A DNA stretch of 64,000 nt from Fibrobacter sp. GTDB taxonomy: Bacteria > Fibrobacterota > Fibrobacteria > Fibrobacterales > Fibrobacteraceae. Where the stretch lies: NCBI GenBank assembly GCA_024398935.1, contig JAKSIH010000009.1, positions 1 through 64,000 of the forward strand. Reading direction: 5' to 3'. Below, piece by piece: positions 1 through 64,000 of this stretch. Every line of letters starts with the position of its first letter. The stretch's first letter is position 1. A program made the translations under genes and the position numbers. Below the pieces are notes generated by a model. That model saw nothing but the letters and a program-made list of their open reading frames with translations. It was not told where the DNA came from and searched no databases.

Positions 1-1508
1 GAAGCCTGACCAGCCTTCATGTTCTTGGTGTCTACTGCAGGAGCTGCATTCGGGTCCTTCTTGGGAACGCCAATGTGACGGTTACCCTTGAGGAATTCGA
101 TGCCCTTGTTGCCAGCCTTGGTCTGCAAGCAGCCGACGATGAAGATGTTTTCATCGTTAACCGGAAGACCGTTTTCTTCAAGCTGCTTCTTTGCAGCCGG
201 AATACCCGGTTCCAGAATTTCTTCTGCGCACTGAACGCCCGGATGAGCCACAGAGAACGGTTCCATCTTGAACTGGTCTGCTGCGATCTTCACCAGTTCA
301 GGATCCGGTTCGCACGGAGTCTTACCCTGGTAGCCAAGGAGCATCTTGCCGTAGCCTTCAGTCATCTTGAACCAACGATCACGACCAGCGTTTTCGTTGA
401 TGGTGTTCATGTAGGCCTGCTGGAAGTAGAACTGAGAAACCGGGGTCACGGAAGAGGCAAAGCCACCGCGAGCCACGCATTCGCTCATGTTCTTGATCAC
501 CTTGTCGTACAGGTGGAAGGTCTTGGTTTCGCGCATCATGAGGGTGTTGGCGGTAAGTGCGCCACCCGGCATGGGGCTGAAGATCACGTCCGGAGAGATC
601 TGACGAGCTTCGGGCGGGAAGTTGTAGTCCTTGAGGCATTCAACTGCAACGTTGTTTGCGTCCATGAGTTCCTTGATGTGATCGTCAACGATACCGTCTT
701 CGCCGAGAGCCAGCTTGTAGTCGGTGCCCTTGAGAGCGTGGAACATGGAGAAGAGGTCCGGCTGGGAAGTACCACCAGAAAGGGGCTTGCGAGCCAGGTC
801 AACGCCATCAGCGCCACCTTCGATAGCGGCGGTGTACTGAGCCACACCAGTACCGCAGGTGTCATGGCTGTGGATGCGCAGTTCAACGTCGTCGCCGAGA
901 AGCTTACGAGCGCGCTTGAAGGTTTCGTAAACCTTGCGGGGGTTTGCGGTACCGGATGCGTCCTTGAAGCAAACGGAAGCGAAGGGAACACCTGCGTCCA
1001 GGATGTTCTTCAAAATGCGTTCGTAGAATTCGGGGTCGTGTGCACCAGAGCATCCCGGAGGAAGTTCCATCATGGTAACGACGACTTCGTGTTCCAGACC
1101 GGCGTCGGTAATGCACTTACCGGAGTAGATCAGGTTGTTCACGTCGTTCAGAGCGTCGAAGTTACGGATACGGGTCATGCCGTGCTTCTTGAACATGTCA
1201 GCGTGGAGCTTGATCATGTCGCGGGGCTGGGGAGCCAGAGCCACCACGTTAATGCCGCGGGCCAGGGTCTGCAGACGAGCCTTGGGGCCAACAACGCGGC
1301 GGAATTCGTCCATCATGTCGAATGCGTCTTCGCCGCAGTTCTGGTAGAGGGCCTGGAAACGGGCGCCGCCACCTGCTTCAAAGTGGGTGATACCTGCGTG
1401 GCAAGCTGCTTCAACAGCCGGCATAAAGTCCTTAGCGAACACGCGGGCACCGAAAATAGACTGGAAACCGTCACGGAAGGAGGTGTCCTGGAATTTGATC
1501 TTTTTCAT
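1..1508 (-). CDS. Biotin-dependent carboxyltransferase (PycB/OadA family), C-terminus off the window
   Basis: Carboxyltransferase part of a biotin enzyme that exchanges carboxylate between carboxybiotin and pyruvate/oxaloacetate; in a succinate-forming fermenter it would feed or drain the C4 branch. The complement read from the ATG at 1506-1508 gives 502 codons without a stop and leaves the window in frame, so the 3' end is missing. Visible motifs are DTSFRDGFQS at residues 8-17 (family DTTLRDxxQ), an HSHDT metal-ligand motif, and CFKDAS with the lysine that is carboxylated in this family. The last visible residues (HIGVPKKDPNAAP region) lie past the TIM barrel, where a linker to a biotinyl domain, or the protein end, is expected. 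Pyruvate carboxylase subunit B and Na+-pumping oxaloacetate decarboxylase alpha cannot be told apart here. Confidence 0.88.
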   Translation of the reverse strand, partial: MKKIKFQDTSFRDGFQSIFGARVFAKDFMPAVEAACHAGITHFEAGGGARFQALYQNCGEDAFDMMDEFRRVVGPKARLQTLARGINVVALAPQPRDMIKLHADMFKKHGMTRIRNFDALNDVNNLIYSGKCITDAGLEHEVVVTMMELPPGCSGAHDPEFYERILKNILDAGVPFASVCFKDASGTANPRKVYETFKRARKLLGDDVELRIHSHDTCGTGVAQYTAAIEGGADGVDLARKPLSGGTSQPDLFSMFHALKGTDYKLALGEDGIVDDHIKELMDANNVAVECLKDYNFPPEARQISPDVIFSPMPGGALTANTLMMRETKTFHLYDKVIKNMSECVARGGFASSVTPVSQFYFQQAYMNTINENAGRDRWFKMTEGYGKMLLGYQGKTPCEPDPELVKIAADQFKMEPFSVAHPGVQCAEEILEPGIPAAKKQLEENGLPVNDENIFIVGCLQTKAGNKGIEFLKGNRHIGVPKKDPNAAPAVDTKNMKAGQA

Positions 1509-1576
1509 GTGTCATCCTATGGGGCATAGCCCCGTGTGTATTAATTCAATAAAATACGCTAGAGAATATAAAAAAA

Positions 1577-1605
1577 GTGGTTAGTGGTTAGTGGCTAGTG
1601 GTTAG
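1577..1605. repeat. Period-7 tandem repeat (GTGGTTA units)
   Basis: Four heptamers, three reading GTGGTTA and one GTGGCTA, lie upstream of the carboxyltransferase gene. They belong to a family of degenerate 7-bp tandem repeats found in many intergenic spaces of this window. The rest of the 1509-1743 spacer holds no ORF that I can support. Confidence 0.75.
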
Positions 1606-1743
1606 GATTTGCGGGGGAAAAGAGTGGCATGAGATCGGTCGCTCTTGGCTCCCTTGTAGGTATGAGGGCGCGCCTTTGGCGCTAGAGGTGTTTGTTCGGG
1701 CTTTTCAAAGCATCCGTAGGATGCGATCTCGCACCTGGACCCT

Positions 1744-2568
1744 CTAGATAAACATGATGGTGTTCAGCTTGGCGCGGTACTTCCAGGTCAGTTCGTGCTT
1801 GGGGCCCAGGACTCCGAACAAGGTGAGCATTGCCTTCTTGGCGGCACCGTCGTTCCATTCCGGGGCTTCTACATACAAGTTAAGGAATGCCTGGAGGGCG
1901 TCCTCGAACTGTTCGCTTGCTGCAAGAACGCAGGCCTGCTGGTACACGATAGCTTCCTTGCCCTGGACATCCTTCTTGGCGGCTTCGGCGTGGAAATCCA
2001 TCAATTCCAGCAGGGACTTGGCTTCCTTGTACTGGTCGTCGGCTTCATTAAACTTCTTGAGGATTTCCTTTGCCTTTTCGGAATCGCCCATACCAAGACT
2101 TGCCTTTGCCCACAGGAGCATGAGAGCCTTGTCCTCGGGCTTCTGCTGAAGGGCGTCGTTCAGCATGGGAAGTGCCTCATCGTAATTTTTCTGGGCGATG
2201 GCTTCTTCCAGTGCAGTCATGAAGCGGTTTTCGTCGGAGACATAGAACTTTTCCAGACGCTTCTTAAGGTCTTCTTCGGGGAGAACGCCTGCAATGACGT
2301 CTGCAATCTGGCCCTTGTCCACGATATGGACTTCGGGGACGGAGCGTACCCGGAATGCCTGGATGAGCTGCATGTTGGCGCGGTCGTCGCAGCTGACAAC
2401 GCCTAGAGTGAAATCCATGCTGGTGGATAGCTGACCCATGAGCTGGGAATAGCCTGCACAGTCGGGATATTCTGCAGAAGAGAAGAGGACCGCAACTGCT
2501 CGATTTTCGGAGGGCTGTACAATTTCAGTTTCAAAATTTTCGGAGGTAATCTGTACTACTTTTGCCAT
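1744..2568 (-). CDS. Thioredoxin-fold protein with C-terminal TPR repeats (YbbN/CnoX-like)
   Basis: 274 residues starting MAKVVQIT. Residues about 10-110 follow the thioredoxin fold, with a Trx-like cis-Pro segment (RVRSVPEVHI). The remainder consists of TPR-like helical pairs (YDEALPMLNDALQQKPED, then FEDALQAFLNLYVEAPEW). This is the architecture of YbbN/CnoX, a chaperedoxin that protects substrates and hands them to GroEL/DnaK. The redox site is reduced to YPDC, so the first Cys of CxxC is missing and a classical dithiol reductase role is unlikely. I placed the start at 2568 rather than the longer ORF start at 2607, because the added N-terminus is low-complexity and a TATATT hexamer lies 7 nt upstream of 2568. 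There is no Shine-Dalgarno sequence. Confidence 0.75.
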   Translation of the reverse strand: MAKVVQITSENFETEIVQPSENRAVAVLFSSAEYPDCAGYSQLMGQLSTSMDFTLGVVSCDDRANMQLIQAFRVRSVPEVHIVDKGQIADVIAGVLPEEDLKKRLEKFYVSDENRFMTALEEAIAQKNYDEALPMLNDALQQKPEDKALMLLWAKASLGMGDSEKAKEILKKFNEADDQYKEAKSLLELMDFHAEAAKKDVQGKEAIVYQQACVLAASEQFEDALQAFLNLYVEAPEWNDGAAKKAMLTLFGVLGPKHELTWKYRAKLNTIMFI

Positions 2569-2575
2569 GATGGGA

Positions 2576-2604
2576 AATATAGTAATTAGTGGTTTGAGAG
2601 TGAA
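2576..2604 (-). promoter_or_regulatory. Predicted sigma-70-type promoter of the YbbN-like gene (leaderless)
   Basis: On the minus strand TTCACT (2599-2604) is followed by a 17-bp spacer and TATATT (2576-2581). Only 7 nt separate TATATT from the ATG, so transcription would begin at or next to the start codon. The -35 hexamer falls inside the adjacent heptamer repeat. Confidence 0.5.
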
Positions 2605-2634
2605 CAATGAACAATGAATAGTGAAGAGTGAACA
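2600..2634. repeat. Period-7 tandem repeat (GTGAACA/ATGAACA units)
   Basis: Five consecutive degenerate heptamers (GTGAACA, ATGAACA, ATGAATA, GTGAAGA, GTGAACA). They lie between the divergent YbbN-like and zinc-ribbon genes and overlap the predicted -35 element of the former. Confidence 0.75.
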
Positions 2635-2780
2635 GCAAACCCGTTGAACAAACCGGATTCCTTTGAGGAGGTGCTTTAGCGCCCCTCAAACACAAAAGGA
2701 CGGAGCAAACGGGCGCTGCCCGTGAAGCGAGGTCGTTTTGTGGGGGAGTTCAGAGGGGGCGGTAGCCCCCTTTGCGTCAT

Positions 2781-2801
2781 CCCCTAGCCCCTAGCCCCTA
2801 A
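2781..2801. repeat. Period-7 tandem repeat (CCCCTAG units)
   Basis: Three heptamers, CCCCTAG twice and CCCCTAA once, end 24 nt before the zinc-ribbon gene. Between this tract and the one at 2600-2634 lies about 145 bp of GC-rich spacer with short inverted repeats and no ORF. Confidence 0.7.
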
Positions 2802-2812
2802 ATAGATTATAC

Positions 2813-2818
2813 TATATT
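2813..2818 (+). promoter_or_regulatory. Predicted -10 hexamer TATATT, 7 nt before ATG (leaderless)
   Basis: TATATT ends 7 nt upstream of the ATG at 2826, and no Shine-Dalgarno sequence is present. The same spacing is seen before several other genes of the window. No good -35 is visible. Confidence 0.45.
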
Positions 2819-2825
2819 GCTTTCC

Positions 2826-3350
2826 ATGAGTAATTGTTCATTTTGTAAGGCCGAAGTGGCTGAGGTCAATCTGCACCACTTGCAGCTGCGTATTTGCCCC
2901 AAGTGCCATTCCGTATTTTTTCCCTGCGACCAGACCATGGCTTTCCGTGGGGATTTGACGGACAAGTCCCGTGAACTGTGGCTTGCCGCCCTGAAGCGCA
3001 TGAATGTGCAGGATCCCGTTTGCGATAATCCCTGCTGTATTGATCATGGTGAGCCCCTTGTGGATGGAAAACTTCCTGACTATGGTTTTGACGGCAAGAT
3101 TACAACCTGCTGTAGGATGTACCATATGCCGCCTTCCGTGTTTATGAAGTTGCTGAAGCATACCCTGGAAAATCCCTTCCAGCAGCCCGAAACAAAACAG
3201 GCAAAACACCACTTCTTTTTTATCAAGTGGTTTGACTCCTTTGTCAATAAGCTGATGGGCGAAAAGCAGCCCGAAGAGGATCCCCTGGATTTTGTACAGT
3301 ACGACCTGAACCTGAAAAAGTATATAGAGCCAGAAGAAAATAATGGCTAA
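2826..3350 (+). CDS. Zinc-ribbon-type hypothetical protein
   Basis: 174 residues. The N-terminus carries CSFC (residues 4-7) and CPKC about 20 residues later, a paired CxxC zinc ribbon of the TFIIB type. A second Cys/His-rich region follows (CDNPCCIDHG and CCRMYHMPP), so a second metal site is possible. The C-terminus is acidic. The ATG at 2826 is preferred over a TTG three codons upstream because of the -10-like element 7 nt before it. Its last 8 bases overlap the next gene (ATGGCTAA), so the pair is probably cotranscribed and translationally coupled. No known function is recognised; a nucleic-acid or metal-handling role is only a guess from the ribbon. Confidence 0.7.
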   Translation: MSNCSFCKAEVAEVNLHHLQLRICPKCHSVFFPCDQTMAFRGDLTDKSRELWLAALKRMNVQDPVCDNPCCIDHGEPLVDGKLPDYGFDGKITTCCRMYHMPPSVFMKLLKHTLENPFQQPETKQAKHHFFFIKWFDSFVNKLMGEKQPEEDPLDFVQYDLNLKKYIEPEENNG

Positions 3351-4065
3351 GACCTACACGATCCTTGGACTTGCGGTTGCGATTATTCTTGGCGTTTATT
3401 TCGTTATACCGCAAAAGCGTTTTGAAGAAAATGTATTCCCCCTGATACAGGGGGAGGATGTTCTCGTTTATGACGATCAGACGGACGGAGGAAGCTCCCA
3501 GATAGAATCTTCCGTGGATAGTTCTGCATTGAATTTTAGCTGCACTCTCGGCGCAGATACTTCTAAGGGCGCCTGGTGTGGGATTGTTTTCAGTCTATCC
3601 GATGTAAAAAAGGAAAATTTCCGAAAGTGGAACTTTGTGGATTCCGTCATTTTGGATATAGAAGCTTACGGTACCAGTGAAATTCTTCTCAAGATATGGA
3701 CTTTTGATTCCGATATTACAAAGCTGGATGAATGGCAATCGTTCAGATTACTTCTGAAGGAAGTACCCCTGTCGGATGGCCGTCAGAGAATTGCTGTTGC
3801 CATGGATGATTTCTATACGCCGGACTTCTGGACTGAAAAATACGGAAAGGAATCGTCAGGAGGCCGACGTTTCCTGGAAACCACGGCTCGTCTGGAAATT
3901 ACATCTGGCTGGAACCAGCCTAGAGGGAAAAGGTATTCGTTGAATATTCGCGACATATCGGTTTCCGGAGTCAGCAATCTCTATTTCGGTCTGGCGATGA
4001 TTGCGATTATCCTTGTGGTTGTTGCTGCAATAGGCTTGCGCCATCCAAAGTCTGAGGACAAGTAG
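3343..4065 (+). CDS. Membrane-anchored galactose-binding-like (CBM11/CIA30-type) domain protein
   Basis: 240 residues with an N-terminal membrane segment (about 5-22), an exposed central domain of about 190 residues, and a second membrane segment near the C-terminus (about 213-232). The central domain has the CBM11/CIA30 beta-sandwich pattern: an opening VYDDQTDGGSSQIESS, an internal LLLKEVPL strand and a closing DDFYTPDFW. The 217-residue gene that follows is a paralogue sharing the D-GG-S opening and the TPxxW segment. Both lie between a zinc-ribbon gene and a permease gene on the same strand. Binding of a sugar or polysaccharide outside the inner membrane is inferred from the fold only; no catalytic residues are seen. 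Confidence 0.65.
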   Translation: MAKTYTILGLAVAIILGVYFVIPQKRFEENVFPLIQGEDVLVYDDQTDGGSSQIESSVDSSALNFSCTLGADTSKGAWCGIVFSLSDVKKENFRKWNFVDSVILDIEAYGTSEILLKIWTFDSDITKLDEWQSFRLLLKEVPLSDGRQRIAVAMDDFYTPDFWTEKYGKESSGGRRFLETTARLEITSGWNQPRGKRYSLNIRDISVSGVSNLYFGLAMIAIILVVVAAIGLRHPKSEDK

Positions 4066-4068
4066 CCG

Positions 4069-4722
4069 ATGAAAATGAAAAGACTCATAGCTGTTGTTGC
4101 GATCCTTTTCCTTGCGGTGGTTGCCATTGTTCTCTTTTTCCTAAGATCGGAAAACTCCTATCGGGAACAGGTTATTCTTCCGACCGAAGTCTATGAAGTT
4201 TTTGCCTTGACGGATTCCGCAATAGGTGGGGCGTCGACTAGTGAAATCAGTTTGCAGTCGCAGGCTGTTGTGGCTGACATTAATGTCCGTTCCGGTGTTG
4301 CCTATGCCTATGCAGGTATGGGGGTGAATCTCCTTTCCGTGCGGCATAAACCGGCCGCAGATTTTTTTGACTTCTCAAAATACGATTCCATTGCGGTGGA
4401 TGTTTCTGCGGAACGGCTTCGTACAGTAGAAATCAGAATTTACAATAACGATCCGGTGTATAGCGTTGCGGGGAACTACTTGAGTTATCGTCCTCAGGTC
4501 AAGACCGTCCCTGCGAATGGCGTTACAAAAATGGCCCTGACGGAATTCAGGACGCCGGAGTGGTGGCTTTCTATGGTAGGTCTGGAAAATGATGACTATC
4601 TTTCCTACTTTGAACGGGGCGTTTTTGTCGCAATCCTAAATGGGGAAGGCGCCCTTCGCGGAATCCCGGACCAGATTAGGGTAAATTCCATAAAGCTCTG
4701 GTCGGGACATTCCGGCTCATAA
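4069..4722 (+). CDS. Membrane-anchored galactose-binding-like domain protein, tandem paralogue
   Basis: 217 residues. One N-terminal membrane segment (about 6-25) is followed by a single exposed domain. It parallels the preceding protein: ALTDSAIGGASTSEISL matches the opening strand, and MALTEFRTPEWWLSM matches DDFYTPDFW. Unlike its neighbour it has no C-terminal membrane segment. The gene starts 3 nt after the stop of the previous one, so the two are cotranscribed and probably arose by tandem duplication followed by strong divergence. Function is unknown beyond the predicted fold. Confidence 0.65.
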   Translation: MKMKRLIAVVAILFLAVVAIVLFFLRSENSYREQVILPTEVYEVFALTDSAIGGASTSEISLQSQAVVADINVRSGVAYAYAGMGVNLLSVRHKPAADFFDFSKYDSIAVDVSAERLRTVEIRIYNNDPVYSVAGNYLSYRPQVKTVPANGVTKMALTEFRTPEWWLSMVGLENDDYLSYFERGVFVAILNGEGALRGIPDQIRVNSIKLWSGHSGS

Positions 4723-4755
4723 AAATCGGAAGGAATATCGTCGTAAGGGAGAAAA

Positions 4756-5862
4756 ATGAAGCTGACTAGAATTTGGACAATAGACCGGTTCATGAAGGTT
4801 ACGGGCTTTGCTCTGGGAGCCGTGGTTCTTCTTGGAGTTCTCTACTACCTGAAAGATGTTCTGACTCCATTCTTTACCGCGTTTATGCTGGCGTATATAC
4901 TGGATCCGTTGGTCGGCCGCCTGCAGAAGGTGGTAAAACATCGCATTATAGCCATTGCTATCGTTCTTCTGGCTGGGCTATCCATTGTGGCTGGCCTTTT
5001 TTGGTTCCTGGTACCTATGGTTGTCCAGGAAGCCCAACGTCTAGGAGAGCTCGTTCCCAGAATTTTTAGCGATGACTCCTGGAAGAACCGTGTCAACGGC
5101 TTGCTGCCAAAGGAAATGTTGGGTGAACTGCAGAAAAATATTTCCTGGAATTCCATAGCGTCGACCTTGAAGGGTGCTGATGCCTGGCATGTGGCTCAGT
5201 CTGTTGCCGAAAAGGTCCTGCCCAGCGCAATGGGCTTTCTTTCCAAGGGCTCTCGCTTTATCATGTGGTTTTCCGGGTTGTTCCTTGTTCTTTTGTATTT
5301 GGTTTTCAGCATGTTGGATATGCCGAAAATCCGAAAGGCCGTCGTGGAAATGGTGCCTCGTCGATTCACCCAGGGAATCAAGGGCTTTGGGAAGGATGTT
5401 GACAAGTTTATGGGCAACTATTTTAGAGCCCAGTCTCTGGTCGCCCTGAGCGTTGGAATCCTTTATGCCACAGGATTTGCAATTATCGGGCTTCCTATGG
5501 GGATTGCCTTTGGACTTGTATCGGGTGCGCTGAATATGGTTCCCTATTTGCAGCTTGTTACTATTCCTGTGGCCCTCCTGCTGGCGGTTGTGTATGCGCT
5601 GGATACAGGAATGCCTTTCTGGGAGGTTGCCCTTATTGTCCTTGCCATCTATGCCATTGTCCAGGTCATTCAGGACTTGTTCCTTGTGCCAAAGATTGTG
5701 GGTTCTTCCATGAACTTGCCTCCGGTGGGAATCCTTCTTTCCCTGTCTATCTGGGGAAAACTGCTGGGCTTCTTGGGCTTGATTGTTGCCATTCCCTTTA
5801 CCTGTATTTGCCTGGTCTATTTCAAGAAAATCCAGCAAAGATCCGAGATTGGCGGGGCTTAA
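4756..5862 (+). CDS. AI-2E family (PerM/YhhT-type) transporter
   Basis: 368-residue polytopic inner-membrane protein with the AI-2E family layout. Two or three N-terminal membrane segments are followed by a soluble segment (about 95-165) and a C-terminal group of segments. The family-typical FGLVSGALNMVPYLQ and QDLFLVPKIVGSSMNLPP stretches are both present; the latter resembles the conserved QxxxxPxxxGxxxxxHP region. Family members export autoinducer-2 or act as Na+/H+ antiporters, and the substrate cannot be predicted here. AGGGAG ends 5-6 nt before the ATG at 4756. It lies 33 nt downstream of the beta-sandwich pair on the same strand and could be the last gene of that operon. Confidence 0.85.
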   Translation: MKLTRIWTIDRFMKVTGFALGAVVLLGVLYYLKDVLTPFFTAFMLAYILDPLVGRLQKVVKHRIIAIAIVLLAGLSIVAGLFWFLVPMVVQEAQRLGELVPRIFSDDSWKNRVNGLLPKEMLGELQKNISWNSIASTLKGADAWHVAQSVAEKVLPSAMGFLSKGSRFIMWFSGLFLVLLYLVFSMLDMPKIRKAVVEMVPRRFTQGIKGFGKDVDKFMGNYFRAQSLVALSVGILYATGFAIIGLPMGIAFGLVSGALNMVPYLQLVTIPVALLLAVVYALDTGMPFWEVALIVLAIYAIVQVIQDLFLVPKIVGSSMNLPPVGILLSLSIWGKLLGFLGLIVAIPFTCICLVYFKKIQQRSEIGGA

Positions 5863-5900
5863 GACGGGAAAATACTCCCGAACCCTTGATTTATAAGCAT

Positions 5901-5955
5901 TTTTTTTGAAAAAATTATCTTATAATCAGCTAATCAACAAAAAAAAAGGTATAAT
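5901..5955 (+). promoter_or_regulatory. AT-rich promoter region of the HU gene
   Basis: This strongly AT-rich stretch contains two TATAAT hexamers (5921-5926 and 5950-5955) upstream of a clear AAGGAG at 5980-5985 and the HU start at 5994. A matching -35 at ideal distance is not obvious, so the exact promoter is uncertain. Confidence 0.4.
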
Positions 5956-5993
5956 ATAACCATTGAAATTTAACCTAACTCAAGGAGTTCATA

Positions 5994-6386
5994 ATGAACA
6001 AGCAAGAACTGATTGACGCTATCCTCGCTAACAAGGAAGCTGGCATTGAATCCAAGGCTGCTGCAGGCCGCGCACTTGACGCTGTGCTTGACGCAATCGC
6101 TGCTGGTGTTAAGAAGGACGGCAACGTTCAGCTCATCGGTTTCGGTACTTTTGCTGTTAAGGAACGCGCTGCTCGTGAAGGCCGCAATCCTCTGACCGGC
6201 GAAAAGATCAAGATCAAGGCTTCCAAGACTGTTTCCTTCAAGGCTGGTGCAGCTCTGAAGTCCTCCGTTGCCCCGAAGGCTGCTGCTAAGAAGGCTCCTG
6301 CTGCTGCCAAGGCTGCTCCCAAGGCCGCTGCAAAGCCGGCTGCTAAGAAGGCTCCCGCCAAGAAGGCTGCTGCTAAGAAGAAGTAA
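5994..6386 (+). CDS. HU-family DNA-binding protein with histone H1-like basic tail
   Basis: Residues 1-90 are a canonical HU/IHF protomer: MNKQELIDAILA at the start, GFGTFAVKERAAREGRNP for the DNA-binding arm, and FKAGAALK at the end. About 40 further residues consist almost only of Lys, Ala and Pro (PAKKAP and AAAKKK patterns), resembling eukaryotic H1 tails and the tailed HU proteins of some other bacteria. The family's role is nucleoid compaction and DNA bending; the tail should add non-specific DNA affinity. AAGGAG sits 8 nt before the start, and a strong terminator follows directly, so the gene is monocistronic. Codon use is highly biased, as expected for an abundant protein. Confidence 0.93.
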   Translation: MNKQELIDAILANKEAGIESKAAAGRALDAVLDAIAAGVKKDGNVQLIGFGTFAVKERAAREGRNPLTGEKIKIKASKTVSFKAGAALKSSVAPKAAAKKAPAAAKAAPKAAAKPAAKKAPAKKAAAKKK

Positions 6387-6422
6387 TATCGTTTCTGATA
6401 TTAAGTCTTTCAAAAAGCTTAA

Positions 6423-6460
6423 GAGAAACGTCCGTCGGTTGACGGGCGTTTCTTGTTTTT
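6423..6460 (+). terminator. Rho-independent terminator after the HU gene
   Basis: GAAACGTCCGTC pairs with GACGGGCGTTTC across a GGTT loop, giving a 12-bp stem with one wobble. A T-run interrupted by one G follows. Confidence 0.85.
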
Positions 6461-6490
6461 ATATTGTTTATGTAAAAACCGGAGGCTCAA

Positions 6491-6661
6491 ATGATTCGCA
6501 AATTTATCGGAGCGTCGCTCCTGCTCGCTGTTCTTTCCCTCGTCGCCTGTGGAAGCAGTTCTAACGCCACTAAGGACGAATGCACCGAGGATCCCACGGC
6601 ACCCATCTGTGAAAACATGGATGACGGCATTCCCGCCGATGATGAAAATCTTTCCGAGTAA
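6491..6661 (+). CDS. Small lipoprotein, 56 residues
   Basis: A short gene starting MIRKFIGASLL with a perfect GGAGG 5 nt before the ATG. The signal peptide ends in the lipobox LVAC at residues 17-20. After lipidation only about 36 acidic residues remain, with two further Cys (DECTEDPTAPICENMDD), which could form a disulfide. It sits between the HU terminator and the convergent polA gene; its stop codon ends one base before the polA stop begins. No homologue is recognised. It is real by RBS, lipobox and codon use; its function is unknown. Confidence 0.7.
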   Translation: MIRKFIGASLLLAVLSLVACGSSSNATKDECTEDPTAPICENMDDGIPADDENLSE

Positions 6662-9508
6662 TTAGTGTGCGATAAGCCAGTTTTCGCCAAAGCCCACGCT
6701 TGCGACTAGCGGAACCTGCAGTTTCATTGCATTTTCCATTTCGGACTTTACCATGGCGGAAAGTTCGTCAATGCGGTCGCGGGGACATTCGAAGACAAGT
6801 TCATCGTGAACCTGGAGCATCATCCTTAAGGGGAGATGCTCTTCGTTTATTTTTTTCTGGATGCGGATCATGGCAATCTTGATCAGGTCGGCGGCACTGC
6901 CCTGGACGGGAGTGTTTACCGCCATGCGCTCTGCCATCTGGCTTTCCATACGGTCGGAACTGTCAATTCCCGCGATGTAGCGACGGCGACCGGAAAGGGT
7001 TTCTACATAACCGTCGCGGTGGGCGCTAGCCTTGGTGCTGTCGATAAACATCTGGACACCCTGGTACATGTCGAAGTAGCCGGTAATGAAATCTTTCGCC
7101 TGGCTCATGGGAATCTTCAGGTCGCGGCTTAGGCGGAAGGCGGTCATGCCGTAAAGTACGCCGAAGTTCACCACCTTGGCATCGCGACGCATATCGCTGG
7201 TAACGCTTTCCAGCGGGACTCCGTAAATGGCTGCTGCGGTACGGGCGTGAATGTCGATTTCGTTCTTGTAGGAATCGATCAAAGCTTCGTCCCCGCTGAG
7301 GTGTGCTAGCATACGCAATTCAATCTGGGAGTAGTCCACCGCAAGAATCACATTTGCCGGATCCTGGGGAACAAAGGCTGCGCGAATCTTCTTGCCCAGG
7401 TCGCTACGGACGGGAATGTTCTGCAGGTTGGGGTCGCGGCTACTCAAGCGCCCCGTCGCGGTACCCCACTGGATAAAGCTGGTATGGATTCGCTTGGTCT
7501 CGGGATTGACCAGAGTGGGGAGCACGCTGATGTAGGTGCTCTGCATCTTCTTCAGTTCGCGGTATTCAAGAATGGAGGCGATGAAGGGACTTGCTGTTTC
7601 GTAGAAAAGTTCTTCAAGAACGGCGGCGTCGGTACTGCGCTTTTTCACCTGGCGCATTCCCAGGGTATCGAACATGACTTCAGCCAGCTGCTTGGGGCTT
7701 CCGATGTTGAATTCCGTCCCCGCCATGTCGCAGATTTCCTTTTCAAGATTTGCGATGCGACGTTCCAGTTCATGCTCCAGATGCTTGAGGGTGGGGACGT
7801 CGACGGCGATGCCTACGGTCTCCATCTGGTAAAGAACTTTCAACAGTGGCATTTCCTGCTGGTAGAAATATTTTTCGTAATCGTATTTCTGCAACTGCTT
7901 TTGCAGGGGAGCCCACAAGCGTAAGGTGTAGACGGCGTCTTCCGCGCCATATTCCGTTGCTTCAGGAATGCGGGTGCGGTCGAAGGTAATCTGGTTTTTG
8001 CCGCGGCCAATAAGATTCTCGATGGGAATCATCTCGTGCTGCAGTTTCTGCATGACCTGGTTATCAAGCCCCAAACCGTTTTCGCCGGGGCTAAGCATCC
8101 AGGCTGCTATCAAGGTGTCGACGATATTTGCCTGCTCGATTTGTGCTACAGTCAAGCCGAAGGCGCGAGCCAAGACGTGCAGGTCGAATTTTGCATTGTG
8201 GAAAACGAATGTGTGAGCTGCGCAGAAAATCTCCACGAACCATTGCTTCACCAGGTTGGTGTCGAAGTTTCCGCCAGAGGTAATAGGTAAGGGGAAACCG
8301 ATTTCGTCGGAATGGTTCAAGGGGATGTAGTAACCCTTGTTGACTTTGAATTCGGATTCGTTGTTTTTGGCTGCGGCTAGGCATAGACCGACCAATGTAC
8401 AGCGCATGGGGTCAAGCCCATCTGTTTCTGTATCTACCCCGATGTAGGTTGCCATAGAAAATTCAGCTTTCATCTGCTCGAAAACTTCTACAGAATCTAC
8501 GCAGATGTAGGTGGGCGGAATGTCCTTGGGTAGATCGAAGTCGGCCCTTTCTACGGGACTTTGGTTTTCGGCAGTGTCATCCTGCGCTGCATCTTCATCT
8601 TCAACGGATTTTACAAAGCCGGTCTTGCTGGGGATGTTTTCCAGCAGTCTCAAGAGGCTGTTGATCTCGTGTTCCTTGAACATGGATGCAAGTACATCCA
8701 CATGAATGCCAGTGTATTCCAGTGCGTCCAGGTTCCCGCTAAAGGCCCGCTTGGTCTGGAGCGTTACCAGTTCGCGGCTAAGGAATGCCTGCTCCTTGTT
8801 ATTGGCAAGGTTGTCGTGGAGGCCTTTTTTCTTGATGTTGTCGATGTTGGCGTAAATGTTATCCATGTCGCCGTATTCTTCCAGCAACTGGATGGCGGTC
8901 TTGGGGCCAACTTTGGGAACGCCGGGAACGTTATCGCTGGCGTCACCCATGAGAGCAAGGTAGTCGCGAATCTTTTCGGGAGGGAGACCGTATTTTTCAA
9001 CAACCTGTTCCGGGCCGAAATCGATTCCGTCGGCGCCTTTTTCCAGATGGAACAGGTGAATCTTTTCGTTCACGATCTGGCTCATGTCCTTATCCTTGCT
9101 GATAATCAGGACATGGTCAAAACCAGCTTCCACGGCGGCGACAGCAGTACTTGCCATGACATCGTCCGCTTCGTAGCCGGGTTCTGCCAAAAGGGGAATG
9201 CCGCTTGCGGCAAGGCTTTCGCCAAGGAGTGGCATCTGGGCGGCCATTTCCTCGGGCATGGGGCCGCGATTGGCCTTGTAATCCGGATATAGTTCATGGC
9301 GGAAAGTCTTTGTGTGTGCCACGTCTCGGGCGATGGCGAAATGGGTGGGCTTGTGCTTTGCAAGAATCCTGAGGACAGCGCCCCAGTAGCCATGCATCAT
9401 GGAAACTTCTTCGCCTTGGCTATTTCTTAGCGGGTTTTGGCTGTAGGCGTAGAACATGCGAAACGCTAACGCGTAGGAATCGAGCAAGAGTAAAGTTTTT
9501 TCGGCCAT
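6662..9508 (-). CDS. polA: DNA polymerase I
   Basis: 948 residues, full length. Residues 1-300 are the 5'-3' exonuclease/flap endonuclease (PDYKANRGPMPEEM, EADDVMAS, LMGDASDNVPGVPKVGPKTA). Residues about 340-540 are the 3'-5' exonuclease with intact metal ligands (GVDTETDGLD, FHNAKFDLH, AEDAVYTL), so proofreading should be active. The rest is the family A polymerase: VDYSQIELRMLAHLS (motif A), RRDAKVVNFGVLYGM (motif B) and QVHDELVFE (motif C). It replaces RNA primers and fills repair gaps. A TATCTA hexamer lies 9 nt before the ATG with no Shine-Dalgarno sequence. It converges on the small lipoprotein gene with no visible terminator between the two. Confidence 0.97.
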   Translation of the reverse strand: MAEKTLLLLDSYALAFRMFYAYSQNPLRNSQGEEVSMMHGYWGAVLRILAKHKPTHFAIARDVAHTKTFRHELYPDYKANRGPMPEEMAAQMPLLGESLAASGIPLLAEPGYEADDVMASTAVAAVEAGFDHVLIISKDKDMSQIVNEKIHLFHLEKGADGIDFGPEQVVEKYGLPPEKIRDYLALMGDASDNVPGVPKVGPKTAIQLLEEYGDMDNIYANIDNIKKKGLHDNLANNKEQAFLSRELVTLQTKRAFSGNLDALEYTGIHVDVLASMFKEHEINSLLRLLENIPSKTGFVKSVEDEDAAQDDTAENQSPVERADFDLPKDIPPTYICVDSVEVFEQMKAEFSMATYIGVDTETDGLDPMRCTLVGLCLAAAKNNESEFKVNKGYYIPLNHSDEIGFPLPITSGGNFDTNLVKQWFVEIFCAAHTFVFHNAKFDLHVLARAFGLTVAQIEQANIVDTLIAAWMLSPGENGLGLDNQVMQKLQHEMIPIENLIGRGKNQITFDRTRIPEATEYGAEDAVYTLRLWAPLQKQLQKYDYEKYFYQQEMPLLKVLYQMETVGIAVDVPTLKHLEHELERRIANLEKEICDMAGTEFNIGSPKQLAEVMFDTLGMRQVKKRSTDAAVLEELFYETASPFIASILEYRELKKMQSTYISVLPTLVNPETKRIHTSFIQWGTATGRLSSRDPNLQNIPVRSDLGKKIRAAFVPQDPANVILAVDYSQIELRMLAHLSGDEALIDSYKNEIDIHARTAAAIYGVPLESVTSDMRRDAKVVNFGVLYGMTAFRLSRDLKIPMSQAKDFITGYFDMYQGVQMFIDSTKASAHRDGYVETLSGRRRYIAGIDSSDRMESQMAERMAVNTPVQGSAADLIKIAMIRIQKKINEEHLPLRMMLQVHDELVFECPRDRIDELSAMVKSEMENAMKLQVPLVASVGFGENWLIAH

Positions 9509-9600
9509 ATAGGGCTATAGATAGCAAAAAATGGGTGACACTTGGTGTCAGATGAGTTTAAATTTATGTCATAGAAATACATCAAAAGAAGGAGATGATG

Positions 9601-10302
9601 ATGCGTTCTAGAATTCTTGAATCGATTATTCTTGCCCTTGCCATTCTCGGGGTAGGTGCGTTTTTCTACTTCGCCATGATTAATGTGAAGGATCGGGACC
9701 GTGTCGTGTTTGTACGCGGACTTGCCGAGCAGGAGGTGCCTGCGGACCATGTGATTTGGCCTATTGCCTTTAAGTTGGTGGGCGATGATGTTTCTTCCCT
9801 CTATGTTGCAACTCAGGGCAAAATGAAGCATCTACAGAATTTCCTGGTGAAAAATGGAATTGCCAAGTCTGACATCTCCATCGGTACGCCCGAAATTGTG
9901 GATATGGAAAGTGAATATTACGGAAACACCAAACGTAACTATCGCTATACTTCAACTGGCGTGGTGACAGTTTCCTCTTCCAATGTGGATGCGGTCCGTG
10001 CCGTTATCGCAAAGCAGGGTGACCTGTTTGAACAGGGAATCATGGTGGCTTCCAATGACTACCGTTATCAGACTATCTATTCTTTTACGGGGCTAAACAA
10101 GATTAAGCCCGCCATGATCGAGGAAGCGACCAAGAACGCTCGGGAAGTGGCTGAAAAGTTCGCAAAGGATTCCCAGAGTAACCTGGGTAAAATCAAGACG
10201 GCTTCCCAGGGCCAGTTCTCCATTGAGGACCGCGACGGGAACACTCCCTACATCAAGAATGTCCGCGTGGTGACCAACGTGCAGTTCTTCCTGCAGGATT
10301 AG
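9601..10302 (+). CDS. SIMPL (DUF541) domain protein
   Basis: 233 residues from this start. An N-terminal membrane segment (LESIILALAILGVGAFFYFAMI) is followed by a SIMPL/DUF541 domain. It shows the usual GLAEQEVPADHVIWPI opening, the TGVVTVSSSNVDAV middle and the long C-terminal ARE-VAEKFAKDSQSNLGKI helix. Members are periplasmic or membrane-anchored proteins of poorly known function; some are linked to stress resistance or to trimeric secretion assemblies. Three in-frame ATGs occur at 9595, 9598 and 9601. AAGGAG ends immediately before 9595, so only 9601 has workable spacing. A terminator follows at 10340. Confidence 0.8.
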   Translation: MRSRILESIILALAILGVGAFFYFAMINVKDRDRVVFVRGLAEQEVPADHVIWPIAFKLVGDDVSSLYVATQGKMKHLQNFLVKNGIAKSDISIGTPEIVDMESEYYGNTKRNYRYTSTGVVTVSSSNVDAVRAVIAKQGDLFEQGIMVASNDYRYQTIYSFTGLNKIKPAMIEEATKNAREVAEKFAKDSQSNLGKIKTASQGQFSIEDRDGNTPYIKNVRVVTNVQFFLQD

Positions 10303-10312
10303 AGAGTAGAAT

Positions 10313-10333
10313 CTAGGATTTAGGGGCTAGGGT
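10313..10333. repeat. Period-7 tandem repeat (CTAGGGG-like units)
   Basis: Three degenerate heptamers (CTAGGAT, TTAGGGG, CTAGGGT) lie between the SIMPL gene and its terminator. This is the reverse-complement form of the CCCCTAG repeat at 2781. Confidence 0.55.
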
Positions 10334-10339
10334 GAAAAG

Positions 10340-10364
10340 ACGGGTCGAAAGGCTCGTTTTTTTT
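10340..10364 (+). terminator. Rho-independent terminator after the SIMPL gene
   Basis: ACGGGTC pairs with GGCTCGT around a GAAA tetraloop (two G-T wobbles), followed by eight T. Confidence 0.8.
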
Positions 10365-10449
10365 ATTGAGGTGATACGTTTCGGGAAATGCTTCCTGTGT
10401 TTGTTACGATTTTGTTATATTTATTGTGTAAAATTATAACGGAGAAAGT

Positions 10450-13400
10450 ATGAAACTCTTGAAATTTTTTGCTCCAGCAATGACTGTAGCGTCGGTGGCG
10501 GCTCTTTTGGCCGCTTGCGGTGACGATTCCTCCAATTCAGGAAATTCCAATAACACATCCGGGAACATTCCCGAATACGAAACCGCCGAGGACATGGTCC
10601 ATTGCACCAAGAGCCATTACGGCGAGTTTGCCTATGTCGCCGATGAAGACACCTACTACGAATGTACCAGCGACGGCTGGAGTGAAATCGATGCAGAAGA
10701 CATTGACGAACAAGGCAAGTCATCCTCTTCTGTGTCTGATGATGAAAAAAGTAGTTCTAGCGAAAAGACCGACGAAAAGGATACTGCAGCCGTGGAAGTC
10801 CAGAAAGTGGACTCTGTAACGGTAATGGGTGTTGCTGAAAAAGGCCCTTATGCAAAAGATGGCGCAGTGACGATCTATGGCTTGGACAGTGCTTTTGGAA
10901 AAACGAAGAATACCTTCAAAGGAAAGATATCCGATGATGCTGGGTCTTTCAGCATTGCAGGTGTAACCCTTGAAAATCAGTACGCGATTGTCGAAGCGAA
11001 CGGTTTTTTCATGAATGAAATGACCGGTAAGAAAACTTCTGGCACAAAGACCACTTTGGGAGCCCTTGTGGACTTGAGCGACAAGGATACTGTTAAGGTC
11101 AATGTGAATGTGCTTACCGAATTGGAAAAGGCTCGAGCTCTTTACCTTGTGCAGAACGAAAAGTATAATGTTCCCGCTGCAAAGAAACGTGCTACTAAAG
11201 AAATTTTGTCTGCCCTCGGTGTTAAGTCAGATTCCGTTTCTGCAACAGAATTGACCTTGATGGGAAAGGATGCAGAAACTGTTGGTCTTTATTTCGCGTC
11301 GATCGCTTTGCTAGGAGATCTTTCTCCCTCCAAGTTCAATAACCGTATGGAGGAACTGTCTGAATCCTTTGCTGTGACGGGCTCAATTAGCGATACTCTT
11401 CAAGCTGAAATTGCAGATTTCCTGAGTCAGGCAGATTCTATTGATGGATTTGCTTCCATCATGAAAAATGTGAAGGCTGTGAATGAAAAGGTTCCTGCTT
11501 TTGACAAGATGCTTTATACTTATTGGGTTGAAAATTATGGGCTGCCTGATTGTACTTCTGAAAAAGAAGAGTCCATCGAGAAAAATGCAAACAAACTGAG
11601 CGCAAGCTATAAAGCTGGCTTTGCTTGTACCAGTAACCGTTGGCATAAGTCTACGGCCCTGGATACGGAACTGGGACTTTGCGTTGCAAAAACAGAGGGG
11701 GCTTATAAGAAAAGTGAAAGTGAAAAGTTCTACACCTGTAAGGACGGTGTATGGAGAGAAATCACTAGTACCCAATATGAGCTTAAGGAATGTTCCGAAG
11801 CTCGCAATGGAGAATACAAGTCTGTAGATGAGAACTTCTTCTTGTGTAAGGACAAACAGTGGATCGAGCTGAATGCTGTTGAATTTGAATTAAAGGATTG
11901 TAATGTTGAAAATCAGTATTCTGTTGTGAAAACTGAAGCTGATGGAAATAGCTACGTTTGCGTAGAAGCTTCTTGGCGTGAAGCAACTGATGTTGAAGCT
12001 GAATTTGGATATTGCTCTAAAGCTGATTCTACTAAGTTCAATAAATTTGAATCTGATGGTAAGTACTATGTTTGCCTGAAAGATGGCTGGACCGCAGTGG
12101 ATGATACTGTAGGTCATTTGGGATTCTGCACGGATAAGAATCAGAGGACTGTTGCTCAGAATTTAGAATCCAAGGATTACTACATGTGCGTTGATGGTTC
12201 TTGGCGAGGTGCTTCTGATGTAGAAGCTGAATTTGGGTATTGTGCTACTGCGGATTCAACCAAGTTCAATCAATTGAAGTCTGATGGCAAGTATTATGTT
12301 TGTCTTGATAAAGGTTGGACTGCGGTGAGTGATACGATTGGTCATATTGGTTTTTGCACTGATAAGAACAAGCAGACTGTTGTACGTGATTTGGTTTCCA
12401 AGACGTATTATGTTTGTGAAGGTGGAAAATGGCGTGGTGCCTCAAGTGTTGAAAGTGAACATGGTTATTGCTCTAACCCTGACAGTACTGTGTTTAAGAA
12501 GGAAACTTCATCAGGATCTTATTACGTCTGTTTGAACAGTGGATGGACTAAGGTGAGTAATCTAGTTGGCTTGTTTGGCTTCTGTACCAAGAATAGAACG
12601 GGGGATCGTGGAATTGATCCTGATTCTCGTGTCACTTATATCTGTGAAAACGAGGCTTGGAGAAAAGCGTCAAGTCCTGAAAAGGAATTTGGTTTGTGCG
12701 GAACAGAAGAACAGTATGTTGAGAGTGAAGATGGATACTATTATCGTTGTGCCTCCAACCAGTGGAATTCTATTGATTCTGCAACATATTATTTAGAAAA
12801 GGTTTGCTCTGCTGATGTGAACCTTGGCGAGCGAGCTTCTGTTACACTTCGATATGGCGGAGACAGAGTTGCTTTATATTTCCGTTGTAGTGTTGATGGT
12901 TTTAAAAGGGCGTATTGGGGCGTAATTTCGTCGTATGAATATGCAAATGGCGTTTGTGGTGTGGATGATGTTGGCTATACTGTGACAAAAGACGGCTCTG
13001 GTTTTTGTTCTAGGGATGGGAATATATTAAACGATGTGGAAAATCGCCGTGATTGGGAAATGTGTACCCCAGAGATTAACCGTAGGTTTGTCTGGGACGG
13101 CGGACAACCATATATGTGTATGGGTAGTAGTAACACATATGGCAAGTATACCTATTCTACAATGAAGGATTCTCGCGATGGAAAAACATATAATACTATT
13201 GTTATAGGGAATCAGGTTTGGTTGGCAGAGGATTTGGATTATGATTACAATAAAGGTACCGCTAAAAATTATAAACTCAACTCTAGCCGTATGTATAAGT
13301 GGTCTGCAGCGATGGACAGTGCAGGTGTTTTTTCTACAAAATCAAAAGGCTGTGGTGATGGAAAAACTTGTACAGCAGGATCTTCGAGTAGTTCAACAGT

Positions 13401-13773
13401 TCAAGGCGTTTGCCCTTCAGGATGGCATTTGCCTAATAGAAACGATTGGAATACTCTGTTTTCTGCAGTAGGCGGAACATCGAGTGCAGGAGAAATGTTG
13501 CGTTCAACAAGCTGTTGGAATTCGAGCGTAGGTAGTGTGACGATTTGTTATCATGGAAAGGACTATTACGGATTTCATGCAGAGCCTGTTGGTTATTATG
13601 ATAACGATAAAAATGATTTTTACGGAATGCAAAAGAACGTGGGATATTGGACCTCCGAAGAATCTACCTCGAATGCAGCATATTATACTAGGCTGAATAC
13701 GCGTTCAGATGTATCCATCTCAACAGATTCAAAATCATTATACAGCTATCCCGTTCGTTGTGTCAAGGATTAA
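10450..13773 (+). CDS. Large FISUMP-domain lipoprotein with tandem two-Cys repeats
   Basis: 1107 residues. The signal peptide ends in the lipobox LLAAC, followed by a Ser-rich linker. Residues about 115-215 resemble a small carboxypeptidase-regulatory-like beta domain (VTVMGVAEKGPYAKDGAVTIY), then a helical segment. Residues about 370-780 are tandem units of about 38 residues, each with a YxC...W...C pattern (for example YYVCLKDGWTAVDDT). At DNA level they form a 228-bp super-period whose equivalent positions fall at 11971, 12199, 12427 and 12655. The C-terminus is a FISUMP domain (SRDGKTYNTIVIGNQVWLAEDL, GWHLPNRNDW, YWTSEES, YPVRCVKD). It is probably anchored to the outer membrane with a disulfide-stabilised stalk carrying the FISUMP head; ligand and partner are unknown. 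It is monocistronic with its own terminator. Confidence 0.88.
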   Translation: MKLLKFFAPAMTVASVAALLAACGDDSSNSGNSNNTSGNIPEYETAEDMVHCTKSHYGEFAYVADEDTYYECTSDGWSEIDAEDIDEQGKSSSSVSDDEKSSSSEKTDEKDTAAVEVQKVDSVTVMGVAEKGPYAKDGAVTIYGLDSAFGKTKNTFKGKISDDAGSFSIAGVTLENQYAIVEANGFFMNEMTGKKTSGTKTTLGALVDLSDKDTVKVNVNVLTELEKARALYLVQNEKYNVPAAKKRATKEILSALGVKSDSVSATELTLMGKDAETVGLYFASIALLGDLSPSKFNNRMEELSESFAVTGSISDTLQAEIADFLSQADSIDGFASIMKNVKAVNEKVPAFDKMLYTYWVENYGLPDCTSEKEESIEKNANKLSASYKAGFACTSNRWHKSTALDTELGLCVAKTEGAYKKSESEKFYTCKDGVWREITSTQYELKECSEARNGEYKSVDENFFLCKDKQWIELNAVEFELKDCNVENQYSVVKTEADGNSYVCVEASWREATDVEAEFGYCSKADSTKFNKFESDGKYYVCLKDGWTAVDDTVGHLGFCTDKNQRTVAQNLESKDYYMCVDGSWRGASDVEAEFGYCATADSTKFNQLKSDGKYYVCLDKGWTAVSDTIGHIGFCTDKNKQTVVRDLVSKTYYVCEGGKWRGASSVESEHGYCSNPDSTVFKKETSSGSYYVCLNSGWTKVSNLVGLFGFCTKNRTGDRGIDPDSRVTYICENEAWRKASSPEKEFGLCGTEEQYVESEDGYYYRCASNQWNSIDSATYYLEKVCSADVNLGERASVTLRYGGDRVALYFRCSVDGFKRAYWGVISSYEYANGVCGVDDVGYTVTKDGSGFCSRDGNILNDVENRRDWEMCTPEINRRFVWDGGQPYMCMGSSNTYGKYTYSTMKDSRDGKTYNTIVIGNQVWLAEDLDYDYNKGTAKNYKLNSSRMYKWSAAMDSAGVFSTKSKGCGDGKTCTAGSSSSSTVQGVCPSGWHLPNRNDWNTLFSAVGGTSSAGEMLRSTSCWNSSVGSVTICYHGKDYYGFHAEPVGYYDNDKNDFYGMQKNVGYWTSEESTSNAAYYTRLNTRSDVSISTDSKSLYSYPVRCVKD

Positions 13774-13809
13774 TTTCGACCAGTAACTTCAATCTTGTAT
13801 GAAAGAAGA

Positions 13810-13850
13810 AGTCCCGTGCGAAGAAGATTCGCACGGGACTATCTTTTTTT
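13810..13850 (+). terminator. Strong Rho-independent terminator after the FISUMP lipoprotein gene
   Basis: AGTCCCGTGCGAA pairs perfectly with TTCGCACGGGACT over a short loop, followed by ATC and a run of eight T. It separates the gene from convergent xerC. Confidence 0.92.
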
Positions 13851-13882
13851 TATGGTTCGATAGGTCTACAGATCTTTTTGAA

Positions 13883-14815
13883 TTATGCTCTGGGGTGGGT
13901 TTTCTTGAAGGCTTCCCGCAGGCGCTCGGCGCTGACGTGGGTGTACACCTGTGTGGTGGAGATGCTTTCGTGGCCTAGCATTTCCTTGACGCTCATGATT
14001 TCGGCGCCGTTTTCCAGCAGGTGGGTGGCGAAGCTGTGGCGAAGTACGTGGGGGCTAGCTTTCCCTTCCCAGCCGATTTCCCGCAGAAGGTCGTGGATGT
14101 CGTTTCGGAGGGTGCGGATGCTGAAGGGCTTTCCCTCGTCACTGAGAAAGACTAGCCCCGTAGAGCTTGGCGTGTGGCCAGCCTCTATCTGCAACTGCTT
14201 GAATTCACCGATGCGCTGGAGCAGCGCTTCTGTAACGGGGACGATGCGTTCCTTGTTGCCTTTACCGATGACCCGCACCAGGTGTTCGGATTCCTGAATC
14301 TGGTTCCAGTGGAGCCCCTGGCATTCAGAAATTCGAAGGCCTGACCCGTAGATCAGTTCCAGCAGGAGACGGGCTCGGGATTGGGGCAGGGTGGTACTCT
14401 CGATTTTATCGAACTTTTCCTCGCTAAGGTCTTTCTGGCCAAGGAAGGAGACCAACCGCTTGGGGCGCTTGGGCATGGGAATGTTCCCCGCAGGATTGCT
14501 CTGGACGACGAAGGAACGGACCAGGTATTTCCCGAAACTTTTAAGGGCCGCCAGATGTTCCCCGATGCTGGTGGGGGCTAGCTTTTGCTGGATTTTCATG
14601 TTCCAGACGAAGCCTTTCACGTTCGCCTCGCTGAAGCTTTCCAGGGGAAAATCGCGGACTTGCTCTGGATCGCCTTTTGTTTTGCTGCAATCCTTATCCA
14701 GAAAGTCCAAAAATTTGGTCAATGATTTTTTGTAGGTTTCTACGGTGCGGGGGGAGAACCGCCGCTGGGCCGTGAGGTATACAAGAAACTGCTGGATGTA
14801 TTCGGAAAGGTTCAT
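13883..14815 (-). CDS. xerC: Tyrosine recombinase XerC/XerD type
   Basis: 310 residues with an N-terminal SAM-like core-binding domain (1-90) and a C-terminal catalytic domain. All catalytic residues are present: Arg in GSGLRISE, Lys in GKGNKER, the HxxR motif HVLRHSFATHLLENG, His in LGHESISTTQ, and the Tyr nucleophile in VYTHVS. Length and motifs match the chromosome-dimer recombinases acting at dif, not phage integrases. No phage genes or att-like repeats adjoin it, which supports a housekeeping role. XerC and XerD cannot be separated without a tree. It is divergent from the PorV-like gene. AGGGGA lies upstream of its start. Confidence 0.85.
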   Translation of the reverse strand: MNLSEYIQQFLVYLTAQRRFSPRTVETYKKSLTKFLDFLDKDCSKTKGDPEQVRDFPLESFSEANVKGFVWNMKIQQKLAPTSIGEHLAALKSFGKYLVRSFVVQSNPAGNIPMPKRPKRLVSFLGQKDLSEEKFDKIESTTLPQSRARLLLELIYGSGLRISECQGLHWNQIQESEHLVRVIGKGNKERIVPVTEALLQRIGEFKQLQIEAGHTPSSTGLVFLSDEGKPFSIRTLRNDIHDLLREIGWEGKASPHVLRHSFATHLLENGAEIMSVKEMLGHESISTTQVYTHVSAERLREAFKKTHPRA

Positions 14816-14872
14816 TTGGAAAAGGTTCCCCTGAATTCGTCATCAAAAATAATCTATCTTAGATGTCAAGAT

Positions 14873-16171
14873 ATGGCAATGGGTAAAAAAAAGTGTATCG
14901 CAGCGAAAACTTTTAGTTCTCCGGGACTAAATGCCTTTGGCGCTTTTTTCGGAATGGCTTTTCTTTTGCTCTCTGTCAGTTCCCTTGCCATGGACCGTGT
15001 GGTGGGTGCCAACGAGACCTTCAATACGGAACCGGGCGCCCGTTCTGCCGCGTTAGGCTCTGCCACTATGGCGGTGGACGGGGACTACCTGGGGCTTCTT
15101 TCCAATCCCTACCAGCTGGCGAATGTAAACTACGGCTGGATCAGCCTTTCCCATACGGAATACTACGAGGATTCCCGTTATGACTTTGCCTCTGCGGTCC
15201 TGCCTTTAGGACCGGGTCAGGGACTGGGCGTTTCCTTTGGCCGTTTCGGCGTGAATGATATTCCCTACATCAAGGAGGGGGAGCCTCTTCCCGAGGGGTC
15301 GAACTACAATACCCTTTCCATTGCGGATTACGTGTTTTCCGTATCCTTCGGTCGCCGTCTGACGGACCGTCTGGATCTGGGCGTATCCTTCCACGGAATC
15401 TATAGGGACATGGACCAGAGCGGCTTTGGTTTCCGCGGTGATGCGGGACTTCGCTACCGGGTGGTGGATCGTCTTTACGTATCTGGTCTTCTGAAGGGCT
15501 GGACTTCCTCTGCGACATCCTGGGAGTCCGGTGAATTTGAATATTCTTCCCCGGAAGTTTATTTGGCGGCCAGCTATTCCCTGCCGGTAAAGTACCTGTA
15601 TGGAAACTTGGGCTTCTACTGGCAGGGTGCGGGACTTTTCCATCAGGAATCCCGCAATATGGATTTTGACATGGACACGAAGGATGGAAAGCGCATCTGG
15701 GAAAATCCCCTGGATTGGCTTTCCGGCGGTCGTGGCGGCGTGGAACTGAATTTTGATTTCGGTCTTTCCCTTCGGGTTGGCCTAAGCAGCTTTACCACTT
15801 TTCAGAGCGTGACTGCCGGAGCTGGCCTTGTAATCGCCAAGTTCCTGAAGGTGGACTATGCCTTTGAATCCCATCCGGTGCTTTCGCCGGTACATCGCCT
15901 GAGTGTAAGTGTCAGCCCCTACCTCTTTGCAAGGAAACCTAAGGAAGGCACTCCCGAAGCTTACGTACCTGCTCGGACCGTGCTGACGGAAGAACCGGAG
16001 GAGGAAACCGCTCCGGAATCGATGGGGAAGGCCGCTCCAGAATCTGAAACCATTGCTCCTGAAGAATCTCTGTATACAGAAGAACAGCCTGGCGAAAATA
16101 TTGCAGAGGAACCGTCCGTCCAGCCGTCTCCGGGAATAATCATCGAGGAAGATGACGAAGTGCTGGAATAG
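14873..16171 (+). CDS. PorV/UPF0164-like outer-membrane beta-barrel protein
   Basis: 432 residues from ATG 14873. After a long signal sequence (hydrophobic FGMAFLLLSVSSLA) comes the family opening NETFNTEPGARSAALGSATMAV. This GARxxALG signature is shared by PorV/PorQ and UPF0164 proteins. The body alternates short amphipathic strands (for example LGVSFGRFGVNDI, YLYGNLGFYWQGAG), consistent with a 12-14-strand barrel. The last 70 residues form a Glu/Pro-rich disordered tail, which is unusual for PorV. In Bacteroidota such proteins serve type IX secretion, but nothing adjacent proves that role here. A TTG at 14816 would start the frame earlier, but it abuts the xerC start and adds no signal-like sequence. 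A TATCTT box at 14855-14860 favours 14873 or 14879. Confidence 0.72.
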   Translation: MAMGKKKCIAAKTFSSPGLNAFGAFFGMAFLLLSVSSLAMDRVVGANETFNTEPGARSAALGSATMAVDGDYLGLLSNPYQLANVNYGWISLSHTEYYEDSRYDFASAVLPLGPGQGLGVSFGRFGVNDIPYIKEGEPLPEGSNYNTLSIADYVFSVSFGRRLTDRLDLGVSFHGIYRDMDQSGFGFRGDAGLRYRVVDRLYVSGLLKGWTSSATSWESGEFEYSSPEVYLAASYSLPVKYLYGNLGFYWQGAGLFHQESRNMDFDMDTKDGKRIWENPLDWLSGGRGGVELNFDFGLSLRVGLSSFTTFQSVTAGAGLVIAKFLKVDYAFESHPVLSPVHRLSVSVSPYLFARKPKEGTPEAYVPARTVLTEEPEEETAPESMGKAAPESETIAPEESLYTEEQPGENIAEEPSVQPSPGIIIEEDDEVLE

Positions 16172-16228
16172 GGTTCCTTTGGACGGAAATTGTTTTTTCG
16201 ATTCTTTCCCCTTTCTGTTTTTTTAAGT

Positions 16229-16234
16229 TATATT
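16229..16234 (+). promoter_or_regulatory. Predicted -10 hexamer TATATT, 7 nt before ATG (leaderless)
   Basis: TATATT is followed by 7 nt and then ATG at 16242, with no Shine-Dalgarno sequence. It would drive the four-gene operon 16242-19762. The -35 is weak. Confidence 0.45.
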
Positions 16235-16241
16235 TCGTCAT

Positions 16242-16895
16242 ATGGCTGAATTGAAGAATTATCGTGAAGTTGGAATTTTTGACTTGATGTCTGCCCCGCT
16301 AAATCCTATCGGGGCCTTTGATGCTGAACAGTTCAAAAAGGATGTTCGCGATCTTCTTGAAAAAAAGGCCGATGAAAAGTTTCTCGCCGTAGACCTTACG
16401 GGGCTGGACTTTGTTTACAGTGACGCCTATAACGCCTATCTCCAGTTTCATGAAGAAATGTCAAACCGGGGGGGCATGTTTGCCCTGTTGACCAACAATA
16501 ACATCATTGTTGACGGTCTTAAGAAAGCCGGGCTGAATAAGAAACTGAAAATTTTTGCATCGGAAGAGGACATGATGTCCTTCTCCCTTCATGCGCAGGC
16601 TCCTGCTCCTACGGTGGAACCGGAAATGCCTGCCGCGGTAGCTTCCCAGAATGTTCCCTCTGCAGCGACTGCAGTGGATGAAACTACGACCGCTGCTCCT
16701 GTTGGCCGTTCTACAGGTCCTCACCGCCGCTTCACCAAGAGCTTTAACGCTATCGTGAAGGATGACAAGGACAAGAAGAAGGGTCTGGATGTTCCCTTTG
16801 ATGAAGAACCGTCCTCCGCCCGAACGGTCATCGTGGTGATTCTCCTTCTTCTGATTGCGGTGGGTGCCACCTTGGCTTTCTTCTACATCAAGTAA
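16242..16895 (+). CDS. STAS-domain protein with C-terminal membrane anchor
   Basis: 217 residues. Residues 1-110 fit a STAS (anti-anti-sigma-like) domain: FLAVDLTGLDFVYSDAYNAYLQFHEEM corresponds to the strand-loop-helix that carries the phosphorylatable Ser/Thr, here with Ser at the D-S-A position. GGMFALLTNNNIIVDGLKKAGLNKKLKIF follows as the second half. An Ala/Pro/Thr linker and one membrane helix (about 195-215) complete it, with the STAS domain probably cytoplasmic. A membrane-tethered STAS protein is unusual; most are soluble or fused to transporters. It starts a tight operon with a LytM-like protein 3 nt downstream, suggesting a cell-envelope signalling or scaffold role (inference). Confidence 0.68.
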   Translation: MAELKNYREVGIFDLMSAPLNPIGAFDAEQFKKDVRDLLEKKADEKFLAVDLTGLDFVYSDAYNAYLQFHEEMSNRGGMFALLTNNNIIVDGLKKAGLNKKLKIFASEEDMMSFSLHAQAPAPTVEPEMPAAVASQNVPSAATAVDETTTAAPVGRSTGPHRRFTKSFNAIVKDDKDKKKGLDVPFDEEPSSARTVIVVILLLLIAVGATLAFFYIK

Positions 16896-16898
16896 TCG

Positions 16899-17894
16899 AT
16901 GGCCGTCGAGTTTCGAGAATATAAGGGTAAGCGAAAACCCATAAATCCTCAACATAAGTTTCCTCTGCTCAGGTTGCTTTTGGTTGCCCTTGCTGCCGTT
17001 GCGGTGTATTTTTCCGGGCTTCCCTCAAAAATTGCCGATGCACTGCCCCTTCCCGGAAATGAACCCGAGAAAATCGAGGATACCTGGGAAACGCATTGTT
17101 CCATGGCTGGCGGATCGCCCCGGATTCTTTCGGATAGTCTGGTTCAATGTACCTGGAATGTTAACGAGGTGAATCAGGATTCCCTCCTGCTTCCGGATCC
17201 CTTTCTGAGATATCTAGCCTCCTTGCGGAAAACCTCATACATGGAAATTTCCTGGATGGCGCACGTGAGGGACTTTTCCGATCCGCTCATGGTCTTTAGC
17301 CGAGACGAGTATCGCAATGAATATCTTCACATGAGGCGCCCCGATTCCAGCTTTGTCTGGATTCGAAGGGCTGTTGAATCTGCATCGGATGCTGCCGCAT
17401 CGTTTAGTGCAAGGGATGATGGTTGCCGCTTTCCGGGAATCTGCCCTCACGTGCCTCTGGAATGGTCTGCACTACCCATTACGGACGGATTTGACTTTGA
17501 AGGCCAGGAATCCCTTATTGCCGCCGATGTATTCCGCGGTCTCGGGGAAGCTCCTGTCTATGCGATTCTTCCTGGACATATCCTGGATATCGGTAAGGAT
17601 TCTCTTGGCTATTTTGCAGAAATCAGCCACGGCAATAACATCTCCAGCAGGACTTCGGGAATGGGAATGCGTAACGAGTCTCTTTCCGTGGGGGATTCCG
17701 TGCAGGTGGATGTGCCCATCGGGAAGCTAGCCCCTCTGGACAGTTCCGTGTTCTACCTTTCCGTCCGGGAGAACGGGCGCTTTGTCCGCTGGAAGAACTT
17801 CTACGAGGATGCCTATCCTGTATCCAGGAAGGAGATAGACGCGTTTCTGGATAATGTAGCTAGACTTCTAGACAGTAGGATGTCTTTGCCTTAA
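16899..17894 (+). CDS. Degenerate LytM/M23-like envelope protein
   Basis: 331 residues with an N-terminal membrane segment (FPLLRLLLVALAAVAVYFSGL). The C-terminal third keeps the M23 (LytM) beta pattern: APVYAILPGHILDIG, then GYFAEISHGNNISSRTSGM, then LSVGDSVQVDVPIGKLAP and SVFYLSVRENGRFVRWKNF. The zinc ligands of active M23 enzymes are not in place: I see neither HxxxD nor HxH. It is therefore probably a non-catalytic regulator of cell-wall hydrolases, in the manner of EnvC or NlpD. It is cotranscribed with the STAS protein and the downstream lipoprotein. The family match is by pattern only and should be tested by profile search. Confidence 0.55.
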   Translation: MAVEFREYKGKRKPINPQHKFPLLRLLLVALAAVAVYFSGLPSKIADALPLPGNEPEKIEDTWETHCSMAGGSPRILSDSLVQCTWNVNEVNQDSLLLPDPFLRYLASLRKTSYMEISWMAHVRDFSDPLMVFSRDEYRNEYLHMRRPDSSFVWIRRAVESASDAAASFSARDDGCRFPGICPHVPLEWSALPITDGFDFEGQESLIAADVFRGLGEAPVYAILPGHILDIGKDSLGYFAEISHGNNISSRTSGMGMRNESLSVGDSVQVDVPIGKLAPLDSSVFYLSVRENGRFVRWKNFYEDAYPVSRKEIDAFLDNVARLLDSRMSLP

Positions 17895-17906
17895 TGGAGT
17901 AGCCTT

Positions 17907-19043
17907 ATGAAATTTCAAAAGATACTTGTCCTGACTCCGGTGAAGGTTGCCCTGCTTGCTGTCCTTTTGTTTGCTGCAGTGTTTGTTGGCTGTGAAAAGG
18001 ATTCGGACGGACCGTTAAGCGTTTCCAATGAAAATACGGAATTCGAGGGCACGGGTTTCTTTCTTTCGGCGAGCCTGGATTCGAACAGTCTGATCCATCT
18101 TGCCCAGGATACGCTCTATCTTTCCATGGGGCAAATCTGGTCATTTTCCAATTGTGCCCTCCGCTCCATCGACCTGAACTATCGTCGTGAGGATTCTGTT
18201 CTCTGGATCGAACCTGTTATCCAGATCAAGACTTCGGGAGAGGATTGCGCAGCTCCCTATTACAGGCCGGATACGGTTATCAAGATTTTGATGAGCGAAA
18301 CCGTAGGAAGCTCGGTTTCTACGATCAAGGTGAAAAACGATGTGGATTCCGTCCTGGATACGATCCTTGTCCGTCGGGGAACATTCCGGACGGATACCTT
18401 CAACATCTATCTGGATTCTTCCTTCGGGGTTGCTGCCAACTATCCGTTGCGTACAAGGGAAAAGAAGGGCTCCAGGGAAATTCCCACGATCTTGCGGGTG
18501 CTGGATTCCTTGACTCCCCGGACGTTCTACTGGCGGACTATGGAAGCGAATTGCACCCATCGGGTGGATATGTGCAAGTCTGTCGTAGCGGATACCCTGT
18601 ATCCCATGACCTGGGATATTGACGATACGAATCTGGTGCCTATCCATTATGCCTGTGCCGATTCCGATTCGGTCTACTGCATCAATTCCAAGTGGGAAAA
18701 TGACTCTGCGGCATTGGGTGCCTTGCAGGAGCGGCCCGATACGATTTGGCATTACAGTACCTACTTCCTGGAAAAGATTCCGGACTGCGTGACCTATAAT
18801 TCCTTTAGTCATGCGCCGCTTTTTGTAGGGACCAAGGTGCGCATTGTGCGTCAGCAGATGATACCTTCCGAAAATGAAATATACTGCGGTCCTTCTTCGG
18901 AAAGGAACTGGATAATTTATAATCTGTCGAACGGCAGGATGGTCTTGGACAATGATTCTGTAACGGTGGTTGATAGTCTGATCCGAAAGTGGAAGGATGC
19001 GGCTGTTGCTCCGGAATCGCTTATGGTAAAGGATACCTTATGA
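17907..19043 (+). CDS. Lipoprotein of unknown function
   Basis: 378 residues. A hydrophobic signal peptide ends in the lipobox VFVGC, followed by an acidic, Ser/Asp-rich stretch. The remainder is predicted beta-rich, with at least nine Cys in the mature part (for example SNCALRSIDL, GEDCAAPYY, ANCTHRVDMCKS, YACADSDSVYCINS), suggesting several disulfides and an extracytoplasmic location. No family is recognised. It lies 12 nt after the LytM-like gene, and its stop overlaps the Nudix start as ATGA, so translation of the two is coupled. Confidence 0.65.
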   Translation: MKFQKILVLTPVKVALLAVLLFAAVFVGCEKDSDGPLSVSNENTEFEGTGFFLSASLDSNSLIHLAQDTLYLSMGQIWSFSNCALRSIDLNYRREDSVLWIEPVIQIKTSGEDCAAPYYRPDTVIKILMSETVGSSVSTIKVKNDVDSVLDTILVRRGTFRTDTFNIYLDSSFGVAANYPLRTREKKGSREIPTILRVLDSLTPRTFYWRTMEANCTHRVDMCKSVVADTLYPMTWDIDDTNLVPIHYACADSDSVYCINSKWENDSAALGALQERPDTIWHYSTYFLEKIPDCVTYNSFSHAPLFVGTKVRIVRQQMIPSENEIYCGPSSERNWIIYNLSNGRMVLDNDSVTVVDSLIRKWKDAAVAPESLMVKDTL

Positions 19044-19762
19044 TTGAATATACCTACGCTGCAGAAATCGCGGAAGCGGATCGCGAGATTCTTTTGAACT
19101 CCCGAATTTATAGGGAATGGTTGGAAGCATCCCAGAAAAATTTCATTGTGAAAAAGGTTCACTTTGCTTCGGCGGATTTCTTGCTGAAAGGTCGTCAGCC
19201 CCTGTTTATCAAGCTGGAGGCTACGGCTACACTTCCCGATGGCCGCCCTGTCCATGGTATCGTGCTTGTTCGCGGAAATGCCGTAGGAGTTCTGGTGGTG
19301 TTACGCTGCGAGGGTAAACCTTACCTGCTGCTGGTGCGGCAGCCCCGTTTCGCAATTTCTGAACAGGCTTCCCTTGAAATTCCTGCAGGAATCCTGGACT
19401 GGACGGGCGACTACCGCAAGGTGGCTCTTTCGGAACTGGAAGAAGAAGCTCAGATTGAAGCGGACGATTCGGAACTGATCGACCTGATGGACTTCTGGTA
19501 TAAGGGCGCCACGCCTGGTTTTGCAGGTAGCTGTGGCCTTCTGGACGAGCGTATCCGCCTTTACGCTATTGAACGTGAAGTGACCCGTGAACAGCTGGAT
19601 GCCATGAATGGCAAGGACCAGAAATATACCGAGGAAATCGAATGGATTCGCACGGAGGTGTTGCCCTACGAGGAGGCGGCCCACCAGTTTATTGATGGAA
19701 AGAACTTTATCGCCCTGTTCCTCTATGAACGCTGGCTTAGGTCCCAGGGCAGAAGTCTTTAA
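19040..19762 (+). CDS. Nudix hydrolase with imperfect Nudix box
   Basis: 240 residues. The Nudix box region runs EIPAGILDWTGDYRKVAL followed by SELEEEAQI. The catalytic Glu cluster (ELEEE) is kept, but the usual REU Arg is Ser and the box Gly is Gln. The fold and the IPAG motif resemble ADP-sugar pyrophosphatases (NudF/NudE type), which clear ADP-ribose or sugar nucleotides. Substrate is not predictable. The longer frame starting at 18989 reads into the upstream lipoprotein; ATG 19040, overlapping the upstream stop, is the natural start. It is the last gene of the STAS-LytM-lipoprotein operon and ends at a terminator. Confidence 0.78.
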   Translation: MIEYTYAAEIAEADREILLNSRIYREWLEASQKNFIVKKVHFASADFLLKGRQPLFIKLEATATLPDGRPVHGIVLVRGNAVGVLVVLRCEGKPYLLLVRQPRFAISEQASLEIPAGILDWTGDYRKVALSELEEEAQIEADDSELIDLMDFWYKGATPGFAGSCGLLDERIRLYAIEREVTREQLDAMNGKDQKYTEEIEWIRTEVLPYEEAAHQFIDGKNFIALFLYERWLRSQGRSL

Positions 19763-19763
19763 A

Positions 19764-19800
19764 AAAAGAGCGGGTCCGAGCCCGCCTTTCTTTTTTGTTT
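19764..19800. terminator. Bidirectional Rho-independent terminator
   Basis: GCGGG pairs with CCCGC around TCCGAG, with an A-run on the left and a T-run on the right. It can end both the Nudix operon and the opposing small membrane-protein gene. Confidence 0.8.
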
Positions 19801-19823
19801 TTGGAAGTTCCGGTGTGAACTTT

Positions 19824-20030
19824 CTAAAAAAGATTATTGATTGTAAGTCCAATGAAGAATACAGTCAGGTAACCGTACCAGAGGCCGGTAAAGACATAGT
19901 TCAGCTTGCGCTTGTAGGCTTTGGGCTCGTTCTTGTTCTTTTCGCGGATTACAAGAACATTCTTGCGGCAGAAATAGAAACAGAGGGCAAGACCTGCCAA
20001 GGTAGCGAGAATTAAAAGTACATATGTCAT
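19824..20030 (-). CDS. Small two-helix membrane protein, 68 residues
   Basis: Starts MTYVLLILATLAGLALCFYF, one membrane helix. A Lys/Asn/Arg-rich polar loop (VIREKNKNEPKAYKRK) follows, then a second helix (YGYLTVFFIGLTINN). A GGGG core lies 5 nt before the ATG at 20028-20030. The longer start in the frame would overlap the divergent LtaS-like gene. Both termini are predicted on the same side of the membrane. No family is recognised. It is flanked by a bidirectional terminator and a divergent gene, so it is its own transcription unit. Confidence 0.55.
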   Translation of the reverse strand: MTYVLLILATLAGLALCFYFCRKNVLVIREKNKNEPKAYKRKLNYVFTGLWYGYLTVFFIGLTINNLF

Positions 20031-20048
20031 ATTGCCCCATAAGATAAC

Positions 20049-20054
20049 TATTTT
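20049..20054 (+). promoter_or_regulatory. Predicted -10 hexamer TATTTT, 7 nt before ATG (leaderless)
   Basis: TATTTT ends 7 nt before the ATG at 20062, and there is no Shine-Dalgarno sequence. It lies in the 31-bp space between divergent genes. Confidence 0.4.
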
Positions 20055-20061
20055 TTCTCCT

Positions 20062-22239
20062 ATGGAAAATTTACTGGATACACAAAAGCGGTTTAAGGAC
20101 ACATTTAAAGTCCTTTCGACGGTTTTGGCATTTTGGCTCGTGCATGTGATTTTGCGTGTGGTCCTTCTCTTTAGGGATAATCCTTACGGCATTCCCTATG
20201 TGGCAAAACCGGACTGGTATATCTTTCATGCCATCTGTATCGACTTTGTGTGGATTCTTGAATTTTCCACCCTGTTTTTGCTTCTGGCCCTTTTCCTGCC
20301 TGTTGCTTCCAGGGTTCGCAAGTTTGTAAATCCTGTCCTGCTGGTATTGCAGAGTGTCCTTTTGCCTTTCACCTTGCTGGACCATGAATTCTGCCGCTTT
20401 CTGGGAACTCACTTTTCCATTTCCCTGCTAGATACCTATAAGGACACGTCTTCCCTGACCATGCTGTTCGACTATGTGGCGGCGGACCAGTCCGTACCTT
20501 ACCTGCAGTGGTTCTTGCTTTTGGGAATTGTACCTGGTGCGATTTTCCTGAGAAAGTTTTTTATCGGTCGGTTCAAGGCGAAAAATTTCAGGGGAGGTCT
20601 CCTGAAGGCCTGGCTTATTGGCTGCATTGCGTTCTTTGGCGCTTCGGAACTTTTCCTGAAGAAGATCTGGACCGGCGGAAACCGCATGCGCAAGCTGGAA
20701 CCGGTGGTAAGTATCTTTGCCCGGGATATTGTGAATCTCATTGCGGGTGAGGGGGAGATGGATCCCGCCTACCTGAAGGCGGCGACGGAAACTGCCCGCA
20801 GGGTCTGGGCGGAAGTGGAAGGGGATAACGCAAACCTCTACGAGTATCCCGATGACAACTATCCGATGTACCGCGTGCGTAAGGATACTGCGGTGGAAAT
20901 TTCCTTCATTCCTGCAACGGTGGATTCTGCAAGTGGCGACACAGTACGTCCCAACTTCCTGGTAATCTTCATGGAATCCCAGCGGGGTCTGGATGTTGGA
21001 TATCTGGACGGATTTCATAAGTCCGGTTACGTGAAGGATGGAGATAATCGCAAACTCCGTGAAAGCGCTACTCCCGTGTTGGATTCCCTGTCCCGCGAAG
21101 GGATTGCCTGTGTCCGCTTCTACGCCAGCGGTGTTCCCACTGTAGGTGGCGTACTTTCTACTCACTTTGGTTTTACGCCCCATCGCTTTAAGCAGACTGC
21201 GTCGGAGCTGACCTACATTGATGCGCCCAGCTTTGCTTCCATTTTGCGGGATGCGGGCTACAAGGCTCATTTCTTTGCTGCTGCGGACCCTGCCTGGGAC
21301 AACCTTTCCGTGTGGTTCCAGAAGTGGTATGACCGCACCCATTACGACCGCCAGTACGAAGACGATTCCACCTTCTTCGATGTGACGGCGGCCTTCATCA
21401 AGGATAGCCTTGCTCCTGCGGCCGCTAGCGAGAATAAGCCTTTCATTGCATCCATGATTACCCGCAGTAATCACTATCCCTTCAATCTGGTGCCGGGCAT
21501 GCCCGATTCCGCAAAGGCCTTGCCTCAGGCGGAACGGATGCGCTGGACCATGCATTGGGCGGACGCCCAGATGGGTCGTTTTTTGAATAAACTATCTAGC
21601 GAACCCTGGTTCAGGAATACTTATGTCATTATTCTTGGGGACCATGGTTTCCCGCAAGGGGAGCATGGAGTTTCTGCCATCGGTAGCGACGCCTATTCCA
21701 ATGTGACCTGGATTCCCTTTGTGGTGAACGGTCCAGGAATCAAGCATCGTGGTGATACTCTGGTGTCTCCCAGCGGGGCTCAGGCCAACCTGATTTACGA
21801 GGCGGCCAGCCAGAGTGATGTGGCGCCGACCATCCTTGCGCTTGCTCGGGTGGATGCCCCCAATTCCTTCATGGGTCACAATCTTTTCAGGATTGGATCG
21901 GGACGATGGGTCAATTGCCTTCGGGATGATGATGGTAATCAGTGGCATGGTTCCTTTGCTATTGGTGCCCATTCCGGAAAGATGGCCTTGAGCAACGATA
22001 TGTACCGGATTATTGCGGATGCATCTGGAGAATCGGACCCCATGATTTTCAGGGAGTACGATAGAGAAGAAAATGAAAACATCTTTGATAGGGAAGAATC
22101 GGAGAATCCCTACAGGAATTCGAAGGGTGGCTTTGTCTATCGAGCTGTTGCCCAGAAGATGACCTCCTTATTGGATACCCTTTTGACCTTGAATGACTGG
22201 ATTTTGGTTCACGATCGGGTAAGAAAGTCCGAAAAATAG
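20062..22239 (+). CDS. LtaS-type phosphoglycerol transferase / sulfatase-family membrane enzyme
   Basis: 725 residues. Five N-terminal membrane helices within the first 210 residues are followed by a periplasmic alkaline-phosphatase-fold domain. Visible are NFLVIFMESQRGLDV (first metal ligand E), SGVPTVGGVLSTHFG (region of the nucleophilic Thr), HWADAQMGRFLNKL and YVIILGDHGFPQGEHG (DHG metal ligands). This is the lipoteichoic-acid synthase / OpgB / MdoB architecture. In a Gram-negative cell the expected job is adding phosphoglycerol to periplasmic glucans or surface glycans; no partner gene is adjacent. ATG 20062 is preferred over the TTG at 20032. A terminator follows at 22287. Confidence 0.85.
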   Translation: MENLLDTQKRFKDTFKVLSTVLAFWLVHVILRVVLLFRDNPYGIPYVAKPDWYIFHAICIDFVWILEFSTLFLLLALFLPVASRVRKFVNPVLLVLQSVLLPFTLLDHEFCRFLGTHFSISLLDTYKDTSSLTMLFDYVAADQSVPYLQWFLLLGIVPGAIFLRKFFIGRFKAKNFRGGLLKAWLIGCIAFFGASELFLKKIWTGGNRMRKLEPVVSIFARDIVNLIAGEGEMDPAYLKAATETARRVWAEVEGDNANLYEYPDDNYPMYRVRKDTAVEISFIPATVDSASGDTVRPNFLVIFMESQRGLDVGYLDGFHKSGYVKDGDNRKLRESATPVLDSLSREGIACVRFYASGVPTVGGVLSTHFGFTPHRFKQTASELTYIDAPSFASILRDAGYKAHFFAAADPAWDNLSVWFQKWYDRTHYDRQYEDDSTFFDVTAAFIKDSLAPAAASENKPFIASMITRSNHYPFNLVPGMPDSAKALPQAERMRWTMHWADAQMGRFLNKLSSEPWFRNTYVIILGDHGFPQGEHGVSAIGSDAYSNVTWIPFVVNGPGIKHRGDTLVSPSGAQANLIYEAASQSDVAPTILALARVDAPNSFMGHNLFRIGSGRWVNCLRDDDGNQWHGSFAIGAHSGKMALSNDMYRIIADASGESDPMIFREYDREENENIFDREESENPYRNSKGGFVYRAVAQKMTSLLDTLLTLNDWILVHDRVRKSEK

Positions 22240-22286
22240 ATGAACCTATCGAAATATTGGTCTGAAAATGCCTCTGGTTTAACTGA

Positions 22287-22315
22287 GGAGTGTTGCCCGC
22301 ACTCCTTTTTTTTTC
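22287..22315 (+). terminator. Rho-independent terminator after the LtaS-like gene
   Basis: GGAGTG pairs with CACTCC over a 7-nt loop, followed by nine T. Confidence 0.85.
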
Positions 22316-22336
22316 TCTATTTGTGTTGGTTTAAGA

Positions 22337-22393
22337 CTGTCCGTGGATATCGCTCTGCCTGGAACCTGGCAAGTGGCATCCGTTAGCGGACGG
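22337..22393 (+). ncRNA. Structured 5' leader of the rimP operon (nested hairpin)
   Basis: Three collinear stems can form: CTGTCCG/CGGACGG (22337-22343 with 22387-22393), TGGAT/ATCCG (22344-22348 with 22378-22382) and TGCC/GGCA (22356-22359 with 22368-22371). A short T-rich stretch follows 24 nt before the TTG start. The position directly upstream of rimP suggests an attenuator or a protein-binding leader. This is inferred from complementarity only. Confidence 0.45.
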
Positions 22394-22416
22394 CAATTTT
22401 TATATAAGAGGTCTAT

Positions 22417-22863
22417 TTGGCTAACGAAAAGTTGGATTCGCTGATCGCTCAGGCTTGCGAAGCTGTGGGCGTCACCTTGGTGGAACAGGATATGTTCCGC
22501 GCAGGAAAGCGCAAGACGCTTCGCCTTTACATTGATAAGCCCGAGGGCGTAACCATCGATGACTGTTCCGCCGTGAGCCGTCATCTGTCCGATGCCTTGG
22601 ACCTGGATCCTGAAATTATCGAAGGGGCATACACTCTGGAAGTGTCCTCCCCGGGGTTGGACCGCCCCCTCAAGTCGGACGCGGACTTCATCAGAAACAA
22701 GGGTCGCTTCATTCGTGTGACTCGCCCTGCCGGTAAGCCTGTGGTGGGTAAGCTGATTGAAGTGGACGAAAAGAATTTAACCCTGGCACTCAAGGGGAAG
22801 AAGGAAGAAGAAGTCATTCCTCGTGACGAAGTGCTTGTGGCAAAAGTGGATGTACAAATCTAA
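22417..22863 (+). CDS. rimP: Ribosome maturation factor RimP
   Basis: 148 residues, usual length for RimP, which acts in 30S subunit maturation. The N-terminal domain has DSLIAQACEAVGVTLVEQDMFRAGKRKTL and the signature YIDKPEGVTIDDCSAVSRHLSDALDL; YTLEVSSPGLDRPL completes it. The C-terminal SH3-like domain follows (GKLIEVDEKNLTLAL). The start is TTG at 22417, preceded by AGAGG with 5-nt spacing; no in-frame ATG fits. It is first gene of the rimP-nusA-infB operon, with nusA 14 nt downstream. Confidence 0.94.
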   Translation: MANEKLDSLIAQACEAVGVTLVEQDMFRAGKRKTLRLYIDKPEGVTIDDCSAVSRHLSDALDLDPEIIEGAYTLEVSSPGLDRPLKSDADFIRNKGRFIRVTRPAGKPVVGKLIEVDEKNLTLALKGKKEEEVIPRDEVLVAKVDVQI

Positions 22864-22877
22864 AAGAAGGTCATGGT

Positions 22878-24050
22878 ATGAAAAACGAACCGAAAGTTAA
22901 TTTGCTCGAAGTGCTGAAGGGTGTTGTCGAAGCTAAGGACATGGATGACTCCGCAGTGCTCAACGCCCTGAAGGAAGCTCTCATTACTGCAGCTCGTAAG
23001 TACCTGCATATTGAAAAGAAGATCGAGGTGGACTTCGATATGGAAACCAACGAAGTCCATGTGTTCCTTCGCGTGGACGTTGTGGATGACTATCCCGACT
23101 ATGACCCCGACATGACTGCTGCCGAAGTGGAAGAACTGGACAAGGGCTATATGCTGGTTGAAGAAGCTCGTGACTTCAACGAAGATGCTCAGGCCGGTGA
23201 CCGCCTGGAAATGGAAATTCCTATCGCAGCATTTGGCCGTCAGGCTATCCAGACCGCAAAGCAGCTCTTGAACCAGCAGATCCGTGATGCAGAACGCCAG
23301 AGAATCATGGACACCTATCGTAGCCGTATCGGCTCCATGATCAGCGGTGAAGTGATCCGTCTGGAACAGCGTAACATCATCGTGCGTCTCGGCAAGACCG
23401 AAGCCATGATTCCTCCCCGTGAACAGATTAGTCGTGAACGCTGGGCTCAGGGTAACTCCATCAAGGCTGTGATCGCCCGTGTGGATGAATCCTCCAAGAA
23501 TGGTGCTCAGGTGATTCTGTCCCGCGCCAATGGCGACTTCCTCAAGGAACTGTTCCGTCAGGAAGTTCCCGAAATTTATGAAGGTACCGTTGAAATCAAG
23601 GGCGTTGCCCGCGAACCCGGTTTCCGCGCAAAGATTGCCGTCTATTCCCGTGACGAAAAGATTGACCCCGTTGGCGCTTGCGTCGGCATGAAGGGTGCAC
23701 GCGTTCAGACGATCGTCCGCGAACTGGGTAACGAACGTATCGATATCGTTCAGTGGAATCCGGATCTGGATGTATTCATCCAGCGTGCCCTTGCTCCCGC
23801 TAATGTGGTTAAGCTCATGCACGTCCCCGAAACTCTTCGTACGGTCGTAATTATCAGCGACGAAAACCTGGCTCTCGCTATTGGCAAGAATGGCCAGAAC
23901 GTGAAGCTTGCCGCTGAACTTGTTAAGCGCAATCTCGATGTGTTCGGCGAAAAGGAATGGTCCGAAAAGGATGACGACGCCAAGGCTCAGGTGATGACCC
24001 CCTCTGCTGCAGACCTCGGTCATTCTAACAACGCTCGCAGGGCTCACTAA
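22878..24050 (+). CDS. nusA: Transcription termination/antitermination factor NusA
   Basis: 390 residues. It has the N-terminal RNA-polymerase-binding domain (to about 130), an S1 domain (GSMISGEVIRLEQRNIIVRLGKTEAMIPPREQ) and two KH domains (GVAREPGFRAKIAVYS, DPVGACVGMKGARVQTIVRELGNERIDIV, and IGKNGQNVKLAAEL). It ends soon after the second KH domain without the acidic repeats of proteobacterial NusA, which is normal outside that group. It modulates pausing, termination and antitermination. AAGG sits 7 nt before the ATG. No ylxR/ylxQ genes separate it from infB, unlike in Firmicutes. Confidence 0.97.
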   Translation: MKNEPKVNLLEVLKGVVEAKDMDDSAVLNALKEALITAARKYLHIEKKIEVDFDMETNEVHVFLRVDVVDDYPDYDPDMTAAEVEELDKGYMLVEEARDFNEDAQAGDRLEMEIPIAAFGRQAIQTAKQLLNQQIRDAERQRIMDTYRSRIGSMISGEVIRLEQRNIIVRLGKTEAMIPPREQISRERWAQGNSIKAVIARVDESSKNGAQVILSRANGDFLKELFRQEVPEIYEGTVEIKGVAREPGFRAKIAVYSRDEKIDPVGACVGMKGARVQTIVRELGNERIDIVQWNPDLDVFIQRALAPANVVKLMHVPETLRTVVIISDENLALAIGKNGQNVKLAAELVKRNLDVFGEKEWSEKDDDAKAQVMTPSAADLGHSNNARRAH

Positions 24051-24095
24051 GCAAAAAACTGGTTTGAACCAAGGAATATTGGAATAGGCTAATTC

Positions 24096-27000
24096 ATGGC
24101 AAATGAAAATCAAATTAAACCTACAGACTGGGCTGAAACTCACGGCGTAAAAGTCGACCTGGTGATGAAGCTGCTTCGTGATGCCGGTGTCACCGTACGT
24201 ACCCACATGTCCAAGGTGGATGCAGCCGACTATGCGAAGATTGAAGCCGCTGCCGAAGCAGAGCGCGTTAAGGCTGAAGCCCGTAACAAAAACCTGAAGA
24301 AGGCCTCTTCCGACCACGCTCCCAGTGCAACGGAGAGCAAGGCCAAGGCCGCTCCTGCAGCTGGCGGACGTACCTTGAAGGCAACCTTGATTAAGGGCGC
24401 TACGGTTACTGTTAAGAAGGGTGCCGCAAAGGCTGCAACTGTAAAGGCGGAGGCACCCAAGGCTCCTGCTGCCGCAGTGAAGCCCGCTGCCCCGGCAGTT
24501 CCGGCTGCTCCTGCAGCTCCCAAAGTCGAAGAAACCTCTGTGAATGTCAAGGCTCCCGAGACCGTGGCTGCTTCTGTTGCGCCTGTGGAAACTAAACCTT
24601 CTGCACCGGTGGAAGCTCCTGCTGTGGCAAAGGCTCCCGAGGCTTCTGCTCCGACGCCCGCCCCTGCAGCTACTACGGATGTTAAGCCTGCCGCTCCGGC
24701 TCCCAAGCCGGCTGTCGCTCCCGCAAAGGTTGAAGCTCCTGCGGCAGCAAAGGCTTCCGCTGCGGAACCTGCCATGGTTACTCCGGGCATGGAACTGAAG
24801 CAGCCTCCCATGAAGGCTCAGGTCTTCAAGCCCGATGCAGCGATTCTTGCCCGTATTGAAAAGTCTCGCCAGATGGCTCAGCAGAACCGAGGCAATGGAC
24901 ATCGCGGTCCTGGCGGTCCCCGTGGGAACGGTGGCAACCAGCAGGGCTATACAGGAACTTTTGGTCGCCTGAACAACAACGGCCAGGATAACCGCAATGG
25001 CGGTAATCGCCGTCCGGGTCAGGGTGGTCCTGGTGGCGATCGCAATAACAGCAATGGTGGCCGTACCTTTACTGGACGCACCAGCGGCTTTACCGGCTCC
25101 TCCATGCAGGACGCCTTCAATGCTAGCGCCAATGCCGCACAGGGTGGTTTTGGCGGTGGACAGAACGGCAAGGGTAATGGCAAGGGCGGCCAGCAAAACG
25201 GTCGTCACGGTCAGAACGACAAGAACCGTCGTAACAACGGAAAGGATCGTGACCAGCAGAAGGAACAGCAGCAGGAAGCAGTTCGTCAGAACGTTTCCCG
25301 CGTGATGGCTGACCTTTCCAAGAAGCCTGTCAAGAAGGTTTACCGTAAGGAAAAGTCTGAAGGTGAATCTGGTGACGAAAAGAAGATCCTGAAGACTTCC
25401 GACTTCATCACTGTGGGTGAACTTGCTGGCCTGATGGAACAGATGCCTGCCCGCGTCATTGCGAAGTGCATGGAAATGGGCATGATGGTGACCATCAACG
25501 CTCGCCTTGACTTCGAAACCATCCAGCTTCTTGCCGATGAATTTGGCTTCGAAGCCCAGCTGATGGAAGAATACGAAGAAGAAGCCCTGGGTGTCGAAGA
25601 GGAACAGGAAGAAAACCTGCAGCCTCGTCATCCGGTGGTTACCGTGATGGGTCATGTTGACCATGGTAAGACTTCTCTCCTGGACTGGATCCGTAAGACT
25701 CACGTTGTGGCTGGCGAATCCGGCGGCATTACCCAGCATATCGGTGCATACGAAGTTTCCACCAGCCAGGGTAAGGTTACCTTCCTGGATACTCCGGGTC
25801 ATGAAGCGTTCTCCGCAATGCGTGCCCGTGGTTCTCAGGTGACCGACGTTATCGTTCTGGTCGTGGCTGCTGACTCCATGGTCATGCCCCAGACTGTTGA
25901 ATCCATCGAACTTGCCAAGCGCGAAAAGGTTCCGATGGTGGTCGCTATTACCAAGATTGACCTCCCGACTGCAAATCCCGACAAGATCCGTGCCCAGCTT
26001 GCTGAACGCGGTGTTGAAGTGGAACAGTGGGGTGGTACGACCAGCTGTATCGAAGTCTCTGCCCGCACCGGTCAGGGTATGGACGAACTGCTGGAAACTC
26101 TTGCTCTCGAAGCCGAAGTTCTTGAACTGAAGGCCAACCCGGATGCACACGCCCGTGGCGCCGTGGTTGAATCCAAACTTGACGTGGGTAAGGGTTCCAT
26201 GGCTACGATTCTCGTGCAGAACGGTACCCTTCATGTGGGTGACCCGTTCGTCTGCGGTATTTACGCAGGTCGTGTCCGTGCTATGTTTAACGAACGCGGT
26301 GAACAGCTCAAGGCTGTTCCTCCTTCCGCTCCTTGCCAGGTCCTGGGCTTCGATGGTACTCCTCAGGCTGGTGATGACCTTATCGTGGTGGAAGATGAAA
26401 AGTCCGCACGTGAAATCGCTTCCAAGCGCCGTATGGCTGCCCGTGAACGCGATCTCCGCGCCCGTAAGACAGTTTCTCTCGAAAACACCTTCAACGAAAA
26501 GAAGGATGGTAAGCTCTCTGAACTCAACCTCATCGTCAAGGCTGACGTGGGTGGTTCTGCAGAAGCTCTCGCAGCTTCTCTCGAAAAGCTCACCAACAAG
26601 GAAGTTCGCGTGAACATCATCCGTAAGGGTGTTGGCACCATCACTGAATCCGATATCCTCCTTGCAACAACCGCACAGGCTATCATCGTTTCCTTCCACC
26701 TGATGCCCTCTCTCGCTGTTCGCGAAATGGCCCAGAAGGAAGGCATCGAAATCCGCAACTACCGCGTGATTTACGACTGTATCGAAGATATCACCAATGC
26801 TGTGGAAGGCCTCCTCAAGCCCACGCTGCGTGAAGAACTCAGCGGTGAAGCTGAAATCCGCCAGGTCTTCAAGGTTCCCAAGGTCGGTCTCATCGCCGGC
26901 TGTATGGTTACCGATGGTTCCGTGGACCGCGAAAGCCATGTCCGCGTATACCGCAACGGCGTAGAACTGGGTACTACCGTGGTTCAGTCTCTGAAGCGTA

Positions 27001-27194
27001 TGAAGGACGACGTGAAGTCCGTTGCCCGCGGCTTTGAATGCGGTATCGGTCTTAAGGGTTACGACGATATTCGTGAAGGCGATAGCTTGATCTTCTTCAA
27101 GGAAGTCTCTGTTGCCCGTACCTTGAAGGACGTTGCCCGCGAGGAAGCCGAAGAAAAGGCAAAGAAGCAGGCCGCTGAGGATTCTGCTTCCTAA
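24096..27194 (+). CDS. infB: Translation initiation factor IF-2
   Basis: 1032 residues. An N-terminal IF2_N helical module (DWAETHGVKVDLVMKLLRDAG) is followed by about 400 residues of low-complexity linker. The linker is first Ala/Pro/Lys-rich (residues about 60-250), then Gly/Asn/Arg-rich (about 265-390). A second IF2_N module (SDFITVGELAGLMEQMPARVIAKCMEMG) precedes the GTPase: GHVDHGKTSLLD (G1), GGITQHIGAY (G2), DTPGHEAF (G3), TKIDLPTAN (G4) and SARTG (G5). Domains II to IV follow, ending near GLKGYDDIREGD. IF-2 brings initiator tRNA to the 30S subunit and promotes subunit joining. The long two-part linker is much larger than needed and may have RNA-binding or phase-separating properties (inference). 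Confidence 0.97.
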   Translation: MANENQIKPTDWAETHGVKVDLVMKLLRDAGVTVRTHMSKVDAADYAKIEAAAEAERVKAEARNKNLKKASSDHAPSATESKAKAAPAAGGRTLKATLIKGATVTVKKGAAKAATVKAEAPKAPAAAVKPAAPAVPAAPAAPKVEETSVNVKAPETVAASVAPVETKPSAPVEAPAVAKAPEASAPTPAPAATTDVKPAAPAPKPAVAPAKVEAPAAAKASAAEPAMVTPGMELKQPPMKAQVFKPDAAILARIEKSRQMAQQNRGNGHRGPGGPRGNGGNQQGYTGTFGRLNNNGQDNRNGGNRRPGQGGPGGDRNNSNGGRTFTGRTSGFTGSSMQDAFNASANAAQGGFGGGQNGKGNGKGGQQNGRHGQNDKNRRNNGKDRDQQKEQQQEAVRQNVSRVMADLSKKPVKKVYRKEKSEGESGDEKKILKTSDFITVGELAGLMEQMPARVIAKCMEMGMMVTINARLDFETIQLLADEFGFEAQLMEEYEEEALGVEEEQEENLQPRHPVVTVMGHVDHGKTSLLDWIRKTHVVAGESGGITQHIGAYEVSTSQGKVTFLDTPGHEAFSAMRARGSQVTDVIVLVVAADSMVMPQTVESIELAKREKVPMVVAITKIDLPTANPDKIRAQLAERGVEVEQWGGTTSCIEVSARTGQGMDELLETLALEAEVLELKANPDAHARGAVVESKLDVGKGSMATILVQNGTLHVGDPFVCGIYAGRVRAMFNERGEQLKAVPPSAPCQVLGFDGTPQAGDDLIVVEDEKSAREIASKRRMAARERDLRARKTVSLENTFNEKKDGKLSELNLIVKADVGGSAEALAASLEKLTNKEVRVNIIRKGVGTITESDILLATTAQAIIVSFHLMPSLAVREMAQKEGIEIRNYRVIYDCIEDITNAVEGLLKPTLREELSGEAEIRQVFKVPKVGLIAGCMVTDGSVDRESHVRVYRNGVELGTTVVQSLKRMKDDVKSVARGFECGIGLKGYDDIREGDSLIFFKEVSVARTLKDVAREEAEEKAKKQAAEDSAS

Positions 27195-27205
27195 GAAAAT
27201 AACCG

Positions 27206-27273
27206 CGCCGCTGGTAATCCCTAGGGGTTGCCTCCGGCGCATATCGCGCCCTTCCTAGTAAGGGCGCTTTTAT
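27206..27273 (+). terminator. Two hairpins between infB and rbfA, the second terminator-like
   Basis: GCGCCG...CGGCGC (27206-27241, long loop) is followed by GCGCCCTT/AAGGGCGC (27247-27254 with 27261-27268) and TTTTA. The U-run is short and rbfA follows immediately, so this may be a partial terminator or processing site that lowers rbfA-truB expression. Confidence 0.6.
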
Positions 27274-27284
27274 AAGGAAACTAA

Positions 27285-27638
27285 ATGAGTCGTAGAACCG
27301 ATCGCCTGGACGAACAGTTTCGCGAGGAAATCTCCAAGATGATGCAGAAGGGTCTCAAGGACCCTCGCGTCAGTTCCCTTGCAAGCATTACCCGTGTGGA
27401 AATCACCGATGACCTGAGCTATGCGAAGATCATGGTTTCCGTCATGGGATCCGACAAGGAAAAGCGGGATTCCCTTATTGGCCTCAAGAACTCTGCAGGT
27501 TACATTCGCACTGTTCTCGGCAAGGCCCTGAAGATCCGCAAGATTCCGGAACTGAATTTCGTGCTGGATGAAAATCTGGAACACGCCATGCATATCGAAA
27601 GCATTCTTGCCGACCTTAAGCAGAAAGGGGAACTCTAA
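27285..27638 (+). CDS. rbfA: Ribosome-binding factor A
   Basis: 117 residues with the RbfA KH-like fold: RRTDRLDEQFREEISKMMQ at the start, KDPRVSSLASITRVEITDDLSYAKIMVSV in the middle and RKIPELNFVLDENLEHAMHIESIL at the end. It is a cold-shock-linked factor for 16S rRNA 5'-end processing and 30S maturation, which fits its place between infB and truB. AAGGA lies 6-7 nt before the ATG. Confidence 0.95.
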   Translation: MSRRTDRLDEQFREEISKMMQKGLKDPRVSSLASITRVEITDDLSYAKIMVSVMGSDKEKRDSLIGLKNSAGYIRTVLGKALKIRKIPELNFVLDENLEHAMHIESILADLKQKGEL

Positions 27639-28646
27639 TTGTCCAATTCTGGCTTTGTCTTACTAGATAAGATTGCTGGTGAAACTTCTTTTAAGGCCCT
27701 TTTCCCTCTGAAAAGGGTCTTTTCTACGAAGCGGGTTGGCCACGCAGGAACATTGGACCTGCGCGCTTCCGGCCTGATTATTGCCGCCACCGGTCGTGTT
27801 ACCCGTTTGTTGCCTTTCGTGGAAGCTAAGGACAAGTGCTATAGCTTTAGGCTTCACTTAGGTTACCAGACCGATACTTTGGAATGGGATGGTGAGGTAA
27901 TTGCGACAGACGAGAGAGGAACGACGAGAGACGAGTCTCTAGACTCTGGACTTTCAGAGTGTCATTCTGAGCGTAGAACCGAAAGGTTCGAAGTCGAAGA
28001 ATCTAGCAATCCACAAACGCAAATTAGTTTGCAGGATCTTGAGGCAGTTCTTCCCCAGTTCATCGGCGACATCGAGCAGGTGCCTCCCAAGTACTGTGCA
28101 GTGAAAATTAATGGAGTCCGCGCCAGCGACTTGATGGAGCGAGGTCGCGATATTGAACTGAAGGCCCGTAAAATCAATATCAGTTCGCTGAAGGTGACTG
28201 GTGTGGTGAGTAACGATGCCACGGAAGGTTGTTCCGGCAAGGCGATTGCCACGTTTGACCTGATTTGCGAATGCAGTAAGGGTACATACATTCGTGCCCT
28301 GGGTCGTGACATCGCCCGTGCTTTGGGAACCTGCGGCTGCGTCTCCCATATTCGGCGTCATCGTATTGGTAATGTGACTTTGGATAAGGCGGTGCGTGGC
28401 GAAAACCTGACCCGTGGGCATTTGATTCCGGTGGACCAGATTCTTGAGTTCCCGGTAGTGCGCCTGGATGATTCACAGGTGGCTGTAATCCGTCAGGGAA
28501 ATTACCTGCCCTGGAAAACTCCTATTGAAGGAGTGGACGCCGAAGGCAATGTTTTTGTAGCGAACCTCAATGGTGAAGTCCTGAGTTTTTGCCATTATGA
28601 ACCGGGTCGCATTAGACCGAAGATTTATCTAGCTGAAGACGAATAG
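27639..28646 (+). CDS. truB: tRNA pseudouridine(55) synthase TruB with in-frame repeat insertion
   Basis: 335 residues. Catalytic motif GHAGTLDLRASGLIIAATG (Asp in GTLD), substrate-loop KDKCYSFRLHLGYQTDTLEWDGEV, and the later PPKYCAVKINGVRASDLMERG and SKGTYIRALGRDIARALG are all present, so the enzyme that makes psi55 in the tRNA T-loop should be active. The start is TTG directly after the rbfA stop, with AAAGGGGA upstream. Residues about 89-125 (DERGTTRDESLDSG, then SECHSERRTERFEVEESSNP) do not belong to the family. They are encoded by repeat DNA of the intergenic type, inserted without breaking the frame in a surface loop. Confidence 0.93.
   Translation: MSNSGFVLLDKIAGETSFKALFPLKRVFSTKRVGHAGTLDLRASGLIIAATGRVTRLLPFVEAKDKCYSFRLHLGYQTDTLEWDGEVIATDERGTTRDESLDSGLSECHSERRTERFEVEESSNPQTQISLQDLEAVLPQFIGDIEQVPPKYCAVKINGVRASDLMERGRDIELKARKINISSLKVTGVVSNDATEGCSGKAIATFDLICECSKGTYIRALGRDIARALGTCGCVSHIRRHRIGNVTLDKAVRGENLTRGHLIPVDQILEFPVVRLDDSQVAVIRQGNYLPWKTPIEGVDAEGNVFVANLNGEVLSFCHYEPGRIRPKIYLAEDE
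27907..28003. repeat. Intergenic-type repeat inside truB
   Basis: 27907-27941 is a period-7 tract (CGAGAGA, GGAACGA, CGAGAGA, CGAGTCT). It is followed at 27959-28003 by a GTCATTCTGAGCG...GAAGAATC element of the kind that gives HSERxEE peptides when translated. A related GTCATTCTGAGTG copy lies at 28688 in the truB-ribF spacer. Confidence 0.7.
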
Positions 28647-28720
28647 TGAACAGTGAACAGTGATGTTTTGCGGATGATTGAGGAATGTGTCATTCTGAGT
28701 GAAGAACCGAATGATCGAGG
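28646..28720. repeat. Heptamer tract plus GTCATTCTGAG element between truB and ribF
   Basis: GTGAACA twice plus GTGATGT (28646-28666), then TGTCATTCTGAGTGAAGAACC from about 28687. This is the same combination as the insertion inside truB. Confidence 0.65.
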
Positions 28721-28751
28721 TCGATAAAGAATTGTTGAAGAGAAACGAAAA

Positions 28752-29651
28752 ATGAGTGTAAAGCGTGCTGTTACCATGGGAAATTTTGATGGGTGCCACT
28801 TGGGCCACCAGGCACTGTTCCGTTCCTTGAAGGCGGTTGCGGAAGCCAACGACCTGCGCCCCACGGTAATTAGCTTTGAACCTCATTCCAATTATGTTCT
28901 TCGCGGTCCAGGCGATCCTCTGCTGCTGACTACCACTGCAGAAAAACGGGATTTTATAGAAAGTCTTGGCCTCGACTTCGTGGTGCTGCCCTTCACCCGT
29001 GAACTGATGTGCCTTCCCTTCGATGAGTTTATCCGCAAGGAACTTATTGAAAAACTGAATGTCAGCTCCATGTTCTTTGGCCATGACCATAATTTTGGCG
29101 CAGGTGGCAAGGGCAACTACGAGACTATTACGGCGGCTTTCCCGGAACTTTCCACCCAGATGCTTAGCATTGTCTTGCACAAGGGTGAACGCATTAGTTC
29201 CTCCGCTGTGCGAACCGCCTTGCAGATGGGCGACGTGGAGCGGGCCCAGACTTATTTGGGACGCCCCTATCGCCTGACTGGTAACGTGGTGGTTGGAAAG
29301 CGGATGGGCCGCACTTTAGGATTCCCCACAGCTAACCTGCAGGTGGAAAAATACAAGTTCCTGCCTAAGGGCGGTGTGTATGTGGCCAATGCCCGTTTGG
29401 CTGATGGACGCATTTTCCGTTCCGTCCTGAACATCGGAACTCAGCCTTCTACGCCGGGAACCCATTTCATGGCGATCGAGGCCTACCTGCTGGATTTCAA
29501 TGAGGATATTTACGGCCAGCACCTGACGCTGGATTTGATGGCCTACTTGCGTCCAGAACAGAAGTTCGCAAGTCTGGATGATTTAATTCGTCAAATAGGC
29601 ATGGATGCCGATACGGCTCGCAATTATAATGGGAACCACTGGGCGGAGTAA
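28752..29651 (+). CDS. ribF: Bifunctional riboflavin kinase / FAD synthetase
   Basis: 299 residues. The N-terminal FAD synthetase nucleotidyltransferase has TMGNFDGCHLGHQALF (HxGH type) and the FGHDHNFGAGGKGN and ERISSSAVRTAL segments. The C-terminal flavokinase has GKRMGRTLGFPTANLQ, GVYVANARL and the IEAYLLDFNEDIYG segment. It makes FMN and FAD from riboflavin. It ends the rimP-truB-ribF cluster and converges on the SNF2-type gene; only 24 nt separate their stops, and I see no clear terminator. Confidence 0.96.
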   Translation: MSVKRAVTMGNFDGCHLGHQALFRSLKAVAEANDLRPTVISFEPHSNYVLRGPGDPLLLTTTAEKRDFIESLGLDFVVLPFTRELMCLPFDEFIRKELIEKLNVSSMFFGHDHNFGAGGKGNYETITAAFPELSTQMLSIVLHKGERISSSAVRTALQMGDVERAQTYLGRPYRLTGNVVVGKRMGRTLGFPTANLQVEKYKFLPKGGVYVANARLADGRIFRSVLNIGTQPSTPGTHFMAIEAYLLDFNEDIYGQHLTLDLMAYLRPEQKFASLDDLIRQIGMDADTARNYNGNHWAE

Positions 29652-29675
29652 AAAGCCCGTTTAAAAAAGTCCACT

Positions 29676-32600
29676 TTAGACAAGGCTGTTTTCTAGGCTG
29701 AAGACTTCGTTCAGTTCCTGGTTGTCCATGTCTGCAAGCCAGGTTTCGCCTGCACTTACGGTAAGTTCCGCGATTGCCTTCTTGGTTTCCAGGAGGGCGT
29801 TTATTTTTTCTTCGAAAGTTCCCTTGGTAATAAATCGGTGAACCTGTACATTTCGTTTTTGCCCTATTCGGAAGGCTCGGTCTGTTGCCTGGGCCTCGAT
29901 GGCGGGGTTCCACCACAAGTCATAATGAATGACCTGGGAAGCGGCGGTTAGGTTAAGACCTGTACCGCCTGCCTTCAGGGAAAGGATAAGTACCTTGCAG
30001 TCGGGATTTTCCTGGAAGTCCCGGATTATCTGGGTTCGCTGGCTTTGAGAACAGCCTCCGTGATAGAAATGGGCCCTTAGGCCGAGACGTTCCTCGATGG
30101 CTGTATTTAGCAGGTGCCCCATTTCGGCAAACTGGGTAAAGATCAAGGTCTTTTCTCCCGTTTCCTGGATGGATTCCAGCAGGGCCATAAGCATTTCCAT
30201 CTTGCCTGATTCCAGACGGTTTATCTTTTTGACACTATTTTCTGTACCTGCGGAATTTTCTGCGCTTGCATTATCCGAAACGACTCCCTTCAGAAAAGTC
30301 CTGGGATGGTTGCAGATCTGTTTTAGGGCGAGAATCATCTGGAGAATGATTCCCTTGCGCTTGAATAGTGCTCGGGAATCATGAGCGGCTTCGCTCAACA
30401 TCTTTTCTTCTTCCAGCTGTTCCAGGAACTTCTGGAGGGTAGACTGGTAAAGGGCCGCCTGGGTGCTGGTCAGCTCGGCATATTCATCCTGAATAATTTT
30501 TTCGGGAAGGTCGTTGATGATGTCCTTGTCCGTCTTGAGACGACGCAGCATGAAGGGGGCTGTAATAGTCTTGAAAACCTCGACTTGGTGCTGGTCGTTA
30601 TTTTTCTGGATGGGGATTTCAAACTTTTCCCTAAATTCCATAGCGCTGGGAAACAGCCCGCGGTTGGCAAAATCCATGATGGTCCAGAATTCCATGAGAC
30701 GGTTTTCTACCGGGGTGCCGCTCATGGCGATTTTCATGGGAGCATCCATGGATCGCAGTAACTTGCTCTGTTCGCTGTCTGCGTTTTTTATGTTCTGGGC
30801 TTCATCGATAACAATTGCTTGCCAAGTTAAATCCTTTAGCTTTCGGTAGTCCTTGCGGAAGGTTGCGTAGGTGGTTAGCAATAAATCGGAGTTGAATTTA
30901 CCCAGGTTGCGGGAACCGCCGTGGTAGGCGAAGAATGTTAGCTCCGGCGCAAACTTCTTGATTTCCATTTGCCAGTTGACCAGGAGACCTGCAGGTAAGA
31001 CGACCAGCGCCTTGCCATTTTCAAACTTATTTTCCTGCTTCATCTTTAACAGGAAAGAAATGACCTGCAAGGTCTTTCCCATGCCCATGTCATCGGCGAG
31101 AATGCACCCGAATCCCATTTGCAGGTTCTTGTACATCCAGGAATAACCACGGTGCTGGTAGGGACGTAAAGTTGCATTTAGACCCTGGGGCAGTTCCACT
31201 TCCGATTCCCCGCGCCATTCTTCGACCTGTTTTTTTACGCTGTCATCCAATGCTACGGGAATGTTGTCGCATTGGCCAGTAAGGCATGCCTGGATCAGCT
31301 TTGCCTGCAGGACCATGGCCTCGCGGGAAACCTGCTGCTTTGCAATGCTTGGATCGACATCCATGACTTCGGTTGAGGAATTTTCTCCCGTTTCAGGGTC
31401 AATTTCCTTGTTCCCTTTTTCTGCGTTTTCACCTTGCGCTTCGCCAAACAAATCCCCTTCACCTGTCAAGTTTTCCGGGTCGGATTTTCCGGCAAGTTTC
31501 TTTCGCAGGTCTTCCAGATCCTGGGGGGATATCTGGATGAAGGTGGACTTGTATTTCAGCATTCCGTCGGCCTGTTCAGCCAACTGCAAAAATTCTTCGG
31601 CAGGAATCTTGTTGTCGCCCAGGGCCACTTCCCAGTCGAAATCCAGCAAATCCTCGGCGTTGAATGCGCCGAAGCCGATGCTTCCCTGAAGTCGCATGAG
31701 AACCTTGGGCTTTTCCACATGAAGAAGCGATTGTGGCAGTTCCGTCTGGATTCCGAAGATTTCCAGTTTCTTCATGCTGTCCTGCAGAAAATCCAGCAGG
31801 TCGCTGCCGTGCATGAGGATTGGATTTGCGGCCTTCTGCTCGATGTAGGTGTTCATGGGCTTGAAGGATTCAGCAATGCCGTTCAGGATGCTGACAACGG
31901 AAAGTAATCTAGCGTCGTTATTCTCGAAAAGTATGGAGAGGGGCGTCCTCCCACCGTTTTCCATGACAAAAATTTCTAGGGCGATTTCGTCCCCCGCTTC
32001 GGAACAGCTGAATAGGAGGGGAGTCTTGAAGTCCAGGGTACTATAGACCGAGAACCACTGCTGGATCTTGCTAGGGATGGCGCGTGCGTTGTTCGCTAGC
32101 CGTCCAGACTTGCAGTCAAAGAAAAAGGAAAGGAGGTTTTCGTGTGGCGAATGCCTGGTTGCAGGATTGTACTTTCGGAAGAAGGCAATCATCTGCACAA
32201 TGAACTGCGAGAGAATGTGTTCCGCCGGTTCCAGGACTTCGAAAAATTCCTCTTCCCGTGCCGTCTGGACAATGTTTTTCGGTGCGGCCTTTTCGAGGTC
32301 TGCCACGATGGCGAGAACGTCGGGTAGCATTTCCGCAGGGAGCCAGCGCATCTGGGCAGTTTCCGGACCGATCCAGAAAACCTGGGGGTAGATGGCTCCT
32401 GTACGAATGAGGTAGAACGCCGCCATCATGAGGCGCTGCAGGTAGCGTAAGTTTACATGATGCCAGGAAAAATTGCTGGCGCACAAGGTGCAAAGGGCGC
32501 CCATGGCGTTCTTGGGTGAAAGCGCCTGCTGGACCACCTTACCGGTTTTATTCGCCTGGACAAAATTCCAACTCCAGTTATTTTTGTGGACTAGCCAGAG

Positions 32601-33419
32601 GTAGTCTCCCTCGACCAGGAAGGTGCTTGCGTTATAGACCTTGTATTTTTCCGCAAATTCATCAAAGTCCTTGAACCCTAGATAGTACTGCCTGCACCGT
32701 TCCAGTTCGTCGGCAAAGCTTTTACGAAAATTACCCGTAGGGCAGAACTTTGGAAAATTTTGCAACATGGCGGGTAGAATACTGGAGTAGTCGTTCCAGT
32801 GCTCGACATCGAGCTCCGGCGTCCGTTGCGGGACATTAAGGTTGCTTTCGATAACGGCGGCCTTGCAGCGGACAAGGGCCGATTCTTTGGGAACTTCGAT
32901 TTCTGCCTGTTCCGGCTTGTAATCTTTTAGGTACTCTATATCGAGACCATGCAGTCTAAAAAGTGCAAATGGATTTTCGTCCAGTTTTTCTGCGATTTTG
33001 AGCAGGGTCGCCACAACATACTTACAGGGCAGGGAATCCTTGCAGTCGCAATTCAGGTTCACCTGTTCTATGGAATCGAAAAGGGCTAGCCCACTTTTGG
33101 AGAGAAGAAGCTCTATGGAGAGGTTCATCGCTCCATTGGACAGCGCCAGTAAATCGGAGGGCTGTTGCTTTAGGAGGCTTGCGAAAAGTTCGCCCTTCTC
33201 CTTTTCGAATTTTGGGAACACCAGGTAATTATTGTGCTTTCCTCCGGCAGGCCCGAGAATCTCCGAGATGACCCGGTTGTCGATAAGGTCCAGCTTGGTA
33301 ACCTGGCCTTTTTGGGCGTAGCGCAGTCCTGTGGCAATGACTTTGGGATCTGCGGAACTAAGCAGATTCTCTAGCCATTTTTTTCCCCACCAGGTGGTGC
33401 CGTAAAAACCAAAATTCAT
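29676..33419 (-). CDS. SWIM-domain SNF2/Rad54-family ATPase
   Basis: 1247 residues. Residues about 105-145 hold a SWIM-type zinc finger (NCDCKDSLPCKYVVATLL) with the usual CxH His replaced by Tyr. A long unassigned middle follows, then a two-lobe SNF2 motor. Motor motifs are ADDMGMGKTLQVISFLL (I), VIDEAQNIKN (II), MSGTPVENRLMEFW (III), LILSLKAGGTGLNLTAA (V) and QATDRAFRIGQKRNVQVHRF (VI). Such bacterial proteins are DNA translocases linked to RNA-polymerase recycling (RapA-like) or repair. The start is set at 33419, where TATATT lies 7 nt upstream; the longer frame runs through the promoter. There is no methylase or nuclease partner, so a defence role is not supported. Confidence 0.86.
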   Translation of the reverse strand: MNFGFYGTTWWGKKWLENLLSSADPKVIATGLRYAQKGQVTKLDLIDNRVISEILGPAGGKHNNYLVFPKFEKEKGELFASLLKQQPSDLLALSNGAMNLSIELLLSKSGLALFDSIEQVNLNCDCKDSLPCKYVVATLLKIAEKLDENPFALFRLHGLDIEYLKDYKPEQAEIEVPKESALVRCKAAVIESNLNVPQRTPELDVEHWNDYSSILPAMLQNFPKFCPTGNFRKSFADELERCRQYYLGFKDFDEFAEKYKVYNASTFLVEGDYLWLVHKNNWSWNFVQANKTGKVVQQALSPKNAMGALCTLCASNFSWHHVNLRYLQRLMMAAFYLIRTGAIYPQVFWIGPETAQMRWLPAEMLPDVLAIVADLEKAAPKNIVQTAREEEFFEVLEPAEHILSQFIVQMIAFFRKYNPATRHSPHENLLSFFFDCKSGRLANNARAIPSKIQQWFSVYSTLDFKTPLLFSCSEAGDEIALEIFVMENGGRTPLSILFENNDARLLSVVSILNGIAESFKPMNTYIEQKAANPILMHGSDLLDFLQDSMKKLEIFGIQTELPQSLLHVEKPKVLMRLQGSIGFGAFNAEDLLDFDWEVALGDNKIPAEEFLQLAEQADGMLKYKSTFIQISPQDLEDLRKKLAGKSDPENLTGEGDLFGEAQGENAEKGNKEIDPETGENSSTEVMDVDPSIAKQQVSREAMVLQAKLIQACLTGQCDNIPVALDDSVKKQVEEWRGESEVELPQGLNATLRPYQHRGYSWMYKNLQMGFGCILADDMGMGKTLQVISFLLKMKQENKFENGKALVVLPAGLLVNWQMEIKKFAPELTFFAYHGGSRNLGKFNSDLLLTTYATFRKDYRKLKDLTWQAIVIDEAQNIKNADSEQSKLLRSMDAPMKIAMSGTPVENRLMEFWTIMDFANRGLFPSAMEFREKFEIPIQKNNDQHQVEVFKTITAPFMLRRLKTDKDIINDLPEKIIQDEYAELTSTQAALYQSTLQKFLEQLEEEKMLSEAAHDSRALFKRKGIILQMILALKQICNHPRTFLKGVVSDNASAENSAGTENSVKKINRLESGKMEMLMALLESIQETGEKTLIFTQFAEMGHLLNTAIEERLGLRAHFYHGGCSQSQRTQIIRDFQENPDCKVLILSLKAGGTGLNLTAASQVIHYDLWWNPAIEAQATDRAFRIGQKRNVQVHRFITKGTFEEKINALLETKKAIAELTVSAGETWLADMDNQELNEVFSLENSLV

Positions 33420-33426
33420 GATCGCA

Positions 33427-33432
33427 AATATA
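33427..33432 (-). promoter_or_regulatory. Predicted -10 hexamer TATATT, 7 nt before ATG (leaderless)
   Basis: On the minus strand TATATT is followed by 7 nt and then the SNF2-like gene ATG (33417-33419). No Shine-Dalgarno sequence is present. Confidence 0.45.
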
Positions 33433-33554
33433 GTAAACTTCTTGTGCACAAATGTGCATTTAAAAGTCTTTCTGTAAAAATTCCGTGTTCTGGAAGGTCG
33501 TCCTTTTCCTTGAAATGTTATCGTTTTTTTGTTTATTTTTGTCAAATTTTATAT

Positions 33555-33560
33555 TATCTT
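33555..33560 (+). promoter_or_regulatory. Predicted -10 hexamer TATCTT, 7 nt before ATG (leaderless)
   Basis: TATCTT is followed by GTGGAAC and then the ATG at 33568 of the TPR lipoprotein, the first gene of the kinase operon. There is no good Shine-Dalgarno sequence. Confidence 0.42.
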
Positions 33561-33567
33561 GTGGAAC

Positions 33568-34260
33568 ATGAAGAGTGTTTGGAAGGCTTTGTTTCTTCTG
33601 ATATTTTTGTGTATGGCGGCCTGTGTCGATGAAGATGTCGACAGAGGTAATGTCGCGTTGCGCATTGGGGATTACGAACGGGCCATCGCGAATTTTTCCA
33701 AGGCTCTGGATGAAGATCCCGGACACAGGGATGCACGCTATGGTTTGGCCTTAGCCTATTATGCCGTAGCCGAAGAACGGGAGATGCTGAAGAGTTCCAC
33801 CTATGAACTTTGGGAACGGACCGTGGAGGAATTCGAAATCCTTTCCAGGGTAGACAGCAGCCAGTCCATTAACGGAAACTATTCCAACAGCCTGTTTTAC
33901 TTGGCCCGGGCCACTCTCGCAAAAGATGAGAAGGCAAACATCATGTCCCTTCTGGAACATTCCATTGCCCTGGATAGCCTTAACTTTTTCAGCCTGAATT
34001 TAAAGGGGCTGATTCTGGATAACCGGGGGCAGGTGGAAGATGCCCGAAAGCTCTTTGTCTACATTCTGGCCAAGGAACCGAAGTTCGCTTCGGCCTATGT
34101 GAACTTGGGCAATACTTACTGGGATGAAGGTGATGTGGAATCCGCCTGGGATATCTGGTCCATGGGCCACGAAGCCTTGCCCCAGGACCGAGTCCTTTCA
34201 TATTGGACGAAGGTGGCGGAAGATTCCCTGAAAGCCATGGTGCATTCGGGTAGACTATGA
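33568..34260 (+). CDS. TPR lipoprotein, first gene of the kinase/sigma-54 activator operon
   Basis: 230 residues. The signal peptide ends in the lipobox LCMAAC (Cys at residue 20). The mature protein is made of TPR helical pairs: NVALRIGDYERAIANFSKALDEDPGHRDARYGLALAYY, then LNLKGLILDNRGQVEDARKLF and YVNLGNTYWDEGDVESAWDIW. It is a periplasmic or outer-membrane protein-binding module. Its last codon overlaps the start of a membrane-bound Ser/Thr kinase (ATGA), so the two are made in fixed ratio. I infer it senses or presents an envelope state to the kinase. Confidence 0.75.
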   Translation: MKSVWKALFLLIFLCMAACVDEDVDRGNVALRIGDYERAIANFSKALDEDPGHRDARYGLALAYYAVAEEREMLKSSTYELWERTVEEFEILSRVDSSQSINGNYSNSLFYLARATLAKDEKANIMSLLEHSIALDSLNFFSLNLKGLILDNRGQVEDARKLFVYILAKEPKFASAYVNLGNTYWDEGDVESAWDIWSMGHEALPQDRVLSYWTKVAEDSLKAMVHSGRL

Positions 34261-35441
34261 GCGAATCCGAGCGCCATTCTCTGCTGGATGATGTATCCGG
34301 CTGTGTACGCCTGCATCAGGGAGGCGAGGCCGACATCTACTTACTTTGTCTAGGTCATGGTGAAAGGCTTACCCTCAAGTGGTTTCAAGGTCCTTTTAAT
34401 GAAGCGCTGGTGGAGAATGTCTCAAAAATAAGGGACTGCGGAATTTATAGGATTCGCGAGTTCGGTATTCGTGAAAATCATCCTTACCAGCTTTATGATT
34501 TTATAGAGGGCGTTTCCTCCGATTCCATTTCGGTAATGCCTGTGGCAATTGCACTGAAGGCTTTACGCCAATTGGTTGCCACTCTTGGCAAGGCAAGGAC
34601 TGCAGGGGTGTCCCACGGTGACCTGAATCCAGCCAATGTTATCTTTTCCCGGAAGGTTTCAGATAGCGCCCAGGATTTTCAGACGGTCCTGATTGACTGG
34701 GGTATTGTTGGGCCGGGTGCTCTCGCCTTTGCCGCCCCGGAAAGATTCCAGGGAAAACCGGCCGATGAAAAAAGCGATATCTTCAGCTTGGGCATGCTTT
34801 TGTATCGGTGGCTCGTTGGAGAAAATCTGGTACAGGCTCAAAACTTCGATGACTTTGCCGCAGAAAATTCAAAACTGGATCTTACCGTAGTTTCCGAAAA
34901 GTTGTTTCTTTCCGGGAGGTTTTCGCCGGAGGAAATTTCTTCACTGGAACCGGTTTGGCGGAAGACACTTCAGGAAATTCCCGAGGAGCGGGCGGAAGAT
35001 CTGGAAGAACTGGATGAACTCCTGGAAATCGCCCTGGAAAAAATAGGTGGCGGGGAAGTCGCCTTGGCGTCCTCTGTAAAAAAATGGGTGGGACTTTTAG
35101 AACCTCAAATTCAAAAATTGGGGCAAAAGTTCTCGCTGGCATTGGAAAATCCTCAATGCAGCCCTCTGCCCTTCAAAAATAGTTCACCAAAAATCCGCAA
35201 AAACCGTCTAAAATATGCAGTTTTAGGGGGTGTCGGGATTTTGGCCGCGGTAATCGCCCTGTTGATTGTCCTTGGAACGGAAACTCCCGATGTAGATGAT
35301 ACTGGCGAGCTGATCCTGCGAAAGTCAAGGGACCTCAATATGGACCTGATGGAGGAATCGTCCCCTTCGGAAGACCAGGTTCCGGATTCGCTGTCGGTAA
35401 ATAGACTACTGAACGATTTGCCTATACCGTCAAAGGAGTGA
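34257..35441 (+). CDS. Transmembrane Ser/Thr protein kinase (Hanks-type, divergent)
   Basis: 394 residues. Kinase landmarks: glycine loop LHQGGEADIYLL (19-30), ATP-binding Lys41 in LTLKWF, catalytic loop HGDLNPANV (120-128), metal loop DWG (147-149, in place of DFG), APE at 160-162 and DIFSLGMLLYRW (subdomain IX). HRD is HGD, so it is a non-RD kinase not needing activation-loop phosphorylation in the usual way, but the catalytic Asp and Asn are kept. One membrane helix (about 318-338) is followed by a 55-residue acidic tail, placing the kinase in the cytoplasm and the tail outside. It lies between a TPR lipoprotein and a sigma-54 activator, its likely phosphorylation target or partner. Confidence 0.82.
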   Translation: MSESERHSLLDDVSGCVRLHQGGEADIYLLCLGHGERLTLKWFQGPFNEALVENVSKIRDCGIYRIREFGIRENHPYQLYDFIEGVSSDSISVMPVAIALKALRQLVATLGKARTAGVSHGDLNPANVIFSRKVSDSAQDFQTVLIDWGIVGPGALAFAAPERFQGKPADEKSDIFSLGMLLYRWLVGENLVQAQNFDDFAAENSKLDLTVVSEKLFLSGRFSPEEISSLEPVWRKTLQEIPEERAEDLEELDELLEIALEKIGGGEVALASSVKKWVGLLEPQIQKLGQKFSLALENPQCSPLPFKNSSPKIRKNRLKYAVLGGVGILAAVIALLIVLGTETPDVDDTGELILRKSRDLNMDLMEESSPSEDQVPDSLSVNRLLNDLPIPSKE

Positions 35442-35443
35442 AC

Positions 35444-36898
35444 ATGAAGTCGGAATCCATGATTGCCACCGAGAAAATGCTGGATGTGGTGAAGATCCTT
35501 CTGGATGAAGACCAGCCCCAGTCTCTTTTCAATAAGATTCTGGAAGTTGCAAAGGATGTTCTTCATGCCGATGCTGCCGTTCTTGAAATTGACGGTGAGT
35601 CGCCCCTGCACTTTAGTCAGCCAGAAAATGTTTCCATTTCTATTTCTGCAGTGCGTCTGGCAAAAAACGAAAGGCGTGCCGTTGTATGGAACCAGCTGGA
35701 CGATGACAGCGCAGACCTTTCCAAGTCCATAGTCCAGAATCAGCTCACCAGCATTATGGTTTCTCCCTTCCGGACTCCGGACTCTGAATCCGGTTACCTG
35801 TATCTGCAGCGTGCCGCCCGCGTGGAACCTTTTACGGAAGAGGATAGCCAGCTGTTCGATGCCTTTGTCGCGGTTTGCGAAAAGTTCGCCTTTACCGCCT
35901 TGGACCGCATCCGCGATAAGGAATCCCTGGACGTGTTGAAGAACGTGGTCCGTAAGGATAACATCGTCTATTCCAGCAAGGCCATGGCTGAACTTCTCGC
36001 TCTTGCGGACAAACTTGCGGAACTTCCCTTGCCGGTGGTGATCCGCGGTGAGACGGGCTGCGGAAAGGAAATCTTCGCCAAGTACATTCACAAGCATAGC
36101 CCCCGTGCAGATAAACCCTTTGTGGCGGTGAACTGCGGGGCAATCCCAGAGCACCTGATGGAATCTCTGCTCTTTGGTCATGCCAAGGGTTCATTTACCG
36201 GCGCTATCGAAAACCGCAAGGGCTTTTTCGAGGAGGCCGATGGCGGAACCATCTTCCTGGATGAAATTGGCGAGCTTCCCATGAACATGCAGGTGAAATT
36301 GCTGCGTGTCCTTCAGGAAAAGCACATTACCCGCGTTGGCGACAATCGGGAAATTCCCATTAATGTCCGTGTCATCAGTGCGACCCATGTAAATCTGGAA
36401 GAGGCTGTCAAGGAAAAGAAGTTCCGCGAGGATCTGTATTTTAGAATCCAGGTCATGCCTCTCCACCTGCCGCCCCTTCGTGAACGGGGGCAGGACGTTG
36501 TGCTTCTTGCCCAGGAGTTCATAACCCGCTATGGCGCCGAATATGGCCGTGGCAAGTATCACCTGAGCCGCAATGCGGAAAAGGCCCTGCTGGCCTACCA
36601 CTGGCCGGGCAATGTCCGCGAGCTGGAAAACAAAGTCCAGAAGGCCCTGGTCCAGGCGGTTCATTGCGTGATTCAACCCAAGGACCTTGGGCTGGAGGAC
36701 ATGCAGTCCCAGGCGAAGGAATCCCCCCGCACCCTGAAGGAGGCCCGCGAAGTGGTGGAACGGGATGTAATCTCCAGGGCCTTGCGGGATAGTAACGCCA
36801 ACTTGACATTGGCCGCCTCTATCCTTGGAATCGACCGTAAGGTCCTTCGGGAAATTATGGAGCGCCTGGGCATGAAGAAGGAAGATTTCAAGAACTGA
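35444..36898 (+). CDS. Sigma-54-dependent activator with GAF domain and Fis-type HTH
   Basis: 484 residues from ATG 35444, which has AAAGGAG at proper spacing (a GTG at 35438 is less likely). A GAF sensor (about 15-155) has no response-regulator receiver. The AAA+ domain shows GETGCGKE (Walker A), GSFTGA in place of GAFTGA (the loop contacting sigma-54), [12 protein letters not shown] (Walker B), PLRERGQDV and [10 protein letters not shown]. The C-terminus is a Fis-like helix-turn-helix ([20 protein letters not shown]). It should drive open-complex formation by sigma-54 RNA polymerase. With a Ser/Thr kinase two bases upstream, control by phosphorylation of the GAF domain is plausible. A near-consensus sigma-54 promoter lies 125 bp downstream. 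Confidence 0.92.
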
Positions 36899-36903
36899 AA
36901 AAT

Positions 36904-36944
36904 CGGGAGAAAAGTTTCCGCTGGTGCAAATGTTCCCGTTTTTT
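36904..36944 (+). terminator. Possible terminator after the sigma-54 activator gene
   Basis: CGGGA (36904-36908) can pair with TCCCG (36934-36938), with flanking A and T runs extending the stem and six T following. The loop is long, so this is a weak call. Confidence 0.4.
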
Positions 36945-36985
36945 CAGAGGCGTAAAAAAGCTTTTTAGTTATATTTAGGAAAGAA

Positions 36986-37002
36986 CCGCTAAATTTAGGC
37001 GG
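36986..37002. promoter_or_regulatory. Inverted repeat upstream of the sigma-54 promoter
   Basis: CCGCTAAATTTAGGCGG contains the perfect palindrome CTAAATTTAG and nearly symmetrical CCGC/GCGG arms. It ends 22 bp upstream of the -24 element. It could be a binding site for the activator or a repressor; no second copy was noticed. Confidence 0.35.
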
Positions 37003-37022
37003 CAATGCGCCAGAAAGGACAG

Positions 37023-37039
37023 TTGGCACGGAAATTGCA
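37023..37039 (+). promoter_or_regulatory. Sigma-54 promoter
   Basis: TTGGCACGGAAATTGCA matches the -24/-12 consensus (TTGGCACG, four bases, TTGCA) with the GG and GC dinucleotides 12 bp apart, as required. It lies 44 bp before the ATG of the exported-protein gene and directly downstream of a sigma-54 activator gene. Confidence 0.85.
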
Positions 37040-37082
37040 ACAATGGCAGTGAAAATTTGCGAAAGTTGCAAATAGGTAGAAC

Positions 37083-37520
37083 ATGAAAAAGAGAATACTT
37101 ACATCGGTAATGCTTGTCGCTGCAATGACCTTTGCAGGACAGTCTTCTCTGCGTCCCGAATCATCTGTCCCTACCCCCGCTGAAAAATCCGAAATTTCCC
37201 GGGAAACTCCGGATTTGAGCGCGAAAGATAATGAGGAATGGCAGAGAATGCGTGCGGAACGCCGGGAAGCCCGCCGCCAGATTCTCTCCGACCTGCGCAA
37301 TAGCTCTGCAAACGAAAAGCAGGCTATCCGTCAGGATGTTTCCGGAAATCGGGACGAAAAACCTCGCGTCGAAGGGGATCCTTCCAGAAATATGCAGCCT
37401 CGCGAACGGGATCCTTTCTATGGATGGCAGGAACCCCGTGGGAAAAATCCGCCGCCACCGCCTCCTCCCAGGGATGGCGAAAGGGTTCCCGACGAAGGCT
37501 GGGGTCATCATAGACATTAA
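37083..37520 (+). CDS. Exported Arg/Pro-rich protein under a sigma-54 promoter
   Basis: 145 residues. A signal peptide (MKKRILTSVMLVAAMTFAGQ) is followed by a charged helical stretch (EEWQRMRAERREARRQILSDL), then a disordered C-terminus with an eight-residue Pro run and a terminal GWGHHRH. There is no Cys and no lipobox, so it is periplasmic or secreted. The helix and length recall small periplasmic stress proteins of the Spy/CpxP type, but the LTxxQ motifs are absent, so I do not assign it. It overlaps the next gene by one base (TAATG). Confidence 0.65.
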   Translation: MKKRILTSVMLVAAMTFAGQSSLRPESSVPTPAEKSEISRETPDLSAKDNEEWQRMRAERREARRQILSDLRNSSANEKQAIRQDVSGNRDEKPRVEGDPSRNMQPRERDPFYGWQEPRGKNPPPPPPPRDGERVPDEGWGHHRH

Positions 37521-38836
37521 TGCGCAGGATTGCGATAGTTCTCCTATTGCTCTCCGCGGTGCTTCTTGCTGAAACGCAGGAAGCGGCCTATTTCCGTGCC
37601 ATGCAGGCGGAAAAAGATGGCGATATTTCCCTTGCCATCAAGTCCTTCGAGGAAGCGTTGTCCATCGGGGGCGAATACACCGATGAAATTAGCGAAATCC
37701 TGGATGAATACTATGACGCTCTAGGCATCGCTCCCGAAGATCATCGCAAATCCGATGAAATCACCCCGTCCGAAAGTCAGACCTTGGCAAGTCCCTGGTC
37801 GTTTCGCTTTCTCGGTGAGTTGAGTGCTCTGGGAGTGCTCTATTCCGCGTCCCGTTCCGATGTGGGACTGGGGGCTGTTTTCCAGGGCGCCGCCTCTATT
37901 TATGGGGACTATTCCCGGGGAAACGCGATTCATTCCTTTGGGTTGAATCTGCTCGGGGACATGAATTTCAACAACGACGACGTGCCTGCCCTGGATACGA
38001 ATGACTGGAAAGGCTCGCTGGGTATGGAGTATAGCCTTGTTGCCGAAAATCTGTTGCTCGATGTGGGAATCGATCTAAATGTCCTGCAGCAGGAAGACCT
38101 AAGCTCTTCTTTTTATGCATGGCTGGAATACGACTTCTACAAACAGAACAAGCATAGGGTAGGGGCCGTTCTCTGGATCTATAATGACGAGACCGGACCG
38201 ACATCTGTTTCCCTTTATGGCGCCTGGCGAAAAAATACGACTTATGGATTTAGTTTTTCTGCAATGGCCGGGCTCCGGTTCGAGGCGGATTCCGTTTATG
38301 ACTATCAGGCCTATGCAAAAGCCTACGACGACGCCCTGGATGCAGCCGAAAAGGAATTGGATAACGAGGGATGGTTTGGCCCTGAAAAAAATCCCTTTGA
38401 CCAGTGCCTTGAACTTTATGGTGATGAATGCTTTGGCTGGAGCATTGCAGTCATCGATTCCCTGAACTGGGTCGCACGCTATCAGGAACTTCTTTCCGGA
38501 ATCAATGTGGAACCAACCAAGTACTGGGCGAAATGGCTTGGTCCATCCTTAAGGCTGAAGGCGCTCTATAGGTTCCGCGGGGGATTTTCTCTGGATGCCC
38601 GGGCAAATCTTTTCTACAGCCTTGTCGTGGATGGACCTGATTCGGACTACGAAAAAATTTCAAGGTTGAATGTTTCCCTGTCGGGATCGGTTTGCTGGAA
38701 TGTCGGACCTTCGGAACTGTACCTGATGGTAGAGGATTCCTACAAGATGTACGGCTTGCCCAAGGCTTATAGGAATATGTATTCCACCCATACCAATGTG
38801 CTGAAATTGAAGCTAGGCTCCAGGTGGGATTTCTAG
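37520..38836 (+). CDS. TPR plus beta-barrel outer-membrane protein
   Basis: 438 residues with a signal peptide ending near LLAETQ. A short TPR-like helical pair follows (YFRAMQAEKDGDISLAIKSFEEALSIGG). About 340 residues of alternating amphipathic strands then run to a C-terminal aromatic residue (LKLGSRWDF), typical of an outer-membrane barrel recognised by BamA. Gene start and upstream stop overlap as TAATG, so it is translated with the exported protein and controlled by the sigma-54 promoter. It may be the main output of the kinase/activator locus. The barrel is inferred from strand pattern and terminal Phe, not from a recognised family. Confidence 0.68.
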   Translation: MRRIAIVLLLLSAVLLAETQEAAYFRAMQAEKDGDISLAIKSFEEALSIGGEYTDEISEILDEYYDALGIAPEDHRKSDEITPSESQTLASPWSFRFLGELSALGVLYSASRSDVGLGAVFQGAASIYGDYSRGNAIHSFGLNLLGDMNFNNDDVPALDTNDWKGSLGMEYSLVAENLLLDVGIDLNVLQQEDLSSSFYAWLEYDFYKQNKHRVGAVLWIYNDETGPTSVSLYGAWRKNTTYGFSFSAMAGLRFEADSVYDYQAYAKAYDDALDAAEKELDNEGWFGPEKNPFDQCLELYGDECFGWSIAVIDSLNWVARYQELLSGINVEPTKYWAKWLGPSLRLKALYRFRGGFSLDARANLFYSLVVDGPDSDYEKISRLNVSLSGSVCWNVGPSELYLMVEDSYKMYGLPKAYRNMYSTHTNVLKLKLGSRWDF

Positions 38837-38891
38837 AAAATTTTCTGCAGAGAACCCCCTTTCATCTGAGAGCCGCGATTATGTAGCTTGA

Positions 38892-38911
38892 CATACCGAG
38901 ATTTCGGTATG
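38892..38911 (+). promoter_or_regulatory. Perfect 8-bp hairpin over the terC start
   Basis: CATACCGA pairs with TCGGTATG around GATT. The 3' arm contains the ATG at 38909, so the structure could hide that start codon. Confidence 0.5.
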
Positions 38912-39832
38912 CTGTTGTTCTGGATATTTTTCCTTGTGTTTGTGATAATCCTGCTTGTGCTGGACCTGGGGGTCTTTCATAAGTCGGATAAGGCCATGGG
39001 GGTAAGGGAGTCCCTGGTATGGACTGGCGTGTCTATTGGGTATTCCCTAGCCTTTTGTGGCGTGGTCTACCTTATATATGAAAACGGTTGGGGAGGAACG
39101 TCCGAAAACCAGATGACAGGTGGAGAGGCTGCTCTTCAGTACTTAACCGGCTATGTCATCGAGAAAGCGCTTTCCATCGATAATGTGTTTGTGATGGCTG
39201 CGATCTTTTCCTATTTCGGGATTCCCGCTCAGTATCAGCATCGGGTACTGTTCTGGGGTATTCTGGGGGCTGTACTTTTGCGAGGTGTTTTCATTCTTTC
39301 CGGTGCAGCCTTATTGCATTATTTTCATTGGGTTTTCTACCTGTTTGGAGCAATCCTTGTTATCAGCGCACTTAGGATGTTTCGCCAGAAGGAACACGGC
39401 GCCGCTGGAATAGACCTGGGCCGCCTTGCCAATGGAATTGGACGGTTCATTCCCATAACACAGGAACTTCGGGGGCACAAGCTTCTTTATCGAAGGGACG
39501 GACGTTGGATGGCGACGCCCTTGTTGGTCGCCTTGCTGGTCATCGAATTTTCGGACGTCCTTTTTGCCATGGATTCCATTCCGGCGATTTTTGCCGTGAC
39601 CCAGGATCCCTTCATCGTTTTTACCAGCAACATTATGGCGGTTCTAGGACTTCGTTCCCTGTACTTTGCGGTTGCCGCCATGCTTCGAAAGTTTGAACAT
39701 CTGAAATATTCCCTTGCCTTTATCCTTTTGTTTGTGGGACTTAAAATGCTTCTCATGGAAATAATAAAAATCCCGACGCTGGTAAGCCTCGGGATCATAT
39801 TGTTGCTTTTCCTGCTAGGTCTTCTAGGGTAG
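38909..39832 (+). CDS. TerC/Alx-family membrane protein
   Basis: 307 residues from ATG 38909; a TTG at 38888 would add seven residues. Polytopic, with the TerC signatures LDLGVFHKSDKAMGVRESL, GYVIEKALSIDNVFVMAAIFSYF and VIEFSDVLFAMDSIPAIFAVTQDPFIVFTSN; the conserved membrane Asp residues are present. Family members handle Mn2+ or other divalent metals (Alx, YkoY) or tellurite resistance. Neither start has a clear Shine-Dalgarno sequence. I found no yybP-ykoY-like riboswitch in the short leader, only a hairpin overlapping the ATG. Its 3' end overlaps the convergent psuG gene by 9 bp. Confidence 0.87.
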   Translation: MLLFWIFFLVFVIILLVLDLGVFHKSDKAMGVRESLVWTGVSIGYSLAFCGVVYLIYENGWGGTSENQMTGGEAALQYLTGYVIEKALSIDNVFVMAAIFSYFGIPAQYQHRVLFWGILGAVLLRGVFILSGAALLHYFHWVFYLFGAILVISALRMFRQKEHGAAGIDLGRLANGIGRFIPITQELRGHKLLYRRDGRWMATPLLVALLVIEFSDVLFAMDSIPAIFAVTQDPFIVFTSNIMAVLGLRSLYFAVAAMLRKFEHLKYSLAFILLFVGLKMLLMEIIKIPTLVSLGIILLLFLLGLLG

Positions 39833-40732
39833 GGCCTTTGCGATTTTTGCGGCAAGTTCCGCGTTGTTCAGACGCAGGTGCTTCTGGGCTTCTACGCTTT
39901 CGGCGCCCATCTGGTTCTTGACGCTTTTCAGCAGGTAAGGCGTGATGGCCTTGCCCTTGATGTCGTCCCAAACAGCTTCCTTCACAGCCTTCTCGATGGC
40001 GCGGTTCATTTCGCTTGCGTTCACGGCGTACTGCTCGGGAATGGGGTTGGTGACCAGAAGGCCTCCTTCCAACTTGAGGGCCATCTTGGCGTCAAAGGCC
40101 TTGGCGATGGTGTCCACGTCGTCTACGCGGTAGTCTACGTTGAAGTCGCTTTCACGGGCCATGTAGGCGGGCAGCTTGTCGGTGCCGTAACCAATGACTG
40201 GAATGCTCTTGGTTTCCAGGTATTCCAGAGTCAGGCCCAGGTCCAGAATGGACTTGGCGCCGGAGCAGACGCAGACCACGTTGCTGACCGCCAGTTCTTC
40301 CAGGTCGGCGGAGATGTCCATGGAGGTTTCTGCACCGCGGTGTACACCGCCGATACCGCCGCCGGCAACCACCTTGATTCCCACCAGGTCTGCAATGAGC
40401 ATGGTGGCGGCGATGGTCATAATGGCGTCCTTCTTCTGGGCGATGAGCATGGGAATGTCTCGGCGGGAGGCCTTGATCAGCTTGCCCTGCTTTTTGGCGA
40501 ATTCCTCGATTTCCTCGTCGGAGAGGCCCACCTTGATGCGGCCGTCCTTGATGACGATGTGGGCGGGAATGGCTCCCAGCTCGCGAACCCTGTTGGCCAG
40601 GGTCTGGATGGTGTCACGATTCTCGGGGTAGGGGATTCCGTCAAATGCACCGGCTGATTCCAGGGCCACGATGGCGGTACCATCTTCGAGGGCTTTACGG
40701 GCGTCAGGTTCAAAATCGATGTATTTAAGCAT
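39824..40732 (-). CDS. psuG: Pseudouridine-5'-phosphate glycosidase
   Basis: 302 residues. Typical PsuG sequence: [20 protein letters not shown] near the start, [87 protein letters not shown] and [12 protein letters not shown]. It cleaves pseudouridine 5'-phosphate to uracil and ribose 5-phosphate. The partner kinase PsuK is not adjacent. ATG at 40732 is preceded by AAGGAG, with a TATCTT promoter-like box further upstream. Confidence 0.94.
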
Positions 40733-40844
40733 GAATAACTCCTTTTTTATATGGCTCAAAGATAGCAATAGATGTCCAAATGCCCATAGATTTTATATAT
40801 TTTCGCCGAAAACTTTAATTACTACTCAAAAGAGGTTAAAAATC

Positions 40845-42329
40845 ATGGGTATCAATTACTTCAATTCTATCCCGCTGCGTCGTCAGCTCGAAGAAATCGG
40901 CCACTGCCGTTTCATGGATTCTTCTGAATTTTCTCGCGGTGTAGAAGCCCTCAAGGGCAAGAAGATCGTGTTCGTCGGTTGCGGCGCTCAGGGTCTCCAT
41001 CAGGGTCTCGACCTGCGTGATAGCGGTCTGGATGTTTCCTACACCCTCCGTCCGGAAGCAATCGCTGAAAAGCGTCAGTCCTGGAAGAACGCTACCGAAA
41101 ACGGTTTCGCCGTCGGTACCTACGAAGAAATGATCCCCACTGCTGACCTGGTTTGCAACCTCACACCGGATAAGCAGCACCACAACGTGATCCCCGCTGT
41201 CATGAAGCTCATGAAGAAGGGCGCAGCTCTCTCCTACAGCCATGGCTTCAACATCGTTGAAGAAGGCCAGCAGATCCGTGAAGACATCACTGTTATCATG
41301 GTGGCTCCCAAGGGTCCGGGTTCCGAAGTCCGTTCTGAATACGTTCGCGGTTTCGGTATGCCCTGCTTGATCGCTGTCCACCCCGAAAACGACCCCGAAG
41401 GCAAGGGTTGGGACTATGCCAAGGCTTACGCCGCTGGTCTCCATGCCGACCGTCCGGGCGTTCTCGAAAGCTCTTTCGTTGCAGAAGTGAAGTCCGACCT
41501 CATGGGCGAACAGACCATCCTCTGCGGTATGCTCCAGACCGGTACCATCCTCTGCTACGACAAGATGGTCAAGGAATTCGGTGTTGAACCGGCATACGCA
41601 ACCAAGCTCCTCCAGTACGGTTGGGAAACCATTTCCGAAGCCCTGAAGCACGGTGGCATCACCAACATGATGGACCGTCTCTCCAACCCGGCTAAGGTTC
41701 GTGCAAACGAACTCTCCGAAAAGATGAAGGTCATCATGCGCGGCCTCTACCAGGAACACCAGGACAACATCATCTCCGGTAAGTTCTCCTCTACCATGAT
41801 GATCGACTGGGAAGCTGGTGACAAGGACCTCCTGGCATGGCGCGCTGCTACTGGCGAACTGGAATTCGAAAAGGTTGCTGCTACCGATAAGGCTATCTCC
41901 GAACAGGAATACTTCGACCGCGGCGTCCTCATGGTCGCTATGATCAAGGCCGGTGTGGAACTGGCATTCGAAACCATGTGCTCCGTCGGCATCAAGCCCA
42001 TGAGCGCTTACTACGAATCCCTCCACGAAACTCCGCTCATTGCAAACCTCATTGCTCGTAAGAAGCTGTTCGAAATGAACCGCGTGATCTCCGATACCGC
42101 AGAATACGGCTGCTACCTGTTCGCTAACAAGTGCGTGCCTCTCCTGAAGGACTTCATGGCTAAGGAAGTCACTAAGGAAGACATCGGCGCTATCTTCGGC
42201 GAAGGCAAGTCCACCGCTGTTGATAACGAAGAACTCATCAAGGTTAATGCCAACATCCGTAAGCACCCGGTTGAAGAAATCGGTGCATGGCTCCGCGCCC
42301 GCATGTCCGGCATGACAAAGGTTGTCTAA
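40845..42329 (+). CDS. ilvC: Ketol-acid reductoisomerase, long (class II) form
   Basis: 494 residues, the length of the E. coli-type class II enzyme with a duplicated C-terminal domain. Landmarks: NADPH site [20 protein letters not shown], catalytic segments LSYSHGFNI and [16 protein letters not shown], then [14 protein letters not shown] with metal-binding acidic residues, and [22 protein letters not shown] in the second repeat. It performs the second common step of valine and isoleucine synthesis. Codon bias is strong. The true start is ATG 40845 with AGAGG upstream; the longer frame to 40671 overlaps psuG. No ilvB/ilvD neighbours are present. Confidence 0.95.
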
Positions 42330-42872
42330 GCTTCGGCTTACGTCGTTCTCGGCCCACTCGCCGTACTAGATGTACGGCTTCGGGGCCTGCGGCCTAGTAA
42401 TCCTCGCTTATTCAATCTTTGTACCCCGCGTTGTCTAATCTTCGCGATACGGCATCATTCGGGGGCTCACGTACAAAAGGTACGCTACGCCCTCTCATTC
42501 TTTGTCTCGCTCGTTTCTACGACGCGGGACTTTTTTTTCGGGGCCTGCGTCTGTTCTCGCGAAAGCATGTCTTCCCCCGCGTATCATTTTGTCATCCTCG
42601 CGAAAGCGAGGATCTCACAGAACAAACCTTTCCTGTCATCCCCCGCTTGACGGGGGATCTCGCAGTTATTGTAGACAAAGTATTTTGTTGACTAAATTCA
42701 TTTTTATTCTCTCTTTAAATCAGTTGAAAATCAAAAAAATGGCGAAGCTTCAAAAAATACTTGACTTTGTGTTTTTTTTGGGGGTTACATTTGAATTGTT
42801 TGCCCCTGGTGGTGATTCCCGTGAAATTGGTAGAATCTAGTCTTCGACAATAAACCAAGAATTGAATAAATT
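42330..42872. repeat. 543-bp gene-free stretch with REP-like hairpins
   Basis: No supportable gene. It holds several palindromes: CCGTAC/GTACGG (42361-42377), CGTAC/GTACG (42470-42484), a GTCATCCTCGCGAAAGCGAG element (42591-42616) and a GTCATCCCCCG/CGGGGGAT element (42635-42661). The last two are close relatives of each other and of the GTCATTCTGAG repeats near truB. 42700-42872 is AT-rich, with TTGACT near 42761 as a possible promoter for the FISUMP gene. Confidence 0.7.
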
Positions 42873-43433
42873 ATGAAAAAAATAATAATGCTCATAGGAT
42901 TGCTTTCTGTTTTTTCTTTGGCGGGGACAATGCGTGATTCCCGCGATGGAAAGACCTACAAGACGGTAAAAATTGGCAATCAGGAATGGATGGCCGAGAA
43001 CCTGAATTACAATGCTCAAGGCAGTGTATGCTACGACAATGATCCCGCAAACTGCAGAAAGTATGGTCGTCTTTACACCTGGGATGCCGCACAAGATGCT
43101 TGCCTTGCCGGGTGGCATTTGCCTAGCGCGGGCGAATTTGAAACCTTGCTTGGTTTTGTAGGTGATTCTGGTAAGGAACAAAACGAGGCTTTGCGGTCAT
43201 CAAAATGGAAAAAAGGAAAAGATAAATACGGCTTTTCCGCGCTTCCTGCTGGCGGCTACGGCAGCGGCTACGAGAAGTTCAGCGGCCTTGGCCTCGGCGC
43301 CTACTTTTGGTCTTCGGCGGAGCACATTAGCGGCGTCGCCTACAGCTTGGACATCAGCGACGGCGGCGCGTACGTCGGCAGCTACGATAAGTCAGATGGG
43401 AACTCGGTACGTTGTCTCAAGGACTCTAACTAG
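42873..43433 (+). CDS. Small secreted FISUMP-domain protein with hypervariable-type C-terminus
   Basis: 186 residues: a signal peptide (IIMLIGLLSVFSLAGT, no lipobox), then one FISUMP domain. The domain starts RDSRDGKTYKTVKIGNQEWMAENL, continues through CLAGWHLPSAGEF, and ends FWSSAE, AYSLDI and SVRCLKD. The ending resembles C-type-lectin-like variable proteins of diversity-generating retroelements. Codons 127-171 end in C in 33 of 45 cases, and all six Ser outside the WSS motif are AGC, in contrast to the N-terminal half and to the other FISUMP gene in this window. A strong hairpin spans the stop codon. The role is probably a secreted or surface ligand-binding module; the ligand is unknown. 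Confidence 0.88.
   Translation: MKKIIMLIGLLSVFSLAGTMRDSRDGKTYKTVKIGNQEWMAENLNYNAQGSVCYDNDPANCRKYGRLYTWDAAQDACLAGWHLPSAGEFETLLGFVGDSGKEQNEALRSSKWKKGKDKYGFSALPAGGYGSGYEKFSGLGLGAYFWSSAEHISGVAYSLDISDGGAYVGSYDKSDGNSVRCLKDSN
43251..43385 (+). other. Putative diversity-generating variable region
   Basis: Residues 127-171 of the small FISUMP protein. Most codons are NNC types reachable from AAC by changing only the adenines (AGC, GGC, TAC, GAC, GTC, CAC, ATC, GCC). The fixed motif FWSSAE (145-150) does not follow this rule (TTT TGG TCT TCG GCG GAG). This is the signature expected when an A-rich template repeat is copied by a mutagenic reverse transcriptase. No template or reverse transcriptase is visible in the window. 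Confidence 0.45.
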
Positions 43434-43459
43434 GCATCCACCGCAGGTGGGAAGCCTAG
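43430..43459 (+). other. Hairpin overlapping the FISUMP stop codon
   Basis: CTAGGC pairs with GCCTAG and TCCACC with GGTGGG around GCA, with a small internal loop; the TAG stop lies in the left arm. No U-run follows, so it is not a terminator. Stem-loops just after a variable region are a known feature of diversity-generating retroelement targets. Confidence 0.55.
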
Positions 43460-43491
43460 CCAAGGCTTAGCGAAGCAAAGCCATGTAACAA

Positions 43492-43544
43492 ACAGGAAGA
43501 ACTACGCAGCTGTGCTGCGAAAGTTCTTCCTGTGAAATTTTTTT
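43492..43544 (+). terminator. Strong Rho-independent terminator after the small FISUMP gene
   Basis: ACAGGAAGAACT pairs perfectly with AGTTCTTCCTGT (43492-43503 with 43522-43533). An inner GCAGC/GCTGC hairpin and seven T complete it. Confidence 0.9.
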
Positions 43545-43678
43545 AGAAAAATGCGAATCGACGAAATTTATGCAATGGAAAGCGCAACGAATCAAGTATC
43601 GTTCGTCAAGTAATTCATTTGGTTCTTTATTGACTTTAAATTCGCAAACACCCCAGGAAATCATCTTGGGGTGTTTTT
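43545..43678 (+). ncRNA. Possible short transcript ending in a terminator
   Basis: Between the FISUMP terminator and a second perfect terminator (AACACCCCA/TGGGGTGTT, 43647-43675, T-run to 43678) lie about 100 bp with no credible gene; the only ORF is a 20-codon frame without RBS. A terminator with nothing to terminate suggests a small RNA or the remains of a lost gene. No promoter is identified. Confidence 0.3.
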
Positions 43679-43853
43679 GCATAGTCCTGTTTTTTTCGGC
43701 ATCGCTCCGTTGCTTTGTAAAACTTTGTAAAAGCTGTGAACAAATCTTCTAAAAATACGTGCATATAGCAAGTCCGTGAACGCGGGCCTTTTTCTACAGC
43801 TTAACCCCGTGACCCGTCGGATTTACCGCCCGCCGGAGCGTGTTAAGGAACGT

Positions 43854-44621
43854 ATGAACATTTCAAGAAGGCGAGTACAGCAGCAAATTGCAAAACTTAA
43901 GAAGCGGAAGTTTTTCGACCCCACCTACGATGTGGTTTTCAAGAAGCTTTTCTCAAAGGACGAAACTCTTATCCATTTCCTGAATACGGTCTTGCGGTTG
44001 CGGGGCCGCCGTCGCATCAAGTCCATCGTGCGGCGAAAGCCTGCGGTTGTCTTGACGTCAAAAAATGGACAGGAGGAAGTCCGTTTCGACATTCACGCCA
44101 AGCTGGGGAACGGTCGTTACATAGATTTGGAAATGCAAAGAGCGTCTCACGACGACTTCCTCTGCCGTGTGGATCTGTACGCATCGCAGTTGGCCATCAA
44201 CTCGAAGATCGCCTTTGACAAGTCTCGCCCCGCCAGGGACCGCAAGGACCATCCATATCTGATGCTGCAGACTTATTCTATATGGATCTGCAGCTTCAGG
44301 GGCCCGTTCTGCAAGAGTTACCGCGAGGAGCTGGCGCTGTTTCGCCTAGGCGACGTGGGAAAGTCGGGGGCCTTGCCAGTCTATAATAAAAAGAGGTATA
44401 TTATCTACGACCTGACAAAGTACAAGCCTTCTGGACTGCAAACGTCCGAGGATCTCTGGATGGAAATCTTTACGCAGATGGCGAAGGCGGAAAAGGCTCC
44501 GGAGGTAAAGGACTCGCAAGAGTCCTTTTTTGCATTTCTTTTTTTAGAATTTACCTCCCGACTTGTTCCATATTGGAATATGCCGCAGTGCCATATAATC
44601 CCCTTTTTTTGTTTTATGTAA
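43854..44621 (+). CDS. Rpn-like PD-(D/E)XK nuclease-family transposase gene, 3'-truncated
   Basis: 255 residues from ATG 43854 (AAGG upstream). The opening KKRKFFDPTYDVVFKKLFSKDETLIHFLNTVL and the core VRFDIHAKLGNGRYIDLEMQ, with nuclease-type Asp and ExQ, match the PD-(D/E)XK nuclease-family transposase/Rpn group. YASQLA and the later FRLGD...YDLTKY segments also fit. After residue about 218 the frame runs through a perfect terminator hairpin (44507-44531) and ends in a hydrophobic tail (SFFAFLFLEF) that looks like translated non-coding DNA. The C-terminal part expected in the family is therefore missing, and the gene is probably a remnant. No terminal inverted repeats were found. Confidence 0.72.
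   Translation: MNISRRRVQQQIAKLKKRKFFDPTYDVVFKKLFSKDETLIHFLNTVLRLRGRRRIKSIVRRKPAVVLTSKNGQEEVRFDIHAKLGNGRYIDLEMQRASHDDFLCRVDLYASQLAINSKIAFDKSRPARDRKDHPYLMLQTYSIWICSFRGPFCKSYREELALFRLGDVGKSGALPVYNKKRYIIYDLTKYKPSGLQTSEDLWMEIFTQMAKAEKAPEVKDSQESFFAFLFLEFTSRLVPYWNMPQCHIIPFFCFM
44507..44531 (+). terminator. Perfect terminator hairpin inside the Rpn-like reading frame
   Basis: AAAGGACTC pairs with GAGTCCTTT around GCAA, followed by T. It lies 90 bases before the frame's stop codon. Confidence 0.85.
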
Positions 44622-44675
44622 TCTTTTCGTTTACAATTAGTATAAGTTAAGAGAGGATGGTCATTAGGTGCTCCT

Positions 44676-46274
44676 ATGGTGAATTTTAGGCAGATTTCAG
44701 AATCCTTCGAAACCGCGGTGGAAAATCGCGAGTTTTCCGTTTATTTCCAGCCACAGTTTAATCACTCTACAGGTGCGTTAATCGGTGCGGAAGCTCTTGT
44801 TCGCTGGATTTCTCCGAAACATGGCTTTATTTCTCCGGCGGACTTTGTCCCCGCATTAGAAGAAATGGGCTTGATTCCCGTTCTTGATTTGTATGTATTT
44901 GACTGTGTCTGTGACTTCCTGAAGAAATGTATTGATAGTGGAAAGGCTCTTGCCAGAATTTCCGTGAATATGTCTCGCAATGATATCTTGTGCGAAGACT
45001 ATATTGACCGTCTGGATGCTATTCGCCAGAAGTATGGCGTTCCCACGCGACTCATCCATGTTGAACTGACCGAAACAGCTGCTGTTTCCGGTGCAAACGT
45101 TGTGGTTTCTGCTATCAAGAAATTGCACGACTTGGGATACACTGTTGAAATGGATGATTTCGGCAGTGGCTATTCTTCCCTGAACATTTTAAAGGACATT
45201 GAATTTGATGTCCTGAAGCTGGATTTGAAGTTTATTGAGGGCGCTATCGGCAGCGAACGTGGTGGAACCATCTTGAGTTCCGTGGTCCGCATGGCCAAGT
45301 GGCTTAAATTGCCTGTCATTGCCGAGGGCGTTGAAACGGTTGAACAGGCGGATTTCCTCAAGAGTGTGGGCTGTGATTATATTCAAGGTTTCCTTTATTC
45401 CAAACCGATTCCGGCCACTGAGTACGAAAAACTTTTGAGTGGTAAATCTATAGGAACCATGGTTCCGCAGATGAATATCGACCAGTTTATTGATGCGGGT
45501 CGTTTCTGGAACCCGACTTCCATAGAAACCCTCATCTTTAGCAATTTTGTGGGGGCTGCTGCGATTATTGAAGTGAACAATGATTTCAGCTCCATAGATA
45601 TTTTGCGAGTAAACCAGAAGTACGTTCGTGAACTTGGAATGAACTTGTCCGAAAGAGATATCATTTCCATTAAGCCCTACGACACTTTGGATGGTGATTC
45701 CAAGGAAATTTATAAGGCAACCCTTGAAAAGGTTGCTTCAACCCGTGAAGAACAGGAATGTGAAACCTGGCGAAATATCTCCTCGGATTGTTGCGGTACA
45801 GAAAAAGTTTGTGTTCGTAGCTCCATCCAGCTGATTGGCGAAAGCAAGGTAAGTCGCCTGCTCTACGTAATGATTCGAAACATTACTTCTGAAAAACAGA
45901 CTCAGCAGGATTTTGTCCGTCGAGAAGAAAACTTTAAGGCCGCGGTAGAACAAGCCAATATGTTCTTGTGGGAATATACCATTGCCACCAAGGAGATGCG
46001 CCCTTGTTTCCGCTGTCAAAGGGAACTGGGCTTGCCGCCCCTGATTCGCAACTACCCGGAACCTCTTATCGAAAGTGGATTGTTCCCGGCAGATTATGCG
46101 GATATGTATAGGGATTGGATGCGTCAGATTGACAACGGGTTGAAATCGATCGAGGGCGTGATTCCCTTGACTGCGAGTCGAATACCTTTCCACGTTCGTT
46201 ACACCACGGAATATGACGAAATTGGTCGTCCAGTAAAGGCTTATGGATCGGCTACGCTGGTGGTGGATAAATAA
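44676..46274 (+). CDS. EAL-domain c-di-GMP phosphodiesterase with C-terminal sensory region
   Basis: 532 residues. The EAL domain (about 1-255) keeps all catalytic motifs: AEALVRW, the Asn in NMSRND, HVELTETAA, MDDFGSGYSSL, LKLDLKF, IAEGVET and YIQGFLYSKP. It should therefore hydrolyse cyclic di-GMP. The rest has no GGDEF; residues about 280-410 and 415-530 look like two PAS-type domains (IEVNNDFSSIDILRVNQKYVRELG and FLWEYTIATKEMRPCF). It is unusual in placing EAL first and sensors last. It has no membrane segment, so it is cytoplasmic. AGGTG lies 5 nt before the ATG. It is monocistronic with a terminator. Confidence 0.9.
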   Translation: MVNFRQISESFETAVENREFSVYFQPQFNHSTGALIGAEALVRWISPKHGFISPADFVPALEEMGLIPVLDLYVFDCVCDFLKKCIDSGKALARISVNMSRNDILCEDYIDRLDAIRQKYGVPTRLIHVELTETAAVSGANVVVSAIKKLHDLGYTVEMDDFGSGYSSLNILKDIEFDVLKLDLKFIEGAIGSERGGTILSSVVRMAKWLKLPVIAEGVETVEQADFLKSVGCDYIQGFLYSKPIPATEYEKLLSGKSIGTMVPQMNIDQFIDAGRFWNPTSIETLIFSNFVGAAAIIEVNNDFSSIDILRVNQKYVRELGMNLSERDIISIKPYDTLDGDSKEIYKATLEKVASTREEQECETWRNISSDCCGTEKVCVRSSIQLIGESKVSRLLYVMIRNITSEKQTQQDFVRREENFKAAVEQANMFLWEYTIATKEMRPCFRCQRELGLPPLIRNYPEPLIESGLFPADYADMYRDWMRQIDNGLKSIEGVIPLTASRIPFHVRYTTEYDEIGRPVKAYGSATLVVDK

Positions 46275-46330
46275 TTAAGCTTTGCTCATAAGTAACTGAC
46301 TTTTTATTCTATGTAAAGGTCCGCTTTTAA

Positions 46331-46362
46331 GGCACAATCTTCTATGGATTGTGTCTTTTTTT
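46331..46362 (+). terminator. Rho-independent terminator after the EAL gene
   Basis: GCACAATC pairs with GATTGTGT (one wobble) over a short loop, followed by seven T. Confidence 0.8.
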
Positions 46363-46435
46363 CTTGTGATTCTTCTTATGCAATGGGCTCCTTTTTTCTA
46401 TTTTTGGTTCGATAAATTTCGTACATGAGGCGAGT

Positions 46436-47920
46436 ATGTTCAAAGTTGGATTTGATAACGACGCGTACCTGAGAACGCAGTCCGAGAAAATTGCCGAACG
46501 TATTGCAAAGTTCGGCGGAAAACTTTACCTTGAATTTGGCGGCAAGCTGTTCGATGACCATCACGCAAGCCGCGTGCTGCCTGGCTTTGCTCCGGATTCC
46601 AAGATCCGTATGCTTGAAAAGCTGAAGGACAAGGCCGAAGTCATTATCGCTGTCAACGCCAACGATATCGAAAAGAACAAGGTCCGCGGCGACCTGGGCA
46701 TTACCTACGATCAGGACGTTCTTCGTCTGATCGACGCCTTCCGCGGTTACGGCCTTTATGTGAGCAGCGTGGTGCTGACCCGCTGGCAGGACCAGCCCAG
46801 CGCACTTGCCTACCAGAAGAAACTGGAAGGCCTGGGCCTGAAGGTTTACCGCCATTATCCCATCGCCGGTTACCCCAACAACATTCCTCTGGTAGTGAGC
46901 GACGACGGCTACGGCAAGAATCAGTTTGTTGAAACCTCCCGCGAACTTGTGGTGGTGACGGCACCTGGTCCGGGAAGTGGAAAGATGGCTGTGTGCCTTT
47001 CCCAGATTTATCACGAAAATACCCGCGGCGTCAAGGCTGGCTATGCCAAGTTCGAAACGTTCCCCATCTGGAACATTCCTCTGAAGCATCCGGTGAACCT
47101 GGCTTACGAAGCTGCTACCGCCGACTTGAACGACGTGAACATGATCGACCCGTTCCATCTGGAAGCCTACGGCAAGACCACCATCAACTACAACCGTGAT
47201 GTTGAAGTGTTCCCCGTGCTGAACGCTCTGTTCACCCGCATCCTTGGCGAGTCCCCGTACAAGAGCCCTACCGACATGGGCGTGAACATGGCCGGCAACT
47301 GCATCGTTGACGATGCTGCCGTTAGCGAAGCCGCCAAGCAGGAAATTATCCGCCGCTACTACAACACCCTCTGCGATGTCCGTAAGGGCAACGCCGATCA
47401 GGATCAGGTTTACAAGCAGCAGCTGGTCATGGAACAGGCTCACATTAGCACCGCCGACCGTCCGGTTGTGGCTGCCGCTCTCAAGCGCGCCGAAGAAACC
47501 AACGGCCCCGCAGTGGCTATCGAACTTCAGGATGGCGCTATCATCTCTGCAAAGACCTCCTCTTTGCTGGGCGCTTCCTCTGCAATGCTTCTGGATGCCC
47601 TCAAGCATCTGGCCGGCATTCCTGACGAAGTCCGTCTGCTTTCTCCCATGGTCATCGAACCCATTCAGAACCTGAAGACCAAGCAGCTGGGCCACACCAA
47701 TCCTCGTCTCCACATGGACGAAGTGCTGGTGGCTCTCTCCGTCTGCGCTCTCACCGATTACAACGCAAAGATCGCTCTGGAAAAACTTCCGGAACTCCGT
47801 CATTGCGAAGTCCATGCCAGCGTCATCCTCTCCCAGGTTGATGTGGGCGTGTTCCGCCGCCTGGGTGTGAACTTGACCTCTGAACCGAATTATCAGACCA
47901 GCAAGTTGTACCACACTTAA
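46436..47920 (+). CDS. DUF1846 (UPF0371) family protein
   Basis: 494 residues, typical full length. It opens MFKVGFDNDAYLRTQSEKIAERIAKFGGKLYLEFGGKLFDD and contains ASRVLPGFAPDSKIRML, PGPGSGKMAVCLSQIYHE, NTLC-type helices and LGHTNPRLHMDEVLVALS. The family is widespread in anaerobes; structures show a large alpha/beta fold with an ATP- or nucleotide-like pocket, but the reaction is not established. The glycine-rich GPGSGKMA segment is a candidate phosphate-binding loop. GAGGCG lies before the ATG, codon use is highly biased (abundant protein), and the gene is monocistronic with a strong terminator. Confidence 0.92.
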   Translation: MFKVGFDNDAYLRTQSEKIAERIAKFGGKLYLEFGGKLFDDHHASRVLPGFAPDSKIRMLEKLKDKAEVIIAVNANDIEKNKVRGDLGITYDQDVLRLIDAFRGYGLYVSSVVLTRWQDQPSALAYQKKLEGLGLKVYRHYPIAGYPNNIPLVVSDDGYGKNQFVETSRELVVVTAPGPGSGKMAVCLSQIYHENTRGVKAGYAKFETFPIWNIPLKHPVNLAYEAATADLNDVNMIDPFHLEAYGKTTINYNRDVEVFPVLNALFTRILGESPYKSPTDMGVNMAGNCIVDDAAVSEAAKQEIIRRYYNTLCDVRKGNADQDQVYKQQLVMEQAHISTADRPVVAAALKRAEETNGPAVAIELQDGAIISAKTSSLLGASSAMLLDALKHLAGIPDEVRLLSPMVIEPIQNLKTKQLGHTNPRLHMDEVLVALSVCALTDYNAKIALEKLPELRHCEVHASVILSQVDVGVFRRLGVNLTSEPNYQTSKLYHT

Positions 47921-47946
47921 TTGCTTTAAATGTTTAAAACAAATTG

Positions 47947-47975
47947 AAAAGTCCCGGTTTATTCCGGGACTTTTT
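47947..47975 (+). terminator. Rho-independent terminator after the DUF1846 gene
   Basis: AAAAGTCCCGG pairs perfectly with CCGGGACTTTT around TTTATT, with a trailing T-run. Confidence 0.92.
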
Positions 47976-47994
47976 CGTTACCATGAATGTTGAA

Positions 47995-48026
47995 AAAAAA
48001 CGGCCGGTGTAAACCGGTCGTTTTTT
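47995..48026. terminator. Bidirectional terminator facing the Cys-cluster gene
   Basis: ACGGCCGG pairs with CCGGTCGT (one wobble) around TGTAAA, flanked by an A-run and a T-run. It serves the minus-strand gene that ends at 48067. Confidence 0.85.
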
Positions 48027-48066
48027 AAAGTTTCGTTAGTGAGCGAGAGGTCTCGCGACACTCGCC

Positions 48067-48780
48067 TTACTTAGACTTTTTCGGCGGATGAGCAGCGATC
48101 TTCTTTGTGCCCTTTGCCTTGTCGGCTGCCTTGGCAGCCTTTTCTGCTTCTTCAGCTTCCTTTTCAGCAGCTTCAAAGGCAGCCTGCATGTCTTCCAGGG
48201 CGGCAACGGGATCGTCCTCGATGATTTCGGAGGCTTCATCAACCAGTTCGGCAAATTCGTCATACCAGTCGGCAAAGATTTCCACTTCCAGGTGATCGAC
48301 GCCAGGAACAGTGAGGCGGACGCCGCAGCTTTCGCCGACGCGGTCCATGTACTTTGCAATTTCCGGCTTCAGGAGGGTCAGGTCAAGGCCGTCCAGATCT
48401 TCCGGTTCCAGCCAAACGCCGTCTTCTTCGGCATCTTCTTCCTTGGCCTTCTTGGACTTCTTGCCTGCCTTCTTGTCTTCACAGCAACCGCACTTGCAGT
48501 CGCCACCGCAGCAGCAATCGTTGCCGTAGGTTTCAAGATATTCTTCATCGTCCATGCCGCTGTCGTAGAAGAATTCGTCGTCTTCCAGGTACAGGGTTTC
48601 AACAAAGATGGACTTTGCGCCCAGGGTCTTTGCAGCAGCAATGAATTCCTTCAGGTCGCCGCCGAAGTAGCGGGTGGCTTCAACTTCTTCGTTCAGGGTC
48701 TGAACGGGAATGGGGAGGAGTTTCTGCTTCTTGAGGTAGTCGCAGACTTCGTCGCTAATGGACTTGATATTCTTAGCCAT
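48067..48780 (-). CDS. Cys-cluster protein with acidic body and basic tail, unknown function
   Basis: 237 residues. An N-terminal helical domain (SISDEVCDYLKKQKLLPIP) is followed by a segment containing CCCGGDCKCGCC (about residues 88-99), seven Cys in twelve residues, clearly a metal-binding knot. Next to it is a Lys-rich stretch (KKAGKKSKKAKEED). A second acidic domain follows (LDLTLLKPEIAKYMDRVGESCGVRLTVPGVDHLEVEIFADWYDEF), then an Ala/Glu/Lys coiled helix and a basic end. AAGGAG precedes the start. No family is recognised. The Cys knot may be a mobile insertion in an otherwise conserved two-domain protein. Confidence 0.68.
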   Translation of the reverse strand: MAKNIKSISDEVCDYLKKQKLLPIPVQTLNEEVEATRYFGGDLKEFIAAAKTLGAKSIFVETLYLEDDEFFYDSGMDDEEYLETYGNDCCCGGDCKCGCCEDKKAGKKSKKAKEEDAEEDGVWLEPEDLDGLDLTLLKPEIAKYMDRVGESCGVRLTVPGVDHLEVEIFADWYDEFAELVDEASEIIEDDPVAALEDMQAAFEAAEKEAEEAEKAAKAADKAKGTKKIAAHPPKKSK

Positions 48781-48800
48781 TGTAAATCTCCTTGTGGTTT

Positions 48801-48898
48801 GATTGAAAATTGATAATTGAGAATTGATGATTCTAATAATCGCGCCCTTGGCGCCAAATGTTTAATTATCAATCATTCATCATCAATCATCAATCGTT
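48801..48898. repeat. Inverted element with heptamer-repeat arms
   Basis: The left arm of TTGANAA-type heptamers (48804-48832) and the right arm of complementary TCATCAA-type heptamers (48864-48896) flank a GC-rich hairpin (GCGCCCTTGGCGC, 48842-48854). It lies between the dapA stop and the Cys-cluster gene start. Confidence 0.75.
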
Positions 48899-49853
48899 AA
48901 ACGTGGTACTTCTTGAGGCTTTCTGCTTTTTCGTTGATGAGCTTCATGATGCGTTCCACGGCTTCTTCACCGCGGGCGGTGTCCTTCACGCTGGTCATGG
49001 GCTGGAACAACGGGCTGTTGAACAAGGTTCCCAGAGGAATGGGATTCTTGCGGCAGAAGGTGATTTCCACATAGTCGCGGACTGCGCTCTGCAGGTCCTT
49101 GGCCTTGGATGCGTCACCAGCGACATAAGCCTTGTACAGGTCAGAGAAAATCTTTGCTGCTTCGGGAATGTTGCCGGTAGCGGTAATGAGGCCCTGGCCT
49201 CCCATTTCGAGCATGTCGATGAAGAAACCGTCTTCGCCAGAGAGAACGGCAAAGTCGTTGTTCTTGGTTTCCTTGATGACGCGGAGAGTATCTTCGTGAT
49301 ATTTTTCGCCGATGCGGAAGTCAACAGCCTGCTTAAGACCGATGATGTTCTTGTCTTCGGAAAGGGCGATCAAGGTGTCGGGGTGGACATAGCTAGCGGT
49401 ACGGCCCGGAACATTGTAAATAATGATCTTGGCGCCGGTTTCGGAGCTCAAGGTGCGGAAATGCTTTTCGATGCCTTCCTGGGACGGGTTGTTGTAGTAA
49501 CCTGTTACGCAGAGGACGGGAACTTCGGCAATCTTCAGCACTTCCTCGATCATTTCCACGGATTCGCGGGTGCAGTTAGAGCCTGCGCCGGCAATAACGG
49601 GAACGCGACCATCAACATAGTCCAGAGTGAACTTGATGATGTCCATGTGCTGCTTGTGGGAGACGGTGGCGCTCTGACCGGTGGTGCCGACCGGGAGAAT
49701 GCCGGAGACGCCAGAGGCGATGAGGTCGTCGATCATCTTTTCCATCTTCTTGTAGTCGATGGAGTTGCGAAGGTTCTTGGGATCATCGTTCATCAGCGGG
49801 GTGAACAATGCGGGGAAAACACCAGTAAGTTGAGAAGCTTTAGTAATTTGCAT
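48897..49853 (-). CDS. dapA: 4-hydroxy-tetrahydrodipicolinate synthase
   Basis: 318 residues, TIM-barrel class I aldolase of the lysine/diaminopimelate pathway (condenses pyruvate with aspartate semialdehyde). Landmarks: GVFPALFTPL, GILPVGTTGQSATVSHKQH (GTTGE-like pyruvate site), PVIAGAGSNCT, the Tyr in IIYNVPGRTASY, and the Schiff-base Lys in IIGLKQAV. The frame extends upstream to 50090 but only from ATG 49853 is it family-like, with TATTTT 6 nt upstream. The stop lies inside a heptamer-repeat element. DAP produced here also feeds peptidoglycan. Confidence 0.94.
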   Translation of the reverse strand: MQITKASQLTGVFPALFTPLMNDDPKNLRNSIDYKKMEKMIDDLIASGVSGILPVGTTGQSATVSHKQHMDIIKFTLDYVDGRVPVIAGAGSNCTRESVEMIEEVLKIAEVPVLCVTGYYNNPSQEGIEKHFRTLSSETGAKIIIYNVPGRTASYVHPDTLIALSEDKNIIGLKQAVDFRIGEKYHEDTLRVIKETKNNDFAVLSGEDGFFIDMLEMGGQGLITATGNIPEAAKIFSDLYKAYVAGDASKAKDLQSAVRDYVEITFCRKNPIPLGTLFNSPLFQPMTSVKDTARGEEAVERIMKLINEKAESLKKYHV

Positions 49854-49859
49854 GGCTAT

Positions 49860-49865
49860 AAAATA
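49860..49865 (-). promoter_or_regulatory. Predicted -10 hexamer TATTTT, 6 nt before the dapA ATG
   Basis: On the minus strand TATTTT is followed by ATAGCC and ATG. No Shine-Dalgarno sequence is present, so a leaderless transcript is possible. Confidence 0.35.
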
Positions 49866-49897
49866 GATAAAAAAGCGGATATAAGCGAATGCTATTT

Positions 49898-50362
49898 CTA
49901 CAAATGACACAAAAACATCTTTATCCGGCGTAGAAGATTTAGAATTACGGAGTGACGAACAATTCTTTTCCCAATAACTTTTCCTTTTTCGATTTGGATG
50001 TACAGCTCTTTCTTGTAAAGGGAGTGGAATCCTCCATGAGCATAACGGACCATGCGTCCTTTGGGAATTTTTAGCTCCCCTGTAAACCAAGATGCAAAAA
50101 CAGGGGTGGGTGAGATTAGCTTGTGTCGGCCCTCTAAGTTGTTGAGGAACAATATGTTATCCTTGATTTCCCAAGTGCCGATATAGCCTCTCCAACAGAC
50201 AGAAGTTCCTACAAGATTGGATGTCTTTCCCGCCGCGATTTCTGCTCTAAGTTTTTTGTTGCTGAGGGTGACCACGCCTACTTTTTTAAGAATGACAGGG
50301 CTGCAAGCCATGGTCGTGTACTTGCCGTTCAGTATAAGCCGTTCATGGATTTGCGCTGTCAT
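49898..50362 (-). CDS. Hypothetical protein with CWRGYIGTWEIKDN motif
   Basis: 154 residues from ATG 50362 (AAAGGGG 8 nt upstream). There is no signal peptide. The N-terminal part is beta-rich (ERLILNGKYTTMACSPVI), then CWRGYIGTWEIKDNILFLNNLEG. That pattern recurs in uncharacterised bacterial proteins, but I cannot tie it to a function. FASWFTGELKIPKGRMVRYAHGGF follows, and the end is strongly basic (KGKVIGKRIVRHSVILNLLRRIKMFL). Codon use is less biased than in the neighbouring dapA and phosphohexomutase genes, so it may be a more recent arrival. It lies between them on the dapA strand. Confidence 0.6.
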   Translation of the reverse strand: MTAQIHERLILNGKYTTMACSPVILKKVGVVTLSNKKLRAEIAAGKTSNLVGTSVCWRGYIGTWEIKDNILFLNNLEGRHKLISPTPVFASWFTGELKIPKGRMVRYAHGGFHSLYKKELYIQIEKGKVIGKRIVRHSVILNLLRRIKMFLCHL

Positions 50363-50453
50363 TATAAAACCCCTTTGTTCCTCTATACAATATCGGAATC
50401 CACGAAAATTTTGTAAATTAGAACCGTTAAAAACAATCAACATAGGAACCCTT

Positions 50454-52067
50454 ATGGAAAACATTACACAGATTTGGAAGAAGATCCAGTCCCCCGAATT
50501 CAACCCTGCTACCGACATGGCCCTGGTGGAACAGGTGAAGCAGGTCGCTCTTACCTCCCAGGAACCGGCTAAGGTTAGCTTCGGTACCTCCGGCTGGCGT
50601 GGCGAAATCGGTTCTGAATTCACCCTCCGTAATCTGCAGGTTGTCGGCGCCGCCATCGTCCGCCTCTACAAGGAAGCCGATGCCGCTATGTTCGAAGCTC
50701 TCGGCGTGAAGGACTTTGCTGACCTTCAGAAGCGTGGTGTTGTGGTTGGCCACGACAACCGTCTCCTGGGACACGAATTCTGCGAAGCTGTTGCAGACCA
50801 GTTTGCCAAGGCTGGTGTCAAGGTATACTACGGCAATGAAATGCCTACTCCGGAATTTTCCGCTGCAATCGAAATGCTGGGTGCTGCCTGCTCCATCAAC
50901 ATGACCCCCAGCCACAACCCCAGCCACTACAACGGCATCAAGTTCAACCCGGCTGACGGCGGTCCTGCAGGTCCGGAAATCACCAACGTCATTACCAAGC
51001 TCTCCAACGAAATGATGGCTACCTGGAAGTTTGAACCGGTATCCAAGGTTGACTGGGAAATTATCGATTCCCTGAAGATCTATAAGGAATTCCTCGTCAA
51101 GCAGGGCACCATCAAGTTTGCCCGCATCAAGGATTTCATCAAGCAGGGTCGTCTGACTCTCGTTTGCGACCATGTTCATGGTTCCACCCGTCGTCGTCCG
51201 GCGGCTCTCCTCGACAATCCGGAATGCCTCATCACTCTTCGTAACGAAGACGACAGCCTGTTCGGCGGCATCGCACCGGAACCGTCCTCCAAGAACCTGG
51301 AAAAGGTTCGCAAGGTCCTGGACGAAAGCAAGTCCTGGTTCCGCCTGGGTGCAATCTTTGACCCGGATGGTGACCGTATCCGCTTCTACGACGGTACCCG
51401 CGAAATCGATATGAACCAGTTCGGTGCAATCGCTTTCCACTACATGGCAACCTGGCGCAAGGAACAGGGCGTCGTTGCTAAGTCCGTTGCAACCTCCAAC
51501 TTCGTGAACATCATTGCAGAAAAGCTGGGCGTTCCTGTTATGGAAACTCCGGTGGGCTTCAAGAACTTCCGCCCCTGGTTGTCTCGCAATGCTAAGGACA
51601 AGGCTCTGGTCGCCTTCGAAGAATCCGATGGTATCTCCGGCCTCAACAACACCCTGGAAAAGGATGCTCAGTTCGGTCTTCTCATCGCTCTTGAAATCAT
51701 GGCACAGACTGGCAAGAACCTGGGTGAATACCTGGATGCCCTGTACGAAGAATATGGCCGCTTCTACCCCAGCCGCGCTGGTTTCGAAGTGGACAAGTCC
51801 CTGGTGGGTGCTCCGCTGAAGGCCAAGGTCGACGCTGTTGCCGAAGCAGCCAAGGTTGGCTCCAAGGTTATGGTGGGTAACACCGAAAAGACTGTGAAGC
51901 AGCTCTTGACTTTGGACGGCGTAAAGATTATTTTCGAGGATGACTCCTGGATGCTGGTGCGCCCCTCCGGTACCGAACCCAAGGTTCGTATCTATACCGA
52001 ATGCCGCAATCCGGATGAAAAGGACCCCATGTTCGAAGCTGCAAAGGCCCTGTTCTACAAGAACTAG
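50454..52067 (+). CDS. Phosphoglucomutase/phosphomannomutase (alpha-D-phosphohexomutase)
   Basis: 537 residues in four domains: VSFGTSGWRGEIGSEFT at the entry, the phosphoserine loop MTPSHNPSHYNGIKF, the metal loop GAIFDPDGDRIRF, the sugar loop AFEESDGISG and the phosphate-binding RPSGTEPKVRIYTE. All active-site residues are present. It interconverts hexose 1- and 6-phosphates for glycogen, cell wall and nucleotide-sugar supply; glucose or mannose preference cannot be read from sequence alone. The start is ATG 50454 with AGGA upstream; the longer frame overlaps the opposing gene. Codon use is very strongly biased. Confidence 0.93.
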   Translation: MENITQIWKKIQSPEFNPATDMALVEQVKQVALTSQEPAKVSFGTSGWRGEIGSEFTLRNLQVVGAAIVRLYKEADAAMFEALGVKDFADLQKRGVVVGHDNRLLGHEFCEAVADQFAKAGVKVYYGNEMPTPEFSAAIEMLGAACSINMTPSHNPSHYNGIKFNPADGGPAGPEITNVITKLSNEMMATWKFEPVSKVDWEIIDSLKIYKEFLVKQGTIKFARIKDFIKQGRLTLVCDHVHGSTRRRPAALLDNPECLITLRNEDDSLFGGIAPEPSSKNLEKVRKVLDESKSWFRLGAIFDPDGDRIRFYDGTREIDMNQFGAIAFHYMATWRKEQGVVAKSVATSNFVNIIAEKLGVPVMETPVGFKNFRPWLSRNAKDKALVAFEESDGISGLNNTLEKDAQFGLLIALEIMAQTGKNLGEYLDALYEEYGRFYPSRAGFEVDKSLVGAPLKAKVDAVAEAAKVGSKVMVGNTEKTVKQLLTLDGVKIIFEDDSWMLVRPSGTEPKVRIYTECRNPDEKDPMFEAAKALFYKN

Positions 52068-52111
52068 GACCTTGCGTGGTTGGAGTAAGTTTGTTCTAAA
52101 GGAGTAATCCT

Positions 52112-52927
52112 ATGAAAAAGTTAATTGCCTTTTTCCTGTTGGCCTTTGCAGTGATCTGCTCTGCCCAGTCTTCCATCAAGCCTGAATTCCAGGCTTTCTC
52201 TGGCGCATTGCTGAAACTGAAAAAGGCGGACAAAGGTTTCCACAAGTTCCAGATGAAGGTGGATGTAGCCCCGTGGGCATTCGTTGCTTCTGGTGAAGTC
52301 CAGGCTCCGGGTGGTGACGGTGACGTGCTGATTACCGCCCTCTTCGACGGTGAACTTTATGGTGTGCTCGCCTATATTCCCTCGACAGCCGCTGGCTCCG
52401 ATGGTGAAGAATACCAGGTGGGTTTCTTCGACATGATGCTTTATTTCGAAGAAGAACCTACCCGCATTCGTAACCTGAAGTTCAAGCTGTTGCCTCCTGC
52501 GGATGACGAATGGGCCAAGGGTATCTTGAAGGATGCTCTGGAATCCGGCTCCCTGGTGGGTAATGTCTGGGGCGGCAAGTACGAAAAGGCAATTACCAAG
52601 GCTTCTGCCGATCCTATGGATAAGAAGAAGCTGGAAGCTCTCCAGAAAAAGAAAAAGCATAAACTCTCCGACGATGATGGCACGATTAGCAAGCGTGGCC
52701 GCCGTGTAGAAGCCGATGAGGAAGAAGTCGCTCCCAAGAAGAGCGGCAAGAAGCTCTCTGGCGATGACGGTACCATTAACAAGCGCGGTCGCCGTGTCGA
52801 TGAAGTGGAAGAACCTGCTCCTAAGAAGAAATCCTCCAAGACGGAAAAGAAAGCCAAGAAGCAGGATTGCGATGATCCTAGCCTCTCCGTCAAGGAACGT
52901 CGCCAGTGCAAGATGAAGCAAAAGTAA
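52112..52927 (+). CDS. Exported protein with two DDGT...KRGRRV repeats
   Basis: 271 residues. After a signal peptide (IAFFLLAFAVICSAQ) comes a beta-rich domain of about 130 residues. The C-terminal half has two copies of a 17-residue unit at about 184-200 and 214-230 (KLSDDDGTISKRGRRVE, KLSGDDGTINKRGRRVD), 30 residues apart and each followed by an acidic stretch and KK. The end is Lys-rich with two Cys. The tandem KRGRRV units look like short linear binding motifs or protease sites. AAGGAG precedes the start. It lies 44 bp after the phosphohexomutase gene but is functionally unassigned. Confidence 0.7.
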   Translation: MKKLIAFFLLAFAVICSAQSSIKPEFQAFSGALLKLKKADKGFHKFQMKVDVAPWAFVASGEVQAPGGDGDVLITALFDGELYGVLAYIPSTAAGSDGEEYQVGFFDMMLYFEEEPTRIRNLKFKLLPPADDEWAKGILKDALESGSLVGNVWGGKYEKAITKASADPMDKKKLEALQKKKKHKLSDDDGTISKRGRRVEADEEEVAPKKSGKKLSGDDGTINKRGRRVDEVEEPAPKKKSSKTEKKAKKQDCDDPSLSVKERRQCKMKQK

Positions 52928-52950
52928 TTTTGCCTATCTATACATAGCAT

Positions 52951-52982
52951 AAAAAGGCCTTCTGCAAAAGGAAGGCTTTTTT
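52951..52982 (+). terminator. Rho-independent terminator
   Basis: The GCCTTC/GAAGGC-type stem is flanked by A5 and T6 runs, downstream of the exported repeat protein gene. Confidence 0.75.
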
Positions 52983-53080
52983 GTTGGAAAAATTTGATAG
53001 AAAGTGCATTTTTTTAAGACAAGCAACGCAAAAAAAATTATTTTTGAGCCGTAACTTTTGAAACCTATATGAGGTAATTT

Positions 53081-53824
53081 ATGTCCGGTCATTCCAAATG
53101 GGCCACCACCAAACGCAAGAAAGCTAAGACCGACGTTGCTCGCGCCAAGGCTTGGAACAAGCTGATCAAGGAAATTTCTATCGCTGCTAAGCTGGGCGGC
53201 GGCAACCCGGATGCAAACCCCCGCCTCCGCGCTGCAATTATCAAGTCCAAGTCCCAGTCCCTGCCCACCAAGAACATCGAAAGTGCTATTGCCAAGGGTA
53301 CTGGCGCTAACGGTGGTGCCGACGTTACCGAACCGCTGTACGAAGGTCGCGGTCCCGCAGGCATTGCAATCATGGTGCAGTGCATGACCGACAACAAGGT
53401 CCGTACCGTTGCTGAAATCCGCAACATCTTCAACAAGAACGGCGGTGCCATGGGCGAAACCGGTTCCGTTACCTGGGCTTTCACCTACAAGGGCATGATT
53501 GTTATTGATGCAGAAAAGTACAGCGAAGATCAGGTCATGGACCTGGTTCTGGAAGCTGGTGCAGACGACATGAGCACCGAAGATGGCATCCATGAAGTTT
53601 CCACTTCTCCGGAAGCATTCGACGCTGTTACCCGCGCCCTCGAAGGTGCTGGCATCGAAATGATGAGCGCTGAAATCACCTATGTTGCAAACGATCCCGT
53701 CAAGCTGGGTCACGACGACGCCGTTAAGCTGCTCAAGCTCATCGACAAGTTCGAAGATCACGACGACGTTCAGGACGTTTACCACAACGCTGAAATCGAC
53801 GAAGCCGACATGGACGCTGAGTAG
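53081..53824 (+). CDS. YebC/PmpR (TACO1) family protein
   Basis: 247 residues. Signature MSGHSKWATTKRKKAKTDVARAKAWNKLIKEI at the start, NPRLRAAIIKSKSQSLPTKNIESAIAKG, YEGRGPAGIAIMVQCMTDNKVRTVAEIRNIFNKNGG and WAFTYKGMIVI. The family was annotated as transcriptional regulators; more recent work ties YebC to relief of ribosome stalling at proline-rich stretches, and TACO1 to mitochondrial translation. A translation role fits a genome with Pro-rich proteins such as IF-2 and the protein at 37083. GAGG precedes the ATG, and a terminator follows. The ruvC gene, a common YebC neighbour, is absent. Confidence 0.94.
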   Translation: MSGHSKWATTKRKKAKTDVARAKAWNKLIKEISIAAKLGGGNPDANPRLRAAIIKSKSQSLPTKNIESAIAKGTGANGGADVTEPLYEGRGPAGIAIMVQCMTDNKVRTVAEIRNIFNKNGGAMGETGSVTWAFTYKGMIVIDAEKYSEDQVMDLVLEAGADDMSTEDGIHEVSTSPEAFDAVTRALEGAGIEMMSAEITYVANDPVKLGHDDAVKLLKLIDKFEDHDDVQDVYHNAEIDEADMDAE

Positions 53825-53847
53825 TCTCTAACTCCATAGAAGATTAA

Positions 53848-53880
53848 AAGAGCCTCTGGTGATGAACCAGGGGCTTTTTT
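53848..53880 (+). terminator. Rho-independent terminator after the YebC gene
   Basis: AGCCTCTGG pairs with CCAGGGGCT (one wobble), followed by T6. The next gene starts only about 8 nt after the T-run. Confidence 0.85.
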
Positions 53881-53887
53881 GTATTTT

Positions 53888-54727
53888 ATGGATGTGGCTG
53901 TGCTTGTATTCGTACTTTTGTTTCTGATCAGTTTATTTTGGGGCCTTGTCATTAGCCCCATTTTCCTTGCTTTAAAAAAGTATATGGATTTTGCGAAACG
54001 GTCCCAGACGACGCTTTGGGAAAAGGTCCGTTATGTCGTCTCTTGTCCTGTTGCACTAGTGCTTTTGATCTTAGCCTGTTATGTTCCGCTGATCTTGGAT
54101 GGAATTGCGGAAGATTTGAATCTGCCCATGCCCAAGGATTCCTGGCACTTGCTGGGCTACTTTATAGGATTCCTGGTCTATTTGTTTCTTAAACGGAAGA
54201 CCATTATATCTTTTTTCAAGGACGAACATCAGAAGGAGAGTACTCACGATACGCCCAGCGAATTGGCTGTAGAAATTATCGAAGTTGGTTGGCGTTGTAG
54301 AAAATGCGGGACGCCCTATCCATATCCTTACGATAGAACGTCACCGATGTATGGAAGCCCTCTGTTTGTATGCCCCAAGTGTGGATTGGAACAGGCGGAT
54401 TATCGTCGTTTGGAACCTGCTTTGGACCGTCGATTTGGAAACTGGAATACGTTGGGTATTTCCATAAAGGTGAATGTGGTTTCGCTGTTGGCTTCCGTAG
54501 CATTGTTGGTAATACTTGTTAACACGCCCTATGCAGATCGTATGAATATTTATGCCGCCATGCTTTTTTTGACGGTACAGTTTTTTGTGGCTAGTATTAT
54601 TGTTACTATTGAAAGCCTGTTAAAGAAAAAGCCTGACTTTATCAAAAAGTCAGAGCTTCGGCTGCAAAATGGGGAGTATGTTGCGCAACTTCGTAAACAC
54701 GGTATCGAAGTGCCGAGCAAATACTAA
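53888..54727 (+). CDS. Four-helix membrane protein with central zinc ribbon
   Basis: 279 residues from ATG 53888 (a TTG three codons upstream lies in the terminator). Two or three N-terminal membrane helices (about 3-28, 48-70, 85-103) precede a cytoplasmic zinc ribbon WRCRKCGTPYP with its partner FVCPKCGLEQ, about 20 residues apart. Two more helices follow (LGISIKVNVVSLLASVALLVIL; IYAAMLFLTVQFFVASIIV) and a basic tail. No family is recognised. It starts immediately after the YebC terminator, so some read-through expression is likely. Confidence 0.65.
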   Translation: MDVAVLVFVLLFLISLFWGLVISPIFLALKKYMDFAKRSQTTLWEKVRYVVSCPVALVLLILACYVPLILDGIAEDLNLPMPKDSWHLLGYFIGFLVYLFLKRKTIISFFKDEHQKESTHDTPSELAVEIIEVGWRCRKCGTPYPYPYDRTSPMYGSPLFVCPKCGLEQADYRRLEPALDRRFGNWNTLGISIKVNVVSLLASVALLVILVNTPYADRMNIYAAMLFLTVQFFVASIIVTIESLLKKKPDFIKKSELRLQNGEYVAQLRKHGIEVPSKY

Positions 54728-54752
54728 GCTTTTATTTGTTGGGGGTGCTGGC

Positions 54753-55970
54753 TTATCGTCCCAGCGTTTCGCGGTAGTTGTGGACTGCGGCCTTGTAGTT
54801 TGCAACAGCCTTGGAAATGCGCTGGGCGATATCTTCCTGGCCCTTTGCTGTCATCATGTAGGCTTCGTCGTCGGGATTGCTGATAAACCCGATTTCGTAT
54901 AGGACGGCAGGCATCAGGGCACCCACCAGCACCATGAAGCCTGCACCGCCGACACCTCCAGCCTGCTTGCGGATCTTGCCGCCGTCGTTGGCTTTCAGCA
55001 ATTCTTCGGTGAACATGTAGCTGTTCTGCTTGTATTTTTCGAGGCGGGCTTCCAGCTTGAACCATTCAATGGGGGAGAGTTCTTCCTTGGCGTTCTTTTC
55101 GCCGTAGAGGGTGGCCACCTTGTTTTCGCGGCGGGCGATGGCCTTGTCTTCTTCGCTTTCGGGAGCGCGGAGAACATAGATATGATAGCCCTTGACTTGC
55201 TTTTTCTGTTCTGGTTTTCCGTCAATGGCGTTGCAGTGGAGACTGATAAAGAGGTCGCCGTCCCAACCGTTTGCCAGATTGGCCCGTTGTCCCAGTTCAA
55301 TGAAAACATCCTTGTCGCGGGTCATCTTGACCTTAAAGCCTTCCTTCTCCAGCTCCTTTTTCAGGAGTTTGCCCACGGCAAGAACGATGTCCTTTTCCTG
55401 GGCCTTGGCGCCGAGGGCTCCGGAGTCCTTGCCTCCATGACCGGGGTCGATGACGATGGTCTTGACTTCGCGGGTGCCTGCAGTCTCGTTCTTGGGTTTG
55501 GCAATGGCGATAGGATTCGTTGCGGTAGAACTGCTGCTTGCCTTGGCTACACTTGTGCTGCTGGCCGGTGTCGCTGCGCTGGATATCGCGACGCTAGAAC
55601 TGCTGACTGCTTTTTTCACCAGTAGTTTTTTTGTGTCTACGGAGTCAATCCAGATACGATTGTCCAGAAGTTCTGGCGCTGATTTCAGCTGGATGGATTT
55701 CCCATTGACATGGGCATAGGGGAGACCCATGGCGAACTTGACCGTGTCGCGGCCGGCGACAAGGGAGAAAGTTTTCTGGACGGGGTACCAGTGGAAGGTG
55801 GCATTTTGTTTTTTTGCAAAAACTTCTATGTCCACCTTGCCAGCCGTTACTATGGCTTTGCTGTCTGTGGGGGAGGGGCTTTTGTTTGCTGCGGGGGATG
55901 CCTCGGGGGCGGCCCAGAGGGTCGTAGCCACAAGGCCCAAGACTGCTAGCATTTTCCCTAGAAACTTCAT
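54753..55970 (-). CDS. N-acetylmuramoyl-L-alanine amidase (Amidase_3)
   Basis: 405 residues. A signal peptide (LAVLGLVATTLWA) is followed by a small beta domain and a Ser/Ala-rich linker with repeated SSS clusters (about 120-155). The zinc amidase catalytic domain comes last. Zinc ligands and catalytic residues are visible: IDPGHGGKDSGA (His), QEKDIVLAVG (Glu), FISLHCNAI (His) and YEIGFISN (Glu). The AmiC-type enzyme cleaves the MurNAc-L-Ala bond to split septal peptidoglycan. The ATG overlaps the smpB stop by one base (TAATG), so it is the second gene of an smpB-amidase operon. The LytM-like protein at 16899 is a candidate distant regulator (inference). Confidence 0.92.
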   Translation of the reverse strand: MKFLGKMLAVLGLVATTLWAAPEASPAANKSPSPTDSKAIVTAGKVDIEVFAKKQNATFHWYPVQKTFSLVAGRDTVKFAMGLPYAHVNGKSIQLKSAPELLDNRIWIDSVDTKKLLVKKAVSSSSVAISSAATPASSTSVAKASSSSTATNPIAIAKPKNETAGTREVKTIVIDPGHGGKDSGALGAKAQEKDIVLAVGKLLKKELEKEGFKVKMTRDKDVFIELGQRANLANGWDGDLFISLHCNAIDGKPEQKKQVKGYHIYVLRAPESEEDKAIARRENKVATLYGEKNAKEELSPIEWFKLEARLEKYKQNSYMFTEELLKANDGGKIRKQAGGVGGAGFMVLVGALMPAVLYEIGFISNPDDEAYMMTAKGQEDIAQRISKAVANYKAAVHNYRETLGR

Positions 55971-56446
55971 TACTTGTGTGCCTTCGCGGCCCTTGCCATT
56001 TCCATCTTGGCGTCGCGTTCCATAATGGACTGGCGTTTATCGTGCTGGTCCTTACCGCGGCAAATTCCCACTTCCAGCTTGGCTCTGCGATTCTTGAAGT
56101 AGAGCTTCAGGGGGATAATGGTACAGCCCTTCAGTTCCTTGGCCTTGCGCATTTTTGCGATTTCGTGCTTGTGGGCCAGGAGCTTTCGCTTTCGAGCAGG
56201 GAAATGGTTGAAGCGATTCGCAAAAAGGTACTCGTCAATGTGGGCACCGACCATCCAGATTTCATCCTTGTCCGGATCGATGTCAATCCAGGCTTCGCCG
56301 ATGGTACATTTGCCGTCGCGAATGGACTTGACTTCGGAACCGATGAGCATGATGCCCACTTCGAAGGTCTCATCGACAAAGTAGAGATGATGTGCCTTGC
56401 GGTTCTGGATGACTGCCGGTGCTGTTTCTTTTTTTGCCATTGACAT
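55970..56446 (-). CDS. smpB: SsrA-binding protein SmpB
   Basis: 158 residues. IQNRKAHHLYFVDETFEVGIMLIGSEVKSIRDGKCTIGEAWIDI opens the OB fold, then YLFANRFNHFPARKRKLLAHKHEIAKM and LKLYFKNRRAKLEVGICRGKDQHDKRQSI. The C-terminal basic tail (KMEMARAAKAHK) is the part that enters the mRNA channel. SmpB delivers tmRNA to stalled ribosomes. Two in-frame ATGs exist at 56446 and 56440; AAGG lies 4 nt upstream of the first. The ssrA gene is not in the window. Confidence 0.95.
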   Translation of the reverse strand: MSMAKKETAPAVIQNRKAHHLYFVDETFEVGIMLIGSEVKSIRDGKCTIGEAWIDIDPDKDEIWMVGAHIDEYLFANRFNHFPARKRKLLAHKHEIAKMRKAKELKGCTIIPLKLYFKNRRAKLEVGICRGKDQHDKRQSIMERDAKMEMARAAKAHK

Positions 56447-56499
56447 TAAACCTTAATGGATATCAAGCTGCGAACAATCCAGGGAGCGTTCCGCCTGAT

Positions 56500-57651
56500 T
56501 TATTTCTTTTTTGCAGGAGCCTTGCGGGTGGGTGCCTTCCTTGCGGGTGCCTTGGAGGGTGCCTTTGCAGGGGCCTTCTTTGCGCTGGCTTCCTTACGGG
56601 CAGCCTTGGCCTTGGTCTTGTCTGCAGCCTTCATGGTTTTTGCTTCCACGACCTTCTTGGATTCCCAGCCCACCTTCTTTTTCTGGATGTGCGGGACCGC
56701 TTCGTCAAGTGCCTGCTGCAGTTCACGGCAGCCGTCTCCAGTTACCGCGGAAGTGACGATGACCTTTTCCTTGTGGTCTGCGAATTCCTTAATTGCATTA
56801 TCGATTCCAAGATCGTTTTTGTTAAGGGCGATGACATAGGGCTTCTTGGCGAGCTTGGGATGGAATGCTGCCAGTTCTGACTTCAGTACGCTGAACTGCT
56901 CGTAGGCATTTTCTGCAAAGCCGTCAATCACGAACAAAAGTGTGTGGGTTCGTTCAATGTGCTTCAGGAACTGATGGCCCAGTCCCTTGCCTTCGCTGGC
57001 ACCTTCCAGAAGTCCGGGAATGTCTGCTACCACAAAGCTGTGACCGTTCATCTGCACAATGCCAAGAACGGGTTCCAGTGTGGTAAAGGGATAGTCTCCC
57101 ACCTTAGGACGTCCGCTGGAAATCTTGTTTACCAGACTGGACTTGCCTGCGTTGGGAAAACCAACGAGGCCGACATCGGCCATGAGCTTCAGTTCCAGGA
57201 AGAGTTCGCGCTTTTCACCAGCTTCACCAGGAGTACACTTGCGGGGAGCCTGGTTAGAGGGGGTTGCAAAATGCTGGTTGCCCATACCGCCCTTGCCGCC
57301 TCGTGCGGCAATCCAGCGCTGGCCGTCTTCGGTCAGGTCCGCAAGGATCCTGCCTTCAGCATCCTTTACGATAGTCCCCTTGGGTACATCCACGATCAGG
57401 TCCTCGGCGGATTTACCAGTGCAGCGCTTGGCGCCACCAGCCTGGCCGGGACGAGCCTTGTAAAGACGGGCGTTACCCATGTCCAGCAGGGTGGAATACT
57501 GTTCGTTGACTTGGAGAATCACATGACCGCCGCGACCGCCGTCTCCGCCATCGGGGCCGCCCAGGGGTACAAACTTTTCGCGGTGGAAACTGCAAATGCC
57601 ATCGCCACCTTTGCCGGAGCGTACTTCAATAGATTTTTCGTCAAGAAACAT
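56500..57651 (-). CDS. obgE: Obg GTPase with Lys/Ala/Pro-rich C-terminal tail
   Basis: 383 residues. Residues 1-158 are the Obg glycine-rich domain (GGDGICSFHREKFVPLGGPDGGDGGRGG, ARGGKGGMGNQHFATPSNQAP). The GTPase follows: GFPNAGKSSLVN (G1), YPFTTLEP (G2), DIPGLLEGASEGKGLGHQFL (G3), NKNDL (G4) and SAVTGDG (G5). It lacks an OCT domain; instead the last 45 residues are Lys/Ala/Pro repeats (SAKKAPAKAPSKAPARKAP), very like the HU tail at 6270-6386. Obg proteins act in 50S assembly and stress control; the tail may bind rRNA or DNA. The start region abuts a heptamer-repeat element. Confidence 0.96.
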   Translation of the reverse strand: MFLDEKSIEVRSGKGGDGICSFHREKFVPLGGPDGGDGGRGGHVILQVNEQYSTLLDMGNARLYKARPGQAGGAKRCTGKSAEDLIVDVPKGTIVKDAEGRILADLTEDGQRWIAARGGKGGMGNQHFATPSNQAPRKCTPGEAGEKRELFLELKLMADVGLVGFPNAGKSSLVNKISSGRPKVGDYPFTTLEPVLGIVQMNGHSFVVADIPGLLEGASEGKGLGHQFLKHIERTHTLLFVIDGFAENAYEQFSVLKSELAAFHPKLAKKPYVIALNKNDLGIDNAIKEFADHKEKVIVTSAVTGDGCRELQQALDEAVPHIQKKKVGWESKKVVEAKTMKAADKTKAKAARKEASAKKAPAKAPSKAPARKAPTRKAPAKKK

Positions 57652-57660
57652 AGGTATTCC

Positions 57661-57757
57661 AATTGATGATTGATGATTGAAAATTGATAATTAGAATGAT
57701 CGCGGCGAAGCCGCCTGTGTAGAAAATCATCCATTATCCATTATCAATTTTTCATTT
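57661..57757. repeat. Inverted element with heptamer-repeat arms
   Basis: The left arm of TTGATGA-type heptamers (57663-57692) and the right arm of complementary ATCCATT/ATCAATT heptamers (57726-57755) flank the hairpin GCGGCGAAGCCGC. It lies between the obgE start and the argC stop. Confidence 0.75.
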
Positions 57758-57758
57758 C

Positions 57759-58733
57759 TTACAGTCCCAGGGTTTCGTCGAGACCAAGAGCGATGTTCAT
57801 GTTCTGGATGGCGGCACCGCTGGCGCCCTTGCCCAGGTTGTCGATAATGGTTGTGACCTGCATGATGTTCTCGTTACCGAAAACCTGGATGCAGGCGTTG
57901 TTGGTGTTGTTGCAGATGGTCGGGTTCAGGCGACCGTTCATCAGGGCCGGGGATTCCACTGGGGTTACCTCGTATGGCATGACAGTTACGAAGTTGGAAC
58001 CTTCGTAGTGCTTCTTCAAAATTTCGGTCAGCTCTGCTGGACCGACCTTCTTGGTCAGCTGGTTTGCAAAGATGGCGACCGTCACAGCCATGCCTTTATA
58101 GTAGGGACCAAGCACCGGGTTGAAGAAGGGCGTGTTTTCAAGTTCGCAGTACTTCTTCATTTCGGGAATATGCTTGTGGGAAAGAGCCAGGGCGTAAGGT
58201 GCCGGTGCCATAATGGGAAGGGATTCTCCAGCCTTGTGGCCGAGAGCGGCTTCCTCTTCGTATTCGGCGATGAGCTTCTTGCCGCCACCGGAATAGCCGG
58301 TAATGCTGTAGGCTGCAATGTTTGCAGACTTGGGCAGGATGCCGCTTGCTACCAGCGGGTGTACGCCCAGGATAAAGCCTGTTGCGTGGCAACCGGGATT
58401 GGCTATGCGCTTGGCCTTGCTGATAGCCTTGCGCTGGTCTGCAGAAAGTTCCGGCATGCCGTAGGTCCAGTCCGGATTCACGCGATGTGCGGTGGAAGCA
58501 TCGATGATGCAGGTGTCCGGATTGGTGCAGAGGGCTGCACTTTCCATGGCAGCAGCGTCAGGCAGGCACAGGAAGGTCACGTCGGATTCGTTGATCAGAC
58601 GCTGACGTTCGGCGGTGTCCTTGCGTAATTCCTGAGAAATGCGGAGAACCTCGATATCGTTACGCTTTGCAAGGCGATCATAAATCTGAAGACCGGTAGT
58701 ACCAGCTTCGCCATCAACAAAAACTTTGAACAT
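57759..58733 (-). CDS. argC: N-acetyl-gamma-glutamyl-phosphate reductase, type 2
   Basis: 324 residues, the shorter type 2 ArgC. NADP-binding start FKVFVDGEAGTTGLQIYDRL; catalytic Cys in IANPGCHATGFILGVHPLVASG; YSITGYSGGGKKLI; substrate-binding HKHIPEMKKYC; and GKGASGAAIQNMNIALGLDE at the end. It catalyses the third step of arginine/ornithine synthesis. AAGGA lies 8 nt before the ATG. No other arg genes adjoin. It is flanked on both sides by heptamer-repeat elements. Confidence 0.95.
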   Translation of the reverse strand: MFKVFVDGEAGTTGLQIYDRLAKRNDIEVLRISQELRKDTAERQRLINESDVTFLCLPDAAAMESAALCTNPDTCIIDASTAHRVNPDWTYGMPELSADQRKAISKAKRIANPGCHATGFILGVHPLVASGILPKSANIAAYSITGYSGGGKKLIAEYEEEAALGHKAGESLPIMAPAPYALALSHKHIPEMKKYCELENTPFFNPVLGPYYKGMAVTVAIFANQLTKKVGPAELTEILKKHYEGSNFVTVMPYEVTPVESPALMNGRLNPTICNNTNNACIQVFGNENIMQVTTIIDNLGKGASGAAIQNMNIALGLDETLGL

Positions 58734-58753
58734 TGCAATATTCCTTAGGAAAA

Positions 58754-58860
58754 GTGGTTAGTGAACAGTAAACAGTGGTTAGTTTAAATAGTCGTGGCTG
58801 CGCCACTTGATATAAGCGCTTTGCGCGCACTAATCACTAACCACTAGTCACTAATCACTT
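58754..58860. repeat. Inverted element with heptamer-repeat arms
   Basis: The left arm GTGGTTA/GTGAACA/GTAAACA/GTGGTTA (58754-58783) and the right arm CACTAAT/CACTAAC/CACTAGT/CACTAAT (58828-58855) are imperfect reverse complements. They flank a GTGGC/GCCAC hairpin and a GCGC-rich segment. It fills the argC-ychJ spacer. Confidence 0.78.
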
Positions 58861-58863
58861 AAA

Positions 58864-59361
58864 TTACTTACCAGCGCCGCAGCACTTCTTGTACTTCTTG
58901 CCGGAACCGCAGGGGCACGGATCGTTACGGCCTACATCCGGTCCAGACTTCTTCACGGTTTCCTGCTTTACGGCACGACCGTCATAGAAGAACCATGCAC
59001 CGCCCACCTTGTGGAATTCGCCCAGTTCGTGATGGTCGCGGGTGATGTTGCCCTGCTTGAACTTTGCGATGAATTCAACCCAGCCGATGTTCTTTTCTTC
59101 TTCGGTCTTGGTCTGCTTGATTTCGATGCCCAGCCATTCAGACTGCTTGCTCCATGCTTCGACGCTTGCTTCGTCAAAATCGGAACGCTGAGTGGCTTCC
59201 AGGGAGTCCTTCAACCACTGGATTTCGTGCTTGACATAAGCGGTATAGCGAGAGCGCATTAGGGCTTCGGGAGATGCGGCGAGGGAAGTTCCCTTGATGA
59301 CGGGTTCGCAGCATTCGCAGTATTCCTTACCGGATCCACAGGGACATAAATCTTGAGCCAT
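58864..59361 (-). CDS. YchJ-like protein with SEC-C motifs at both ends
   Basis: 165 residues. It starts [18 protein letters not shown] and ends [16 protein letters not shown], two SEC-C zinc motifs as in SecA tails. Between them is the YchJ middle domain ([28 protein letters not shown] and [11 protein letters not shown]). SEC-C motifs bind zinc and can bind ribosomes or SecB; the function of YchJ itself is not settled. GAGG precedes the ATG, and a TATCTT promoter-like box lies further upstream. Confidence 0.9.
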
Positions 59362-59785
59362 ATTAACCTCGTATTAAGTGTTTAAAATTTCTAGGAGAAA
59401 GATAGAAAACAATGGGCAATTCACAATTAACAGTGAACAATTAACAATGAATAATGAAGGATGAATAATGAAGGGTGAAGGATGACGGATGTGCGTTCGC
59501 GGTGTTGTTTTGATGAAAATGGACTCCGTCGTGCTGAATATAGGTCTTATGGAGTCTATTTTGTTAAGTTGTCTGCAATGCGATGCGGCGCTGCATTGTA
59601 CAAACGGGCTCCAAACGAGGCTTTTTATCCAAAATTTAGCGTGAGCGGTCGTTATACAAAAAAGACGAAAGATTTTGATCTCTTTCGCCTTTGTATGCTC
59701 GCTTCGCTCCCATACCAAATGCTTGGCTCGGTCATGTGCGATTGAATTCGCCCGCGATCCTCGCCTTACACATTTGTCGTCTATA
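59362..59785. repeat. 424-bp gene-free stretch with heptamer tract and a minus-strand terminator
   Basis: 59411-59488 is a run of about eleven degenerate heptamers (AATTAAC, AGTGAAC, AATGAAG, GATGAAT and similar), the longest in the window. 59490-59785 has no credible gene; small ORFs there lack RBS and codon bias. The methyltransferase terminator lies at 59658-59690. Confidence 0.7.
59658..59690 (-). terminator. Terminator of the methyltransferase transcript
   Basis: On the minus strand GGCGAAAGA pairs with TCTTTCGTC (one wobble), followed by T6. It lies about 100 bp beyond the stop codon, giving a long 3' UTR. Confidence 0.65.
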
Positions 59786-60406
59786 CTATAAACACTTCTT
59801 GAGGAGCCAGAATTCTTCCTTACCTTCTCGACCCTTCAGGCTGTTCACTGCAGGAATGCGGTCCACAATGTCGAAAACGCCGTCGAGACGGGCCATCAGT
59901 TCGCCTTCGCTAGTGCAGTGGGGAGGACCCTGGAGAGTCTTTCCGTTCATCAGCGGATACATAAGAGAAATCAGGAGACCGTCATCCTTCATCATCTTGT
60001 AGCAGACTTCGAAGTATTCGTCGCGGCGACCGGGGTGGATTGCGGAGAAGGTGCAGTAATCGTATACGATATCGAACTGCTGGCCACCGCGCTTCTGGTC
60101 CTTGGGGGACAGGGTAAACAGGTCCAGGTCCAGGGAGCGGAGATTCTTGTGCTTACGGCTCAGGTGGTCCAGTTCATCCACGGCGGTGGGGGCAAAATCA
60201 ACAGCCAGTACATCGTGTCCGCGCAAAGCCCAGGCTTCAGCATCATAGCCAAAGCCAGCTCCGGGTACCAGAACGGAACCGGTGGCGGGGCAGGCGGGGT
60301 TCTTGAAAAATTCCAGAAGTGCGGGTGTTGCCTTCTTGATATTCCAATAGTCCTTGCCATCGGCGTAGAGGTTATCCCAGAATTCCGGGAGGTTTTGCGT
60401 TAACAT
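59786..60406 (-). CDS. TPMT-like SAM-dependent methyltransferase
   Basis: 206 residues from ATG 60406 (AAGGAAGG upstream; the longer frame overlaps rlmN). It opens EFWDNLYADGKDYWNIKKATPALLEFF. SAM motif I is VLVPGAGFGYDAEAWALRGHDVLAVDFAPTAVDEL, and FDIVYDYCTFSAIHPGRR forms motif IV with its extension. This is the thiopurine-methyltransferase subgroup, which in bacteria methylates selenium, tellurium or thiol compounds. Substrate is not predictable. It lies 22 nt downstream of rlmN on the same strand, so it is probably cotranscribed with it. Confidence 0.82.
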   Translation of the reverse strand: MLTQNLPEFWDNLYADGKDYWNIKKATPALLEFFKNPACPATGSVLVPGAGFGYDAEAWALRGHDVLAVDFAPTAVDELDHLSRKHKNLRSLDLDLFTLSPKDQKRGGQQFDIVYDYCTFSAIHPGRRDEYFEVCYKMMKDDGLLISLMYPLMNGKTLQGPPHCTSEGELMARLDGVFDIVDRIPAVNSLKGREGKEEFWLLKKCL

Positions 60407-60428
60407 AATTACCTTCCTTTTTAACGAA

Positions 60429-61559
60429 CTAAACAATCTGATTGGATCTAGGCGTTGCATCGGGGAGGCTCTGGCCTCTTTCGAAGACACCCTGATCGTT
60501 CTTCTTTTTATGTGCAAGCTGTCCGCAGGCGGCGAGAATGTCCCTGCCGCGGGCGGTACGAATGGTGATCTGAATCTGTGCGGCACGGACTGCGGCGAGG
60601 AAAGTGTCCACTTCCTCTGGAGTCGGGGCGTGCAGGTTGGGGTCGTCGCCATCGTTCAGGATGATTGCGTTTACCTTGACCCGACGGGGGGCACAAATGC
60701 GGATCAGTTCCTTGGCTGCCTTGGGCGTGCAGGTGATATCCTGGATCAGCACAAATTCAAATGTTACATAATTATCGGTTCTACGAATGTATTCGTCAAC
60801 CGCTTCCAAAAGTTTTTCGATGGGCCAGAGGTTATTTACCGGCATGACGGAAGAACGGTACTCGTTGTTGGTACTGTTCAGGCTGATGGCGAGGCAACAG
60901 GGGGTGTTGCGGTCCACCAGTTCCTTGATGCGGGGCACAACGCCGCTGGTGCTTACGGTCATTCGCTTGGAACCCATGTTGAACAGTTTCTGGTTGTGGA
61001 GCGTGCAGCAGACTCGATGCACGTTCTCCAGATTGTTCAGGGGTTCGCCCATGCCCATGAAGATGATGTTGGTTACCTGGGCTATTTCACCTTCGTTGTT
61101 GAAGATGTTATTTTCCTTAAGGTACCAATTCACATTGATGATCTCTTCAAGGATTTCGCCGGCTTCCAGATTGCGGAAGAAGCCCATCTTTGCGGTACGG
61201 CAGAATGCGCAGTTCATGGCGCAGCCCACCTGAGTGGATACGCACACGGAAAAACGACCGTTGGCAGGGATCATCACGGTTTCGATGTGATGACCGTCCC
61301 AGGTCTCGAAAAGCCATTTGACTGTTCCGTCTACGGAAACCATGTGCTGGTCTTCCTTGAGGGAACGGAGTTCGAACTGCTTGGACAGTTTTTCGCGCAG
61401 GGCAGGAGAAATGTTCGACATTTCGTCAAACGTCTTAACCTGCTGGCAGAATAACCATTTCTGGATTTGTTCGGCGCGGAACGGTTTCTCGTTCACCTCG
61501 CGAAGCCAAGCCTTGATCTCGTCTTCCGTCAATGTCTTGATATTGCGCTGCCATTCCAT
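60429..61559 (-). CDS. rlmN: Dual-specificity 23S rRNA/tRNA adenine C2-methyltransferase RlmN
   Basis: 376 residues. Radical-SAM cluster motif CAMNCAFC, preceded by VCVSTQVG with the first conserved Cys; TNIIFMGMGEPLNN; SGVVPRI; AISLNS; and the second catalytic Cys in RDILAACGQL near the C-terminus. It methylates C2 of A2503 in 23S rRNA and A37 of some tRNAs. TATCTT lies 9 nt before the ATG with no Shine-Dalgarno sequence. The last 30 residues (NDQGVFERGQSLPD) extend a little past the usual end. Confidence 0.96.
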   Translation of the reverse strand: MEWQRNIKTLTEDEIKAWLREVNEKPFRAEQIQKWLFCQQVKTFDEMSNISPALREKLSKQFELRSLKEDQHMVSVDGTVKWLFETWDGHHIETVMIPANGRFSVCVSTQVGCAMNCAFCRTAKMGFFRNLEAGEILEEIINVNWYLKENNIFNNEGEIAQVTNIIFMGMGEPLNNLENVHRVCCTLHNQKLFNMGSKRMTVSTSGVVPRIKELVDRNTPCCLAISLNSTNNEYRSSVMPVNNLWPIEKLLEAVDEYIRRTDNYVTFEFVLIQDITCTPKAAKELIRICAPRRVKVNAIILNDGDDPNLHAPTPEEVDTFLAAVRAAQIQITIRTARGRDILAACGQLAHKKKNDQGVFERGQSLPDATPRSNQIV

Positions 61560-61593
61560 AGTGGCGCAAAGATAGAAAATTTTAAGTTTTTTG

Positions 61594-61887
61594 TTAAGGG
61601 TGCAAGGACGGTTCCTTAGAAGGATTCACTAGTTCCGGGCAGTCGAATTTTTGATAGAGAATGTCGATTTCCTTAAACAAGTCGGAGAGCGAAAGTCCGT
61701 ATGCGGTTGCTAGATTGCTTAGAGTAATGATTGACGGTTGCCTTTTTCCACTCTCTACCTGGGAAATGAATTGGCGTGTTATATTTGAAATTTCCGATAG
61801 GCTGGTTTGCGTCAGTCCCTTGCGATGTCTTCTAGAAAGAAAGATGTGACGGATAACCTGACGAAGAACATTTTCTTTGTACACCAT
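61594..61887 (-). CDS. XRE-family helix-turn-helix regulator
   Basis: 97 residues from ATG 61887 (GGAGG upstream). A HTH_3 domain (about 12-70) with RKGLTQTSLSEISNITRQFISQVESGKRQPSIITLSNLATAYGLSLSDLF. No C-terminal effector domain follows, only about 25 residues. Such short XRE proteins repress their own or neighbouring genes. The upstream space to the tRNA gene is over 300 bp and contains the palindrome TTGTATACAA. No toxin partner is next to it. Confidence 0.85.
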   Translation of the reverse strand: MVYKENVLRQVIRHIFLSRRHRKGLTQTSLSEISNITRQFISQVESGKRQPSIITLSNLATAYGLSLSDLFKEIDILYQKFDCPELVNPSKEPSLHP

Positions 61888-62167
61888 TTTTTCCTCCAAT
61901 TTAACCCTAATCCGGCGCGCGAATTTATAAAACAATTTTTTGGTGGGAGCAATGGTAAGTATGCATTTTGATTAGTTTGTGAAAAATATTGTATACAAAT
62001 AAACCCCTAGCGGGCACGAGAACCGCTGTAAACCTAAAAACGTTCCAAGATATGTAAAGGTAAGGTTCCGTTTCTTAATGGGATGACAAGGCACGTATGG
62101 TGTACTTGGTGGAAGTAAAGAGGATCGAAATATGTACGAGGAATCTTTGTTTTGAAAAAAAAGAAAA
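61888..62167. other. Gene-free stretch upstream of the XRE gene
   Basis: No ORF with RBS. It includes the perfect 10-bp palindrome TTGTATACAA at 61989-61998, a candidate operator, and an AGCGG/CCGCT hairpin at about 62008-62028. The remaining 130 bp up to the tRNA terminator are unexplained. Confidence 0.5.
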
Positions 62168-62202
62168 TAAAAAAAGAGACTTAACTTTCGTTAAGTCTCT
62201 TT
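62168..62202 (-). terminator. Terminator of the tRNA-Arg transcript
   Basis: On the minus strand AAAGAGACTTAAC pairs perfectly with GTTAAGTCTCTTT around a GAAA loop, followed by a T-run. It starts 3 nt after the tRNA 3' end. Confidence 0.93.
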
Positions 62203-62204
62203 CG

Positions 62205-62278
<74 letters not shown>

Positions 62279-62317
62279 ATTTTCTTTTTGTTGTCGCTTT
62301 CGCTTTCAACGTGCCCA

Positions 62318-62345
62318 AATATAGATAACCACAATTTTTTGTCAA
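62318..62345 (-). promoter_or_regulatory. Sigma-70-type promoter of tRNA-Arg
   Basis: On the minus strand TTGACA (62340-62345), a 16-bp spacer and TATATT (62318-62323) are followed by the tRNA about 40 bp downstream. It is the best -35/-10 pair in the window and a useful guide to the housekeeping promoter here. Confidence 0.8.
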
Positions 62346-62496
62346 GGGTAAAGAACGAATTTTTTCAAAAAAAATTAATGGGGTGAAAAAGGAACCTGGA
62401 ATAGGCCTCTTATTCAGGTGTTTCTGCTCTGTATTTATAGATGTCCCATATAAGAAAAACTATCTTTGTGCCAAAATTTTTTTTCGTGTGGAAATC

Positions 62497-64000
62497 ATGA
62501 ATAAGATTAAATCATTCTTTTTGGCGTTCCTTAGAATCCTAAAAAGCTGGATTACCGACAAGAAGGTTCTCCTGTGGCTTGCCATTCTGGAATTGCCCGT
62601 AATTCTTGCCATCGTGGGTGTCATTGCGGTTTACAACCACTACGCTCCGGAGCTTCCGTCCCTGACCCAGCTGGAACAGATCAATCCCAAACTGGTGACA
62701 AAGATTTACGACATGAATGGGGAAGTGGCTCACGAATACTTCGTGGAACGCCGCGAGTGGACTCCCTATGATTCCATCCCGAAGAATGCGATCCATGCCG
62801 TGATGGCTACGGAAGACCGTGTCTTTTTCGATCACTGGGGCATGAATGTGTGGGCGATACCTTCTGCCGTTCTGGAAAAAATGTCCAAAGGGGGCAAACT
62901 CCGTGGGGCATCCACCTTGACCCAGCAGCTGACTAAACTTCTGTTCCTCACTCCGGAACGATCCTTGTCTCGTAAGATCAAGGAAATGATGACGGCCATT
63001 CGTATCGAGCAGACTTACACCAAGGAAGAAATTCTGGAATTCTACATGAATGAAGTTTACCTTGCCGCTGGTAATTACGGTTTCCAGGCTGCAGGCAAGT
63101 ATTATTTCGGAAAGCCCCTGGATAGCCTTTCCATTCCGGAACTGGCTGTGCTTGCCGGTATGCTGCAGCGTCCCGAAGGCTGGCGTCCGGATAAAAACCC
63201 CAAGGATTCCAAGGCTCGTCGTAATACGGTGCTTTACGCCATGCGCGATGCCGGCTATATCACCAATGATGAATACCACAAGTATATCGAGGAACCGATT
63301 GTTCTTGCGCCCAAGCAGGTTGAAACCGGTGCTGGCCTGTACTTCTACGAAGAAATCCGCAAGTACATGGAAAAGAAATACGGCGAAAATTCTCTTTATG
63401 CCGATGGCGTCTCCATCAACAGTACCATCGATCCTGCCATCCAGGCCTTTGCAGATAGCGCTGCCCTCGCCCAGGTGACCAAGGTCCGCCGTCGTATCAA
63501 GTATCGCTTTAACCGCAAGTTCGGCATGGCCAAGAAGTTTGATATGCCGGAAGATAGCGTTGTTGCCCACTTTGACAGCCTTTTCGCAATCGTCAAGAAG
63601 GATTACGAGGGCAAACATGGTAAGATGCCCGATAGCCTAGTCTACCATGATGCTGAAATCGCTGCCATTCTTGTGGAAAACGAGACTGGCGCCATTCGTG
63701 CTATGGTGGGTGGTTCCGACTGGAACAAGTCTCGCTGGAACCGTGCGGTTCAGTCCCTCCGTCAGCCGGGATCTTCCTTCAAGCCCATCGTTTACTCTAC
63801 TGCAATTTCCAGCGGTGCTAGTCCTTGCGACTCCGTGAACGACGCACCCATTACCATTGAAGACCAGGACAAAATTGTCAATGGTCGCGCCCAGAAGCAG
63901 GTATGGCGTCCGGCTAACTTCGAGCATGACTTCGAAGGCATGATGACTCTCCGTCGCGCTCTTTACCGTTCCAAGAACCTGCCTGCCATTCTTACTGCTC
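62497..64000 (+). CDS. Class A penicillin-binding protein (PBP1A type), C-terminus off the window
   Basis: Starts MNKIKSFFLAFLRILKS and has no stop to the window edge (501 codons visible). One N-terminal membrane helix (LLWLAILELPVILAIVGVIAVY). The glycosyltransferase domain keeps VMATEDRVFFDHWGMN with the catalytic Glu, RGASTLTQQLTKLL, RKIKEMMTAIRIEQ and EILEFYMNEVYLAAGNYGFQAA. The transpeptidase begins with the active-site SxxK in RQPGSSFKPIVYS, then GMMTLRRALYRSKNLPA. It polymerises and cross-links peptidoglycan in the periplasm. The KTG motif lies beyond the window. It has no strong Shine-Dalgarno sequence. Confidence 0.93.
   Translation, partial: MNKIKSFFLAFLRILKSWITDKKVLLWLAILELPVILAIVGVIAVYNHYAPELPSLTQLEQINPKLVTKIYDMNGEVAHEYFVERREWTPYDSIPKNAIHAVMATEDRVFFDHWGMNVWAIPSAVLEKMSKGGKLRGASTLTQQLTKLLFLTPERSLSRKIKEMMTAIRIEQTYTKEEILEFYMNEVYLAAGNYGFQAAGKYYFGKPLDSLSIPELAVLAGMLQRPEGWRPDKNPKDSKARRNTVLYAMRDAGYITNDEYHKYIEEPIVLAPKQVETGAGLYFYEEIRKYMEKKYGENSLYADGVSINSTIDPAIQAFADSAALAQVTKVRRRIKYRFNRKFGMAKKFDMPEDSVVAHFDSLFAIVKKDYEGKHGKMPDSLVYHDAEIAAILVENETGAIRAMVGGSDWNKSRWNRAVQSLRQPGSSFKPIVYSTAISSGASPCDSVNDAPITIEDQDKIVNGRAQKQVWRPANFEHDFEGMMTLRRALYRSKNLPAILTA

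Follow-up and report, generated by a model that had tools for sequence, protein, structure and literature searches.

A FISUMP gene of Fibrobacter as a likely remote target of a diversity-generating retroelement within the remnant of a cassette

The window (the whole stretch of 64,000 nucleotides that was analysed) is part of contig C76 of a Fibrobacter MAG whose assembly comprises 76 contigs with a total of 2.92 Mb (82.6% complete, estimated contamination 0.2%). Its best protein hits are records named Fibrobacter, and the locus is shared by neighbours in the genus. The locus described here centres on the gene of a 186-residue protein, and its features are listed in Table 1. The protein contains a single FISUMP domain (TIGR02145, E=4e-52; Pfam Fib_succ_major, E=1e-23) with a weak sequence match to Lcl_C too. 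Its N-terminus exhibits a stretch, MKKIIMLIGLLSVFSLAG, that resembles a signal peptide by eye. FISUMP domains have so far been explained as possible cellulose-binding or cohesin-like modules. They form the signature expanded family of Fibrobacter (TIGR02145), with 17-119 copies per genome in the Fibrobacteres that have them, and their function has only been guessed (PMC4704652).

Table 1. Coordinates of the features at the FISUMP locus of the window.
Feature	Position	Strand	Basis or remark
Target gene, 186-residue FISUMP protein	42873..43433	+	ORF translation and domain searches
Variable region core, ungapped to the C36 template repeat, 192 nt	43239..43430	+	TR-VR alignment
Span with all adenine substitutions	43254..43400	+	38/64 TR adenines changed, 1/83 non-adenines changed
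Invariant 3' end of the variable region, candidate IMH-like segment	43401..43430	+	Equal to the TR, nearly equal to the cis VRs
Hairpin over the stop codon	43430..43459	+	12 bp, two small bulges, 3-nt GCA loop
Post-hairpin segment CCAAGGCTTAGCGAAGCAAAGCC	43460..43482	+	Conserved across Fibrobacter genomes
Terminator-like stem-loop, then T run	43492..43533	+	Nearly identical 3' of the C36 cis target
Relic of Avd-fusion accessory gene, first ~17-20 codons then stop	43551..43613	+	Alignment to C36
Deletion junction, ~107 bp without match	43601..43707	.	Stands in place of 2.0 kb of C36 that hold the accessory gene, TR, and RT
Counterpart of the post-RT sequence of C36, 90% identical	43708..44514	+	Alignment; domain searches
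3'-truncated copy of PDDEXK_2/Rpn-like gene	ORF 43776-44621	+	Alignment; domain searches
Block missing from relative G031, limits approximate	42450..44680	.	Comparison with G031

The first-pass annotation had proposed from the codons that the gene ends in the variable region (VR) of a remote target of a diversity-generating retroelement (DGR). Its counts were exact when recounted. Codons 127-171 end in C in 33 of 45 cases, and the N-terminal half is mixed (27 C-ending codons among codons 1-120). All six Ser codons of 127-171 outside the WSS motif (131, 137, 153, 158, 162, and 170) are AGC, and the FWSSAE core uses unrelated codons, with TCT and TCG for the WSS serines. The gene at 10450-13773 lacks the bias, as 12 of the 60 codons of its FISUMP C-terminus end in C.

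The genome was searched with the variable segment, and four further copies were identified in a row on contig C36. The genome was also searched for reverse transcriptases (RTs), one of which adjoins these copies. The minus strand of C36 carries, in this order, two FISUMP genes (221 aa and, with two domains, 381 aa), an accessory gene (207 aa), an A-rich repeat, the RT, and finally a PDDEXK_2/Rpn-like gene. This cassette has three FISUMP variable regions in cis, and its A-rich template repeat (TR) translates to ALPAGNYNSNNKKFNNLGNNANFWSSTENNSNNAYNLNISDDDANVNNNNKTNGNSVRC. The RT is of DGR type with an intact catalytic motif (RVT_1, E=1e-14; phrog_1423 RT, E=2e-86). DGR RTs are expected to carry the motif IGxxxSQ, and the RTs of C36 and of another contig, C67, which are 62% identical, both exhibit YVDD and IGNLTSQ. 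The C67 locus (L055, C67:33000-45000) is likewise a complete DGR, the second in this genome; it has a TR of its own, and its single cis target lies in a FISUMP protein of 1023 aa. The earlier reading had called for a near-identical A-rich copy of the variable segment, a DGR-type RT, and an avd gene somewhere in the genome, and all are present on C36, with the accessory protein being Avd-like in its C-terminal half. Because both RT and TR were found, the reading does not fall for want of either. The C36 cassette thus combines a DGR-type RT, an adjoining TR nearly identical to the VR save at adenines, and an Avd-like accessory protein. As judged from the sequences, C36 is the holder of the template and the machinery, and the window gene equals that template except at adenines. 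C36 and C76 are separate contigs, with a small chance that mis-binning of the MAG brought them together.

The accessory protein is a fusion of two parts and exhibits weak sequence matches to Avd models (NCBIfam, E=1.6e-4; PHROG Avd, E=0.005). Sequence-profile searches of the PDB gave nothing useful for the FISUMP or the accessory protein, and fold comparison was therefore needed. The C-terminal part of the accessory protein is modelled as a four-helix bundle whose fold matches 4dwl and 8ub7 (Bordetella Avd as well as Avd chains within the DGR ribonucleoprotein) with a probability of ~1.00. The N-terminal part is modelled with low confidence and could be assigned to no family; it may resemble the MutS-like 'MSL' type of DGR accessory domain. 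In a consulted paper that mentions both MutS and DGRs, MutS comes up with regard to mismatch repair and the term MSL is absent. The accessory protein of C36 (L054 11523-12146) is shorter than its relatives, with ~45 residues missing between its halves, and the C36 DGR may be weakened on that account.

The model of the window FISUMP protein has a pLDDT of 87.6. Its best PDB match is the C-terminal domain of Legionella Lcl (8q4e; probability 0.99, E=0.04, TM 0.34/0.46), and C-type lectins rank below it; the scores are modest. In the sources consulted, this Lcl domain is not reported as a DGR target. The fold match together with the signal peptide supports the reading of the window FISUMP domain as an extracellular ligand-binding domain. 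Plant polysaccharide, other microbes, and phage are possible ligands.

The window VR and the C36 TR differ at 40 of the 192 aligned positions, and 38 of these differences fall among the 72 TR adenines (hypergeometric P=8.7e-18). The adenines were changed to G (28), T (8), and C (2), and 21 of the 23 AAY codons of the TR are altered in the window gene. The codon bias is therefore far beyond chance, because its source, the template, is present in the genome and the differences are concentrated in this way. The cis VRs of C36 exhibit the same pattern, with 34/34, 32/32, and 31/37 of their differences from the TR at adenines. At the 3' end, a candidate IMH-like segment consists of 30 invariant bases followed by TAGG in the window VR and by GAGG in the TR, and GAGG is also found in one cis VR. 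The proposal of a remote target thus held, with the VR at the 3' end of the gene and on a contig other than that of the RT. The limits first given for the variable segment were refined to a rewritten span within the core that aligns to the TR (Table 1).

The 12-bp stem-loop that had been noted over the stop codon is indeed present and spans the TAG at 43431-43433. No such hairpin follows the C36 TR. Equivalents on contigs C36 and C26 of the window genome and in further Fibrobacter genomes have changed inner stem bases (CCACC/GGTGG, CCGTC/GGCGG, and CCGCC/GGCGG) between constant flanks. When seven distinct sequences are aligned, pairing holds in 97.6% of cells and two pairs are changed on both sides, whereas slid versions pair at 20-50%. 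These apparent compensatory changes are supportive of a conserved stem and are not conclusive, since the seven sequences are related. In the 381-aa cis target, the first domain has no stop-codon hairpin; another predicted hairpin follows its VR inside the coding sequence (L054 12800-12845).

The similarity to C36 extends beyond the gene. The window aligns to C36 through the gene, the VR, the hairpin, and the terminator, and the match ends ~17-20 codons into the accessory gene. It restarts 107 bp further on in the window, at a place that lies 7 bp beyond the RT stop codon on C36, and runs into the PDDEXK_2 gene at 90% identity. Since the match stops at the start of the accessory gene and resumes after the RT, the cassette has kept both of its ends here but lost what lay between them, namely accessory gene, TR, and RT. 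In G031, the nearest relative searched, ilvC (98% identical at its end to that of the window genome) is directly followed by an EAL-domain gene, and nothing of the block lies between them. The two sides of the relic and the empty site in G031 point to the remote target as an inserted cassette minus its accessory gene, TR, and RT. The block is either an insertion in the window lineage or a loss in the G031 lineage, and insertion is the simpler because an intact version sits elsewhere, on C36. The whole cassette, or its ends, would have entered between ilvC and the EAL gene and would then have lost the accessory gene, TR, and RT, leaving the target behind. PDDEXK_2/Rpn-like genes adjoin FISUMP genes at four loci of this genome (window 43708-44621 and contigs C36, C57, and C11), and such a gene is a possible agent of target dispersal.

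We consider it likely that the window gene ends in the variable region of a remote DGR target, that this region received RT copying errors in trans, and that the locus arose by decay of a cassette. The C36 RT would make errors at adenines when it copies the TR RNA, and the resulting cDNA would replace 43239-43430 of the window gene in trans. The hairpin over the stop codon is the putative recognition signal for this step. The product would be a secreted C-type-lectin-like FISUMP domain with ~21 variable residues that most likely binds an external ligand. Composition by itself could look like codon bias or like selection for loops rich in Gly, Ser, and Tyr with no DGR involved, yet a template with matching non-adenine bases and an RT are both in the genome. 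Such an origin has next to no probability, and plain codon bias was rejected by the TR-VR comparison, in which the differences are concentrated at TR adenines.

The source of the rewriting is indicated by the non-adenine sites. The window VR is identical to the C36 TR at 118 of 120 of them (98%). By comparison, the part of the gene upstream of the VR has 73-74% identity to C36, while the accessory relic reaches 88% and the PDDEXK segment 90%. At 9.5% divergence, the probability of two or fewer non-adenine changes is 6e-4. A TR of the window locus itself, now lost, should have drifted by 10-26% like the other shared parts, so rewriting from the C36 TR is favoured. Alternatively, all rewriting of the VR might date from before the deletion, with none since, and be due to the cassette's own TR and RT. 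These are plainly lost at the window locus, leftover targets are known in Treponema denticola (PMC4891356), the 99% complete genomes of G031 and G035 carry VR-like FISUMP genes with no RVT_1 match, and two non-adenine changes are present in the window VR. We regard this frozen state as unlikely, because the accessory relic and the PDDEXK segment have diverged by 10-12% and the rest of the gene by 26%, yet only 2/120 non-adenine VR sites differ, and a separate lost TR would be expected to drift too. The segment 43466-43550, which lies 3' of the hairpin and outside the TR, is still 97.6% identical to C36, so the closeness to C36 could partly reflect ordinary recombination or constraint. The same segment fits an already diversified VR that was copied from a C36-type target by ordinary recombination, with no retrohoming at the window locus. 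This is very improbable, as a comparison with any one of the cis VRs shows the window VR to be different at 36-38 of the 72 TR-adenine sites and at only 2-8 of the 120 others. It copies none of the three, and the donor would therefore have to be missing from the assembly. Within the one assembled genome that forms the basis of this comparison, the window VR was probably rewritten from the C36 TR in trans after the split. When other strains were searched for the window locus, only relatives with 65% identity or less came up. In G032, two contigs are near-identical and were compared in case they represent strain variants; they exhibit no difference within their FISUMP variable regions and therefore give no evidence of activity.

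The first-pass annotation had extended its reading to the FISUMP family as a diversified repertoire. This is supported in part: five of ~90 matches fit a resident TR, ~12 more have the signature, and most FISUMP domains of the genome exhibit none. The signature was identified in ~17 of the 61 C-terminal stretches examined, a set that includes both TRs and a few fragments. The ~12 have C-ending codons and an FWSS-type motif, and those compared to known TRs differ mainly at template adenines; they appear to carry the signature of absent or lost TRs. Five C-termini form the VLPAG.R class (twice on C21, twice on C11, and once on C24; L011, L013, and L033), in which A occurs in 54 of the 62 columns that vary at codon positions 1-2, compared with 83 of 136 in the upstream control. 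Their sequences imply a third AAC-rich template that is absent from the assembly.

RTs of at least 54% identity were identified in 10 of 80 genomes of the genus besides that of the window. G037 has a remote target as well, in which adenines account for 34 of 38 differences, a comparison that leaves out rows L317 and L323, which align to the TR itself. The same genome has a decayed cassette (L144, G037:C1, 7386-8525) made up of a FISUMP target, an accessory gene, and a template of which half is replaced (NYNSNNKKFNNLGNNANFWSST followed by unrelated sequence), with no RT nearby. VR-like FISUMP genes, some of them arrayed, with conserved post-VR hairpins were found at L145, L146, and L153 (G035 and G031) and at L148 (G033). 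On balance, we lean slightly towards a FISUMP family that includes a repertoire made repeatedly by DGRs, in which cassettes spread, lose their TR and RT, and leave scattered targets that resident DGRs may go on rewriting in trans or that become frozen with a fixed specificity, with at least three template classes, one of them without a TR in the assembly, among the ~17 C-termini of the window genome.

The arrangement is comparable to known systems. It is similar to the DGR of Bordetella phage BPP-1 (mtd, avd, TR, and brt) in the substitutions at TR adenines in a C-type-lectin-like C-terminus, the Avd-like accessory protein, and the order target-accessory-TR-RT. BPP-1 also has a hairpin of matching role just 3' of the VR whose stem is kept in structure rather than sequence (PMC3240598), with a 4-nt GRNA loop where the Fibrobacter loop has 3 nt (GCA or GAA). 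However, the Fibrobacter case is chromosomal with several targets, one on another contig, and its Avd-like domain has an additional domain fused to it N-terminally. Fib_succ_major domains were listed in 2014 as DGR targets among the variable proteins of the human microbiome (PMC4159848); those came from metagenome assemblies, with a lipoprotein as the example, whereas the present target is in Fibrobacter, the namesake lineage, and is remote with a cassette relic. Remote and leftover targets are also already known (PMC4891356, PMC7517822). In Treponema denticola, targets lie far from the core and outlast the cassette (PMC4891356), but in Fibrobacter the deletion scar (the start of the accessory gene, then post-RT sequence) and the empty site in a relative are directly readable. 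The cyanobacterial remote variable proteins are likewise dispersed paralogous targets, with transposase-like genes close to them; they are largely signalling-related, whereas those of Fibrobacter are secreted FISUMP proteins with a PDDEXK_2/Rpn-like neighbour (PMC7517822). A literature search, mostly of titles, abstracts, and passages, found no link between DGRs and the FISUMP proteins of Fibrobacter itself. What is new is the cassette remnant on both sides of the junction, by which the origin is unusually readable; FISUMP, remote, and leftover targets had all been reported.

The deletion scar shows one route to remote targets, namely a complete cassette decaying around its target, and surveys that seek the target beside the RT would miss such loci (PMC8144416). 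Part of a large and functionally unexplained FISUMP family is identified as hypervariable, and this subset probably consists of ligand-binding surface proteins. DGR rewriting of the subset would mark the residues that form the binding face, and it suggests that these domains bind ligands while under pressure to change.
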